From contig JAGKQI010000086.1 of the NCBI GenBank assembly GCA_018806915.1, positions 868,001-932,000 of the forward strand: a DNA stretch of 64,000 nt, read 5' to 3'. The notes beneath the pieces were generated by a model. That model made no database searches. It saw nothing but the letters and a program-made list of their open reading frames with translations, and was not told the DNA's origin. This document shows, one piece after another, positions 1 through 64,000 of the stretch. This DNA is from Phytophthora colocasiae (lineage: Eukaryota > Oomycota > Peronosporomycetes > Peronosporales > Peronosporaceae). A program made the translations under genes and the position numbers. Every line of letters starts with the position of its first letter. Position 1 is the stretch's first letter.

Positions 1-59
1 AGATCGACGAAGCTCTGATCGCGATCGCGCCGCGAAAGGAGCCAAAACGTCGGATCCAG

Positions 60-533
60 ATGCCGATCCCCACTGTAGACCCAGATGAGGAGTTGTGGGT
101 TATAAGTTTCGACGGATCGGCACGCGTGAAACGAGGAGGAGGCGCTTTCAGCGCGATCGTGTGGAGTTTACCAGAGTGGAAGGTGATCAAGGCTAGATCG
201 GATTATGCTGAAAGCCTCACTGTCAATGAAGCGGAATACCGTGGACTCTTGCTAGGTCTTGCGCATGATCGCACAGTTAGAACGCCGCCGTTTGGTCGTT
301 TGTGGCGATTCGAATCTGGTAATCCGACAAGTCCGGGGCGAGATCGACTGCAAGGCGCCAGGATTGACGCTACTGAAACAGAAGGTGCTAGATCACTTGC
401 GGAATTGGGGAGATCACGAGCTGGTCCATGTGAAGAGAGACTGGAATGGGGAGCGCAGATAGCTTGGCGAGTGCCGCGCTGCAGCGAGGAAGCGGGATCG
501 AAGTCCACGATGAGACAGATCGATGCGATCTGA
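60..533 (+). pseudogene. E1 second (archaeal-type) RNase H domain, frameshifted
   Basis: Degrades RNA in RNA/DNA hybrids. Visible acidic motifs are SFDGSARVKRGGG (first Asp), VNEAEYRGLLLGL (Glu) and VCGDSNLVIRQV (second Asp). The last lies in another frame from about 259 to 462, so one frameshift breaks the domain near 262. This RVT_3-like domain is distinct from the ordinary Gypsy RNase H that precedes it in E2 and E3; the first domain of E1 would lie left of the window. It is followed by the integrase, the usual order in dual-RNase-H elements. The start given is the first open codon and not a real start, since the domain is part of a polyprotein. Confidence 0.8.
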
Positions 534-669
534 TCACCCTGAATCGGCTTAATGAGGTGTTGATCCCTCGAGTTGAAGATCGATCTGTGCAAGTGTCGGC
601 AGTAGCCACGCGTGCAGCCCGAGCGCGACCTGGCGCCGCTGTCTTGCGAGGAAGGAACTGATCCGGGAG

Positions 670-1625
670 ATGCGGGTTGATCGGATCAGGCGAGCCCAGG
701 ACGAGGAGGTCTGGATCGCAGGACTAAAGAAGTACCTGGCTGGGCAGATCGCGGATCTTACTCGAGCCGAATCCGGATCCTACGCCAAGATCGCCTCCGA
801 GTACGAGGTAGATGAACAAGATCTGTTGTTTTACTGCCCACCAGGGCCGAGATCAAGAGGTGATCGCGATCGCCTGATGAGACTTGTAGTTCCAGAAACG
901 CTACAGCAGGATGTCTCCTCCACCATACGACTCTGGAAGGAGGACATCAGGGATCGGACGCACTTATCAGCGGATCCGAGATCATTTCCACTGGAGGGAT
1001 TATATCGGAGCGTGCAGCGATACGTAGGCGAGTGTGTAGATTGTGAGACCGGGAAGGAGGCCCACGATCCAGGGCGAGTCGCCGGGAATCTGCAGGCGAC
1101 ATACCCATTCCAGATCATAGCAATGGATCACATACCTTCTCTGCCCAGATCCAACAAAGGCAACACCGAACTACTGATCTGGGTCGATCTGTTCACGGGA
1201 TATGTGATCGCAAAGGCCAGTTCCTCCCGATCGGCCCAGACCGTCGCGGAATCTTATGAAGAATGCGTGTTCCGCAGATTTGGTGCTAGCGAGATGATCA
1301 GGCACGATCGAGAACCGGTTTCATGTCCGACTTCTTCAGATCGTTCAATAAGATCCTGGGGCAGCGACAACGGGCGACGATGGCCTACCGGCCGCAAGCC
1401 AACGGGACTGCGGAACGGATGGTGCAAACGGCGACTAGGGCGATCAAGATGTATGTTCAAGATCTCGATCAGAAGGACTGGGATGAATACGCGGAGAGAC
1501 TGACGTTCGCCATTAATACGGCTCACGATCGGGTTCGGGAGATACCCCTCATTACCTGAGTACATGGATGGGATCCGAGATCGACGTTGGAGGCAACGAT
1601 CCCGATCGGATCGACCAGACGCCAC
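670..1625 (+). pseudogene. E1 integrase (zinc finger plus DDE core), frameshifted
   Basis: Inserts element DNA into the genome. The Cys pair of the HHCC zinc finger is visible as CVDCETGK. The core has the first Asp in IIAMDHIPSLP, the second Asp in IRHDREP, and the Glu in QANGTAERMVQTATR. At least two frame changes occur, near 1300-1325 and near 1560. Spacing and order match E2 and E3. It is part of a polyprotein, so there is no independent start codon. Confidence 0.85.
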
Positions 1626-1639
1626 GATCGCGATCCAAG

Positions 1640-2283
1640 ACGGTGGAGGTATCGGGTTCAGAGATACTACCAGCAGTCGCGAGAGCAGGTCAACGCTAGA
1701 CTACGAGAGGCGATTGCAGATCGAGCCGATCGGCACAATGAGAATGTCGATCCGCATCAGATCGAAGCTGGATCACGAGTTTGGCTATACCTAGATCGTG
1801 TGAAGGAAGGGTATGCACGTAAACTCGCTCACCTTTGGCACGGCCCGTTCCGTGTTGCAGAGAAGCTCAACGAATTCACGATCAAGCTGGAGATCGCGGG
1901 ATCTGATTACCATATCTTTCCAGTGGTCCATGTTTCTAAGCTAAAGCTGGTGCGGAATTTTCCGGATCGACCGCGGGTCGAGTTGACTGTGGATGAAGCA
2001 GATCGGCTAGAATTTCGATGAGATCCTCCTTCCGGAGGATCAGTTGGGTCCCAGATCTGGATGCCGACGGTACGAGGTCGAACGGATCTCGGACATGCGA
2101 AGTGGGAAACGGACTCGCTACGGCCGGATCTATCGTGAATTCCTGGTGCACTGGGTCGGTTATGATGAACCAACTTGGGTCGACGAAGCTGATCTTAACT
2201 GTGGAGCCATACTGAGCGCGTTCCTACGTGATCATGCTAACCGAAATCGGTTTGGCGTGATGCAGTCGCACGAAGAGGTGTAG
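1640..2283 (+). pseudogene. E1 integrase C-terminal tether and chromodomain
   Basis: The segment begins with a basic helix (YYQQSREQVNARLREAIADR) and an SH3-like stretch (HLWHGPFRVAEKLNE) ending in FPVVHVSKLKLVRNFP, typical of the region after the DDE core of Gypsy integrases. After a frame change near 2020-2044 comes a chromodomain: YEVERISDMRSGKRTRYGR, then FLVHWVGYDEPTWVDEADL, ending FGVMQSHEEV and a stop. Chromodomains in such elements are thought to steer integration to modified chromatin. This is the end of pol. Confidence 0.85.
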
Positions 2284-2656
2284 ACGCAGAGAAGGCGACG
2301 TGACCGGGTCACAACGCCGAGATCGCGGATGCTGATCTGGATGTCTATCTGGACCGGATGTGGAGATTTTATATTTTCTGTGGAGATTTTATATTTTTCT
2401 TGTATATGCATGTGAAACCGGAGTGATTGGATGGAAGGTGTGGAGATTTCGAAGATGCTAAGTGGGATCGAAACTGTGGAGTAAGTATGGAGAAGAACGC
2501 TGGTTTTGAAGCTGGAAAGATTACGTGGAATTGAAAAGAGGCTGAGCTGGAGTCAGGATCGCGTGGCGAAGTACCGGATCGTGATAGAGAATATGTAAGC
2601 GTGCTGACCGACTCCGGGCTCAGCTGATCACCTCCGGACTGGTCGAGATCGCGGGA
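2284..2656. other. Spacer between convergent pol and aORF of E1
   Basis: There is no gene. An AT-rich island near 2361-2410 holds a 20-bp unit (TGGAGATTTTATATTTTCTG) present twice in tandem. Equivalent AT-rich stretches sit at the same place in E2 (about 40005-40025) and E3 (about 50055-50085). The position between two converging genes suggests 3'-end formation signals for both strands; this is inference. Confidence 0.45.
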
Positions 2657-5349
2657 TCAGGGAGTCCCAGGAGGTGTAGGTGGAGCAGGCGGGTTAAACT
2701 TGTTTTCGAGCCGTGGGATCTGCCGGGACGGGTGATCTGCCGGCCGATCGCGGTAATGGTTGCGCCAAGGGTCCTCCTGATCGCATTCTGCCAACGCAGA
2801 GATCAGATCGGTGGGCTCCGGTCGGTTCAGAGTCGGCTGGGCCAGGTTAGCCATTCGAGAGGCCGATCCGGGGTACCAGTATACCCGATCACGGATAGTA
2901 GGGAAGTGCAGGAAGTAGGGATCGAGCAGAAGATCGATGTCCGCCCACATCGCCCTCATCATGAGCAGGAATCGTCCCAACAGCAGCCGCCAACGTTCTC
3001 CGGTACGGCTACGCCGTTGCCGACGCTCGAGGTAATACCGACGGAGATCAGGATCAGCTTCATACATCGCCTTCGTGATCTCGAGATAATGGGTCGATTC
3101 CCAGTAGGCCTGCAGGTGATCTGACTCGAAGGCGGCGTAGGCATCCGCGATCTGCCCCAGCATGGTTCCAGCACGACGATGTAGACCGAGATCGAAGGTG
3201 AGGGGGGCCGGTCGGTTGCGGAGCACCTCCCAAGGTCGGGTAGCAAGTAGGGCCTGCACGTTGGGCCCAGTGATCAGGCTAGCCAACCAACCGACCCCGG
3301 CTCGGGAAGGGCGATTAGCCGGTGATCTCGCGGGGTAGAGGAATCCGGGAGGTAGCAGCAACCTCTTGGACAATGTGGAAGGATCATACCGACGATCGCC
3401 AAAGTTCCGACGAACATCGGCTCCCACGGGAAGACATCACCAGCCGCAAACTGCCGGACGGTCGCAGACCCGGGAATAGACGAGCTGATCGCGAACAGGG
3501 GAGGGTGCAGCTGGGGCGTGGCGAGCCGCCGGGAGAGCCGCCACCGGAGATCCCCACCGGGAGGGCTCCCGCCAGCTGGACTACCCCTCGGAGACCCTGA
3601 GGAGAAGTGATTGGAGTCTGTGGGGAACTGCCGCCCGGAGGTGTCGGCTGCGCCGGAGGCGTCGATGGAGCAGGCCCCTTGATCACCGGATGCTGGAGGA
3701 GGATTTCCATGCCGGCGGTGCCACGACAGCGATCGGAGTATCGTAGCCCGGAAGAGCGTCGTCGGATCCCAGCGCCAGAATCCTCCGCGTCATCGTCATG
3801 CTCTGGATCGGGTTTACGTTTGGACCGATCCGAGCCACCCTTCTTCGGGGAAGGTGCTTCCACGGTCACTTGCGAGGTGGCCTGGGTGCGATCTGCTTCC
3901 TCCGCATCCGGCCCAGTCGGGATCGCGGGTTCAGGACCCAGATCGAAGGGGTCTGGGCTTTCCTCGTGCTTTTCTTCGAGCTCGGTCGCCTGGGCCTGGC
4001 CACCGGGTTGGTCTCCAGCTGGAACATCAGGTGGGGCCGCGTCGTGATCGGCCAGGAGGCTCCGTCCGCGAGGTCTTGTGCGGGGGCGATGTAGCAGGAG
4101 ATGGGGGCGGACTGAGAGCACGTTTGACCCCCCGTTCATCTTGAGCAGCGCGGAGCCGAGACACCATTTCGGTCAGGACGTTGGTGGTCGCCATTACGTC
4201 ACCTTCTGCCTGATCGTAGTTCTCCTGCAATGCCTGAAGACTCGCTTCCAACTCCTGCACTTCGGCATGGGTACCGATCAGATCATCCTCTACGACAAAC
4301 AGAATATGAGTGATCATGGTCAGGTGGAGGATCTAGACTATATGCGCACCTAGACGAGTGGATCGTTGTCGCTCGGCGCTGAGATCCGCCTGTGCTCTGG
4401 TCACGATCTGCGAACGCTTGGTCTCGTTCCACGAGTAGGCGATCCGCTCCGAAGTGACTCGGTTCAGTTCGGAGTTAGCGTGAGCGAGTTGATCGGTGGC
4501 TGGGTCACGTTCACCAGCGATACTGGTCAGGAAGCGATCGCTCGGGCGGAGTCCGCCAAGGCTCGATCTCGCTCAGCCAGGGCCAATCGGGTGGGAGCCC
4601 CTGTCGAAGGCGTGGGGCTGGAATCCAGTTGGAGATGTGCAAGATCAGCCGAGATCGGTTGTAGCTGGCCTTGGCAGTGATGGAGTCTTGCTTCGCCTCA
4701 GCCAGATCGCAAGCATGGATCCGGGCTTCCGCCTGGAGATCCTGGATCTCGTTGGTGGCTTGTTCCACCTCTTCGGTCAGACGATCCCTGTCCTCTGTAG
4801 CTCGATCTAGGTCTGCCTGGGCAGAGTTGAGACGCCGCGCGAACTCGTCGCGTTCCGATCGGAGCTGGTGAACCTGCATACGCAATCCATCGAGATCAGA
4901 GGCTTCCTCCGCGAGATCAGCGATCTCGCGCTCCAGACTGCGCAATCTCGCCCTGCTGGTCTGCCCGGAACCGCTCCATGGCGTCGACATGCGCCCGAAG
5001 TTCCATGGCTTCACGACTTAGTTGATCACGTTCGCGCACCAGGCGATCCACCCTGGACTGCCCGGCATCGGCCCAGCCTCATCGGATGAGAGCGGGCGTG
5101 CCGTGGTCTGGAGCCGGACCCGACGAACGTCGCGAGATGTCGGAATGGGGAGATGGCGGAACGTCAGGGGATCTTGGGGAATCGGGAGGTGTAGGCAAAT
5201 AATCGCTCCAGGATCACTTCCTTGCTGGCTCATGGAGACTGGAAGGGATCCGTTGGTGGTGGTCGAAGTGTTGTCAGGGTGACTTGTGCCTTGGGCTGAA
5301 GATTGGAGAATGAGACCTGAAGTGGACCGAGACGGACCAACTTGCAGGC
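2657..5349 (-). pseudogene. E1 antisense gene (aORF), coiled-coil plus conserved C-terminal domain
   Basis: An opposite-strand gene lying tail to tail with pol and starting just inside the 3' LTR. The N-terminal part (about 5350-4510) includes a strong heptad region (ADLDRATEDRDRLTEEVEQA). The middle (about 4140-3400) is rich in Pro, Gly, Asp and Glu. The C-terminal part (3427-2657) is the best conserved: WEVLRNRPAPLTFDLGLHRR, YAAFESDHLQAYWESTHYLE, then DIDLLLDPYFLHFP. The WESTH core recurs in E0, and weaker matches occur in E2 and E3. Several frameshifts separate the parts. I do not recognise the family. A gag-like or structural role is possible but unproven. Confidence 0.7.
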
Positions 5350-5350
5350 T

Positions 5351-5359
5351 GGGGGCGGA
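5351..5359 (+). other. E1 polypurine tract
   Basis: GGGGGCGGA immediately precedes the LTR start TGTGGTG. The same tract precedes the 3' LTRs of E2 and E3. It is absent in front of the LTRs at 28980, 41469 and (on the minus strand) 58770, which marks those as 5' LTRs. Confidence 0.8.
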
Positions 5360-6692
5360 TGTGGTGAAGCGCGAATAAGAAATCCGAGAAAAGGCAACGT
5401 CAGGCCCTAAGAGAGTCGGATCAAGCGACAGGGGCCTCTGGCGAAGCAAGATGTCAGTTGATGACCCCAGATTGCGCGAACGATGGCTGACGAATGGATC
5501 CAGATCGATGTTCGTCTGGATCTCGCCAGCGATGAATGGATGGCGTCTTGGTCAAGTGAGACTAAGTGATTGGAGAACCCGTCGTGCGGTCCCGCGTGGC
5601 GGCTCAGGGTCGGAGGAGAAAAGGGCGCCTTGCCTGAGGTCGCATGAGAAGGAGATCAAGGCGACAGAGGGTCGGGATCGGTGTGATCTATGGTGGGCCG
5701 GTGACAACATAACCGTGAGATGCTGCCGAGGGGACCTGATGGCAGTGTTAGTCGCGTGGGGAGTGGTGATCAAGTCTGGGAAGCTCAAGACCTGGAATGT
5801 CGACGACGCAGGCACGCGAGATCAAGTATGAAGGCTGCTGATCGGGATCATTGTTCAAGACGGTGAACCAAGATCGATGACCGAGATGGTTGATCGAGAT
5901 CGGCTGATCGCCAGATCGGCTGATCGCCAGATCGGCAGATCGAGATCGCGATCAGGGGTTAGGTGAGATCAAGATCGAAGATCGGAAGGGCAGCTGTGTA
6001 GCCGGATGTCAGGTAATCGTAGGATAGCAGATGAGGATGGGGCTAGTAGACATAGGAATAACCAATATAAACAGAATCGAATTTGCTCTGGACATCACAA
6101 GTGCCTTCGTTTAAGACCGGAACTGGGAATTACATTGGCCCCCCGGCATCAAGAAGGTAAGGAGAAGAGATCTAGCATAGAGGTTAATTCTGGATAATAC
6201 ATTGGCCAGTTTTACCCTATCTAGTGATCTATCCTTTACGTGCGAACTACGGATCGGAAGGAATTGGCTGCTTGCCTGACGATCTCGTCGACTCTCAACC
6301 CATCAAGACACCCGCTATAGGAAGCGGCAAGCATCGTAAAGGAAGGATCAGATCCCCAACATTGGACCTTTGGAAGACCTGGATCGAAGACCAGGTGACC
6401 GGATCAAGGCTCGAGAACTCGCCTGTGACCCGGATCAACCCCTCCGAGGTAGAGTGAAGTATTCCCACGCTATCTCACACCCCCTACGTCACCCAAGACA
6501 TTCTTCTCGTCCCAAGACATCTTCAGAAGTCACCTGGAAGAGCGTAACCCGCCTACCGACGGGTACACAAGGTGAACACTACACGCAGCAAGATCACGGA
6601 TCATCGGGGGCCCCTCCGTTAGTCGGTGTCTGGGCGCAAGTGGCGATCGCGATCGGCCTCAACCAGATTTTGGCCAGATCCGCTCCACCACA
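5360..6692 (+). repeat. E1 3' LTR (LTR A)
   Basis: Begins TGTGGTGAAGCG and ends CCGCTCCACCACA, a 13-bp terminal inverted repeat with one mismatch in the family consensus. It is about 1.33 kb long. It contains a degenerate GATC-rich repeat tract near 5870-5960, a conserved block from about 5997, and the motif TGGGCGCAAGTGG near 6631 that is shared by all copies. It is followed without spacer by E0 sequence. Confidence 0.8.
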
Positions 6693-7134
6693 CATGGACC
6701 GTTCCGTGTGGCGGAGATGACGAACGAGTATGCAGCTTGTTTGGAAATCGTTGGTACAGACTACCACTTGTTTCCGGTGGTGCACATCTCCAAGTTGAAG
6801 CCAGTCAGGGCATTCCCAGACCGACCGAAGATCCAGTTGACGGTGGGTGAAGCGGATCGTTTAGACTTCGACGAAGCCTTGTTACCGGAGGACAGCTGGG
6901 AGCGTGATCTGGAAGATGGCGAGTTTGAAGTCGAGCGGATCGCGGACGTCCGGACCGGACGACCCACTCGGTATGGCCGGATCTGACGAGAATTCCAAGT
7001 TTTCTTGAAGGGGTACGAGGACCCTACCTGGGTAGATGAAGCAGACCTGAACTGCGGCGCGTTACTGCATGAGTTCTTCCAAGAACGGGGCAAAAGGAAC
7101 CGATTCCAAGCGATGCAGTCACATGAAGAGGAGT
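6693..7134 (+). pseudogene. E0 pol end: tether and chromodomain
   Basis: The translation starts inside the SH3-like tether (the GPFRVAE equivalent) and continues DYHLFPVVHISKLKPVRAFP. The chromodomain follows: FEVERIADVRTGRPTRYGRI, a TGA stop where E1 has a Tyr codon, then GYEDPTWVDEADLNCG and FQAMQSHEEE. The stop inside the chromodomain and the E1 insertion upstream make this non-functional. Gag, RT and the integrase core of E0 must lie left of E1, outside the window. Confidence 0.8.
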
Positions 7135-7303
7135 AGCCGAGGTGGTGGATCTTCCATTGGTGAGGGCGCTCGCCAACGTGGAAGAAGAAGACTGGCAGCC
7201 TACTGCGAGTGGACGCACTGTGTATTTACATTTTGAAAAAGAGAAAGGTGACCTCTGAGCGGGGATCGGATGCCGGCTAGATCGATGCCCGAGCACTTAT
7301 CAA

Positions 7304-7611
7304 TTGGATCCTTGGGTTCTGAAGTCGGATCCTCGGGTTTTGAAGTTGGATCCTTGGGTCCTATGGCGGGATCCTCGGATCTCTGAGTTGGATCCTTGGG
7401 TTCTGGAGTTGGATCCTTGGGTTCTGGAGCTGGATCCTTGGGTTCTGAAGTCGGATCCTTGGGTTCTGGAGTTGGATCCTTGGGTTCTGGAGTTGGATCC
7501 TTGGGTTCTGGAGCTGGATCCTTGGGTTCTGAAGTCGGATCCTTGGGTTCTGGAGTTGGATCCTTGGGTCCTAAGGCGGGATCCTCGGATCTCTGAGTTG
7601 GATCCTTGAGT
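7304..7611. repeat. 21-bp tandem repeat with a BamHI site in each unit
   Basis: About 14 units of GGATCCTTGGGTTCTGGAGT plus one base, varying mainly at the last bases. The unit is a multiple of three, so frames stay open on both strands (DPWVLEL on plus, RTQGSNS on minus). I treat these as repeat shadows and not as genes. It lies between the E0 chromodomain and aORF, where E1 has its AT-rich spacer. 7135-7303 and 7612-7776 hold nothing recognisable. Confidence 0.9.
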
Positions 7612-7776
7612 CCTAAGGCGCACTATCGTTTCTTGGACGATTGAAGTTAGAGTGTGCGGTTCCTGAGTGAAAAAGCCTGAGTGGACGAGAAGAATATATG
7701 GGGTTAAGTAACGCAGCCTACAGAGGTTGGGATCTGGCAGCGTCGGGATCGAACCCCGGCAGCGAGTGGACGAACT

Positions 7777-10700
7777 TCATGGAGAGTCGACTGGCACCGA
7801 AGCTGGGATGGGAAGATCCGGAACGGTAGTGGGTACGCCAAGGACCTGACGATCACAGTCTTCAAGAGCAGCAACAAGGTTTTGCGGAGGATCCACTCCA
7901 GCAGCAACGGCTTCAGCTCCCGGATACCAGGAGGTATCTTCCAAGGGCAGTGGGAAGTGAATGAAGTGTGGGTCCAACCAGAGATCCAAGTCACAACACC
8001 CGGTTAGACACATCCTCTCAAATATCTTGTTCTGCAGCTTGCAATAATTATCCCGCGCGTGAGATCCACGATTCTTCCTGCGATTTAGAAGCCTGCGAAC
8101 CAGCTATCCGCCTTGCGTAGCTCAGTAGAGATGGGGAACGAATGTGTGGATTCCCAAATCGCTTGGAGATTGGCAGCCTCAAACGCGTCATACCAACCCA
8201 AGATCTCCGCAAGTCGAGGCGACAGATCCTCCTGGAAGGTGTGAGGGGGCGGAGCTTGAGACTGTAGATCCTTCCACGGCTCCGTCGCGTACAACTGAGT
8301 AATATGGGCCTGGGAGATGAGATCGGGAACGTAACTGCCCCGATCCAACGCACCACGGCCGATGCGGAGTTGGAACAACCACCCAGGACGACGACAAGCG
8401 GTCAAACCACTGGCGGAAAGCGTCCGGAGACTCAGCTGGCTGACTTCGTCCGCGATCCAAGGGGCCACTTCTTCGGAAGCCATCGGGCGAGGATCTCGGG
8501 CGGCAGGAACAAACCCCCTCAGCGGGCCAAAAGCTTCGAACTGCAGGTCTTCGACGTTTCCCCGAGAGCCCGTCTCGGGAGCTACTGGGGACACAGGTGA
8601 CGAACGGCTGGACTCATTGCGGGGCGGAACAGTGGAAGCATTGCCGATCTCGATAGGAGCAGACGCTGATCCCTCCCCGGAAGGACGCCGACGTAACTCC
8701 GACCGAGAGCGCGACTTGGCAACCCGTATCTGTTCGCCCTCAGACCCCTCCGACTCTCCACCAGAGCTGGCTTCTCGGTCATCTTGTACGACTGATCCGG
8801 GCGAATTCCCCTCACCAGAACTTGCGGTTTTTGACAGCGGGATTTTTGGGAATCACTAGATCGGGGACATTCGTTTTCTCACTTGAAGGAGGCTCTTCGG
8901 TTGGCTGGCTAGGAGTTTTTCCGGGTTCGGACTCGGCGGAGTCTGGATCCTGTCCCGGATACTCTTCCCTTGCGCCCCCGAAGTCAAAATCCGGATGGTT
9001 CTCCGTGCCGCCCACCTCCGTGTGGTCGGGAGCAGGCGCGGGTTGGGCCGCGGCGGTGGGGGACTTCACAGGGCTAGTGTAGCGCGGGACCTTAGCGGGG
9101 GTTCTTCTGTCGAAGAAGAAACATCGCTGTGTCGACGTTTGGAAGAAGAAGACCCTTTGGCAGTAGACGTCTCCGACTGTACGCTCGGCGCATTCGACGA
9201 GCTGCGCATCGCCATAGAGGCGATCGACGCCAGATTGCGAAGAGCTGCGGTACGCTCGTCAATGACGCTACGGTGTTCTTCCTCCAGGGCAGTATGCTCC
9301 TGTCTGAGTGCGTCATGCTTCGTCTTGAGGTCTTGATGACTTCCGCGGAGACGCTTAAGATGTTCTTGGTCAACCGATGCTTGCGCCAACGACGCCGTCA
9401 ACTGCTCGGATTCCCCCTTCAGACGCTGGATCTCGACCCCTTGATCCCGAATGATCTGGTCCTTCCCGGCGAAGACTTGTCTCGCTTGGTCTCGCTCAAG
9501 AGTTACGGTGGAAATTTTCTGTGTGGCCATGTCCAGAGCTTGGGTCGCCTGATCTGACACACGAAGAGCTTGATCTCGCTCATTTGATACGCGATCTAAT
9601 TTCTGGAAGACCGCGGCGGACTTCCGCGCAGCCTCGTCACGCTCGAGGCGGATCCGATCGAGATCCGCGCTCCTCTTCTTCTGTTCTGACGTTTGGCTTC
9701 GGATCCTGTCGAGTTCGCGTTTGGCCCTCTCTCTGGCTTGATCCGCGCGGTCCCGTCGGTCATTCGCTTCCAGCAGATCCTCTTCGGCCCTCTTGAGACG
9801 TTTTTCAGCGCTCAGACGCTTGAGCGTGTTGTTCTCAGCCCGTCTCTGCTGACGTTCCGTCTCTTCCCGAGCGTTGAGGTTCTCCCGTTCCAAGCGCGTA
9901 AGGTTCTCGTGGGCTCGGTTAAACTTCTGAAGGGTACCGGGGAAGATCTCCACGTCTGCGCTCTGACTTGGCGAGAAGTCCTTCCAATTCAGCAATCCTC
10001 TCTTTCTGGAAATGAAGCTCCAGCTTGAGCGATTCGACCGTCTTGGCGAGGTTCTGCTGGGAGTGTTGCCTGAGCGATTCGCGCAACCAATCCCGGTGGG
10101 CCCGGAGGTCTTCGATCCTATGTGTTTGTTGATCGCAACGGACAGCGGACTCTGCGAGCTGGACGCTGGTGCGATTGCGTTCGAGCACAGCCGCATCTCG
10201 TGCGGCCTCCACTGCCCGCAGCCGAGTTTCCAGGTCGGTCGAACGTTCCAGTAACTCTGAGGACTCTTCGCGCTGACCTCGAGATCTTGGACAAATCGGA
10301 CTACCGAAGGATTCTCCATCGAGATATCTTCCCCAGCAATCTGCTGCTCGAGCCCCACAGTATAGTCCAGTAGAACGGCGTAGGCTTCTGCCGAAGATGC
10401 CTCCAGACCGGAATACCCATGCGATCCTTGAGCCGATCCAGATCTTGCATCGCTTCCGCTTCCTTCTGCTTCGCTAACCGGAGAGCAGCTTGGGATACAT
10501 CATACCGACGCTGCGCAAAATCAATGAAGGCTTGGGCAACGTTCAGGCGAGGTTGCAGCATGTTGTGGAGCTCTTCATTATGTCGGCGCGCTGCGGTCAG
10601 ATCATGGAGCACTTGTTGGTAGCTGTCCTGCATCTCGGTGTATCCAGCAGCGAGAGACTGGAGCGAGGCAACGGCATCATATACTGGATCCAGATCTGGA

Positions 10701-10930
10701 ACCGTGGGGGTCGTAGCCGCAGCGGGATCAGAAGGAGCTTGGTCACAATGGGGGCAAGGGGGCCGCAGAACGATATTGGCCGAAGAACACCGTGGTGTAC
10801 GCGGAAGAACTGGCGTCGGCGGACCGATCCATTTTCGCTGAACTGGTGATTGAAGAAGTGGCAGATCGGACTGGGAATTTGTATGGTAACGATGTGATGC
10901 CGTCGTGCGGCAACAACCTCGTCCCAAGGG
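7777..10930 (-). pseudogene. E0 antisense gene (aORF), long coiled-coil protein
   Basis: Divergent homologue of the E1 antisense gene in the same position and orientation. Reading inward from the LTR: an N-terminal part with coiled-coil character (10927-10301), a roughly 300-residue coiled coil (about 10200-9200; heptads such as AEKRLKRAEEDLLEANDRRD), an acidic Pro/Ser-rich linker (about 9070-8810), and the conserved C-terminal domain (8594-7777) with ATEPWKDLQSQAPPPHTF and YDAFEAANLQAIWESTHSF. A few frameshifts separate the parts. The 430-residue coiled-coil frame is intact. The family is unknown to me. Conservation of the WESTH region between two diverged subfamilies argues that the gene was once under selection. 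Confidence 0.75.
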
Positions 10931-10934
10931 CGAT
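10926..10934 (+). other. E0 polypurine tract
   Basis: AAGGGCGAT just before TGTGGTGAAG; a degraded version of the GGGGGCGGA tract of the other copies. Confidence 0.5.
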
Positions 10935-11576
10935 TGTGGTGAAGTGGATTCAAATCAAGCCGGATATGACGCAGAACGACCACGATGATGGGTGACGTGC
11001 GACATGGTGCTACGATAAGGACAGATCCCTGATACGTGGAACCTACTCTAGGACGGGTCCTAAGTTAGGATCCGATGGGCCTGGTAGGATCCCGTTTGCC
11101 TAAGTACGGATCCCGACAGAAGAAGATCTTCGGATCCAGAGCCAGGTCCCCAGATCCAGGATCCTCGGATCCGAAGTCAAAGATCCAAAGCCGGATCCTC
11201 GAGATCCAGGACCCCCAAGATCCCAAGTCCAAGATCCAAGATCGAAGACCCGGGATCCGGAGTCGGATCCCCAAGATCCAAGACCCAAAGATCCAGATCC
11301 AAGATTTTCGGATCCAGATGCCGGATCCCCAAGTTCCAAGATCCTCAAGATCCAAAACATCGACATAGTGTAGAAGTTGGAGGAGAGCCAGCATGATCCA
11401 AAATAGAGATTTGCGATGGGAAAGATAGGGTACAGGATGAGGAACTGGCTAACCATAAATCAGAGAGTCGAATTTACTTTTTAGTGCGCAAGTGGTTTTC
11501 TTCAGGGCTCAAGACAAGGGAAGAGGATAGTGTATTGGCCTCCCCTTAGACTTCCTGCAAGTTTCTTCGCACACCT
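10935..11576 (+). repeat. E0 3' LTR, first ~640 bp, cut by Copia
   Basis: Starts TGTGGTGAAG. Contains an irregular array of GATCC-bearing units (about 11041-11375, spacing about 8-12 bases), then a stretch resembling the AACCATAAACAGAATCGAA block of the other LTRs (near 11440) and TTGGCC near 11535. It stops where the Copia LTR begins. The missing LTR end is not found after the Copia/H block, so later loss occurred. Confidence 0.65.
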
Positions 11577-11747
11577 TGTTGGAATATGTAGTCAGAGGGG
11601 CTGTGGTTGAAGTACCTCTCGTGGGTAAGCTGTGCAGGAAGATTCTAGCCACAAAGAAACCAGGAGGAACCGCAGTAAGGCTCCAAGCCGGAATACATGT
11701 TACTTTCCATTTTGCTCACTCGCGCACAAGCGTTGAAACTTTCTTCA
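11577..11747 (+). repeat. Copia 5' LTR (171 bp)
   Basis: Starts TGTTGGAATATG, close to the start of Drosophila copia's LTR as I recall it, and ends CTTTCTTCA. The end is fixed by the PBS that follows directly. There is no second LTR to confirm it. Confidence 0.7.
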
Positions 11748-11760
11748 GGTTATGAGCCCA
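11748..11760 (+). other. Copia PBS, half-tRNA initiator-Met type
   Basis: GGTTATGAGCCCA is complementary to the anticodon stem-loop of initiator tRNA-Met (GGGCTCATAACC). This is the internal tRNA priming known for Drosophila copia, not the usual 3'-CCA priming. The first ATG of gag (11752-11754) lies inside the PBS. Confidence 0.75.
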
Positions 11761-13006
11761 ACAGGCTCGGGTGGAGTTCCGTCACCACCGCCAACACGGC
11801 AGGCTGCGAAAGAGCCCACGATTTCTACTGGTGGCGTTGAGGGAACTCAGCAAGGTGTTGCTCGTGAAAGGGGCGCACGTCTGACGAAGGGAAAGCCGCT
11901 CCAGGGATGGAGGAGATGATGAGGCTGCTGCGAGACCTGTCGACCAAGGTGAACAAGCTGGAGAAGGCTGTCACGCCTCGAGGAGCGTCAGTGTCTCCGG
12001 AATAACCGCTCAGGAGGAGTGTGTTTCGGCAGGCCATCGAGGAAGGAGGTAGTCTTGGTATGAACCAGATGCATATGGACGAACTCGGAGGTGTACAAGT
12101 CGGGCTAGGGGTGCATACGCCTGGTGCATGGGCTAGGGGGGAATATTTCCCGAACCCAGACTTCCGCCAAGCGGTACCGCAGTACCAAGTGCACAGGCCA
12201 CCGCTGGTAGACGATCAGCCACCACAGGTTCCGATGGAACAGCCTCGCGTTCCGCCCGCGAAGGAGGCGAAGCTGGCGTTGAGAACGTTTGACAGCAGCG
12301 AGGTGTACAAGGGCCTCGGATCAGGCTTCGAACAGTGGGCGTTGCTCTTCATCGAGCAGGTGGAAATGGCGGAGCTGGCGCATGGCTACCGCTGGGCCGA
12401 GAGGGCGAAGGGTTAACAAGTTTGCTGAGCACCTGCGTGGCAGAGCGGAGAAAGTATTTCCAGCAGCATGTGCAAAGGTGGTGGGGAACGCAGCCTAATT
12501 TGTGGTTCATCATGGAACAGATGAACGCCGCATTCCGCGTGAACATCTCTAACCGACAAGCTATGAAACTTCTCTCGTCGAAAAAGGAGAGCACACGTAC
12601 ATGGAACGATCACTTTCTCTACTTGAACGCAGTGATGAACGCGTCTGGTGCCTCGCCAACGCTGGTCTTGGAGAACGTCGTCAAGTATGCTGATCCGGAG
12701 TTTAGGCTAGCCATGATGGCTAAGTACGACCCTGCACGATCTGACCCCTTGCAGCAGGCAAGTGAGCTGGTAAACTGGGCTCAGTCACTGGCGGATGAGG
12801 AGAAACCCAACAAAGCAATGGGCAGGGATACTGCGAAGGAGACTGTGAGTGCAATAACCGACGACAGAGCTTGCTTCAAATGCGACAAGACGGGTCACAT
12901 CTGCTGTGACTGTCCACTCAGACAAAAGAAGAGTGGCGGTGATGACGCCAACAAGGTCAAGTGGGTTCTGGCGGTGTCGGACCACAGTCTGAGACCACAA
13001 GATTGA
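11752..13006 (+). pseudogene. Copia gag with zinc knuckle, frameshifted
   Basis: Structural protein. Starts MSPTGSGGVPSPPP at the ATG inside the PBS. A one-base frame change occurs near 11905 (before MEEMMRLLRDL), with further changes near 12003-12021 and 12416. The best part is LRTFDSSEVYKGLGSGFEQW and then NLWFIMEQMNAAFRVNISN. The CCHC knuckle is CFKCDKTGHICCDC. A TGA ends it (SLRPQD, stop, ILDSGAS) where Copia proteases normally have Trp (WILDSGAS). Gag and pol are thus one reading frame broken by a single nonsense change. Confidence 0.85.
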
Positions 13007-13009
13007 ATT

Positions 13010-14600
13010 CTCGACAGCGGAGCTAGCCGCCACATGGTCAACGATAAGAGCCTACTGCAGGACATCTCGCGATGCCACAACATGGAGGAGAGTGTGCAGC
13101 CTGATGGCTCCGGTCTTGAGGTTACACTGAAGGGAACTGCTGTACTGCATACTGTTGTGGATGGCGTGCTGGCCGAAATTTTCGCTGCGCAATGTGTTCT
13201 ACGCCCCCAAGTTGACGCGTAACTTGGTCTCGTATGGACAGTTGCTTAAGCAAGGCTGCAGTTTGTGTGAAGTCAACGGGAACCTCGCCGTGACGAAAGG
13301 GGATCCTGCTCGTGTTGTATTCTATGCCGACATGAAGGCCAACGTGTTGGTGGCCCGGGTGAAAGGAGCCTCAGCTCCGAAGAAGCACCTAAAAGAGGTG
13401 GTCATGAGTGCGGTACTTGATGAAAGCAACGGCGTTCAGAAGGAATCTGTTCAACACGACACGCTGATGGGGTTTCATGTTCGTTTCGGACACCTGACGT
13501 ACGACACGATCGAGCGTATAGCCAAGGATCCCGCCTCTGTGATAGCGATAACGAGTCATGAGCGAAGTCGCTGCACGACATGTGCGGAAGGCAAGCAAAC
13601 CCGCGCTGACCAGCCGAAGAAAGATACAGGAGCGTACGCACCAGTGGATCGTGTTGGTGGGGTCATATGTAGCGATCTGAAGGGCCGATCACCCCACGTG
13701 ACCGTCGTGGCAATCGTTACCTGGTAAACTTCGTTGACCACAAGACCAATTACTGCAGGATCTTCTTGGCCAAGACGAAGGATCAAGCAGCCAAATACTT
13801 TGAGGACTTCCTGATTAACTTCGAGAAGCGTTTTGAGTGCAAGTTTCATGTCTTGCGTACAGACGGCGGCGCGACGTTGATGAGTTCTGCAAGATGTCCG
13901 GAGTGGCGCAGCAAAAGAGCGAGACCAAGAACCAAGCGGCAAATGGGAAAGCAGAACACATGCACCGCACCGTGATGAACATGCGCTGCATGCTGTTTGC
14001 CTCGGAGTTACCACTCAGCTTCTGGGGTGATGCTGCAGAATATGCAGCTTACATCTGGAATCGTAGCCCAACCCGGGCAAACGAAGGTCGCAAGTCCCCT
14101 CTGGAAATACTGACGGGTCGTGCACCCAGTCTGCAAGACATCGTTGTATTCGGGTCATCCTGCGCTGTGTTCGTGGACACGAACAAGAAGAACCTTCAGA
14201 AGCGGTCACAACCAGGGCAGATTGTCGGCAAGAGCGAAGAAACCAAGGGTTATCGCGTGTATTTGCCTCAAGCACACAAAGTGACAGTCACTCGTCACGT
14301 CATCGACATTGACACACTGGACACTAACGACAGTGACCATATCTCTCGGCAGTTAGCATTGGAGGAGGAAGCCGAGTTTAGGAGAGGCGCTGCACCTGAT
14401 CACGGCTCCACTGCAAAAATCTCCCAGCAATTGGTCAAATCAGAAGGAGCATTGGTTGAAATCTCGCCAGCAGAACCCAAACCGAGGCGATCCAAGCGAA
14501 AAAGGAAAATGTCAAACGCCGTATGGAAGCTGATGGTGAAGCTGCCCCAAGTAATCGAGGGTTGGAAGGAGCACTGGCTGCCAGTGCTGTGTGTGCTAAT
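13010..14600 (+). pseudogene. Copia protease and integrase, truncated
   Basis: The protease active site is ILDSGASRHMVND. The integrase zinc finger shows HVRFGHLTYDTI and CTTCAEGKQ. DDE residues are in ICSDLKGRS, VLRTDGG and NGKAEHMHRTVMNM, each in a different frame because of indels near 13180, 13725 and 13900. It continues through VFGSSCAVFVDTN and YRVYLPQAHKVTVTRHVID, the link before RT. A basic tail (PRRSKRKRKMSN) follows, and the frame then enters the H LTR. No RT is present. Confidence 0.85.
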
Positions 14601-15060
14601 TGTAACGGGGTTACACGTACAAGTGGTTGTACCACTTGTAACTCTAACAGTTATCCTAACTGTTAGAGGTTGGAAACGGGCCTCAGACCTTGGTGTGCTG
14701 TACACACCAATGGCTACATGGGCGAACCACATTATTGGGTGGTTCGTGTGCATTTGTGCATATTATTGGTAGAAAGTAACGGATTTCTACCAATCACTGA
14801 GCAGAGTTTCAGCCAACCACACGTTGGCAGACCCTTTAGAAATAGATAACAAACAGTTTTAGGAGGTCCATAATTGGTTTATGCCAAATTCAATAACAGT
14901 TCTCATTTTACGGTATTTTGCAGTTTAATTTAGTTATATTTGATTTAATTAAACTTATTTAAATAAGTATACTTAAATTATGTCTATTCTAATTGCACGC
15001 TTCCTCATACACGTAAGCGCACGTGTACGCCATCTAATAGGTCTAGGTAGACCCATTACA
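14601..15060 (+). repeat. H 5' LTR
   Basis: TGTAACGGGG...CCCATTACA (termini TGTAA/TTACA). Carries strong hairpins, for example a 12-bp arm pair with a 3-nt loop at 14642-14668. In the AT-rich part it has overlapping palindromes at 14944-14953, 14953-14968 (16 bp perfect) and 14964-14975 (12 bp perfect). The AT-rich tract (14870-15000) is the likely promoter/polyadenylation zone. The other LTR is at 28162. Confidence 0.9.
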
Positions 15061-15109
15061 CCTGGTAGCACTTTTTAGTCCGTCCCACGACCGACTGCTG
15101 TTCGTTTGT
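15061..15109 (+). other. H leader with candidate PBS
   Basis: Two bases after the LTR comes TGGTAGCAC, which starts with the TGG expected of a tRNA primer site. I cannot name the tRNA. The second H copy at 28650 lacks this leader. Confidence 0.45.
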
Positions 15110-16096
15110 ATGGAGTCATACGAACGCGGGGTAGAGAACCCCCCAATGGATGAGGGATCCACTGGGACCCCTCACATGTCCGTGACGCGCACGGACTGTG
15201 CCCACCTGTCAGATCCAGAGTGGGAAGCTCTCCAAAGACTTTCACAAGTCATTGGAGAGGCAGCGGTAGCGACGATGCTTCGTACGCTATCGCCGACAGA
15301 GCAACACGGTGTTGCTCTGGGGTACATTGTTAAGGAGCAACGAGATGTTGCTGCCTCGGTGGCTTCTCCGAAGCCACGCGTGGAGTCGTTGAAACTCCAC
15401 GTGAGTACCTACACGGGGAAGGAGGACGAGACCCTCCTTCGTTGGCTTGTCGAACTTGACACAGCCGTTGCGGCTCGACGTATCGTCGATCCGATGTCGA
15501 AGGTCGCGTTCGCCATGTCATGTCTTGGCGAACGTGCGAGGAGTTGGGCCTATGGGCGCCGACTCTCGGATCCTACGTGCTTCGGCACGTACGAGGCGTT
15601 CAAAGAGGAGCTCAAGCTTGCGTTTGAGCCCCCGAAGAACGAGTTCAGATCGAGAGCGGAGTTTCTCGATCTGCAGCAGGGCAAGGGTGAAGTTCACACC
15701 TTTGTCCAGCGTGCTCGATACTTGGTATCGAACATAGTGGCGAACCCGATCGACGAGGCGATTAAGGTCGTCGCGTTCATGAAGGGACTAAGAGATGGTC
15801 CCGTCAAGACGTACCTCTTCCGAGAGTATCCGAATACTCTCGAAGAGGCGATCAGCCTTGCGATGCAAGAGGAGTTTAGCTGGCGTCAAGCTAAACTCCA
15901 TGCGACCGCGCCGAAGCCGGCGCGTCCTGTTGTGAAGACGGGAGGTACGGAACCTATGGACCTCTCGAGTGCTACGACTGCTGGTCAACAGCAGCGTAGG
16001 AATAGCAAGGTTCGATGTTACAAGTGTGGTAACATCGGTCACTACGCAGTGAGTGCACAGCGGGCGGGCGTTCAAAAAAACGCCAAGGACCAGTAG
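15110..16096 (+). CDS. H gag with zinc knuckle
   Basis: A 328-residue structural protein, intact. The central Retrotrans_gag-like domain shows LLRWLVELDTAVAARRIVDP, ARSWAYGRRLSDP and EFLDLQQGKGEVHTFVQRAR. The C-terminal knuckle CYKCGNIGHYAVSA has lost its last Cys. The start MESYERGVENPP follows the leader at the usual distance. The codons are woven into hairpins, including 15298-15318 (arms of 10, 1-nt spacer), 15574-15591 (7-bp stem closing a TTCG tetraloop) and 15871-15899 (arms of 11). Protease follows after about 120 bases in another frame. Confidence 0.9.
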   Translation: MESYERGVENPPMDEGSTGTPHMSVTRTDCAHLSDPEWEALQRLSQVIGEAAVATMLRTLSPTEQHGVALGYIVKEQRDVAASVASPKPRVESLKLHVSTYTGKEDETLLRWLVELDTAVAARRIVDPMSKVAFAMSCLGERARSWAYGRRLSDPTCFGTYEAFKEELKLAFEPPKNEFRSRAEFLDLQQGKGEVHTFVQRARYLVSNIVANPIDEAIKVVAFMKGLRDGPVKTYLFREYPNTLEEAISLAMQEEFSWRQAKLHATAPKPARPVVKTGGTEPMDLSSATTAGQQQRRNSKVRCYKCGNIGHYAVSAQRAGVQKNAKDQ

Positions 16097-16924
16097 GCGC
16101 GGGGCGTCCTACTGGTGATGCAGTCTCGCGTGTCGAGCTTGGACACGCGACAATGAGGACTGCTGCCCCCAGCGAGAAAGCTTCTCGCTGTGGCTGCAGA
16201 TGACAAGCCAGAACCTTGTCATCACTGAACGGGATGTCGAAGAGAGTGAACTCTCTTCGTGCCCTAGTGGACTCGGGCGCGTCGAACAACTTTGTTCGAC
16301 AGGGAAGTCTTCGAAGGTTTGACTTCGAAGAAGCCGACACGCCTCGCGGCGTGTTGGAGGTGCGGTTGGCAACAGGTGCCACCGTGAGGACTGAGAAGCG
16401 CGTAGTCCGTGTGCGCTTCCCTTACAAACGAAGGACGTTTGTAGAAGATCTTATCGTCTTGGATCTAGACGATAAGTTCGACTTGGTATTAGGCATGCCG
16501 TGGCTTGCACGGCATGACCCGGTGATCAACTGGGAGAAGCGTACACTCGTACGCTTCAACAACACATGCGCGACAGAGAGCGATGGACCTGTCAGTGCTG
16601 CACATGCACCAGGCGGTGCATGTTATCCCCCAGTTGAGGCAGCAGCGTCCGCCGCTGCCTCCGATCGCCGCCGGCGACCGCCAGCGACTCAGGGAGTCGT
16701 TGGGAGAAAATGTGTGTCGACTCAGAAATCTGAGCCGAAGGGTCGCGGTCACATGAGTGATGGTCAGGTGAATGTAAATCACCTGACGCATAAACATCTG
16801 AATGATGTTTGTCACATGAGTGATGGTCAGGTGAATCGCATTCACCTGAGAGAAGGTAAAATATCGGTATTACCGGTATCCTTGGAGGTACTTCAAGCCC
16901 CCAAGGGTCGCGCCGACGACGTCG

Positions 16925-17195
16925 CGTCAACTCTGGGAGTTGACGAAGCAAATAATATTCGGGGAACCGAAAGGCGTGCGTCAGCTCTGGGAGCTGACGC
17001 CACTGACGCATCGCTGCTAGTTCTGGGAACTAGCGATCGTGCGTCAGCTCTGGGAGCTGACGATATGTGTACAAGCGAACACTCGCAAGCGCAGGAAGCT
17101 AGCGAGAGCACGTCGACTCCGGGAGTCGACGATGCGGTTGCTTCATCCGCTCCGGGAGCGGATGGAGGCGCAGTGGTTCAGGGAACCGACTGCGC
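16925..17195 (+). repeat. Cluster of hairpins with shared core in H linker
   Basis: Inverted repeats at 16925-16945, 16979-16999, 17016-17034, 17042-17062, 17111-17131 and 17144-17164, all centred on TCTGGGA or TCCGGGA (stem ends TC/GA, loop TGG or CGG), plus a related one at 17168-17195. The arms differ (CGTCAAC, CGTCAGC, GCTAGT, CGTCGAC, CATCCGC) while each stays complementary to its partner. Confidence 0.95.
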
Positions 17196-17578
17196 GGCAG
17201 GAGTGCTGGCGGTTGCAAACGCCCAGCACCCGAACAACCTGCGTGCTCACGTGCAGCAGCGCTGCACGCGATGAGCGGCACTCAAGCCGGGCTTGATAGT
17301 GCGAGTCAGCGGAAGGAATCCGCTGACGATAGCGATAACGTCCCGTCCAAGGTGCGATGCCTTGGACGTGGAGCACCTGGAGCCGGGCTCCACGGTAGAC
17401 CTTCGCGGCGCAAGCTCAGGGAGCTGCGCGAGTCTCAGTCCGGGACTGAGATGGGTGTATCTGCAGTGCAGACACCGAGTGTCGAGACGTTGAACGTCTT
17501 GGCACGTACTGGTACTGGGCTACAGTACCAGAGGATGCGGTTGGAGAATCCGCCGACGAGTGCGTTGGCGTTGACCGC

Positions 17579-17583
17579 ACTTC
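17579..17583. other. Target-site duplication of N, left
   Basis: ACTTC immediately before the left LTR of N, identical to the five bases after the right LTR. Five bases is the normal Gypsy duplication. Confidence 0.95.
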
Positions 17584-17974
17584 TATAGCACTTGAGCTCT
17601 CTAGAGTAAAAAACGAAGTGTCATTTAGCAAGTTAGACCTCGAACAGCACTGCCCTATAAGTCCTTGCGTCCAGCGCCCTTCATCCGATCGCCGTCACCC
17701 TCCTCCGACGTGGCAGCGTGTGCCATCGTTCACTGCTGCCTTGCCCGCGCGTGCCGCTACGCCACTGCCGTTGAGCTGCTTGGCCTCGTGGATCGCCGGC
17801 ATGCGCGCTGCACAGGACTCGTTCGAGACTCGCGTTCCTTCCCGCCGTGGATTCGCAACTGGGATTGTGCTCGCCGGGATGGATGCCGTCAACGGACGGG
17901 GTGACTGAAAAAAAAAGGCGCACCTTGCTCACGGCCGCGGTGTCGTCTGGAATCAAGGTGCCCCGCGCACTACA
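17584..17974 (-). repeat. N 3' LTR
   Basis: On the minus strand it runs TGTAGTGCGCGG...AAGTGCTATA. It differs from the other LTR chiefly by lacking about 30 bp. The termini are TGTAGTGC and GTGCTATA, an imperfect inverted pair that does not end in the usual CA. Confidence 0.9.
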
Positions 17975-17985
17975 CTGCCCCCCAA
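17975..17985 (-). other. N polypurine tract
   Basis: On the minus strand TTGGGGGGCAG lies directly before the 3' LTR start TGTAGTGC. Confidence 0.7.
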
Positions 17986-18103
17986 GACGACCCGCGCCCC
18001 GCAAAAGTTGAAAAATACCAAAATGAAAACGTGAAATGTGTGACTTGTGCATGTGTGACGTGTGAAAGTGTGACTTGTTACACCGTCAAGTTGAAGTTGG
18101 CCG

Positions 18104-19294
18104 TTACAGAAGAGCTTCCAGCTCAGGAGCGTCCACCGATTGCACGTACTGCGTGACCAGAACAGGGACGTCGTAATAGATAGATGCGAACGGCTCCCAT
18201 GAGTTCTCCTCGCCTTCAAGGCCCCGCCAGGCCACATGCAGTTGCCATTCATTGGCAGCGTTGTCAAAACGGTGGGCCACAATAGCCCGCACCCCCAAAA
18301 TGATACCTTGGGTAGCGACATGCTCGCGGATCTCCGTGGTAGCCCCCAGCTCGGCATCACAGTAATGCTTGAGGCGCGAGCCATGGACCTCAAACTCATC
18401 TCCCGTGAGGAGATGACTCACGACGAACGAGTGAGAAAGCGCCTGGGCCACACGGAAGGGTCCAACCCAGCGAACCAGCAGTTTATGCTCGCGCATGCGC
18501 GTATCCACGCGAGACCACAGCACGAAGTCTCCGACTTCAAAGTTGCAAATCTGTCCCTTCGAGCGGGCCAGCTCATATGCCCGGCGCCGCTCCTTGCGGT
18601 CGGTCACCTCCAAATGCATGGCAGCGAGGTGCTCCCTGAGGGCATCGAGGTGCGGCGCAACAGCCGCAGAGTCGAAAGTCACCAAGCGGGTATCCCCATC
18701 AACCGGCACCGCCACCACATCCAGCATAGACGGGGCTGGTAGCCCCGTGAAAAGCTCTACCGGGGCGTGTCCTCCCAGAGAAGCCACAGCAGAATGGTTG
18801 AGGTTAGCCTGGACGAGCGGTAGGAGGTAGGGCCAGTTACGTGTATCCAAGTTCAGCTCCATTAGCATAACTCGTAGGACCTGGAGGATGTCACGGTTGA
18901 CACGTTCAACCGTGCCATTTATCCAGGGTGTGTAGACCGGCACGAACTTGTGCACGGCTTTCAGACGCTCAGCTAGCTCAGCCATGACAGCAGCCTTGAA
19001 ATGGCTACCGTTGTCCGACACCCACGTGGCTGGGAGCCCAAAGCGCTTGAACCAATCAAGAATGGCTTCAACAGCCGTAGCACTCGTCGCCGAGTCGGCA
19101 GCGACCAACTCACAGTAGTGAGTGAGCTCGTCCTTGAGGACGAGCACATACCGAGCAGAGCCGTAGGATTCTCCAAGTACCAGGTAGTCCATATGTAGAC
19201 ATTCATTTCGAGCAATAGCTGTCGACTTCGGGCCCCACTGCCTCTGAACCAATTTGCCACCTTTCACGTGCTTGCAGAGTAAGCAGCCACGCAA
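18104..19294 (-). pseudogene. N integrase core, tether and chromodomain
   Basis: Part of the zinc finger (GCLLCKH), then the DDE core: CLHMDYLVLGES, TWVSDNGSHFK and NGTVERVNRDIL. Next come an SH3-like tether (VRWVGPFRVAQALSHSF) and a C-terminal chromodomain-like segment (WQLHVAWRGLEGEENSWEPF). This 396-residue stretch is intact, but it is separated from the upstream pol by an in-frame TGA at 19307-19309 that splits the zinc finger between its His pair (HCGIQGHRGG) and Cys pair. Confidence 0.9.
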
Positions 19295-19306
19295 AAACCG
19301 TGAAAC

Positions 19307-20086
19307 TCAGGCCCTGAGGTTGCCCACAGCAAACCGCGCTTCCAGCGCAGCTGCCATCACGTCTCCACCACGGTGCCCCTGGATGCCACAGTGAGCAATG
19401 ACAAAGAGTCGCTGCATCATCTCACGAGCTTCACTGGGTATCCACAACTTTCCCTCCACTCGCACTAGTCCATCAGTATCTTCTTCGGCTGGAGCTACTG
19501 CACGATAGCTGCGTTGCATGCTGCGATTAGAGTCATCTGTAGGCCACACAAAGTCGTCGTGCTGTAGTGGACGGAGAACTGACACGTTCCTGTTGCTGCG
19601 TGTAGTGACACGCTTCGCGCTCGCGGTGGTGTCAGAGACATCAGTGCCAAGTGGCACCTGAATGTATGCCACCGATAAGTCGTGCGCTCGAATGCGGAAA
19701 TCTTTCACTCCGAAGTCCACGTCTGTCGACCACTCATCGGAATCCCTAGCGCCGCGCTCTCCACATACCTCCGCTTCCGAGTCTTGTACATCATCGCACA
19801 GGAGAAACACGCGCTTTGCTACACTTGCCGATGGACTAGAAGCAAGGGTCCGCCGTCCCCAACGGGAGATCAGGTCCGCCCATACGTTCTCCTCACCGCT
19901 GATGTGCTCTATGACATATCTGACACCGACGAGTTGCAACGCCCACCGCTGCAACTTCCCTTGCAGGTGGGGCTTTACAGTCTTGTCAGGAGAGAAGATG
20001 AACACCATATTCGCGTGGTCGCAGTATATATGGATACCTTTCTCCCGCTCCAGTAAGTAGGCAAGATCGGCGCATGCCCTGACCAC
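19307..20086 (-). pseudogene. N RNase H C-terminal part and start of integrase
   Basis: Continues pol in another frame after a frameshift near 20000-20100. IHIYCDHANMVFIFSPDKTV carries the last RNase H Asp, then RWALQLVGVRYVIEHISGEE and NVWADLISRW. The segment ends in the His pair of the integrase zinc finger and the TGA at 19307. Confidence 0.85.
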
Positions 20087-21680
20087 GGGGTACGCTTCTT
20101 TTTTCGACGATCGACCAGTTCAATTGTGCTCCCGTGAACTGTCCTCTGCGACACACTAACAGTTGATGTGCTTGTTCCGTCACTGACACAGCTTCATCCC
20201 AGTGCAACACTTGAGAGACCACGATGGACCACCCCGTGTTTGAAGCGTCCGTGAACAGGCAAACATTGGCCTCCTGGTCGATAAAGTGCTGCTTGTTGGA
20301 CGTGGCAATCAGATCCACCGCTGCTCGGAAAGCTGCAGCATCATCATCCGGCCACTCGAGATCGACACCCGTTAGCTGGCTCTTGCGCCGACCATGACGC
20401 GCCATCACCAGCTCGAGTTTGGCCTGCAAAGGCTGGATGGTCCGAGCGTAGTCCACAAGAGAGTCCCTGAGCCAATTGGCTGCACAGAGGAACTGCTGCA
20501 GAGCCGCAGCTGTCGGCGGTAGTTGTAGACCGACTAAAGCTTCGAGGCGCTCCGGGGAGTGCTGAATTCCTTCTCCATCCACAACCTTGCCACACCACGT
20601 CACCTTCGTGGCAAAAAGCACGCACTTCTTTGCGTTCAGCTTCAACCTACGCGTGCGAAGCACCTGAAAAAACTGCTCCAACTTGGCGAGGTAGTCCTCA
20701 GCCGATCGCGCGAACAGTAAAATGTCGTCTATCCAGATGAGGACGCTCACATACAGCATGCTCCGAAAACAATCCTGCATTTGCAACTGAAAATGCATAG
20801 CAGAATCACTTGCACCTTGAGGAACTCGCGTGGGTGTGAAGACACCATCTTCCGTAACAAAGCTGAACAGTTCTTGGCTTGCCACGTCTAACGGAAGCTG
20901 CCAGAAACCCTTGAAGAGGTCGAATAGACCAAAGCCGTAAGCACCCTTGACACTTTGAATCACCGACAGCAAGTTGGGCGTGGCACCAGCCAGAGCAATG
21001 GTAACTCTGTTCACGGGTCGATAGTCGATAATACAACGAAAGTCCTCGCTGTGAGGTTTCACCACTGGAAGTGCAGGGCACGCCCACCTACTGTTGTTGT
21101 TGCGGCGAACAAGGCCATTGCGCTCCAGCTCTTGGACGAACTCACGCAGGAACTTCCGCTTAGGCTCAGAATACTTGCGGGCTCCGCTCCTGTAAGGTTG
21201 AGCATTAGGCTGGAGCCTCACCTTGAGCGGCTCGACATCGGCGGGCGGATCAGCCCCGATATGAACGCGCCAGACACCAGCGTACTTATAGACTAACGTC
21301 CTCAGCTTGCCAAGTAAAGCAGGGGCAAAGCCAGCACGCTTAGCATCATCTAACATCCGGTCTAAGTGCGCGTGGATTTCCACCATATCCACCTGAAATT
21401 CCAGCTCAACATAACTGCTTGTAACATCGTCTCCTTCGCCTTCGCTAACGCGTCCTCCATCAGCCAACTGTTCAAAGAGCCGATCAATGTCAATCCCGAT
21501 ATCCTGCATGGTCTTGCGGCCCAGCAAGAACTCGTCTTCGTTCCCATCGAGCACGAGGCACGAGACTCCCCGCAGATTCACCGGACCGGCAGCAGTGTTG
21601 ATCCGCACGTCCACCACCACCGAAGAACGACAGAGCATCTGCGCACCACCCGCTACTTGAACCTTCACTGGTGGCGTCAA
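19986..21680 (-). pseudogene. N reverse transcriptase and RNase H start
   Basis: RT motifs in order: LVRRNNNSRWACPALPVVKP, FRCIIDYRPVNRVTI, FGLFDLFKGFWQLPL, TRVPQGASDSAMHF and LIWIDDILLFA. The catalytic box reads WIDD where Gypsy elements normally have Y(I/L/V)DD; both Asp are kept. RNase H begins with VCLFTDASNTGWSIV. It is open for about 560 codons. The upstream frame is continuous with protease except for the TAA at 21690. The given start is only where the frame opens. Confidence 0.9.
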
Positions 21681-21689
21681 TGCACGGAC

Positions 21690-22121
21690 TTAAACCCGAT
21701 CAGAGAGCTCGACCAGCTCATCCACAATTGCCCTCGAGACAATGTTGCTGTCCGCTCCAGTATCTGGGCAAAACGGGACGTCCAGTACCTCGTTGATACA
21801 CATGCGTCGTCCGTGCTTGGACGAACCGGAGTACTTCACAGCCTTAGCACGTTCAAACCCATCCTTTCGTTTGTTGTCATGAAAGGCTTGAAGAGCAGCC
21901 TTCTTCTGCTCCTCCGACGCTGTGGGGCAGTCCCGCATCCAGGGACTCCCCTTGCACACCAAACAGCCCGCAGTCGGCGGTACAACTGGTTTTTTAGGCT
22001 GATCGGGTTTCTTGCGAGTCTCCGTGGGCGTAGCAGCCGCTGGTTTGCTGCTTCCCCCACCACTCTTGTTCACAGTAGTTTTGGGCTTCTCCGGAGCAGC
22101 CTTCTTCACCTCCTGTTGCAT
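21690..22121 (-). pseudogene. N zinc knuckle and protease
   Basis: Lys/Pro-rich linker, then a knuckle-like CLVCKGSPWMRDC with Trp at the usual His position, then the protease site FCPDTGADSNIVSRA. It is in frame with gag upstream (separated only by TAG at 22122-22124) and with RT downstream (separated only by TAA at 21690-21692). The original gag-pol was probably one frame. Confidence 0.85.
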
Positions 22122-22802
22122 CTAATGATAGTGCTGTTGCAACGACGCTCTAGTCACAATCAGTTCGTAGAGAGCGACATCGTCTTGCTTAACATGGTGG
22201 TGTGTCACTTCAGCGAGCCGCTGAATGTCCACACGCAGCATTGCCGGGGCGAGGTTTGCCATCAGAAGTTTGCAGCGTGTCTTCATTCGCTGCTGGCCAG
22301 CGGCATCCGTTACCTCGGCCCGACCGACCCAGGATGTCAGTCCGTTGTCGTCAACCAGCTTGTCGAAGCTGATGAAGTAGCTCGCGACGCGAGCGTGGAC
22401 GTCCCTTTCCGACGTGTCCATCCTCAGCCGCTCAGCAAACAACTTCTCCACGTCTGGGACGTGATTGTTCATGAGGCTGCCGGTCTTCCTCTCGATCTCC
22501 TCACGAAGGCTCTCCTCGGACAGCGCGAACACCTCGGTCTTGAATATATATCGCGCGAGATGCTCTAGAATTTGCGGCTCGATGGAGCTCTTGATGCTGA
22601 CCAGCACATTATCGTGCGCTTCACCGGTGGCCAGGCATCGCTCCCAAATCTTGCCTTCGTACTGGCGGCGATCGCACAGGAACGCCACCAAGCTGGGCTG
22701 GCTCCACTTGGTCAACTTCGGCGCCTTGATGAACTCGAACACCGGTGAAACCGCAGCCATTTCAATGTCGCCATCAGCATCACGTCTGCCGTCGTGCGCC
22801 AT
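22122..22802 (-). CDS. N gag
   Basis: A 226-residue gag-like protein (MAHDGRRDADGDIEMAAVSP; IKAPKLTKWSQPSLVAFLCD). It starts 26 bases inside the 5' LTR, the first ATG of the internal region. It ends in TAG followed directly by an in-frame ATG (TAG ATG CAA CAG). That layout could be suppression-type gag-pol expression or a simple nonsense mutation; no downstream readthrough structure was assessed. Confidence 0.75.
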   Translation of the reverse strand: MAHDGRRDADGDIEMAAVSPVFEFIKAPKLTKWSQPSLVAFLCDRRQYEGKIWERCLATGEAHDNVLVSIKSSIEPQILEHLARYIFKTEVFALSEESLREEIERKTGSLMNNHVPDVEKLFAERLRMDTSERDVHARVASYFISFDKLVDDNGLTSWVGRAEVTDAAGQQRMKTRCKLLMANLAPAMLRVDIQRLAEVTHHHVKQDDVALYELIVTRASLQQHYH

Positions 22803-22828
22803 TGCTTGTAGGTTGCTAAAGAATTCTT

Positions 22829-23249
22829 TATAGCACTTTAGCTCTCTAGAGTAAAAACCGAAGTGTCATTTAGCAAGTTAGACCTCGAACAGCACTGCCC
22901 TACAAGTCCTCGCGTCTAGCGCCCTTCATCCGATCGCCGTCACCCTCCTCCGACGTGGCAGCGTGTGCCAGCGTCCACTGCTGCTGCGTACGCGCGTGCC
23001 ATCGTTCACTGCTGCCTTGCCCGCGCGTACCGCTACGCCACTGCCGTTGAGCTGCTTGGCCTCGTGGATCGCCGGCATGCGCGCTGCACAGGACTCGTTC
23101 GAGACTCGCGTTCCTTCCCGCCGTGGATTCGCAACTGGGATTGTGCTCGCCGGGATGGATGCCGTCAACGGACGGGGTGACTGGAAAAAAAGGCGCACCT
23201 TGCCCACGGCCGCGGTGTCGTCTGGAATCAAGGTGCCCCGCGCACTACA
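22829..23249 (-). repeat. N 5' LTR
   Basis: Same sequence as the left LTR plus about 30 extra bases around 22970-23000 that partly repeat CGTGTGCCA/CGCGTGCCA. No TGG-type primer site follows it on the internal side; the internal region starts AAGAATTCTTTAGC. Confidence 0.9.
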
Positions 23250-23254
23250 ACTTC
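23250..23254. other. Target-site duplication of N, right
   Basis: ACTTC directly after the right LTR, matching 17579-17583. Confidence 0.95.
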
Positions 23255-24249
23255 CAACGATGAGTTGGAAGCGCTTCGCACGAGACTTGTACGATGGACG
23301 CATCGAACAAATTTGCATTCGCTCGGATATCGAGAGAGTGGAGCGCGAGGCCGAAGAGCTGAAGCAGCTCGTAGTCGATGGGATCACTGAGGGTGATGTC
23401 TCCCTCAGTGCGAAGACTAAGAAGCAGCGCTTCGAAGAGCAGAGTTGGGACTCGTTGAGGTCGAGTCCCTACTACGAAGTTCTGCGGGAGTACAAGGATG
23501 TACTCCCAGACGAGATTCCTTCGGAGCTTCCGAAGGACAAGGGCGTACAGCACGAGATTGATCTCGTGCCGGGCACGAAGTACTGTGTTACACGGCAGTG
23601 GCCACTGCCGCGTGAACAAGTTCAAGCGATCGACGACTTCTTTGAAAGTCGTCGTCTTGCAGGTCAAGTGCGGGAATCGAAGTCCCCGCACAGTGCCCCA
23701 AGGTTCTGTGTTAAGAAACCACAGGGCGGGTGGCGCATCGTTCACGCGTACAACAAGTTGAACGATGCGACGATACCGGCGCAGACGCCGATACCGCGAA
23801 AAGATGTTATCATCGATTCGATGGCCTTGAGAACTATCTTCAGTGCTCTAGATCTGCGTGATGGATTCTATCAGATCCTCATGCGTGAGAGGACATCCTC
23901 TCACTGCGGTAAACACTCAAGCGGTATGCTTTGGGAGTGGCTCGTCATGCCACAGGGGCTTAAGAACGCCCCTGCGACGTTCAATAGATGCGTGACACAT
24001 CTATTGCGCTCGGTGCGCGACTTCGCACCGAGCTACTTCGACGACGTGTTCGTCCACAGCCGGGCTGTGAACGGGAAGACGGACATTGAGATGCCCAAGG
24101 TGCATCTCCGGAAGCTGCTAGAGCTTATGAGGAAACATAAGCTCTATGCGAACCTGAAGAAGTGTATCTTCGGGGCGAGCGAGATACCCGTGCTGGGGTG
24201 TCTCGTGGGGAAAGACGGCGTGCGCCTGACCCAGAGAAGGTCAGAGTGA
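23255..24249 (+). pseudogene. H reverse transcriptase
   Basis: Resumes H after N. RT motifs: EIDLVPGTKYCVTRQWPLPR, SPHSAPRFCVKKPQGGWRIV, IFSALDLRDGFYQIL, MPQGLKNAPATFNRCV, SYFDDVFVHS (YFDD-type box with both Asp) and KKCIFGASEIPVLGCLVG. Open for more than 300 codons. Hairpins continue inside the codons: 23593-23610 (18-bp perfect palindrome), 23982-24006 (arms 9), 24008-24033 (arms 10) and 24120-24145 (arms 10). It stops with a frame change at about 24245. Confidence 0.9.
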
Positions 24250-25130
24250 TCAATGAATGGCCCACGCCATCAATGTAAAGGAACTGAGGCAGTTCCTTGG
24301 GCTTCCTGCACGTACTTGTGCAAGTACGTGGACAACTATGCGGGCAAGATTCGCCCGTTGTCACAGCTTCTTAAGAAAGAAGCTGAGTGGATTTGGACGA
24401 CCGAGTGCGAGGAGGCATTCGGTGCAGTCAAGCAGGGCTAGACTGAAGCGCCGATCGTGGCCGTGGCGGACCAAGATCGTCCATTCCACGTAGTGTGCGA
24501 TGCATCCGACTTTGCAATCGGATGTGCATTGATGCAACACGATCACGAAGGGCGTGATCGTATAGTCTACTATCAATCGCGTCAGCTGAAGCCAGCTGAG
24601 CGTAATTATCCCCGTACATGACAAGGCTCCTTGCCATGAAGTATGCACTCGCAAAGTTCCGAGTGTATCTACTTGGGAGTAGACCGTTCGTGGTCTATAC
24701 AGACCACGCATCATTGCGTACGGCGATTAAGTCGCCGCACATCTCGCAACGCATGGCGAGATGGTTGTCCTTCTTCGCGGAGTACAACTTCCGGGTGGAG
24801 TACAAACCCGGAAGACTCAATGTAGTGGCCGACGCGTTATCGCGTCGACCTGACTATGCGGAGACGGTCGACGCCAACGCTGTTGGCGTCGTGAGGACAA
24901 GTGTGCCGTCGTCAACGTTGATTGACGACGTGAAGAAATTTGCGTATGCAAGGGATGCAGACGCGAAGGGGCTGCTGGAGTTCCTCGCGGCACCTTCCGA
25001 CGTGGCACGTCGGAAGCTAACCCCTCATCTTCGAGCTCGTGTACACCGCTATCATTGTACACGAAGGATAATGTTGTACAGTGCAGTAGACGACAATGCG
25101 GATCGCATTGTCGTTCCGAATAAATCATGA
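24250..25130 (+). pseudogene. H RNase H, frameshifted
   Basis: The first part (24250-24610) is in shifted frames. The second is open from 24618: RPFVVYTDHASLRTAIKSP, MARWLSFFAEYNFRVEYKPG and NVVADALSRRPDY, the usual end of Gypsy RNase H. It continues into the spacer before the integrase. Hairpins include 24309-24330, 24364-24385, 24788-24814 and 24869-24891 (arms of 9-10). Confidence 0.85.
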
Positions 25131-25136
25131 CCTCGG

Positions 25137-25800
25137 TTGAAGATCATGTTCGAGTATCACGATGCCCCACGGCAGAGGTGTCGGGTCGTGAAGACATACA
25201 CTCTTCTCACGCGTGACTTCTACTGCCACCACCAGTACAAGTGGGTGCGCAAGTACGTACGTGCTTGCGAGGTTTGTCAACGCGTGAAGCCTGCGCAGTT
25301 CTCGCGAGCTCCTCTTCAATCACTACCGACTCCGTCAAGTGTTGGCAGTCCATGTCCATGGACTTTGTCTTCAGTCTTCCGCCTGACAGCAAGCGGAGGA
25401 CAGGCATCGTTGTCTTTATGGACCGATTCAGCAAGATGGTTCATCTTGCTGCCGTCCCAACTACTGTTACAGCCGCGCAGACTGCGCGACTGTTTGTTCG
25501 ACATGGTGTTCAAACACCGCGGCATGCCGCTCGACATTGTGTCGGACCGTGATCCACGCTTCACAGCGCGGTTCTGGCAAGAAGTGTTTACACTTCTTGG
25601 TTCCTGATTATCAATGTCGACTGCGGATCATCCGCAGACGGACGGACAGACCGAACGTGTCAACCGTGTATTGGGTGACACGTTGAAAACTACGCTCACT
25701 CGTTCCCGCATTGGAGCGAGTGCTTGCCGATAGCAGAGTTTGCCATCAACAACTCGGTGCATGCCTCGACAGGGCATACACCGTTCTACGTGAATGTCAT
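25137..25800 (+). pseudogene. H integrase, frameshifted
   Basis: Zinc finger: EYHDAPRQR...RACEVCQRVKP. DDE core split over frames: SMSMDFVFSLPPDS, LDIVSDRDPRFTARFWQEVF, and then the Glu motif around 25620-25670 (translation ADHPQTDGQTERVNRV) in a third frame. Frame changes fall near 25330, 25500, 25607 and 25700. Confidence 0.85.
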
Positions 25801-26940
25801 GAGGCATCACGATTGCCGAGCATGCTCGGCGGGGTAGCTTCCTCGCTTAAGTGGGGGAGGATCTGCGGTTGCGTCCGAACAACCGCAGAATGCAACTGAT
25901 AGCGGCACACTATCAGCTGCGGTGACGCGTGCGACGTCTCGTTCGAGCAGGAACGAGCGCGCGATGTCTGTGCCGGGCACAGACGCGGGGAGATGATAGC
26001 GAGCAGGCAGGGCCTGCTGCTGACAAGGAGCGACAAGCTGAAAGGATTCAGCTCGGGTGCGCTATACTTTGTCCAGCGAAGACAAGCCGTCATACGGTTT
26101 TGTCAGGATGCTATCGCAGCTTCTGTCGATCGACAGAAACTGAACGCTGATACTGTTGGTTGAGGCAACACAGAACGAAAGGGTTCATTAGTTTTGTTAG
26201 CTACACAAAACCTACCTAGACATGCAGTGTCTGACTTTGGAGCAAGCAAGCTTGCTCCAAGATTCGATGAGCCGTTCAAAGTAGCTTTGAACGGCACGCT
26301 TGCTGCCTTTACTGCAATACCGGCTGGACATGGACCGTCAGCATGAGGCTCCACCCGACCTTCTACCGTCCGGGCGATTGGGGAAAACCGTACGTGCATT
26401 TGGCACGGACTACCTAGGGTTGGTAGTCCGACTTCCAGGAAGTGCGAGAGGCCTGGAAAGGCCTTCTCGAGACCATCAACGCTGGTCGGTTAACCAGTTC
26501 ACTCTCGTCCCAACACCGGACGAGGTTCGAGGCTGATCTGAGGCTGCCTCGTAGACCTCAGCACACGGAGGACTGAACCTCCTGCTTCAGGAGCCGCTTT
26601 ATCTCCAGCGCTCTGTGTCTGCTCTCCAGCGCAGCAACTCGTGACCGTGCAGGGGCACGGTACGTCATAAATCATAGCGTTGACCATGCCCGGAGAGTGT
26701 TCCCACCCCCTCCGCCGCCGGTATTGCCGCGACTGCGCGTGGAGCGATCCCGCTGGATGGTGGAGCGGATTGTGGCTCATAAGAGAACAGCAGAACTCTC
26801 AAAGGGGTTCGTTTTTCGTATTCGTTGGAGAGGATTTCCTCCCCATCGAGATACATGGGGAGCCGCCGGAGACAATCACTGATGGAGGAGACGTTCCCGG
26901 AAATGGCGTGAACGTACAGGAAGCCCACCATAACTTGCAG
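25800..26940 (+). pseudogene. H integrase tail and chromodomain, heavily broken
   Basis: Fragments of the tether are readable (LAPRFDEPFKVALNG near 26250-26290). A chromodomain is readable at about 26730-26940: WMVERIVAHKRTAELSKGF, FRIRWRGFPPHRDTW. Stops and frame changes are frequent. Two 11-bp-arm hairpins lie back to back at 26237-26260 and 26271-26295. Confidence 0.7.
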
Positions 26941-28149
26941 GGGTAAGCCCTGCACGAGGAGTGCTGCGGTCGGCCACAGCACTCGGGCTCCCGCGTGGCA
27001 CAATATGCGACCACGGGCTCCTTCGATGTGAATCGGGTACGACGTACAAGCGTGTACCCCAGAATACTTTCTGAGAGACGTGTTGCCCATGGGTTGGCAA
27101 CACGGGCAGAAAGTGTGCCAAAGGGAATGGCACATGGGATCCCCCGCTTCCATGACTGATCCATGGAGGCGTTCACACTACCACGTGGCAATTAGTGTAA
27201 GTGTAGTAGCGATCGCGAGCCGCAGCAACGCGCGCTCGCGATACCAACTGCCTTCGGGTCTATGTTGAAGTTTTCAACAAAGGCGTTCCCACTGACAAAG
27301 TGCCTGCCACTCTGGCGCTGCTCTTGCCGAAGTCTTCTTCGCTGCATAGTACCAGAGCTCATGGAAAGGAGGCCCGATATAGTAGTCGCGTCTTTGAGTC
27401 TCCGGACTCCAAAGACAATCTCAACGGCGACGTCGTCGTCGTTGATACTGTTGCATGCGTACAAGCAGTATCGGGTTCGGTGGTGACTAGCACCTGGACC
27501 ACTCCATGGATCCTGTGCCTTATAGTAGGCATCCATGGTGCACGCACTGGATGGAGATCAGTGCGTGGAGCAGTCGGCGGCGCCCACTCAACATGGGAGA
27601 CGCTTCTGTCATCACTGCGCGGACGCTTCGAGCTTGAAGCGTCGAGACCTCAACACGAGGTCGTCGAGACCCCACAGAGTGGAGTTGGACGTGTCTTTCC
27701 AGACGAAGAACACGGGAGCGGAGGAGGCTTGTCATCAAGCTCTCCCTCCCCTCGACATCGTCGTCGATGCGTAGTCGACGATGTCTTCCGTAGTCCTCTC
27801 CAAAGAGTTCTTTGAGAGGAACAGCAGGGTGTTTGGTGTCCCTGCATAGGCGAAGAAGAAGTCTTCTTCGGCACTTGCTTCTCCTTGTGGAGAGCAGTGG
27901 TGAGTCGGTGACAGAGAGCTTCTCCTGTCCAGAACCACTGGAATACAGCAGTGCTAGTAGGCACTGCTGAGGGTTTCCCTGCTGCGGAAGCAGCAGGAGA
28001 GAACTTGCGCGTCCGCAGAAGCGGACGGAGACGTGAGCGTTGGCGAGTCCATTTGCAAAAGTGAACTCAGATTTCTCTTAAGAACTTGACGGTCTTATCC
28101 AAGTTCTGTTGATTGACAATATCCGAGACCGATACGTGGCGAAGATCTT
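26941..28149 (+). other. H 3' region, non-coding, hairpin-rich
   Basis: About 1.2 kb between the chromodomain and the polypurine tract. The longest open frame (27300-27815) has no recognisable domain, and its codons look like by-products of the hairpins, so I do not call a gene. Hairpins persist, for example 27622-27643 (arms 8). An unrecognised accessory protein cannot be excluded. Confidence 0.6.
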
Positions 28150-28161
28150 AACAGGGGATGG
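28150..28161 (+). other. H polypurine tract
   Basis: AACAGGGGATGG directly before the 3' LTR. Confidence 0.75.
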
Positions 28162-28649
28162 TGCCCAACGGGGTTACACGTACAGAGTGGTTGTACCACT
28201 TTGTAACTCTAACAGTTAGGAAACTGTTAGGAGGCTGGAAATGGGCCTCAGACCTTGGGTGTGCTGTACTTACAACCACAAAGGATGCATGGGCGAACCA
28301 CGACATTAAATTGGGTGGTTCATTGTGCATTTTCTGTGCACATATTATTGTGGTAGAAAGTAACGGGTTTCTACCAATCACTGTGAAACAGAGTTTCTGC
28401 CAACCACACGTTGGCAGACCCTTTCAGGAAATAGATAACAAACAGTTTTAGGAGGTCCATAATTGGCTTATGCCAAATTCAATAACAGTTCTCATTTTAC
28501 GGTATTTTGCAGTTTAATTTAGTTATATTTGATTTAATTAAACTTATTTAAATAAGTATACTTAAATTAAGTCTAATCTAATTGCACGCTTCCTCATACA
28601 CGTAAGCGCACGTGTACGCCATCTAATAGGTCTAGGTAGACCCATTACA
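28162..28649 (+). repeat. H 3' LTR
   Basis: Matches 14601-15060 over its length with scattered small insertions (488 against 460 bp). It starts TGCCCAACGGGG instead of TGTAACGGGG and ends CATTACA. Several inverted repeats seen in the 5' LTR are slightly broken here by single-base insertions. Confidence 0.9.
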
Positions 28650-28751
28650 GATGAGGGATCCGCTGGGACCCCTCAAATGTCCGTGACGCGCACGGACTGC
28701 GCCCACCTGTGTGATCCAGAGTGGGAAGCTCTCCAAAGACTTTCACAAGTC
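28650..28751 (+). pseudogene. Fragment of a second H gag
   Basis: About 100 bases matching 15149-15250 (codons of MSVTRTDCAHL...EWEALQRLSQV), joined straight to the LTR end without leader or PBS. It implies a second H copy or a recombination product that was later cut off at 28751. Confidence 0.85.
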
Positions 28752-28852
28752 AAGCGGCAAGCAACGAAAGGAAGGGACCGAATCCCGAACATTGGACTAT
28801 TGGAAGACCTGGATCAAGGACCAGGCCCCCGGATCAAGGCTCGAGGACTTCC
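28752..28852 (+). repeat. Inverted 100-bp piece of a GATC-family LTR
   Basis: Plus-oriented LTR segment beginning AAGCGGCAAGCAACG and ending CTCGAGGACT. In intact LTRs this segment follows directly after the segment found next to it in minus orientation, so it appears to be a local inversion within the X LTR. Confidence 0.7.
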
Positions 28853-28979
28853 TTTAGCGGGGGTCTTGAGGGGGTGAGATTCGACGGGATCGTCAGGCTA
28901 AACAACCAACTCCTTCCGATCCGATGCATGCACTTAAAGGATAGTTCACTAGATAGGGCAAAGCTGGCCAATATATTAT
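28853..28979 (-). repeat. X LTR, left remnant
   Basis: Reverse complement of the LTR block AATATATTGGCC...CCCCCGCT. Its right edge joins, across E2, to 58028 to restore continuous LTR sequence. Confidence 0.8.
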
Positions 28980-30375
28980 TGTGGTGAAGCGGACGAGGAT
29001 TTTTCCCGGAGAGGCGATATCAGCCACGAACCCAAATAGAGTCGGAACGAGCGACAGGGGGAACCTGTGATCCCCAGATCTGGAGTCGAGATCAGGACGG
29101 AAGGTACGATGGGTCCCCGCCGAGGAACAGGCAACAGAGACAGCGGCGGAAGAGCAAGATGGAGGCGGTGTTCGTGGGTGATCCCGGAGTCCTACCGGAG
29201 GAAGAATGGGGAGATCAGGATGTTTCTCGCGCGATCGACGATGGCGAGGGTCCCAAGTGAAGCACGATCCAGCTCACCCCAGCGCCCCGAAGCCTTTTTA
29301 ACGGCGATGATCCTGCTTCCCCAGGCGGCGACGAAGCGGGATCACGCAATGATCCTCTCCCGGTTAAAGTACGAGACCAGCTCCGGACCAAGTTCAGCCC
29401 AGGTACGACGCAGACTTTTCCGGGTGGCCTGATCCGGATTCTCGAACGGCACTACCAAGCGGGATCGAAGAGCGGCGATCAAGTCCCAGATTAAGTGCGA
29501 GATCAAGCTTCGGTTAAGTGCGGATCAAGTCCCGATTAAGTGCGAGATCAGAAAGCTTCGGCTTAAGTACGAGATCAAGCTTCAGTTGAAAGTACGGAAT
29601 CGGCTCCGATCAGGGTTAGGGGAACCAAGCTGGGGATCCAGCTTCATGTAGCCAGTGCTCATGTGATCGTAGGATAGTAAATCACTGGATGGGATTAAGT
29701 AGGCATAGGAATAACCATAAACAGAATCGAATTTGCCTGAACCACTCAAGTGTCTTCGCTACGCCTGGAACCGGGAACTACATTGGCCTACAAGCGTCAA
29801 GAAGGTAAGGAATGCGTGACCTGAGTATAGCCAGTTGAAGTCTGGATAATATGTATTTGGCCAGCTTTTGCCTATCCCTAGTGAACTATCACTTTAAGTG
29901 CATATATCGGATCTGGAAGGAGAGGTTGGTTGTTTAGCGCTGGCGATCCCGTCGAATCTCACCCCTCAAGACCCCCACTTAAGGAAGCGGTAAGCAACGA
30001 AAGGAAGGGCCGAATCCCGAAACTTGTTGGACTTCATTGGAAGACCTGGATCACGAACCAGGCACCCGGATCGAAGGCTCAAGGACTCGCCTACGACCGG
30101 GATCAAGTACCCCGAGGTGGAGTGAAGAACTTCCACGCCGCCTCAAAACCCCTGCGTCACTTCCCAAGACCTTTGCTTCCGATCTACAAAGACACCTTCG
30201 AGAAGTTACCTGGAAGAGCGTAACCAGCGCCTACCAGACGGGTACACAAGGTGAGAGCTACTACTACAGCTAGATCACGGATCATCAGGGACCCCTCGTT
30301 TGAGTCGGTGTCTGGGCGCAAGTGGTGATCGGGACCTGCCTTAGAGATTTTGGCAGATCAAACCGCTCCACCACA
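28980..30375 (+). repeat. E2 5' LTR (LTR D)
   Basis: TGTGGTGAAGCGG...AACCGCTCCACCACA. Has no polypurine tract in front, as expected of a 5' LTR. A tandem repeat of about 23 bp (units with GAGATCAAGCTTCGGTTAAG) lies at about 29490-29610. The conserved TGGGCGCAAGTGG motif is at 30313. Confidence 0.85.
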
Positions 30376-30376
30376 A

Positions 30377-30394
30377 TGGTGCGCGTGCCCGGAT
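30377..30394 (+). other. E2 primer-binding site
   Basis: One base after the LTR: TGGTGCGCGTGCCCGGAT, the canonical TGG start followed by a sequence that would pair with a tRNA 3' end (...CGGGCACGCGCACCA). The tRNA is not identified. The same motif follows the 5' LTRs of E3 and E5. Confidence 0.75.
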
Positions 30395-32851
30395 CTTCCT
30401 GAGTGACTTCGAGATATCCACCCGTGGAGTCCCAGAAGATGTCAGAAAGATTAAAGAAGAGCAAGGGAAGGAAGTGCACTACGAAGGTTGGGATCGACGG
30501 AGGCACCGATGAAAACGGAAAGATCCACAGATCAGCAGAGTTCTGGGAGGATCTCTACTGACGAGGCGCAGAGGCAGACCTGGATCACGATCCAGATCTT
30601 GGAAGAAAAACCTCAGAATTCCTCCCAAGGCCCCTCCACAGAGGGCCACCGCGCGGATCTCGATGAGAATCGAGATCCTGAGCAAACAACGATAAGGAAT
30701 CAATAACCGGCCTGAAACTAATCGCTGCTCACCAAAGTCACTGTTGCCTCAAGATCGACCAAGAAAAAGAAGATCAAAGAGCACGCCGGACGAAAGTGAA
30801 AGCTCCAGACTCAGAGCCAGAAGAACGCCATGATCGGCCGGGATTCAGACGATTACCAAGGACGCGATCGAGCAGGCCTATTACAGGAAGATGCTAAGCG
30901 AGACGCTTGCTTAGCGGCGACCCCGTTCTTACGATCATACAAGTCCCGCGCCAGATCGGTAATCTCGCCGGCCCGGTGTCGAAGCCCCGGACTTCGGCTC
31001 TGACCGCCTGAACGCGAGTGAAGATTCTACTCGATCTACTCCAAGAAGCTGGTTTGAAGTGGCTGCCAGAGGTTCGACCCCAACTCTCTATTTGACATGG
31101 AACCGGAAGGCGATCCAATCTGCACGACCGCATGATCTATTCGACTCCCTCAAGATCTTCGGTCGGTGAACGCCCACCTGTACGCCCGATCGAGGCTATC
31201 AGACCCGGAATGGCGTCATGCTTTCATCCCAGCGACCTCGGAGACCAGATTCCGACAGCCCGAGAAGGCTGCAACGCATGTCGTTACGGGCCCCTCTGGA
31301 GGCCAAATTCCTGAAATCACGTATGAAGAAAACAAGGATACACGATCGGCGGCTACAAAACTGAGAGACCAAGACGCGCCTGATCAGCAAGAAAATCGCC
31401 GGATCTGGACAGAGCCAGACCGCGCCGACGACTAATTCCACTGGATCGAGCAACATTAGTTGGACGACTACTTCCAAATGGCGATGGATCGTTTCTTGAA
31501 GGAACGGAGTCTCGCGGCGCCCCGATCGCGCCGATCAAAGGGGAGCTGGATGTTGATATGGAAGTCGTTACGGCCTCAGATCCTGACACGCATAGGGAAT
31601 ACGATCCGGACTGATCTGGGCATGCCGAGTTCCGAGTGGACAAATGCTCGAGCCGCGCGGCGATCGCATCCGCGGCGATCGGTCAAGGAGGATCGTCCAG
31701 AAGTGATCAGCGGGTCCGAAGATCTCAGCGATCTCGGATACTAAAGATTTTGCGGAGTAAAGATTTGGATGAAAGATCGCGCTCGGGCCTGCGATCGGTA
31801 AAGGTCCAGTCCAGGCGTTCCGAAAAGCGCGACCAGGCTACGGAAGAAGAAATGCCTCACGTTTGCCGATCTGATGGGTGGGACCGGCAAAGAACTGGTA
31901 CGAGCAGCTCAGTCGAACGACGAAAACCAGAAGGTAGGCGAGATCTGTTGGACGTTTCCAGGGCCAGTATTATGGATTGGGTATGTCGGTCGCGTGGCAG
32001 TACTATCCACGCTCGCAAACTGATCCGGAAGAGACTCCCTCTCGATTATCTCTACCGGCTCCAACGTGGCGGCTTTACGTGCTAGACTGAAGATCAAGGA
32101 TGGGATCCCTAAGGCCCGCCAGGAACATGCTGAGCCACTACATCGGTGGACGATTGGGAGATCCAGAGTTATTTGGCTGATCGGCTGACCCTACTCCGAC
32201 TGAGTGACGTCGACGAACTGGAGGAGGAGTACTTCGTTAACCCGGGGAACGAGGCGAAAAGCGAACAGCGTAGGAGGGAATCTTTGCGTTTGGATCGAAG
32301 TACCAGACAGAAGGCACCGACCAGTGCCTCCAGCAACGCACCCTACCCGAAGCGGCGGTACGGGCGATCCAAACCCAAGATCGAGCTCGGAATCAAGGGA
32401 TATCCGGATCAGGACGGATCCACGATTCTGAAGAGCGATCTCCGGAGGATATATCTTGCCGCGTCAGAGATCTGGTGCTGGGGCGCTCCCCAACCAGCAG
32501 AGATCCAAAGTGCGCGATCGCAGAGTGAACCGCGCAAAGATCGAGGCCGGATCGCGGATCGCGAGGGTACATCAGATCACGATCTGAGGTCCGCTGTTCA
32601 CACTGTGGATCGCGGGAAGCACACGGATCTGAGCTGCTGGAGACGTCTAACCTGCTGATAAGTGCAGGAAGAGGGGTCACACCCAACGGATCGCCACAAT
32701 GTCTGTATACCTGCCACCGTGGTTGCTGGGGAGATCCATGAAGCTGGAGGAATGCCCCATGGAAGGAATTCTACAGCAGCCAGATCCGCAAGTGGTACGA
32801 TCCGACCCGAGCATTGCGCGGATTGTTCCCCGAGAAGGTGGAAAAGATGTT
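30395..32851 (+). pseudogene. E2 gag, frameshifted
   Basis: N-terminal basic and acidic low-complexity parts (30490-31130), then the gag core around 31460-32100 (DYFQMAMDRFLKERS; later the LLDYLYRLNVAAL equivalent), a second gag half at 32146-32658 (LADRLTLLRLSDVDELEE), and CCHC knuckles near 32598-32700 (CSHCGSRKHTDLSCW once a frameshift is allowed). The last codons (FPEKVEKMFN) run into Tn. There are many one- to two-base indels relative to E3 and E5. Confidence 0.75.
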
Positions 32852-32854
32852 TAA

Positions 32855-32883
32855 CAGAGGGCGACAGCATCGAGGACGGTTTT
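32855..32883. repeat. Tn left terminal inverted repeat
   Basis: Identical over 29 bases to the reverse complement of 34920-34948; starts CAGAGGGCGA after TAA. Confidence 0.97.
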
Positions 32884-33210
32884 AAAGTGATTACTTCGTC
32901 AATACTACGTCGAGTTTCTACAAAATTTGGAAGCTCCCAAGCTGTTGCAACTTTGACACTGTGATGCGGTAAATAGCACAGCTGCTTTATCTCCTGGAGA
33001 CCTTGCATACCTAGATGCGATGTTATTTTTGTATCATAGCCCTAACGCCATTTTAAGCCACTGACAACAGGATATTTTAGAACCGTGTGAATACATATAT
33101 GTTTGACATTATATACTATTCAATTTATTATCTTGTACAGGTGACTGTTTTATCCCCGCCGCAAATCGAGTCCAAAAATAGCAATACCACTGCAGAATTC
33201 ACATTCAGAG

Positions 33211-34691
33211 ATGGCGTCCAAGCGCCGCAGCAAGAAAGCCTCGTCGAGGCCAAAGCTGGCTACGCAGAGAGGCGATCAGGTATGTGAAAGATAACACGTC
33301 AGATGGGGCTCTTCATAGGAGAAAAGAGCTCGACATACTCGCATTTGCAGGCCAATTTCCGCAGAGAAGTGCAGCCAAAAAACGAAGGAGTGAGCCCAAC
33401 ATAAATCGCTAACGATTACTCAACCGCTCCAAACAAAACAGTCGGAGATGTTTGGTCTGCGTATTGTGCTGACAGATACGATTGTTGCGGCTGCCCTTCC
33501 AGTGCAAACCGAGAGGATAAAATGACACGACTTCCGCGATCGTTGGCAATGCACGAAGCATCTGGTGCGTGACTTTATTCCGTGGTCGCTGCTTGAGACC
33601 CGGACTAAGAACGACAGCTAAAAGGAATGCTTGATGCATTTGTTAGTTGAAATGGAGTATGTTAGTGGTTTGACATGAACGATGCAGACGCCTCAAAATC
33701 CTTCAGCTTTACGAACCGTGCAACGCTTTCTGAAGGGCAAGGTTATGATAGAGGTGCTCATAAAGGAAAAGGATTGAAGCTGTCTGCTGCTAATAACTTA
33801 ACGAGGCAGAATACATTCAATAGGCAAATGAAGACAACAGTGAACGTTCATCGCGGCGTACTGTTTATCTTGATAGGAGAGTTACATACACCAGCACTAT
33901 GCACGCTTACAACGACTCGCTATTTGATCCGACGGATTACAAGAAGTGTCAAAGCTAAGCCACAAAGGCAGGAGAGGCTTTGCTTTATAAGCTGCAATTT
34001 TTGGACAAGATCGCTCAGTAGATATTAGTGATCGTACCTCCGAACAATCAAAAGCTCCAGCTGCTTTGTCAGATACGGTGGACATTTTTGAGGAGGAAAA
34101 CAGACAAAAAAGACTATCATGGAATGTTTTGTCACGATTGATTTCGTCGAGTGAGATGGAAAAATTGCTAAGTGTATTTAGATACTATAGGGCTCCAACC
34201 AGCTGTGTTTATCGTGATGGACAATGCCAAATACCACAAAGTGCTGCCTAAATCGACACCTAAGGCGGAGGCATTGCGCGAGGAAAAATGCTGGATTCAA
34301 TGCGAGAATATGGTCTGGAAGTCATGAAAATGCAATAAAGCCAATTTTGTAGGAAATTCTGTCTAGCTCACATCAAAGCACAAGTCGTTCCTGTGGTGAG
34401 TTGGCATGGCACGAGCAAAGGTCATGATGTGATTTTCACTCCTCCATATCATTCAGATCTTCAGCCTATCAAATTGTTTTGCGGGCTATCGTAAAGGGAG
34501 AAGTCGGTCGCTTGTTGTCCACCACCACAACGTTTGCTGACATTCGACCTACGCCTAGAAGCCGAGCCTTACGCCAACTAACACCTTCGACTGTGCGGGG
34601 TTGTATTGATAGTGCAAACAGGCAGTTGGTCAAGCTTCAGAATCATCTCGAGGCTATGGATGCCTGCGATGAGACAAACGTCCGAAGATGA
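33211..34691 (+). pseudogene. Tn DDE transposase, broken, with a probable intron
   Basis: Exon 1 (33211-33279) encodes a basic start MASKRRSKKASSRPKLATQR. GTATGT at 33280 and TTTGCAG ending at 33350 delimit a plausible 71-bp intron. The reading then breaks repeatedly. Recognisable pieces are RSVDISDRTSEQSKAP and VDIFEEENRQKRLSWN (34010-34110), the catalytic FIVMDNAKYHKVLPKSTPK (34205-34260), and the third catalytic region FTPPYHSDLQPIKLF (34435-34480), where the expected Glu is Lys, next to a frameshift. The end reads TVRGCIDSANRQLVKLQNHL. Three separate defects make it inactive. Confidence 0.85.
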
Positions 34692-34919
34692 TGAAGTGCA
34701 TCTGACTAACAACATTTCTGCAACGTGATTGGCTTACGTAAACCGAAGAATATTATATTTTTTACTTACTGCACAATAAAGTAGTGATCCTCTTATGATG
34801 GGTGCTCAAACTTAACTCGAAGTTTCCTCATGGACGCCTGGAAGATAGTTAACGAGAGTACCACCAATCGAATCAACACGCCACGAGAAATCGTTTGGTG
34901 CAATTTTTGTGGGGGTCAA

Positions 34920-34948
34920 AAAACCGTCCTCGATGCTGTCGCCCTCTG
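34920..34948. repeat. Tn right terminal inverted repeat
   Basis: Ends ...TCGCCCTCTG followed by TAA; perfect match to the left repeat. Confidence 0.97.
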
Positions 34949-36140
34949 TAAACTAGGACGCTCGCCGGTTTGTAAACCGGTACGAGCCGAGCGTTCTGAG
35001 TACTGCATCTATGCATATGTGAACAAGAAATCGAGAGATCAAGATAGGGAGAATTCGGATCTGCGCGGTATAGCCATATAAGTTTGGCCATTCGTATACT
35101 GCTAAGATCGCGAAGTCTTCCCCGTGTCGATGAGTTCTACGCGATCTGAATGCCAGGAGAGTAACTTTGGATCTCAGGGAAAGAGGAGAATCAGGGGTAT
35201 TGCGAAATACGCACGCACCAGGAAGTGGTTCCGCCAAGCCAAGATCTCAAGGCAAGATCAATCACTTGAAAGAGCTGATGCTTGCTCCTGGACCACCTGG
35301 CGCCGAAAGGGTATCCATCTTGGATACCACCTTTGCCTCGTAAGGTTAGGTGCCATTTTGACACAGCTGAATGTGTTGGGATCGGCACGATAATGTGTAC
35401 ACCACCGAGGGAGAGAACCTGAGGATCAAGATCACGCTTGCGGGATACTTGGTATATTTTTCGGATCATTTGGATCAGGGGACACCTGTCCAGGCAAGAC
35501 GCCATCACTTAGGGCCTATGGATTTACCACTTGATTCCCGGCTGGGGTCCCGGAGATGGATCTGGCAGAGGATCGATGTGCTTACCTAATGAAGTAGGGA
35601 TCCCACTTAGTGGTCGCAAGAGATTATACGAGGAGAAGGTACAGATCAGTGAAATTGGAGGATCTACACATCCCAGTTGGGGATCAGGAAGAGACCGCAT
35701 CGAGAGTGAAATTATCGGCGACGGAAGAAATTTGCTTCGGTGACCCGAGGGCGACCGATGGGTACCTACCGTGGTAAATGGATCCGGCCGAACTCGGTAG
35801 CTTAGTTATTTGGAAGAAGCGACATCTCCTGATCAGGAAAGAGAAACGCACTTCCCTCCAGCGGCCAAAGAGGTGTTATATGCCGATATCGACGTGGGTG
35901 ATGCAAAGCCACCGATCCGCACAACGAGTCCGAAAGGGTGGCGCCACAGTTTCCGCGAAAAGTATCGGATCTTATCAAAGGACTCCCTAGCTGCCAAGAT
36001 CCATTCGGCCATCTGACATCGCGGCATGGGCGTCTCCGATCGGCGTGGTGATCATCAGAGAAGAACGGCGTAGACATCCGACTATATGTAGCCGATTATC
36101 GGCTGCATTGAACGGTCTCTACCCGAGGCTGATGAATCTA
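34949..36140 (+). pseudogene. E2 protease and linker, frameshifted
   Basis: Begins with the conserved junction LGRSPVCKPVRAERSEYCIY. The protease active-site region (LLLDTGAEVSI in E5) is present near 35270-35340 but out of frame. The second protease motif (MDFMIPAGVRMDL type) is scrambled near 35510-35580. The linker before RT is much shorter than in E5. The segment reads as the same gene as 59549-61147. Confidence 0.65.
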
Positions 36141-36925
36141 CCCAGTGACCTCTGATCAATGACCTGTTTAGAAGATCTTGACAAGGTTCTGGTGGTATTG
36201 TTCATTAGACATGGCAGCGAGAGTGGATTCTGGGTGCAGCGCTATCAATGACGTCGATCGAGCTCGGCGCGATCTCAGCTTTCATCACCCGTTTTGGCCT
36301 TTTCGGGTGGAATCGCATGCCGTTCGGGCTGAAGAACGCCCTCCAGATCTATCAACGTCTTGTGGACAACGCCCTATATGGATTTTTGAAGATCTCCCGG
36401 TCAGGGAACACGGAAGACTCTGCAGATGTGTTTGAATCCGGGATCCGGAGGATCCTGGTCGCCCGTCGATTCTAGGACTGGAGATCATACATCGACGACT
36501 ATCTTGATCACGGCTGGATCATGGGAGGATCAAATTAATGTGCGATCGGGTGGAAGAGACCTGATTGGAGGCCTGTGAGTAAGTGGAATCTCGTAGTGGC
36601 AAAGAGCTTCCTGGCGGCATGGATAAGGTGGAATATCTCCGGACACAAAGTGTCGATCGATGGATTGGAAGTAAACCCGATAGACCTGCAGAGTCTCTGA
36701 CGGATCTACCATTCCCCAGATCACTCCGATCCATTTGCAATCGTTCCTCAGGAAGTTTGGATTACTATAGTCCGGTTCATCGAGGATTATGCGATCTACG
36801 CATCGGTCCTATATGAACTACGTGAGGGTGGAGTTCCCGCCAGAACTGAAGAAACTGGCCAGATCTACGAAGAAGATCATGGATGGCACGGACCCGATCA
36901 CTCAGGATCTCGTTGCACTTAAAGC
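36141..36925 (+). pseudogene. E2 reverse transcriptase, frameshifted
   Basis: Visible motifs: ISAFITRFGLFGWNRMPFGL, KNALQIYQRLVDNALYGFL and SYIDD (near 36487-36502), followed by fragments of the thumb (KVEYLGHKVSIDGLE equivalent near 36630-36670). The N-terminal fingers are missing or unreadable. Frame changes occur every 100-200 bases. Confidence 0.8.
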
Positions 36926-38060
36926 CGAATCAGGATGGATCATGAGACACCTCATTCGAAGCTCAAAGAGAGGGATAGTACGCTGGAGCCCGACTTGGGG
37001 CGGATGCATTCCCCCTGTTCAAGAAGCGAGATCAAGCTAATCTGGCCCAACAAACTGGCGACGAGAGGGTGGGAGTAGAGCATATACGAAGCGATTTACA
37101 TGCCTTGAAAGCCAAGATTGCGTCATTTGATCCTCCGTCACTTCGACATGGCGGAGTTGCCGCGTGGTGATTGTGTATGCTGAAATGTGACTGGGCGATT
37201 TCCGCCGCACTGATGCAGGAACACGACCAGATCTACCACCCGGTCGCGTTTGCCAGCCAGAACCTTGAAGACTAACGAGCTGAATTATAATGTTGCCGAA
37301 AAGGAGGTGTTGGCTCTACTTCCGGATCTTGGATCTACACTACACCTTGTTGGTGGGACGTCGGATCAAGGTCCTAACCCGACACGCGACGCTTGCCTGG
37401 CTGTTTCACGATCTGCCGGCCTCCAAGGACGTCTAGGACAATGGTCTGCACTTCTATCCCCATGGACGCTCGAGATCACCGGGAAGTGTACAGAGGAGAG
37501 GATGAAATACTGGGGGCGATCGCCAGCTGAATATAACGCGCTATGGATCGGAGATCGACTGAAGCCCTGATCGCGATCAGCATCACTGGAAGGAACCAAA
37601 ACGTCGGATCCAGATGCCGATCCCCACCGTGATCCAGATGAGGAGCTGTGGGTTATAAGTTTCGACAGATCGGCACGCGTGAAGCGAGCGAGAGGGCGCT
37701 TTCAGCGCGATCGTGTGGAGGTTGCCGGAGTGGAAAGTGATCAAGAGCTGGATCAAGACTACGCGGAGAGCCTTACTGTCAATGAAGCGGAATACCGTGG
37801 ACTCTTGCTGGGTCTTGGCATGATCACGAGTTGGAACACCGCCGTTTGGTCGTTTTGTGGCGATTCGAATCTGGTGATCCGACAGAGTCAGGCGAGATCT
37901 GACTGTGGGCTGCCAGGATTGACGTTTGCTGAAACAGGAAGGTGCTGGATCACTTGCGGAAATGGGGAGATCATGAGCTTGTCCATGTGAAGAGAGACTG
38001 GAATGGGGAGTGCAGATAGCTTGGCGAGTGCCGCGCTGCAGCGAGGAGAAGCGGGATCGA
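36926..38060 (+). pseudogene. E2 two RNase H domains in series
   Basis: The first is the Gypsy RNase H: VVIVYAEMW / DQIYHPVAFASQNL / NELNYNVAEKEVLALL (37160-37330). The second is an archaeal-type RNase H: VISFDRSARVKR, YAESLTVNEAEYRGLLLGLG and FCGDSNLVIRQ (37640-37890). The dual arrangement matches what is reported for some oomycete Gypsy lineages and plant Tat elements. Both domains are frameshifted. Confidence 0.8.
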
Positions 38061-38224
38061 GGTCCACGATAGAGAGCGAGATCGGTGCGATCCCCTGATC
38101 ACCTGAATCGGCGTGGCTTAATGAGGTGTTGATCCACCTCGAGTTGAAGATCCCGAACTGTGAGGAGTGTCGGCAGTAGCCACGCGTGTAGCCAGCGCAG
38201 ACCTGAATTGCCGCTGTCCTGCGA

Positions 38225-39290
38225 GAAGAACTGATCCGGGAGATGCGGGTTGATCGGATCAGTTGCGCGCCCAGGACGAGGAGGTCTGGATCTTCGGACT
38301 AAAGAAGTACCTGGCTGGGCCAGATCGCGGGATCCCACTCGAGCCAGATCTGGATCCTACGCCAAGATCGCCGCCGAATACGAGGTACAGATGAGCAGGA
38401 TCTGCTGTTTTTCTGCCCACCAGAGGCCGAGATCAATTGGTGATCGCGCCCGCCTGATGAGACTCATGGTTCCAGAAACGCTTACAGCAGGATGTCCTCC
38501 ACCACTACCATATACGACTCTGGAAGAGAGGGGACATCAGAAGATCGGACGTGCTTATCAGCGGATCCGAGGATCATTTCCCACTGGAGGATTATATCGG
38601 AGCGTTCAGCGATACGGTGGAGCGAGTGTATAGACTGTGAGACCGGAAAGGGGAGGCCCCACGATCCGGGGCGAGTCGCCGGGGAATCTGCAAGCGACAT
38701 ACCCATTTCAGATCATAGCAATGGATCACATACCCTCCCTGCCCAGATCTAACAAAGGCAACACCGAACTACTGATCTGGGTAGATCCTGACTCACAGGA
38801 TATGTGATCGCGAAGAAAGCTCAGTTCACTCCCGATCAGCCCAGAACCGTCACTTCCGAATCCACCTATGAAGAATGCGTGTTCCACGCAGATTTGGTGC
38901 TAGCAGAGATGATCGGGCACGATCGAAGAACCGGGTTTCATGTCTCGACTTCTTCAAATCGTTCCAATAAGATCCTGGAAAGCGGCGACAACGGGCGACG
39001 ATGGCCTACCGGCCACAAGCCAATGCGGACCATAGACCGGATGGTACAAACGGCAACTAGGGCGATCCAAGATGTACGTCCAAGATCTCGACCAGAAGGA
39101 CTGGGATGAATACGCCTTGGAGAGGCGACTGACGTTCGCTATTAACACGGCTCTCCACGATCGGGTTCGGAGAGATACCTCACTATTTGGTACACGGATG
39201 GGATCGAGATCGACGTTGGAAGCAACGATTCCGATTGGGTCGACCAGACGCCACGATCGCGATCCAAGACGATGGAGATATCGGGTTCAG
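38225..39290 (+). pseudogene. E2 integrase, frameshifted
   Basis: Cys pair of the zinc finger (CIDCETGK near 38630). DDE core in pieces: the first Asp region near 38700-38760, IGHDRRTGFHVST near 38910, RMVQTATRAIQDV near 39040, then YVQDLDQKDWDEYALERRLT. The same order as E1, with more indels. Confidence 0.8.
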
Positions 39291-39925
39291 AGATACTACC
39301 AGCAGTCACGAGAACAGGTCAACGCTAAGTTACGAGAAGCGATCGCAGACCGGGCCGATCGGCACAATGAGGATGTCGATCCACATCAAATCGAAACTGG
39401 ATCACGAGTCTGGCTATACCTAGAAGGAAGGATATGCGCGTAAACTCGCCCACCTTTGGCACGGCCCGTTCCGTGTTGCAGAGAAGATCAATGAATTCAC
39501 GATCAAGCTGGAGATCGCGGGATCTGATTACCATATCTTCCCAGTGGTCCACGTTTCTAAGCTAAAGCTTGTACGGGATTTTCCGGATCGACCGCGGATC
39601 GAGTTGACGGTGGATGAAGCAGATCGGCTCGATTTCGATGAGATCCTCCTTCCGGAGGACAGTTGGACGATCCCAGATTGCTGGATTGGCCGATGAGTAC
39701 GAGGTCGAACGGATCTCGGACGTACCCGAAGTGGAAACAGAACTCGCTACGGCAGGATCTATCGTGAATTCCTAGATGTGCACTGGAGTTTGGTTACGAT
39801 ATAAGGCCGACTTGGAGTCAGACTGAAGCTGATCTTAACTGTGGAGCCATATTGAAGCGCGTTCCTACGTGATCATTGCTAACCGGAATCGGTTTGGCGC
39901 GATGCAGTCGCACGAAAGAGGTGTA
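39230..39925 (+). pseudogene. E2 tether and chromodomain
   Basis: YYQQSREQVNAKLREAIADR, HLWHGPFRVAEKINEF (39450-39500), FPVVHVSKLKLVRDF, then a broken chromodomain (YEVERISDVPEVET...YGRIYREF) and FGAMQSHERGV with a stop at 39925. Confidence 0.8.
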
Positions 39926-40149
39926 GGAAGGGGTCGGGCGAGGTAACAGGGTTGCCTCGCCGTGATCGAGGGAGCTGATGTGGAGGAGAATTCAGATCAG
40001 AGCGAGAGTTTATATTTGTGTATATGCATGTGAGCAGGGAATTTGACGTTAGAAAATAGTGATCCGGAATGTCGAGATGGAGATGAAAGGGGATCCCGTT
40101 CCCGAAATGATGGAGTGCGATGAGAACGACGGTGGGAATGGAGATTACG

Positions 40150-41468
40150 AGAATCACGAATGGGGATTATGAGAGTTATGAATGGAGATGGAAGAATGCA
40201 GAACGGCCCTAGACGGGGTTCCGAATCCGAACTCGGGGAGAAGCCCCGAGCTTTGCTGCAAGTGATCGAGGGTAGCACGACTTACGGAGAAGCGGCCCCA
40301 GCGGGAGAAGGATTGAACTTGCCGATAAGGCGGGCGGGATCCTGTTGTAAGCGGGGTGGTTGACCGGGGTCTTGCCGATACTGGCGGATTTACGCCACGG
40401 ATCCGCCTCGTCCACACTCCTCCAGAGCCTCGATCAGGTTCGCCAGCTCACTGGGACGATTCGGCGATTAGGATCTGCCCGGTTGGCACGCACGAGAGAC
40501 CACGCCGGGATACGCAACGAACCGCATCCACGGCCGGAATGGGGAGGTGAAGGAAGAACGAGATCCCAACAGGATGCTCCGAGATCGAACCACTGAGTCG
40601 CGCATTATGGCTGAGGAAGGAGGCGAAAATTGGCGCCAAGCAGACCCAGCCCGACTCCCGCCTGGCGCTTGCAGAGACGTAATATATCGCTGCCAGTTCG
40701 AAATCCGCATCTTGCATGGCAGAGGTGATCTCGAGGAGTTATGGGTGGCACTCTACAAAATGCCTGACGGTGCCCGTTCACCTCCAGGATACATGATAAG
40801 TTCGGCGGCCACGGCCTGCGAGGGTGTTCTCTCCCTCTCTAGAAGTACCGTCGATGGTCGAACGTGAGAGGGGACCCGGGTTCGCGAAGTCGAACTCCAC
40901 GGCTCCAGGCGAGCCAGCAGATCAGAGTGCGTTCACACCCGTGATCAGCTCGTTGAGATAGCCGATGCCGGGGTCGGCGCGAGTCAGCCTGCACCCGAGA
41001 AGAGAACGTGACCCGAAGGGATCAACAACCATTTGCCCAAGGAGCTGGCAATCAGGCTGATCGAATACTGCCCGATCCTGCGAGATCCCACGGTTCGATG
41101 TCCGCGGCCGCGCAGGTACGCTGCCGATCGTACCCTGGGATGAAAAAGAGGCGACCGGGAACAGGGGTGGTCGGAGCCCGGGGGCGGAGAACCGCCGAGA
41201 GGAAGATGGCGGCGGTGACGGGGAACCCGGAGTGTGATCCGGGAGACTGGTGGGCCTGATCCATCCGGAGATGGAAGCGAGCCGTCCGGAGACCCCGATC
41301 CACAAGCACTTGCCCAGAAGATCTGCCTCTCTCAGAGACCTGACCAAGACTCGCGCCGGTGCGTCAAGATAGATCTGTTGCCGACTCTGCTTACCGTAGA
41401 GAATCATCGTCCTCCTCGGAGTCCCCGCTTCATTGGAGATGGTCCGATTCAGCACTCAGGACTAGTAA
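40150..41468 (-). pseudogene. E2 antisense gene (aORF), C-terminal part
   Basis: Homologous to the C-terminal half of the E1 and E3 antisense genes. The HLPIPAVDAVR stretch corresponds to LHFPTIRDRVYW in E1, and NELITGVNAL to the SLITGPNVQAL stretch. It is cut at 41468 by the 5' LTR of E3; the N-terminal part continues at 54773. Many indels. The preceding 39926-40149 is the AT-rich spacer between the convergent genes. Confidence 0.7.
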
Positions 41469-42990
41469 AGTGGTGAAGCGGACGAAATTTTCCCTACGGA
41501 GAGGCGATGTCGGCCACGAACCCGAATAGAGGTCGGAACGAGCGACAGGGGGGACCGGTGATTGCCGCAGATCTGGGTCAGGAATCAGACGGAGGTACAG
41601 TAAATGGGTCCCGCCGAGAACGAGCAATGGAGACACCGGCGAAGAAGCAGGTGGAGCGGTGTTTCTGTACAGGTGATCCGAATCCTGCCGTGGTGTTCGT
41701 GGGTGATGTTGATCATCCTGCCGGAGGAAGAATGGGGAAATCAAGGAATGTTCTCAGCGCGATCGACGATGACGGTCCCCAAGCGAAACATGATCAACTT
41801 ACACCTGGCGCCCCGAAGCCTCTAACGGCACGATCGCTTCCCGAGCGGCGACGAAGCGAGATCACGCAAGATCATGTAATGATCCTCTCCCGTATAAGTA
41901 CGAGATCAGCTCCGGATCAAGGTCAGCCCCAGGCGCGACGCAGACTGCTTCTTGTGAAAGCTGATCCGGATTCTGTGAAGAATCACCAAGCGGGATCCAC
42001 AGGCGGTGATCAGGATTCCGATTAAAGTGCCTGAAGATCAAGTCGATTAAGTGCACGAAGATCGAAAGCTCCCCGGTTGAGTGCGAGATCAAGCTTTCAG
42101 TTGAAGATGCGAGATCAGCTTCCCGGATTTAAGTGCGAGATCAGAAGCTTCAGTGATAAGTGTTTCGAGATCAAGCTTCAGTTAGAAGTACGAGATCAAG
42201 CTTCAGTTAAGTACGGAGATCGGCTCAAGATCAGGGTTAGAGGAACCAAGCTAGTGATGTCAGCTATGTAGCCAGTGTCATGTGATCATGGGATACAGTA
42301 AATCAGGATGGGATTAGTAGGCATAGGAATAACCATAAACAGAATCAAGGTGCCCTGAACCACTCAAAGTGTCTTCGCTTTACGCCTGGAGACCAAGGAA
42401 CTACATTGGTCCTACAAGCGTCAGGAAGGTAGGGATACGTGACCTAGTATAGCGGTTAAGTCTGGATAATATATTGGCCAGCTTTGCCTATCCCTGATGA
42501 CCTATCACTTTAAGTGCATACTTGTCGGATCCAGGAAGGAATTGGTTGTTTGGCTAACGATCATCGTCGAATCTCGCCCCCTCGAGACCCCCGCTATCAG
42601 GAAGCGGCAAGCAACTATGTAAAGGAAGGGACTGAATGCAGAACATTTGGACTACCTTTAGGAAGACCTGGATCAAGAACCCAGGCACCCCGGATCAAGA
42701 GCTCGAGGAACTCGCCTACGACCTAGGATTACGTACTTCGAGGTGGAGGTAGAGAGGCACACTTCCACCCTACCTCAAACCTCTGCATCACAAGACTTTC
42801 TTCCGACCTACAAGACATCTTCAGAAGTCACCTGGAAGAGCGTAACCCGCACTACCGACAAGTTTCAGTGAATACTACACACAGCTAGATCACGGATCAT
42901 CGGGGACCCCTCCAATTTAGTCGGTGTCTGGGCGCAGAAGTGGTGATCAGGACCTGCCTAACGAGATTTTGGCGGATCTGCTCCACCACA
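41469..42990 (+). repeat. E3 5' LTR (LTR E)
   Basis: About 1.52 kb, starting (A)GTGGTGAAGCGG and ending GCTCCACCACA. An indel-rich tandem array of about 23-bp units at about 42020-42235; TGGGCGC motif at 42929. Confidence 0.8.
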
Positions 42991-42991
42991 A

Positions 42992-43009
42992 TGGTGCGCG
43001 TGCGGATCT
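42992..43009 (+). other. E3 primer-binding site
   Basis: TGGTGCGCGTGCGGATCT, one base after the LTR; same site as in E2 with two Cs missing. Confidence 0.7.
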
Positions 43010-45395
43010 TCTGGTGACTTCCGGATATGTCACCGTGAGTCCCAAGAAGATGTCAAGATTAAGAAGAACAAAGGGGAAGAGAGTGCCTACGAAAGTTGGA
43101 TCCAGCAGAGGCACCGCTAAAAACGGAAAGATCCACAGATCCAGCAGAGTTCTGGGAGGATCTCTACTGACAGCAGACATGAGGCAGACCTGGATCGCAA
43201 TCCAGATCTCGAAGAAAAACCTCGAATTCCTCCCAAGGAGGCCCCGTCGAGGTGTTCATTGCGGATCTCGATGAGAATCGAGATCCGCACACAACGAAAT
43301 AAGGAATCAGCAAGCTGAAACCTAATCATGCTGACTGAGTCACTGGTGCCTCAAGATCGACCAAGAAAAAGAAGATCAAAAGGCACGCCGGACGGTACGA
43401 AGGCTCCAGACTCAGAGCCAGAGGATAGCAGTCAGCCAGGATCGCAACGATCACCCAGGACGCAGATCAGGAGACAGGCCTACTGCAGGAAGAGGCTAAA
43501 GCGAGACCTTGCTTAGCCATCCTGTTCTTGCGATCATACAAGTCCGCCAGATCCCGGTAACCTCACCGGCCCAGTGTCGAAGCCCCCGGATTATAGCATC
43601 ACCTGACCGCCTGAACACGTTGAAGATCCTACTCGGAAATCTGCTCCAAGAAGCTGGATTTGGTGGCTGGAGAGTTCGACCCAAACTCTCTATTTGACTT
43701 GGAACTGCAAGCGATTCAATCTGCGACCCGCATAGTCTATTCAAACTCCCTCAAGATCTTGGTCAGCGGCTGCCTACTGACGCCCGACGGGCTATCAGAC
43801 TGGGTCGTCTTATGCTCGCGTCAGCGACCTCGGAACCAGACTCAGATAGCCCGAGAGAGGTTGCAGCGCATGTCGTTAGGGCCCTCCAGCACGCCAAGTT
43901 CACTGAAATCGCGTCGTGAAGAAACAGGATACGCGATCGGTGCATTTTCCGCAAAGCTGGAAGTCCAAGATGCCCGATCAGCAAGAAAATCGCCGGATCC
44001 GGACGGACCAGACCGCGCCGACGACTAAATTCCACTGGATCGAGCAACAAGTTGGACGATTACTTTTCAAATGGCGATGGATCGTTTCTGCTGGAAGAAC
44101 GGAATCTCGCGACTTATTTGATCGCCGATCAAGGGAGTTGGATGTTGAAATGCGAGTCCGTCACGGCCTCCGGATCCGGATGCATGGGAATACGATCCGG
44201 ACGATATGGGCAAATACCAAGTTCTGGTGGACAGATGTCGGGCCGAGGCAGCGATCGCATCCGCGGCGGCAATCGGTCATGGAGGACCGTCGATGATCCA
44301 GCGGGTCCGGATCTCCGTGAGTCTCGGATCTGAAAGATTTTGCGGGTAAAGATCTGGACGAAGGTCGCGCTCGGGCCTGGATCGAGTAAAGTCAAGTCAG
44401 CATTTCAGCGCGATCGGGCTGCGGAAAGAAGAAATGCCTCACATTTGCAGAATCTGATGGTGGGACCGGCAAAGAACTGGCCCACAGGCAGCTCAGTCGA
44501 ACGACGAAAACCAAGTGGGCAGATCTGTTGGACAGTTTCCAGACCCAGTATTGTGGGTTGGAAGTATGTCGGTCGCGTGGCAGCCACTATCACGCTCGCA
44601 AGCGATCGGAAGAGAACCTCTCGATTATCTCTACCAGCTCAACGTGGCGGCTTTACGTGCTAGACTGAAGATCAGGACCGGGAGCCCTAAGGCCCGCCGA
44701 GAACATGTGGACCACTACCATAGAGACATTGGGAGATCCGGAGTTAGCTGATCGGCTGACCACCTACTCCCGACTGAGTGACGTCGATGAGCTGGAGGAG
44801 TGTACTTCACCGTGCCCGGGAACGGGCGAAAAGCGAACAGCGTAAATCTGCGTTCGGATCGAAGTATAGACAAAAGCACCGGCCAGTGCCCCAGCACCCA
44901 CCCGAGCGGTGGTACGGGCGATCAAACCCAAGATCCGAGCTCGGAATCCAGAGGAAATATCCGGATCGGACCGGATCCGACTCTGAAGGCGATCTCCGGA
45001 GAATATATCTTGCTGCGTCGGAAGACAAGCCAGATCCCGGCACTGGGGCGTTTCCCCACCCAGCAGGATCAGTCGTCGATCGCAGGTAGACCACGCAAGA
45101 TCGAGGCCGGATCGCAGATCGCAGGGTACGTCGGACCACGATCGAGGTCGCTGTTCACACTGCCATGGATCGCGGAAGCATACGGATCTGGACTGCTGGA
45201 GACGTCTAACCTGCGAAAGTGCAGGAAGAGGTCATCAACGATCGCTGTCTGTATGCACCAGGCGTGGTTGTAGGAGATCCATGAAGCTGGAGAATGCCCC
45301 ATGGAAGGAATTCTACAACCTAGATCCGCAAAGTGGTACGACCCGACTCGACATGCCCGGATTGTTCCTGAGAAGAGTGGAAAAAGATGTTAAAC
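43010..45395 (+). pseudogene. E3 gag, frameshifted
   Basis: Same order as E2: basic N-terminus (43330-43520), a core around 44050-44660 (YLYQLNVAALRARLKIRTGS; KARREHVDHYHRDI), a second half at 44740-45090, and degraded knuckles near 45150-45250. It ends at FLRRVEKDVKLGRSPVWKPV, which reads straight through the site where Tn sits in E2, giving an empty-site control. Many short indels. Confidence 0.75.
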
Positions 45396-46242
45396 TAGGA
45401 CGCTCGCCGGTTTGGAAACCGGTACGAGCCGAAGGCGTTCTGAGTACTGCATCTATTATGCATATGTGAACAAGAAATCGAGAAGATCCAAGATAGGGAG
45501 AATTCGGATCTGCGCGGTAATACATGTAAGTTGCATTCGTATGCTGCTAAGATCGCGAGTCTTCCCCGGATCGATGAGTTCTCGCGATCTGGCGCGGAAT
45601 TGGCTTTGGATCTCTCAAGGAAGGAGAATCCAGGGGGTGTGGAAATACCACGCACCAGGAAAATGAGTTCCGCCAATGCCAAGATCTCAGGCAAGATCAA
45701 TCAGGAAAGAGCGATCTTGCTCCTGGACTACTGGCGCCGAGGTATGCCATCTTGGATTACCACCTTTGCTCGTAATGGGTTGGGTGCCACTTTGACACTA
45801 GTCAGAGACGAAGGAGTGTGTTGGGATCGGCGATAATGTAGCACACCACCGAGGAAGAACGGAGATCAAGATCACACTTGCAGGGATATTTGGTCTACTT
45901 TTTCGATATTTGGATCGGAGATCTATCGGGACAAGATACGATCCTGGGTATGGATTTCATGATCCCGGCAGTGGGGTCCGGATGGATCTGGCAGAAGAGG
46001 GATCCCGATGTGCTTACCTACTGTGAAGTGGGGATACCACTTAGTGGTTCGCAAAGATTATACAGGGGAGAGAGTGAGATCAGTGGGTGGAGGAAGATCA
46101 CTACATGCTCCAGTTTGGGGATCTGAAGAGACCGCCTCGAGAGTGAAATTATCGGCGACGGAGAAATTATGGGTGACCAGAGGCGACCGATGGGTACCCA
46201 CCGTGGTAAATGGACCCGGCCGAACTCGGTACTTAGTGATCA
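45396..46242 (+). pseudogene. E3 protease, frameshifted
   Basis: The active-site region near 45700-45780 reads ERAILLLDYWRRGMPSWITT because of an indel (LLLDTGAEVSI in the right frame). The second motif is GQDTILGMDFMIPAVGSGWI (45930-45985). After PGRTRYLVITN the long linker and RT fingers known from E5 are missing, and the sequence jumps into RT. Confidence 0.7.
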
Positions 46243-46925
46243 CGAATCGAGCTCGCGCGATCTCGGCTTTCATCACTCCATTTGGCCTCTTCGAGTGGAA
46301 TCGCATGACCGATCGAGCTCGCGCGATCTCGGCTTTCATCACTCCATTTGGCCTCTTCGAGTGGAATCGCATGCCGTTCGGGCTGAAGAACGCCCCTCAG
46401 ATCTATCAACGTCTCGTAGACAATGCCCTATATGGATTTTTGAAGATCTCCCAGGCCGGAGACGCGGAAGGCTCTGTGGATGTGTTCGAAGCAGGAATCC
46501 CGGAAGATCCCGGTCGCCCGTCGGTGCTAGGACGGAGATCATACATCGATGATATCTTGTGATCACGGCTGGATCATGGGATCAAATGTGCGATCAGGTA
46601 GAAGACCTATTGGAGGCCTGCGTGATAGAAGTGCGAGATCTCTTCGAGTCCAGTATGGCGAAGAGCTTCTGGGGCATGGATCAAGGTGGAATATCTCGGA
46701 CACAGAAGTGTCGATCCCGACGGATTGGAGGCAAACCCGAAAGACCTGAAATCTCAGCCGATCTGCCACATTCCTGGAGTCGCTCCGATCCTTGTGCAAT
46801 CTCGTTCCTGGGAAGTTTGAATTACATTAGTCGGTTCATCGAGAGAGTTATGCGATCTATGCTATCGGTCCTCATATGAACTACGTGAAGTGGAGTTCGC
46901 AAGAACTGAAGAAGCGACCAGATCT
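46243..46925 (+). pseudogene. E3 reverse transcriptase with internal duplication
   Basis: RARAISAFITPFGLFEWNRM occurs twice in tandem, then PFGLKNAPQIYQRLVDNALY and SYIDDIL (46540-46560). The thumb and connection are in broken frames to about 46880. The fingers are deleted, so it could not be active. Confidence 0.8.
46246..46377 (+). repeat. 66-bp in-frame tandem duplication in E3 RT
   Basis: ATCGAGCTCGCGCGATCTCG at 46246 recurs at 46312, giving a 66-bp period (22 codons). E1, E2 and E5 have no such duplication. Confidence 0.95.
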
Positions 46926-48110
46926 TCGAAAGATCATGGATAAGTACGGACCCGATCAATCAGAGAATCCCGTTGCGCTTAAGTCGAATCAGGATGGATC
47001 ACCCGACACCTTGACTCCAAAGAGGAATAGTACGCCGGATCTTAACTTCAGGGGCGACGCCTTCCCCTGTTCAAGCAAGGTCGGAGCCAATCTGGCCCAA
47101 GAGCTGGCGACGAAAGGTGGGAGTAGGGCACACAGAGCGTTTACAGCCTTGAAAACCAAGATCGCGTCGACCGATCCTCCGTCACTTCGACATGACAAAG
47201 TTACCCACGTGGTGATCGTGTATGCCAGTGACTGGGCAATCTCTCTGCCGCATTAATGCAGAGAACACGACCAGATCTACCACCCGGTCGCATTTGCCAG
47301 TCGAACCTTGAAGAACGAAGGCGGGTTTAAACTATAATGTTGCCGAAAAGGAGGTGTTGGCTCTACTTCCGGATCCTGGATCTACACTACACCCTGTTGG
47401 TGGGACGCGTCGGATCAAAGAATTCTAGCCATGACACTTTTTTCCACGCTTGCCTGGCTGTTCAAGTCTGCGGCGGCCTTCAAGGGCGTCTGGGGACAAT
47501 GGTCTGCCATCTCCTGTCCCCATGCAGACCTCGAGATCACAGAAATAGTACGAAGGGAGAGGATGAGATACTAGGAGGCGATCGCAGCTAATATAACGCC
47601 TAAGATCCAGGAGATCGACGAAGCCTTGATCGCGATCGCGCCACAGAAGGAACCAAGACGTAAGATCCAGATGCCGATTCCCACCGTAGATCCAGGTGAG
47701 GAGCTATGGGTAGTAAGCTTCGACGGTTCGGCACGCGTGAAACGAGGAGGAGGCGCTTTCAGCGCGATCGTGTGGAGTTTGCCGGGTGGAAAGTGATCAA
47801 GGCTAGGTCAGACTATGCGGAGAGTCTTGTTTCAGTCCGAAGCGCGAATACCGTATGGGCTCTTGCTGGGTCTTGGCATGATCGCTGGTTGGAACGTTCG
47901 CCGTTTGGTCATTTGTGGCGATTCGAACCCTAGTGATCCGACAAGTCCGGGGCGAGATCGACTGCAAGGCGCCAGGATTGACGTTACGCTGAAACAGAAG
48001 GTGCTAAGATCACTTGCGGAATTGGGGAAGTCATGAGCTGAGTCCATGTGAAGAGAGAGACTGGAATGGGGGCGCGAACAGCTTGGCGAGCGCCGCGCTG
48101 CAGCGAGGAG
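46926..48110 (+). pseudogene. E3 two RNase H domains in series
   Basis: Gypsy RNase H: VTHVVIVYASDWAISLPH and RILDLHYTLLVGRV (47195-47415). Second domain: VVSFDGSARVKRGGG (about 47710-47750), then the GDSN equivalent near 47920. Frame changes in both. Confidence 0.8.
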
Positions 48111-48289
48111 CGGGATCGAAGTCCCACGATGAGACAGATCGGCGTGATCTGATCACTTTCCTAAATCGACGACGAGGTGTTGATCCCTCCAGTTGACGAG
48201 GTCGAACTGTGCAAGTGTCAGCAGTAGCCACGCGGTACAGCGGCCAGGCACGACCCGTGCCTGCGCCGTCCTGCGAGAGGAGCTGAGAA

Positions 48290-49260
48290 TCCGGGAGATG
48301 CGGGTTGATCGGATCAGGCGAGCCCAGGACGAGGAGGTCTGGATCGCCGGACTAAAGAAGTACCTGGCTGGGCAGATGCGCGGATCTTACCCGAGCCGAG
48401 GCTGGATCTTACGCCATAGATCGCACTCCGAGTACGAGGTAGACGAACAGGATCTGCTATTTTACTGCCCACCAGGGCCGAGATCAAGAGGTGATCGCGG
48501 CCGTCTGCTGAGACTCGTGGTTCCAGAAACGCTACAGCAGCAGGATGTCCTCCACCACTACCAGCACGACTCTGGAAGAGGGACATCAAGGGATCGGACG
48601 CACTTATCCAGCCCGGATCCGAGATCATTTCCACTGGGAGAGGATTATATCCAGTGTGCAGCCGATACATGTAGGCCAGAGTGTGTAGACTGTGAGACCG
48701 GAAGGGGGAGACCCACGATCCGAGGCAGAGTCACCTGGGAATCTGCAGAAGCTACATACCCATTCCAGATCATGGCGATGGATCACATACCCTCTCTGCC
48801 CAGATCCAACAAAGGCAATACTGAACTGCTGATCTGGGTGGATCTGTTCACAAAGGATATGTGATCCCATAAGGCTAGTTCACTCCCGGTCGGTTTAGAC
48901 CGTAGCAAGGAATCTTATGAAGAATGCGTGTTCCGCAGATTTGGCGCTAGCGAGATGATCAGGCACGATCGAGAACCGAGGTTTCATGTCCGGCTTCATT
49001 CAGATCGTTTCGGCAGATCCTGGGGCAGCGACAACACGGGCGACGGTAGCCTGCGGCCACCGAAGCCAACAGGACTGCGGAACGGATGGTGCAGAAAAAC
49101 GGCGACTAGGGCGATCCAAGATGTATGTTCAAGATCTCGATCAAAGGACTGGGATGAATACGCGGAGAGACTGACGTTCGCCAATAATACGGCTCACGAT
49201 CGGAGTTCGAGGAGATACCCCTCATTACACGGTACATGGATGGGATCCGAGATCGACGTT
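48290..49260 (+). pseudogene. E3 integrase, frameshifted
   Basis: ALREELRIREMRVDRIRRAQ start region, CVDCETGRGRP finger, MAMDHIPSLPRSNKGNTELL (first Asp), EMIRHDREPRFHV (second Asp) and the RNGWC(R)KTATRA region. An open stretch of 223 codons (48193-48864) covers the finger and first Asp. Confidence 0.85.
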
Positions 49261-49971
49261 GGGAAAGCGCTTGATCCCGATCGGATCAACGAACGCGCCA
49301 CGATCGCGATCCAAGACGGTGGAGGTATCGGATTCAGAGATAGTACCAGCAGTCGCGAGAGCAGGTCAACGCTAGACTACGAGAGGCGATTGCAGATCAG
49401 GCCGATCCGGCACAATGAGGATGTCGATCCGCATCAGATCGAAGCTGGATCACAGAGTTTGGTTATACCTAGATCGTGTGAAGGAAGGGTATGCGCATAA
49501 AGCTCGCTCACCTTTGGCACGGCCCGTTCCGTGTTGCAGAGAAGCTCAGCGAATTCAAGGTCAAGCTGGAGATCACTTGGAATCTGATTACCATATCTTC
49601 CCAGTGATCCATGTTTCCCGACTAAAGCTGGTACGGAATTTTCCGGATCGACCGCGGGTCGAGTTGGCTGTAGATGAAACAGATCAGCTGATTTCGATGA
49701 GATCCTCCTTCCGGAGGACAGTTGGGTCCCGGATCTGGATGCCGATGAGTACGAGAGTTGAACGGATCTCGGACATGCACGAGGAAATGAAACAGACTCT
49801 GGCTACGGCCGGATCTATCGTGGCCATTTCTGTTTTCGGTCCCGTTGCCATGATGAGCCAACGCTGGTCGACAGAAGCAGAATCTTAACTGCTGCAGGGC
49901 CATACTGGGCGCGTTCACCGTGACCACTTCGTAGGAACCGATTCAGTGATGCAGTCACATGAAGAGGTGTA
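49261..49971 (+). pseudogene. E3 tether and chromodomain
   Basis: DYHIFPVIHVSRLKLVRNFP is well kept. The chromodomain is broken (YESVERISDMHEEMKQTLAT in shifted frames), and the copy ends near the MQSHEEV codons at 49950-49970. 49972-50189 is the AT-rich spacer. Confidence 0.75.
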
Positions 49972-50189
49972 AGGAGAGTCGGAAGGCCGAGGTGACAGGG
50001 TTGCCTCGCCGTGATCGAGAAAGCTGATGTGAAGGAGAATCCAGATCAGAGCGAGGATTTTACATTTGTAATATAATATCACCGCCGTGAATTTATTGCT
50101 GGAAGATGGTGATCCAGGATACCTGAGATGGAGATGAAAGGGGATGCATTCTCAAAATGATGAATTACGATGGAATGAGCTATGGGAAT

Positions 50190-53100
50190 GGAGAATACGA
50201 TAATTACGAGTGGAGATTATGAAGGTTACGAATGGAGATGGAAGAATGCAGAACGGCCCTGATTGGGGTTTCGAATCCGGAAACGGGGAAACCTCGAGCA
50301 GGTGATCGAAGTGGCTGATTTACGGAGAAGCGGGGGAAGATTGAACTTGCCCGATAAGTCGGGGATACAATAGCAGGATGATTAACCGAGTCTTGCCCGA
50401 TACTGGTTACGCCACAGATCCGCCTCGTCACACGCCTCCAGAGCCTCGATTAGGTTGGTAATGGCTCTGCTGGGACGTTCACGTTAGGGATCCGCCGGGT
50501 TGGCACCGCCGAGAGTTCACTCCGGGATACCAACGAGCCACATCCACTACGACGGAATGGGGGAGGTGAAGGAAGAACGGATCCCAGCAGGATGTCGAGA
50601 TCGAACCACTGATCGCGCATTATGGCGGCGAGAGAGGCGAGGAATTGGCGCCAAGCAGATCCAGCTCGGCTCCGCCGGGGCCTTGCGAGCAGCGTAATAC
50701 CGCTGCAGTTCAAGATCCACATCCTGCATGGCAGAGGTGATCTCTCAGTTGTGGGTGGCCTCCCAGGAAGTAGCTTGGCGGTGCCGTTCTCCCAGAACGC
50801 GATAGGTGGCGGCCACGGCCGCGAAGTGTTCTCTCCCTCTGGCTGCAGATCGAGATCGAACATAAGGGGACCGGAGTTCGCGCAGTCGATCCACGGCTCC
50901 AGAGCCAGCAGATCCAGCACGTTCACGCCCGTGATCAACTCGTGGAGGTATTCGGTGCGGGGGTCAGTGCAGGGCTTCGGCCTGTATCTGGGAAGGGAAC
51001 AGCCAACCCGAAGGGATCAACAACCGTTTGCCCAGAAGACTGGCGATCAGACCCACGATCGAATACTGCCCGATCACCTGCGGATCCCACGGCACGTCGC
51101 CAGCGGCCGCGAAGGTACGCTGCCGATCGTGCCTAGAATGAAAGAGGCGACCGGGAATAGAAGTGGTGGGAGCCCGGGGGCGAGGAACCGCCGGAAGGAG
51201 GTAGCGGCAGTGACGAGGAACCCGGGGGTGATCCACCAGGACGGCAGGCCTGATCCATCTGGAGATGAGCCCGAGCCGTCCGGAGAACCGATCCACGGGT
51301 GCCAGAAGGTCCGAGATCTGGGCTACAGACCAGACTCGCGCCAAGTGCGTCGAGATAGATCGTTGGCGGCTCATGTGTAAAATCCATCATCCTCAGAGTC
51401 ACTCCGCCTCGTTGGAGCGTTCCGGAATTCTGACAGAGAACCAGTTCCATTGCTGAGTTCTGGACTTCCGTCCTCTTCGGACGGCGGCGAGAATAGGTGC
51501 TGAGGATCGTAGTCAGGTCTTCCTCGTCCTCATCCGGCGAACCACCCTCGGCGGGAAGTGATCCGGACTGATCCGTAGGCGCTGAAATTGGATCGGGGCT
51601 GGAGTGTCGGTTTCCTCCTCCGGCTTGCCCGGAAGCCGATCCGCCAGCAGGTCCAGCAGGACTCGCCGTTGATCCTGCCGGGATCAGGACCACCGTGGAG
51701 TGTAACGACAGGCTGGGATTGGCCAAGGAGCTTCTGGTAGCTGCAGGTTTTAGATCACGGGAGCTGAGGTGCTCCGAGCCGGACGCTTGCGTGAGGAAGG
51801 AGGAACTGGCCGGGGAAGCGGAGGCGCTTCGAGGATGCTGGTGGCTGAGCCGCCCGTCGATCTGCGATCCACGAGGATAACCGAGCAGAAGAATATAGCG
51901 TGGTGCGGCGCTATTTGCTCGGCTTCAACAGTAATCCAGCATCCAGCTCTTGGTAGGCCTGCTCGAAGCTCCGCGTTCTGTCGCTGGAGTTGGTCAAAGG
52001 CTCCTGTGTCGCCGCATCCCGGGCCGGAACGAGCCACGTCAAGGTCTGCCAGGGCAGACAAACGGTCTTGGGTGGCATCGTCCAGGAGATGGGCCTGGAT
52101 TCCTGTTCACGGTCTGCCGTTACGCGGTGAGATCTTGCGATGCGTGATCCCGGTCGAGGCGGAGGCCTGATCCAGAGTCTTAAAACGGCCTGATCCCGCT
52201 CAGCAATGGCGGCTTTGATGCTGGACGGAGAGCTGGTCCCGGTCGTGCTGGATTATTTCCAGATTTCCCAAGGCGTCTGCCGGGTCCTGCTCCAGGCTGG
52301 ATACGGCGGCGGCATCGGCAGCTGCACGCTGAGGCAGAGCGCGAGAATCCGGGACGGATACGTCACTCCAAGGCGAGGTGTGCCGAGGCAGTTCAACCTG
52401 GTGATCCTCTGCCTCGCGTTGAGATGCACGACCTCGGCTCGAGCGGCGAGCAACTCCGCTTGGGTCCGCGTTGCTCAACCTTAACCGAGCTTCCTCTGCC
52501 GTCAGGGCGGAGTCTGATCAGTAGGCATGGCCATAGCCGCTTGTGGACCTTGCCAGGAGGAATCGGTTCCTCTGCCAGCGGCGCTCAAGAGCTACGCTGA
52601 GTGAGAGGTCAGGTCATGACGCACGGCGGCGAGCTCCCGTTCGCGATCCTGAAACTCATCCCGGAGTTCAATCTCCCGTACTCCCCGGCTATGCGAAGTT
52701 CGGCCAGCCGGAAGTCGAGATCCTCGAGCGCAGAGTCTAGCCGCGTCTGGATCCGGGTGAGTCGCTGCTCAGACTCCCCGTCGTTCGGCGTCGATGCCTG
52801 GGCCGCTGATCCTGCAAGGCGGCGATCCCAGCGTCCCCACCGATAGCATCTCCGGTTCCCGATCGCAGATGAACGATTTCGGCGTTCAGCCGCCAAAATC
52901 TCCTCCGCTTGGTCGCGTCCCGGAAGCGCTCCATATCCCTCCATGGTCGGATCGCAACCGGCGAACGGTGTCGTCAGGTGGTCCCGATCGCGGCTCAAGG
53001 TCTCGCGCATCCGTTGGCTATGGAGCCAGCCTCGCTTGCAAGGTGACCAGCTCAGGAGTTTACCCCGGGGGTTGAGAAGCAGGAGGCCGTGGATCAGGCG

Positions 53101-53260
53101 GATCGGAGCGAGTGCTCGCTCGAGGCGTCCTCGGCGACTCAAGGGGGCGAGGAAGGCCGGGATCGGACATTTCAGTGGTGGCGCTTGAACGACTTGTGTT
53201 CCAGGAGGTGAATGTGGAAATAAACCCGAAGTGAGCTGCGGCAGCTCAAGCTTTACGTTA
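50190..53260 (-). pseudogene. E3 antisense gene (aORF), full length, broken
   Basis: Complete length in the same place and orientation as in E0 and E1. From the LTR inward: N-terminal part and coiled coil (about 53240-52200; SEQRLTRIQTRLDSALEDLD), acidic/Pro-rich middle with EGGSPDEDEEDLTTILSTYS (about 51500), then the conserved C-terminal domain (50938-50400; WIDCANSGPLMFDLDLQPEG, AAIMRDQWFDLDILLG). Split by many indels. This copy shows that the fragments at 40150 and 54773 belong to one gene. Confidence 0.75.
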
Positions 53261-53263
53261 ACT

Positions 53264-53272
53264 GGGGGCGGA
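53264..53272 (+). other. E3 polypurine tract
   Basis: GGGGGCGGA directly before TGTGGTG. Confidence 0.8.
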
Positions 53273-54772
53273 TGTGGTGAAGCCGGACGAGAATTTTTTC
53301 CCGGAGAAGGCGATGTCAGCCACGAACCCGAATAGAGTCGGAACGAGCGACGGGGGACCGGTGATTGCCAGATCTGGGTCCCGAATCGAGACGGAGAGTA
53401 CGATGGGTCCGCCGGGAACAATGGCAATGGAGACACCAGCTTGAAGAAGCAGGTGGAGCGGTGTTCGTGCGGTGATCCGAATCCTGCCGTGGTGTTCGTG
53501 GGTGATCCGAATCCTGCCGGAGGAAGATGGGAAATCAAGGATGTTCTCGCGCGATCGACGATGACGGGTCCCTAAGCGAGCATGATCCAGCTTACCCCTG
53601 GCGCCCCTGAAGCCTCGCTAACAGCACGATCCAACTTCCCCAGGCGACGACGAGCAGAGATCACGCAAGATCGCGCAATGATCCTCTCCCGTATAAGTAC
53701 GAGATCGGCTCCGGATCAAGGTCAACCCCAGGCGCTGACGCAGACTCTTCTTGTGGCCTGATCCGGATTCTATGAAGGATCACCAAGCGGGATCAGGCGG
53801 TGATCAAGTTCCGATTAAGTGCGAGATCAAGTCCCGATTAAAGTACGAGATCAAGCTCCGGTTAGGTGCGAGATCAAGCTTCCCCAGTTGAAAGTGCGAG
53901 ATCAAGCTTCCGGTTGGTGCGAGATCAAGCTTCAGTTAAGTGCGAGATCAAAGCTTCGGTTAAATGCGAGATCAGAAAGCTTCGGTTAAGTACGGAATCG
54001 GCTCAAGATCAGGGTTAGGGGAACCAAGCTGGTGATCAGCTATGTAGCCAGTGTCATGTGATCGTAGGATAGTAAATCAAGGATGGGATTAGTAGGCATA
54101 GGAATAACCATAAACAGAATCGAATTTGCCCTGAACCACTCAAGTGTCTTCCCCTTTACGCCTGGAACCTGGAACTGCCACATTGGTCCGGTCTACAAGC
54201 GTCAGGAAGGTAGGAGATACGTGACCTAGTATAGCGGTTAAGTCTGGATGATATATTGGCCAGCTTTGCCTATCTACAGTGACCTATCCTTTAAGTGCAT
54301 CACATCGGATCGGAAGGGGTTGGTTGTTTTGGCCCCTATGCTGATCCCGTCGAGATCTCACGCCCCTCAAGACCCCCGCTATCGGAAGCGGCAAGCAACG
54401 TAAAGGAAGGACTGAATCCCGAACATTGGACTATTGGAGAGACCTGGATCAAGAACCAGGCACCCGGATCAAGGCTCCGAGGGCAACTCGCCTACTGACC
54501 GGGATTACGTACTTAGAAGGTGGAGTGAAGAACTTCCCACGCTACCTCAAACCTCTGCGTCCACCTGCAAGACTTTCTTCCGACCTACAAAGACATCTTC
54601 AGAAGTCACCTGGAAGAGCGACCCCCGCCTACCGACAGGTACACAAGGTGAATACTACACACAGCTAGATCACAGCGGATCATCCAGGGGACCCCCTCCG
54701 TTAGTGTCTAGGTGTCTGGGCGCAAGTGGTGATCGGGACCTGCCTAACGAGAGATTTTTGGCGGATCTGCTC
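53273..54772 (+). repeat. E3 3' LTR (LTR F)
   Basis: TGTGGTGAAGCCGG to GGCGGATCTGCTCT; the last few bases of the CCACCACA end are altered. A tandem array of about 23-bp units (GAGATCAAGCTTCGGTTAAG type) with about eight units at 53810-53990; TGGGCGC motif at 54717. Confidence 0.8.
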
Positions 54773-56632
54773 TGCACCTGGTCCCATTGCTGGGTTCTGG
54801 ACTCTCAGTCCTCTTCGGACGGCGATGAGAATGGGTGCTCAGGATCGTAGTCGGAGGTCTTCCTCTTTCCTCGTCCTGCGAATCACCATCGGCGGGGAGC
54901 GGTCCAGGCTGATCACGTCGGCGCCGGAGTCGGATCAGGCGCTGGAAGGTGTCAGTTTCTCCTCCGGCCTGCCCAGAAGCTTGATCTTGCCCAACAGACC
55001 CAGCGGGCTCGCCGTTGATCTCTGCCGCGGTCGGAACCACCGTTGGTGGGGCAAGGCTACCAGAGTTGATCCAGGGGCTTCCCGGTAGCCGCCGGTCTTA
55101 GATCACGGGGGGCGGAAGAGCTCCGAGCTGGACGCTTGCGTGAGGAAGGAGGAACGGCCGAGGAAGCGGAGGCGCTTCCGAGATCTTTGGTGGCACGAGC
55201 CGCCCGTCGATCCGCGATCCACGAAACGGCCGAGCAGCCAGCGAAGTCACTCGGCATGATGCGGCTGTTGTTCGGCTTCCGGCATAATCAGCGTCCAGCT
55301 CCTGATGAGCCTGTCGAAGCTCCCTGCGTTCTGTCGCTGGAGTTGGTCGAGTTCCTGCAATGTCGCCGCATCCCGGGCGGAACGGAAGATGCCGCGTCAA
55401 GGTCCCGCGAGGACCGATAAACGATCTTGGGTACGGCGTCGTCAGGTCCGACCTGGATTCGGTCACGATCCGCCGTGACTCGACTGAGATCTTGCATCGC
55501 CTGATCCCAGTCGAGGCGGGCCTGGTCGAGGAGCTGCGACGGCCTGATCCCGCTCTGGACCACTGCGGCACGATGCTGGACGGAGAGCTGGTCCCGGTCG
55601 TGCTGAATTATTTCAAGATTTCCCAGAGCGTCCATGCCAGATCTTGCTCCCAAGATTGGAATGGCGGCGGCGTCGCTGATCGCGCCCAGGGGAGGAGCGC
55701 GAGAATCCGGTGCAGAACCATCCTCCAGCAGGGCGAGGTGTGCCGGGCCAGCTCACTGCCTGGTGGTGGCCCTCTGCCTCGCGTTCCGGTACGCGACCTC
55801 GGCTCGAGCCATTGAGCAAATTCCGGCTTGAGTCGCGTTAACTCCAGCTTCCAATCGAGCTTCCTCTGCTGAAGGGCGAGCCAGATCAGCTTGAACGTGG
55901 CCATGGTCGCTGGTGGGCCTGGAAGGAATCGTTCCTCTGCCAAGCGGTCGAGGCTACCCCGCTGGTGAGAATCAAGAGTCATGGCGCACGGCGGCGAAGT
56001 TCCCGTTCTGCGATCACTGAAGCTCATCCAGGAGTTCGATCTCTGTCTCCCCTGCTACGCGAAGTTCAGCCAACCGGAAGTCCGAGATCCTCAAACGCAG
56101 AGTCTAGCCGCGCCTGGATCCGGGCCATTCGCTATCAGACTCCCGCCGTTCCGGCGTCGTTAGCTGAGCCCGCTGATCCAGCAAGGCGGAGATCGGCGAT
56201 CCCCACTGATAACATCCCGGTTCCCGACCGCAGACAGGCGATTTCGGCGTTCAGCCGCCGGGATCTCCTCCCGCCTGGTCGTCCCGGAAGCGCTCCATAT
56301 CCTCCATGTCGGATCGCAACCGGCGGGCAGCGGTGTCGTCCAGGTGGTCCCGATCGCGACTCAAGGTCTCGCGCATCCGTTGGCTATGGGCCAGCCTCGC
56401 TTGCAGAGGTGACCAGCTCAGGATTTACCCCGGGGTTGAGAAGCGTGAGGTGTGGTGGGGATCGGACGGATCGGATCAGGTGCTCGCTCCGAAGGCGTTC
56501 TCGGCGGCGTCAAGGGGGCGAGGGGAGGCGGATCGAACACGTCGTGAAAGGAGTGGTGGTGCTTGAACGACTTGTGTCCCAGAGTGATGAATGTGGAAAT
56601 AAGCCCGAAGTGAGCTGCAGCCAACACGTGCT
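54773..56632 (-). pseudogene. E2 antisense gene (aORF), N-terminal part
   Basis: Continues the gene cut at 41468. Low-complexity middle (RRPKRTESPEPSNGTR near 54780), heptad-like region (55288-56027; LDQARLDWDQAMQDLSRVTA) and a start region next to the LTR. Matches E3 51430-53260 in order. Broken by indels. Confidence 0.7.
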
Positions 56633-56641
56633 GGGGGCGGA
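56633..56641 (+). other. E2 polypurine tract
   Basis: GGGGGCGGA directly before TGTGGTG. Confidence 0.8.
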
Positions 56642-58027
56642 TGTGGTGAAGCGGACGAGGATTTTTTTCCCGGAGAGGCGATATCAGCCACGAACCCAAA
56701 TAGAGTCGGAGACGAGGCGACAGGAGGGGACCTGTGATCCCCAGATCTGGGTCGAATCAGACGAAGGTACGATGGAGTCGCCGCCGGGGAACAGGCAACG
56801 GAGACACCAGGCGGAGGAGCAAGTGGAGCGGTGTTCGTTGGGGTGATCCGAATCCTGCCGGAGGAGGAAGAATGGAAATCAAGGATGTTCTCGGCGCGAT
56901 CCAGCGACCTGACGGGGTCCCAGGTGAGCACGATCGGCTTGCCCCTGGCGCCCCCGAAGCCTCCTAACAGCATGATCCTACTTCCCCCGGGCGGCGACAG
57001 AAGCAGGATCACGGAGATCACGCAGTGATCTTCCCGTTTAAGTACGAGATCAGCTCTGGATCAAACTCAGCCCCAGGCGCGACGCAGACTCTTCTGGTGG
57101 ACAGGTCCAGACTCTCCGAAGAGATTATCAAGCGGGATCAGGCGGCGATCAAGTCCCGATCAGGCGGCGATCAAGTCCCGATTAAGTACGAGATCAAGTC
57201 CCGGTTAGAGGTACGAGATCAAGCTTCAGGTTGAAATGCACCGAATCGGCTCACGATCAGGAGTTAGGAACCAAGCTAGGGATCAGCTATGCAGCCAGTG
57301 TCGTATGTGATCGTAGGATAGTGAATCAGGATGGGATTAGTAGGCGCCAGGAATGACCTTTCAAGCAGCAAGTCGAATTTGCCTGAACCACTCAAATTAG
57401 TATGTTACTTCGGCCTTTACGCCTGGAGACCGGGAACTACATTGGCCCTACAAGGCGTCAAGAAGGTAAGGATACGTGACCTAGTACTTAGCGGTTAAGT
57501 CTGGATAATATAAATTCCAGCTTTGCCCTATCTAGTGAACTATCGGCAAGTGCATACATCGGATCAGGAAAGAGAGGTTGTGGTTGTTTAGCCTGACGAT
57601 CCCGTCGAATCTCACCCCCTCAAGACCCCCGCTAAAAGGAAGCGTTAAGCAACGAAAAAGGAAGAGGCCGAATCCCAGAATTTCCCATTGGACTATTGGA
57701 AGACCTGGATCACAGAACCAGGCACCCGGATCAAGGCTCGAGGACTCGCCTACGACCAGATCCAGAGTACCCAGCGAGGTGGAGTGAAGAACTTCCACGC
57801 CGCCTCAAAACCCCTACGTCACCCAAGACCTTCTTCCGATCTACAAGACACCTTCCAGAAAGTTACCTGGAAGAAACGTAACCCGCCTACCGACAGGTAC
57901 ACAAGGTGAAACTACCGCACAGCTAGATCACGGATCATCGGGGGACCCCCTCCGTTAGTCGGTGTCTGGGCGCAAGTGGTGATCGGGACCTGCCTTAACG
58001 AGATTTTGGCAGATCCGCTCCACCACA
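56642..58027 (+). repeat. E2 3' LTR (LTR G)
   Basis: TGTGGTGAAGCGGAC...AGATCCGCTCCACCACA, both ends intact. A short GATC-rich repeat tract at about 57150-57240. Followed at once by minus-strand X LTR sequence. Confidence 0.85.
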
Positions 58028-58770
58028 TGATCCAGACTTAACTGCTATACTAGGTCACGTATCCTTACCTTCTCGACGCTTGTAGGGCCAATGTAGTTCC
58101 CGGTTCCAGGCGTAGCGAAGACACTTGAGTGGTTCAGGGCAAATTCGATTCTGTTTATGGTTATTCCTATGCCTACTAATCCCATCCTGATTTACTATCC
58201 TACGATCACATGACACTGGCTACATAGCTGATCCCTAGCTTGGTTCCCCTAACCCTGATCGTGAACCGATTTCGTACTTAGGCGGGACTTGATCTCGCAC
58301 TTAGTCGAGACTTGATCTCGTACTTAGTCGGGACTTGATCTCGCACTTAGTCGGGGAGGTGATCGCTGCCAGATCCCGCTTGGTAGTCGTTCGGAGAATT
58401 AGGATCAGGGCACCTGAGGAGTCTGCGTCGGGCCTGGGGCTGAGCTTGATCCGGAGCTGATCTCGTACTTCAACGGGAGAGGATCACTACGTGATCCCGC
58501 TTCGCCGCCGCCCGGGGAATCAGGATCATGTTGTTAGAAGGCCCCAGGGTGCCGGGGTGAACCGTGAGCCAAGATCGTGCTCACTTGGGACCCCACCACT
58601 GCCGATCAGGTGTCTCCGCTGCCTGTTCCCCGGCGGGACCCATCGTACCTTCGTCTGATTCGACTCAGATCTGGGCATCACAGGTCCCCCCTGTCGCTTG
58701 TTCTGGCTCTCTTCGGCTTCGTGGCTGATATCGCCTCTCCGGGAAAGATCTTCGTTCGCTTCACCACACA
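58028..58770 (-). repeat. X LTR, right part
   Basis: Minus-strand LTR whose start (TGTGTGGTGAAGCG on the minus strand) is at 58770 and which is cut at 58028 by E2. It contains the repeat tract at 58265-58350. No polypurine tract precedes it (the neighbour is RT coding sequence), so it is the 5' LTR of an element inserted in E5 or the scar of a deletion. Confidence 0.75.
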
Positions 58771-59530
58771 GGTCCTTCGGGTTTGCCTCTAGTCCATCGA
58801 TCGACACCTTGTGCCCGAGATATTCTACCTTATCCATGCCCCAGAAGCTCTTTGCTACGCTGATCGAGAGGTTCCACTTATCACAGGCCTCCAATAGGTC
58901 TTCTACCCGATCGCACATTTGATCCCATGATCCAGCCGTGATCAAGATATCATCGATGTATGATCTCCGTCCTAGCACCGACGGGCGACCGGGATCTTCC
59001 GGGATTCCTGCTTCGAACACATCCGCAGAGCCTTCCGCATCTCCGGATCGGGGAGATCTTCAAAAATCCATATAGGGCATTGTCTACGAGACGTTGATAG
59101 ATCTGAGGGGCGTTCTTCAGCCCGAACGGCATGCGATTCCACTCGAAGAGGCCAAATGGAGTGATGAAAGCCGAGATCGCGCGAGCTCGATCGGTCATTG
59201 ATACGACCCAGAATCCACTGGCCATGTCCAGCAAGCAATACCATAGAACCTTGTCGAGATCTTCTAGCAGGTCATTGATCAAGGGCATCGGGTAAACCAT
59301 CAGTCTCGTGAGGCTGTTCACCAGCCGATAATCGATGCACAGCCGAATCTACGCCATTCTTCTTGATGATCACCACGATCCGGAGATGCCCATGGCGAGG
59401 TCGATGGCCGAAATGATCTTGGCGGCTGAGGAGTCCTTTAATAAGGTCTGATGCGCACTTTCTCACGAAATTGTGGCGCCTGCACCTTTCCCGGACCTCC
59501 GACCTGTGCAATTGGCGCTTGCATCGCCGA
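58771..59530 (-). pseudogene. E5 reverse transcriptase, 3' truncated
   Basis: Fingers IVVIIKKNGVD and NSLTRLMVYPMPLINDLL, then LDMASGFWVVSMTDRARAI, FITPFGLFEWNRMPFGLKNA, SYIDDILITAGSWDQMCDRV and KSFWGMDKVEYLGHKVSIDG. The catalytic YIDD is intact. Three frame changes. The open frame runs past 58770 into X LTR sequence and is chimeric there. Confidence 0.85.
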
Positions 59531-59548
59531 CATCAATGTCACATATCA

Positions 59549-60529
59549 CTAACCCTTGGCCGCTGGAGGAAGCGCGTTTCCTCTCCCGATCAGAAGATGT
59601 CGTTTCTTCCAAATGATCTGTCGAAGTTTCCTCGATCTCTTTCCGGGGTAGCAGACCCGGACTTTACTTGTGGGTCCTCGATCCTGACTTCTAACTTCAG
59701 TGGTGGAAATCTGGATCTCTGGCACTACTTCGATGTTATCGGTCAGATCTTCGGCCGCAAAATCACTGCCTTCATGTAAGTGGATCTGATCGGCATTCTC
59801 AATTCCATTAGGAGATGTCGGATCGGGTTCATTCGTTGATGGATCCTGAAGTTTGTCGTCCGTGGCTGTTAGGATCGGGGTGTCCTCGACCGTGGAGATG
59901 GCATCCGCGTCGGACATCGGCTTGATCTCGATTTTGAAATCTGGATTTTCTGTTTTCACTCCGGTCTTCTCTTCACTTGTCCGATCTGTTCAAACGGGGG
60001 CCTGATCTGGCAAGCTCTCATTCGTCTCACCGCCCCCAGCTTCGCCACTCGGGGTCCTGTCGGAACTGATCGTGAGCGGTGGGGTATCCATGGGATCCGG
60101 TTGTGGCCCGAGAAACGCGATCTTGACTTCGGTCATATCGGTCGATCGAATTGGCGATCGAGGTTCCAATGTCGATATCGATGCAGGATCGAGATCGTTC
60201 TTGGTCGTCCCACCCCGGCGGAGTATGGATCGCGGCGTAGCGTAGGTTGGTCGTTCAACCGGCGGTAAGGAGATCTTCGCGGGTTCCTGAGGTTCCGGTC
60301 TTGCATCCACCGTCGCTTCTAGAGCTACATTCTGCCATTCCATGTAGCGTCGGGATCCGACCGATACAAACCCAGGGTATCGTGGAACTTTTCCTTGATC
60401 AAGTACCATTCCGACATGTAATCGGTGATCGAGTCGTAAAATCTTCTCGCTCAGATTCGTGACCACTAAGTGTCGGGTCCGGCCGGGTCCTTCTACCACA
60501 GTAGGTACCCATCGCCTCTGGTCACCCAT
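59549..60529 (-). pseudogene. E5 protease-RT linker
   Basis: Two open stretches (59990-60529 and 59549-59959) encode an acidic, Pro/Ser/Thr-rich linker with no known fold: RRWVPTVVEGPGRTRHLVVT at the start, EVRSQDRGPTSKVRVCYPGK later. It joins protease to RT in the polyprotein. E3 lacks most of it. Confidence 0.7.
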
Positions 60530-61147
60530 AATTTCTCCGTCGCCGATAATTTCACTCTTGATGCAATCTCCTCAGATCTCCCAACCGAGATACTTAGATC
60601 ATCCTCCAGTCTCACCGATCTTACCTTTTCCCCATATAATCTATTACGACCATTAAGCGGGACCCCCACTTCATTAGGTAAACACATCGATCCTTTCGCT
60701 AGATCCATCCGGACCCCAGCCGGGATCATGAAATCCATACCCAAGATAGCGTCTTGTCCGGATAGATCCCCGATCCAAATATCGAAAAAGTAGACCAAGT
60801 ATCCCGCAAGCGTGATCTTGACCCTCGTCTTTCCCTCGGTGGTGTACACATTATCACCGATCCCAGCACACTCCTGTCTTACTGACTAAGTGTCAAAAGT
60901 GGCACCCAACCTTACGAGCAAAGGCGGTATCCACGATGGATACCTCGGCGCCAGTGTCCGGGAGCAAGATCGCTCTTTCATGAGATTGATCTTGCACTGA
61001 GATCTTGGCAACGGCGGAACCATTTTCCTGGTGCAGTGGTATTGTTCCAATACCCCTGGATTCTCCTTCCCTTGAGATCCCAAAAGCCACTTCCGCACCA
61101 GATCGCGAGAGCTCATCTGACACAGGGAAGACTCGCGATCTTAGCAA
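60493..61147 (-). pseudogene. E5 aspartic protease
   Basis: Active site AILLPDTGAEVSIVDTAFAR. After a stop and frame change near 60890 the second half follows: LAGYLVYFFDIWIGDLSGQD, AILGMDFMIPAGVRMDLAKG. It cleaves the polyprotein during particle maturation. Both halves are individually well kept. Confidence 0.85.
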
Positions 61148-61289
61148 TACTACGAATGCAACTTACATGTATTACCCGCGCAGATCCGAATTCTCCTATC
61201 TTGATCTCTATATGGTTTCTTGTTCACATATGCATAGATGCAGTACTCAGAACGCTCGGCTCGTACCGGTTTCCAAACCGGCGAGCGTC

Positions 61290-63704
61290 CTAGTTTAACA
61301 TCTTTTCCCACCTTCTCGGGGAACAATCCGGCATGTCAGGTCGGATCGTACCACTTGCCGGATCTGGTTGTAGGAATTCCTCCATGAGGGCGTTCCTCCC
61401 AGCCTCATGGATTTCCCCACAACACCGCGACAGGTATACAGACGGCGGTCGTTGGGTGACCTCTTTTCACGCACTTATCACGGGTTAGACGCCTCCAACA
61501 ATTCCAGATGGTCGTATGCTTCCGGGACCCGCAGTTCACGAACAGCGGCTCTGAGTCCATGATTCGGCGAACCTCGACGATCCGAGATCCGGCTCGATCT
61601 TGCGTGTTCGCGTGAGATCAGTGGTTGAGATCCGCCTGGTGGGGAACGCCCCAGTACCGGTTGACTTGCTCATCTCTGCCGCAGCGAAGATAGATTCTCC
61701 GGAGGTCGCCTTCGGAGTTGGATCCGTCCGATCCTGAGACTTCTTCTGACTCTGAACTTGGATCGTGGGTCTGAATCGCGCGCGCACCACAGCCCGAGCG
61801 GGGCGCTGTTGGGAGCGCTAGCGGAGTACATCTTCTGTCGATATTTCGAAGGCCGAATGCAGACTTACGCTGTCTACTTTGTCGCTCTTTCTTGCGCGCG
61901 AAGCACTTCCTCCAGATCACTACGACGTCCGTGAGCCGAAGCAAGGTCAGCCGATCAGCTAGCTCAGGATCGCAATGTTTCGATATAATGATCGACGCTG
62001 TTCCCGACGGGCTTTGGGGCTCCATCGCTTGATTTTGAGTTTAGCCCTCAAGAGCGGCTACGTTCCAAGCCGATAAAGGTAATCCAAAGAGTCTCTTCGG
62101 ATCGTTTGCGGGCATGGTAGTGATTGCACACGCAACAGACATTCCAGTCCGCAGTATTTGTGTTTGGAAACTATCGGCGAGCAAATCACGCAACGGGTCT
62201 TACCGTAGTCCGACTTAGCTGGCAATACTAATTCTTAGCATGCCGGCCGATCATCAGGTCAGCGAACGTGGAGGCATTTTTCCACTCTTCCGTGGCTCAG
62301 TCACGCTGAAACGCTGACTTGACTTTGCCGATCCAGGCCCGTGCGCGATCCTCGTCCAAATCCTTACCGGCAAATTCCTTCAAATCCGAGATCGCCGAGA
62401 TCCGAACCCTTTGGATCACCGAGGACCCTCCTGGCCCGATGGCGGCCGAGGCCACTGCAGCTCGACTTGGTGTAGGTCGGCCAGTGTTTGGTATCCCCAA
62501 GTCATCGGGATCGTATTCCCAGGAATCTGGATCCTGGGTTGCGACCGACTCCATGTCCACATCGGATGTTCCCCGGACCTGGTTTCTCGGGATCAACTGA
62601 CTTTGTTCCTTCAGGAACCGATCCATCGCCATCTGGAAGTATTGGTCCAGCTTCCCGTCGGATCCGGGAGGCTTGGCTGTTGAAGTAACGTGATCAGTTA
62701 TTGCCTGTCGACTTCTCACTTGGTCAGGCACCCTTGGCTCCAGTTTCACCTCCGTGGATCGCTGGTCCTGCTTCTTGACTCGTGACTTCAGGAACTTAGC
62801 TCCGGAGGGGCCCAGCGACATGCGTGGTAGGCCTCTGGGGCTATCGGAGTCCGGTTCCGATGTGGCTGACGCATAGTGCGACGATCCGGTCTGGTAGCCT
62901 AGCTCCGGCGTTCGTGATCGCTCGCCAACCAGGATCTTGAGGGCATCGAATGAGCCAGCAGGTCACAGTCTGAATAGTTCGAAGTTCCATGTCAGATAAA
63001 GAGTTCATCGAACTCTCCCCGCCCACCAGAACCCGCTTCTTGGAGTGGGTCCAACAAGACCTTCACCGCATTCAAGCCGGTCGGTAGTGATAGTCGGGGA
63101 GTCTCTCGACACTGGACCGGATAACAGCTCTCCGATCTGGCGAGCCTGTATGATCGTTAGGACGGGGTTCTGGAACAGGATCTCACTTAGCACTTTCCAC
63201 GGTAATAAGCCATCTCGATTGCATCGTTGGTGATCATGTGACCTTGGCTGCTGCCAGCGTCTTCGGATCCTGAATCTGGGGCTTTCAGTTTCGCTCGGGT
63301 GTTCTTGATCTTCTTCTTCTTTGTCGATCTTGAAGCAGCCGTGGAGTTGAAGAGAGTGAGCGGATTAGGTTTTCGGTTTCGCCGATTCACTTTATCGCTC
63401 GTTTGCCGGATCTCGATTCTCATATCTGCGGTGGCCCCAGAAAGTGCTGCTTGAGGAAGAAATTCGAGGTTTTTCTTCGAGGTCTGAATCTGTGATCCAG
63501 GTCTGCCTCATGTCTGGTCAGTGAGTTCCTCCCCGGAACTCTGCTGATCTAATGAATCTTTATCTGTTTTCAGTGGTGCCTCCGTCGATCCAACATTCGT
63601 AGGCACTTCTTCCACATTGTTCTTCTTTTGCCTTGACATCTTCTTGGGACTCACGGCGAGTGATATACTGGAAGTCACCCAGAAAGATCCGGGCACGCCG
63701 CACC
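61290..63704 (-). pseudogene. E5 gag
   Basis: From the 5' end: KMSRQKKNNVEEVPTNVGST, a Lys-rich stretch (ASRSTKKKKIKNTRAKLKAP), then the gag core in a 174-codon open stretch (62297-62821): YFQMAMDRFLKEQSQLIP, KEFAGKDLDEDRARAWIGKV. The second half LADRLTLLRLTD is at 61618-62025, with degraded CCHC knuckles about 61400-61620. It ends at the junction with protease, which reads through the site occupied by Tn in E2. Confidence 0.85.
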
Positions 63705-63705
63705 A
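63688..63705 (-). other. E5 primer-binding site
   Basis: On the minus strand TGGTGCGGCGTGCCCGGA; equals the E2 site with one extra G. Confidence 0.65.
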
Positions 63706-63706
63706 T

Positions 63707-64000
63707 TACAATGGTGGAGCGGATCTGCCAAAATCTCATTGTTGAGGCCGATCGCGGTAGCCACTTGCGCCCAGACACCGACTAACGGAGAGGGTCCCCC
63801 GACGATCCGTGATCTTGCTGAGTGTAGTGTTACACCTTATTGTACCCGTCGGTAGGCGGGTTACGCTCTTCAGGTGACTTACTGAAGATGTCTTGTAGGT
63901 CGGAAAGAAAGTCTTGCGCTGTGCAGGCGTTTGAGAGTAGCGTGGGAAGTTCTTCACTCCCACCTCAGGTACTTGATCCCGGTCGTAGGCGAGTCCTCGA
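63707..64000 (-). repeat. E5 5' LTR, 3' end only
   Basis: Minus-strand LTR end (CCGCTCCACCATTGTA, a slightly altered CCACCACA terminus) with the TGGGCGCAAGTGG motif ending at 63773. Continues past the window. Confidence 0.75.

What the first reader, a model, noticed from the sequence alone, without database searches (positions are those of the whole stretch)
14601..28649. A retrotransposon tiled end to end with short hairpins, in coding and non-coding sequence alike
Seen by eye throughout element H: inverted repeats with arms of mostly 7-12 bp and loops of 1-14 nt, following each other every 20-50 bases. Examples: 14642-14668 (arms 12, loop 3), 15298-15318 (10/1), 15359-15377 (7/5), 15379-15401 (8/7), 15418-15440 (8/7), 15507-15534 (8/12), 15647-15672 (9/8), 15715-15731 (7/3), 15821-15842 (9/4, with a second bulged stem outside), 15871-15899 (11/7), 16013-16037 (9/7), 16450-16476 (10/7), 16494-16516 (9/5), 23593-23610 (perfect 18-bp palindrome), 23982-24006 (9/7), 24008-24033 (10/6), 24120-24145 (10/6), 24364-24385 (9/4), 24869-24891 (10/3), 26237-26260 (11/2), 26271-26295 (11/3). 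RT, integrase and gag motifs are encoded through them, so the protein sequence has been accommodated to self-complementarity. I know of no transposon described this way. Possible causes (inference): selection for compact RNA structure (packaging, protection, evading or feeding small-RNA pathways), cruciform DNA, or a mutational process that perfects quasi-palindromes by intrastrand template switching during reverse transcription.
Basis: seen in the sequence. Interest (0 to 1): 0.96.

Follow-up and report, generated by a model that had tools for sequence, protein, structure and literature searches.

The report
Retrotransposon tiled with selected short hairpins
A jumping gene from what is likely a Phytophthora-like water mould carries a perfect short hairpin about every 50 to 65 bases, through its protein-coding and non-coding parts alike; this is nearly twenty times more than chance, the stems stay largely unchanged between copies while the loops vary, and the folding likely shields its RNA or DNA copies from the host's silencing system.

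Summary
All 21 listed hairpins are exact. Element H has 131 perfect hairpins (arm at least 7, loop up to 15) in 8441 bp, against 6.9 in shuffles. Eight other copies have 18-21/kb in open frames, against 1.25-1.67/kb after synonymous-codon shuffling. Thirteen loci of other gypsy families in the same genome have 0.2/kb; twelve of the sister family H2 have 6.8/kb.

In 39 copies, alleles found once hit stems in proportion to their length (31%), but alleles in three or more copies are nearly absent from stems (7%) and doubled in loops, which indicates purifying selection. In coding regions stems appear built mainly through synonymous sites. Positions turn over: at most 1 hairpin of 36 is shared with H2. 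Both strands fold about equally. Ten loop variants are exact inversions, against 0.05 expected, implying strand switching across the hairpins.

Best reading: genome-wide ordered folding of both strands, like GORS of RNA viruses but denser, more perfect and in a retrotransposon. Protection from RNA silencing is inferred, not shown.

The parts
14601..15060 (+). 5' LTR of H (TG...CA); first half hairpin-rich (5 in 238 bp), A/T-rich second half 2 in 222 bp
   Evidence: 14839-15060 repeats at 28428-28649 with 99% identity; aligned with LTRs of 12 of 14 other loci tried; density
14642..14668 (+). Hairpin, arms 12, loop 3; its centre (TATCCTA) is the exact inversion of that in six other copies (TAGGATA)
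15061..16096 (+). Leader and gag region, 12.5 hairpins/kb
   Evidence: Retrotrans_gag at 15509-15796, Ty3_capsid at 15401-15871; density
16097..16900 (+). Protease region, 21 hairpins/kb
   Evidence: RVP_2 at 16258-16548; density
16901..17240 (+). Array of tandem hairpins with different stems and a recurring TGG or G loop (e.g. CGTCAACTC-TGG-GAGTTGACG)
17584..23191 (-). Nested LTR element inserted in H (repeats 17584-17915 / 22829-23191); long minus-strand ORFs that read like pol by eye (no family search run on them); not part of the hairpin tiling
   Evidence: 11 hairpins, shuffles 5.2+-2.4
23710..24201 (+). Reverse transcriptase domain of H, within a region of 16 hairpins/kb
   Evidence: RVT_1, E 6e-20; density
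24394..24785 (+). RNase H domain, split over two frames in this copy
   Evidence: RT_RNaseH_2 and RT_RNaseH in two frames
25134..25292 (+). Integrase zinc-binding domain
   Evidence: Integrase_H2C2, E 3e-8
26754..26864 (+). Chromodomain, weak match
   Evidence: PF00385, 24.0 bits, below the curated cut-off of 25.1
26901..28160 (+). 3' region after the chromodomain, 13.5 hairpins/kb here; among copies stems are kept more than loops
28161..28649 (+). 3' LTR of H

Best explanation
H is a Ty3/gypsy retrotransposon whose coding and non-coding sequence carries about 11-21 perfect short hairpins per kilobase, with stems conserved between copies while loops vary, and this self-folding of both strands likely shields its RNA and cDNA from pairing with complementary strands and small RNAs. 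Shown by the calls: the density, its restriction to H and in weaker form to the sister family H2 among the loci examined, the depletion of shared variants in stems, equal protein conservation inside and outside stems, the turnover of positions between families, the equal depletion of G.T- and A.C-making changes, and the loop inversions. Inferred: purifying selection on local folding of either strand as such, because no position or loop sequence is kept. Inferred and untested: the agent is oomycete RNA silencing, which makes 21- and 25-nt RNAs against transposons; stems of 7-12 bp would block small-RNA pairing and sense-antisense duplexes while staying below the duplex length a Dicer cuts (that length is recalled).
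For: Density against shuffles. Clade-specific and graded: H loci 11.3-20.8/kb; H2 251 in 37,138 bp over 12 loci (shuffles 39.1+-7.7); 13 other gypsy loci 8 in 42,858 bp (shuffles 24.7+-3.5). Folding-energy excess over 8 synonymous shuffles each: H sense 30-35%, antisense 40-46% (6 copies); H2 1-7% and 2-9% (5 loci); two other gypsy loci below zero. Polymorphism in 39 copies of at least 150, stems defined in one copy at a time, columns after the hairpin array: stems are 31.3% of columns, 30.6% of singletons, 6.8% of alleles seen in three or more copies; loops 8.7%, 9.4%, 18.9%. Fisher P 7e-7 to 3e-5 in the four single-copy tables that I ran. The non-coding 3' region (7 copies) shows the same trend: shared alleles per column 0.019 stem, 0.055 loop, 0.032 linker. 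Amino-acid identity to H2 L053 is 0.68 in stem and 0.66 in unpaired codons. Positions not kept: 0-1 shared centres of 13-36 in eight comparisons of L013 with H2 loci. G.T-making changes are depleted as strongly as A.C-making ones: 7:49 and 8:61 (seen in two or more copies: singletons), unpaired sites 146:331, P 0.004 and 0.0009; G.T against A.C P 1.0. Longest perfect stem 12 bp in the window copy and in L013. In Phytophthora infestans small RNAs map along gypsy elements in both orientations (PMC3522703, passages), and 25-nt RNAs come mainly from transposons in three species (PMC3804510, passages).
Against: No expression, small-RNA or probing data were available, so the shielding step is untested. 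Inverted repeats are reported, with tandem repeats, as the strongest small-RNA sources per Mbp in P. infestans (PMC3804510, passages), so hairpins might feed silencing instead. Long unpaired runs in predicted folds (three shuffles each) are not clearly fewer on the sense strand (4 against 2-5 in L035, 1 against 3-5 in L013); on the antisense strand 6 against 4-11 and 2 against 8-12. Near-continuous helices of 16 bp or more with small defects occur (2 each in L035 and L013, one of 20 bp in L013) about as often as in L053 and L041 (3 each), so avoidance of long helices is not shown. The G.T/A.C test is weak: four RNA phages together give 18:13, and changes making other mismatches are less depleted in stems (14:54). 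Compensatory changes within H are few; between H and H2 hardly any hairpin could be compared because positions differ. In the 3' region singletons are also fewer in stems (0.20 against 0.28 of columns), so that set is less clean. That singletons are mostly post-insertion is an assumption.
Confidence: 0.4

Rival explanations
1. DNA-level structure: the hairpins matter in single-stranded cDNA during reverse transcription, or as cruciforms in the integrated element, for example to protect or order the minus strand.
For: Strand symmetry: fixed single mismatches G.T 5, A.C 5, other 9; antisense folding excess larger than sense. Ten exact loop inversions suggest that the arms meet during DNA synthesis or recombination. 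Complementarity stops near the smallest loop a folded strand allows (loop of 3: 5 of 20 closing pairs complementary, about chance).
Against: No known step of LTR-element replication needs well over a hundred hairpins (recalled). Arms of 7-12 bp are short for cruciform extrusion (recalled).
Confidence: 0.2
2. Sense-RNA compaction: the genomic RNA is folded for packaging or for resistance to nucleases, as in RNA phages.
For: Sense-strand folding excess of 30-35%, like two MS2 gene segments at 30-32%. Stems kept and loops variable.
Against: Sense selection should tolerate G-U, but G.T-making changes are depleted as strongly as A.C-making ones, and the antisense excess is larger than the sense excess, the reverse of MS2. 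Loops vary most, so there is no fixed loop motif for a coat protein.
Confidence: 0.2
3. Mutational ratchet: template switching during reverse transcription keeps making and repairing perfect hairpins, and selection only removes the harmful ones.
For: Ten loop inversions with two or more differences at nine hairpins, against 0.05 expected; at three hairpins both orientations occur in two or more copies. Template switching is proposed to create and maintain RNA hairpins (PMC8794818, abstract and passages). Watson-Crick stems and position turnover fit.
Against: Arm copying should overwrite codons: stem codons are about as conserved as others (0.68 and 0.66 to L053, 0.58 and 0.63 to L072), and in 5 of 5 comparisons with H2 the arms are not more unequal than random; of two distant gypsy loci one (L058) is, P 0.03. 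Repair should give many two-sided changes: 10 cells in 5 column pairs changed on both sides to Watson-Crick, 3 to non-pairs, against 299 one-sided cells in 616 pairs.
Confidence: 0.17
4. Chance or composition.
For: None.
Against: Dinucleotide and synonymous-codon shuffles give about 11- to 25-fold fewer, and 13 loci of other families with similar G+C have almost none.
Confidence: 0.01

Closest known systems
[quoted passage not shown]
   Same: Sequential stem-loops along the whole genome, strong folding excess over shuffled controls, pairing positions poorly conserved between relatives, paired sites less variable (PMC7642675, abstract and passages).
   Different: H is a retrotransposon in a cellular genome; its excess (30-35% sense; shuffles and fragment size differ from that paper's) is above the 23.4% that the paper calls the highest recorded; its stems are mostly perfect, short and strand-symmetric.
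RNA phage genomes (MS2, Qbeta, GA, PP7)
   Same: Dense local stems in coding sequence; similar sense folding excess for MS2.
   Different: 1.7-4.5 perfect hairpins/kb against 11-21 in H; stems with one mismatch outnumber perfect ones (71 to 49), while in three pieces of H perfect ones dominate (141 to 55); MS2 favours the sense strand.
Template-switch-made RNA hairpins (Monttinen and Loytynoja 2022)
   Same: Loop inversions with intact stems (PMC8794818, abstract and passages).
   Different: There they are sporadic events in RNA genes; here there are ten in one family, and most stems do not look copied.
Chronos, oomycete Ty3/gypsy elements with chromodomain
   Same: Ty3/gypsy LTR element with a chromodomain after integrase, found in Peronosporales (PMC5348765, section 5 and passages).
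   Different: Chronos has a second, archaeal-type RNase H; Pfam finds only RT_RNaseH models in one open H frame. The paper's main text does not contain the word hairpin.
Viroids
   Same: Compact self-folding proposed as an escape from RNA silencing (PMC3185485, start of abstract in search listing).
   Different: Non-coding circular RNAs with a different fold (recalled).

Membership tests
Ty3/gypsy LTR retrotransposon | LTRs, gag, protease, RT, RNase H, integrase in that order | tested here: met
   reading frames are broken in the window copy, many other copies have long open frames
Ty3/gypsy LTR retrotransposon | Target-site duplication | tested here: not met
   Flanks CTAAT and GATGA differ; the 3' flank is an H leader fragment, so this copy is rearranged; other copies were not checked
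Chromovirus-type (chromodomain) element | Chromodomain after integrase | tested here: inconclusive
   PF00385, E 3.8e-5, 24.0 bits, under the cut-off of 25.1
Chronos | Second (archaeal-type) RNase H | tested here: not met
   Only RT_RNaseH models between RT and integrase of one copy, L035, at E <= 0.001
GORS | Folding energy far beyond shuffled controls along the genome | tested here: met
   Energy in RT-integrase frames; hairpin density along the element
GORS | Pairing positions poorly conserved between relatives | tested here: met
   At most 1 shared centre between H and H2
GORS | Paired sites less variable | tested here: met
GORS | RNA virus genome with host persistence | tested here: not met
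   H is an integrated retrotransposon
GORS | Pairing confirmed by chemical probing | not testable with these tools
   No probing data available here
Template-switch hairpins | Exact loop inversions and multi-base arm copying | tested here: inconclusive
   Inversions met; arm copying not seen

The most novel reading that the evidence does not exclude
H is the first retroelement known to have turned its entire genome, genes included, into a strand-symmetric string of short hairpins under selection: a structural armour against RNA silencing encoded through synonymous codons, which escalated from the weakly tiled sister family H2 to H and which polymerases sometimes flip across, leaving inverted loops.
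Probability: 0.3. Interest if true: 0.95.

Novelty: new variant of a known kind. Interest (0 to 1): 0.85.

Why it matters
Genome-wide ordered RNA structure is known from RNA viruses but its purpose is unsettled. Here it appears in extreme form in a retrotransposon with at least 150 RT matches in one genome, beside a weakly tiled sister family and untiled families in the same cell. That natural contrast, readable by small-RNA, degradome and probing data, makes the question of what such folding is for directly testable. The loop inversions also give a natural record of strand switching across hairpins.

Tried and rejected
Chance and composition: rejected by shuffles. Conserved functional RNA elements at fixed places: rejected by position turnover. 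Protein adapted to hairpins: not supported. Arm copying as main origin: not supported. G-U preference as proof of RNA-level selection: tested on mismatches and on polymorphism, no preference found, but RNA phages give only 18:13, so the test is weak. Palindromes as double-strand protein sites: complementarity inside the smallest physical loop is about chance for loops of 3 (5 of 20) and somewhat raised for loops of 4 (outer pair 11 of 27). Regular spacing: nearly random; 1 of 5 stretches had P below 0.05. First version of the loop-inversion count (32 pairs) was probably inflated by inverted copies inside L012 and L078; redone with flank matching (12 pairs, of which two differ at one base only and are expected by chance). 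Viral contigs: no relative, one scan. Prokaryote contigs: one distant gypsy-like hit in a marine MAG. Pfam on L071 found nothing in 3 of 3 frames; I did not find out why. A first identity table used unoriented loci and is void; orientation was fixed.
Full report
WHAT IS THERE. H (14601-15060 LTR to 28161-28649 LTR) is a Ty3/gypsy-type element with gag, protease, RT, RNase H, integrase and a weak chromodomain match, interrupted by a nested element at 17584-23191 with long minus-strand ORFs. The closest named relatives of its RT are from Phytophthora species (82-86% identity), so the host is likely a Phytophthora-like oomycete. 150 RT matches, 87-100% identical, were scored among 2520 first-look candidates; the true copy number is not known.

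THE OBSERVATION. 21 of 21 listed hairpins are exact. Per-kb counts in the bins that hold H are 8-21 against 0.5-1.1 in shuffles. H holds 131 hairpins in 8441 bp, mean of shuffles 6.9; the rest of the window has 1.3/kb. Other H loci have 11.3-20.8/kb (some loci reach beyond the element). By the measure of a 2026 survey of 118,019 genomes (arms >=10, spacer <=8), H has 67 IR bp/kb in the window copy and 103 and 131 in pieces of two other copies; the survey reports a eukaryote mean of 1.91 and a maximum of 180 (PMC13155455, passages). My count includes spacers; arms alone give 57, 90 and 115.

IT IS A PROPERTY OF ONE CLADE. Thirty of 150 matches to a Pfam RNase H model in the same genome were fetched, four more H2 regions. 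They fall in three classes: H; a sister family H2 (12 loci; RT about 65-77% identical over full-length matches) with 251 hairpins in 37,138 bp against 39.1+-7.7; and 13 loci of other gypsy families (RT about 32%) with 8 in 42,858 bp against 24.7+-3.5, fewer than chance.

CODING CONSTRAINT. In open frames of eight H copies the observed 17.9-20.6/kb compare with 1.25-1.67/kb after synonymous shuffling. The phase in which third positions pair with each other is rarer in several frames (7 of 41 in L013, 5 of 48 in L019) though not in all (18 of 64 in L035, 15 of 50 in L022). Aligned with H2, stem codons are about as conserved as unpaired codons (0.68 and 0.66 to L053 and L055; 0.64 and 0.63 to L047; 0.58 and 0.62 to L071; 0.58 and 0.63 to L072), and in none of these five is one arm more diverged than the other beyond chance; of two distant gypsy loci, L058 shows such inequality at P 0.03 and L041 does not. 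So the hairpins were apparently built mostly through synonymous sites.

SELECTION ON STEMS. In 39 copies over RT to integrase (columns after the hairpin array, stems defined in one copy and variants counted in the others, means over copies), stems make up 31.3% of columns and take 30.6% of singletons, but 16.2% of doubletons and 6.8% of alleles present in three or more copies. Loops make up 8.7% of columns and take 18.9% of such alleles. If singletons are mostly post-insertion changes and shared alleles mostly passed through transposition, stems are purged in the active lineage. Four single-copy tables, the only ones run, give P from 7e-7 to 3e-5. With stems defined by majority over all columns the figures are 14 stem and 87 unpaired shared alleles against 164 and 331 singletons, P 7e-5. 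In the non-coding 3' region, 45 of 52 hairpin groups occur in two or more of 8 loci, many differing only in the loop; with one near-duplicate dropped, shared alleles per column are 0.019 in stems, 0.055 in loops and 0.032 in linkers, but singletons too are fewer in stems (0.100 against 0.150 and 0.158). Gag and LTRs were not tested this way.

STRAND SYMMETRY. Stems fixed in H with one mismatch have G.T 5, A.C 5, other 9, beside 87 perfect ones. Among changes in stems, G.T-making and A.C-making ones are depleted alike (7:49 and 8:61, seen in two or more copies: singletons; other mismatches 14:54; unpaired sites 146:331). Folding excess over synonymous shuffles is 30-35% sense and 40-46% antisense in six copies; two MS2 gene segments give 30-32% and 21-26%. 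The contrast with RNA phages is limited: together four of them show G.T 18, A.C 13.

POSITIONS TURN OVER. L013 and eight H2 loci share 0 or 1 hairpin centre of 13-36 compared; H2 loci share 9 of 17 at 82% nucleotide identity (L053, L047) and 0-3 at 69-75%. Density is kept, places are not, as described for GORS (PMC7642675, passages).

LOOP INVERSIONS. Between copies with matching flanks, 12 loop pairs are exact reverse complements; 10, at nine hairpins, have two or more differences, against 0.05 expected; exact reversal or complement of the whole interior occurs 0 times, though short cores give 2 and 4. The first hairpin in the finding, 14642-14668, is one. Such inversions are attributed to template switching (PMC8794818, passages) and imply that the arms meet in the cell. 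Two-sided Watson-Crick changes are rare: 10 cells in 5 column pairs against 299 one-sided cells (RT-integrase; 3 two-sided non-pairing cells), and 3 against 116 (3' region; 6 non-pairing); a looser count on the 3' region gave 5 compensatory pairs. So switching flips loops but is not seen to rebuild stems.

MECHANISM. What seems selected is folding as such, on both strands, in any place, with short stems. The reading that fits most of this is protection against small-RNA pairing and sense-antisense duplexes. In P. infestans, small RNAs map along gypsy elements in both orientations (PMC3522703, passages), and 25-nt RNAs derive mainly from transposons in three Phytophthora species (PMC3804510, passages); the latter paper also finds inverted repeats to be strong small-RNA sources, which could cut the other way. 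This last step is inferred. Roles in cDNA and in RNA packaging remain open.

NOVELTY. In the rows listed by ten full-text searches (several lists were capped) I saw no title or abstract start that reports a retrotransposon tiled in this way; the library lacks most subscription papers.

Noticed in passing
28650-28752: Directly after the 3' LTR lies a 95% copy of the H leader/gag start (15149-15251) without the stretch next to the LTR, and no target-site duplication: the locus is rearranged or holds a second truncated H.
   Followed up: partly
L039-L046, L050, L058, L060-L062: Thirteen loci of other gypsy families have fewer hairpins than dinucleotide shuffles (8 against 24.7+-3.5), as if they avoid them.
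   Followed up: partly
L085 1-6348: A contig filed under a marine Phycisphaerae MAG has a 2116-aa open frame with a gypsy-like RT and 17 hairpins against 6.3+-2.3 in synonymous shuffles: probable eukaryotic contamination, mildly hairpin-rich.
   Followed up: partly
14601-15060 and 28161-28649: The two LTRs of this copy differ by 33 substitutions and 29 gap columns, mostly in the hairpin-rich first half; the 3' LTR carries several small insertions absent from 12 other loci.
   Followed up: partly
7264-7662: Tandem array with a 21-bp period (13 overlapping register copies of 147 nt).
   Followed up: no
16901-17240: Tandem hairpins in the coding frame with different stems but the same loop core; two of the five two-sided Watson-Crick pair changes found in the RT-integrase alignment lie at pairs flanking a one-base loop (alignment columns 772/774 and 869/871), apparently in this array.
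   Followed up: partly
L013:1501-1962: The RT of H and H2 reads YFDD where other gypsy RTs usually have YIDD or YLDD (the usual motif is recalled).
   Followed up: no
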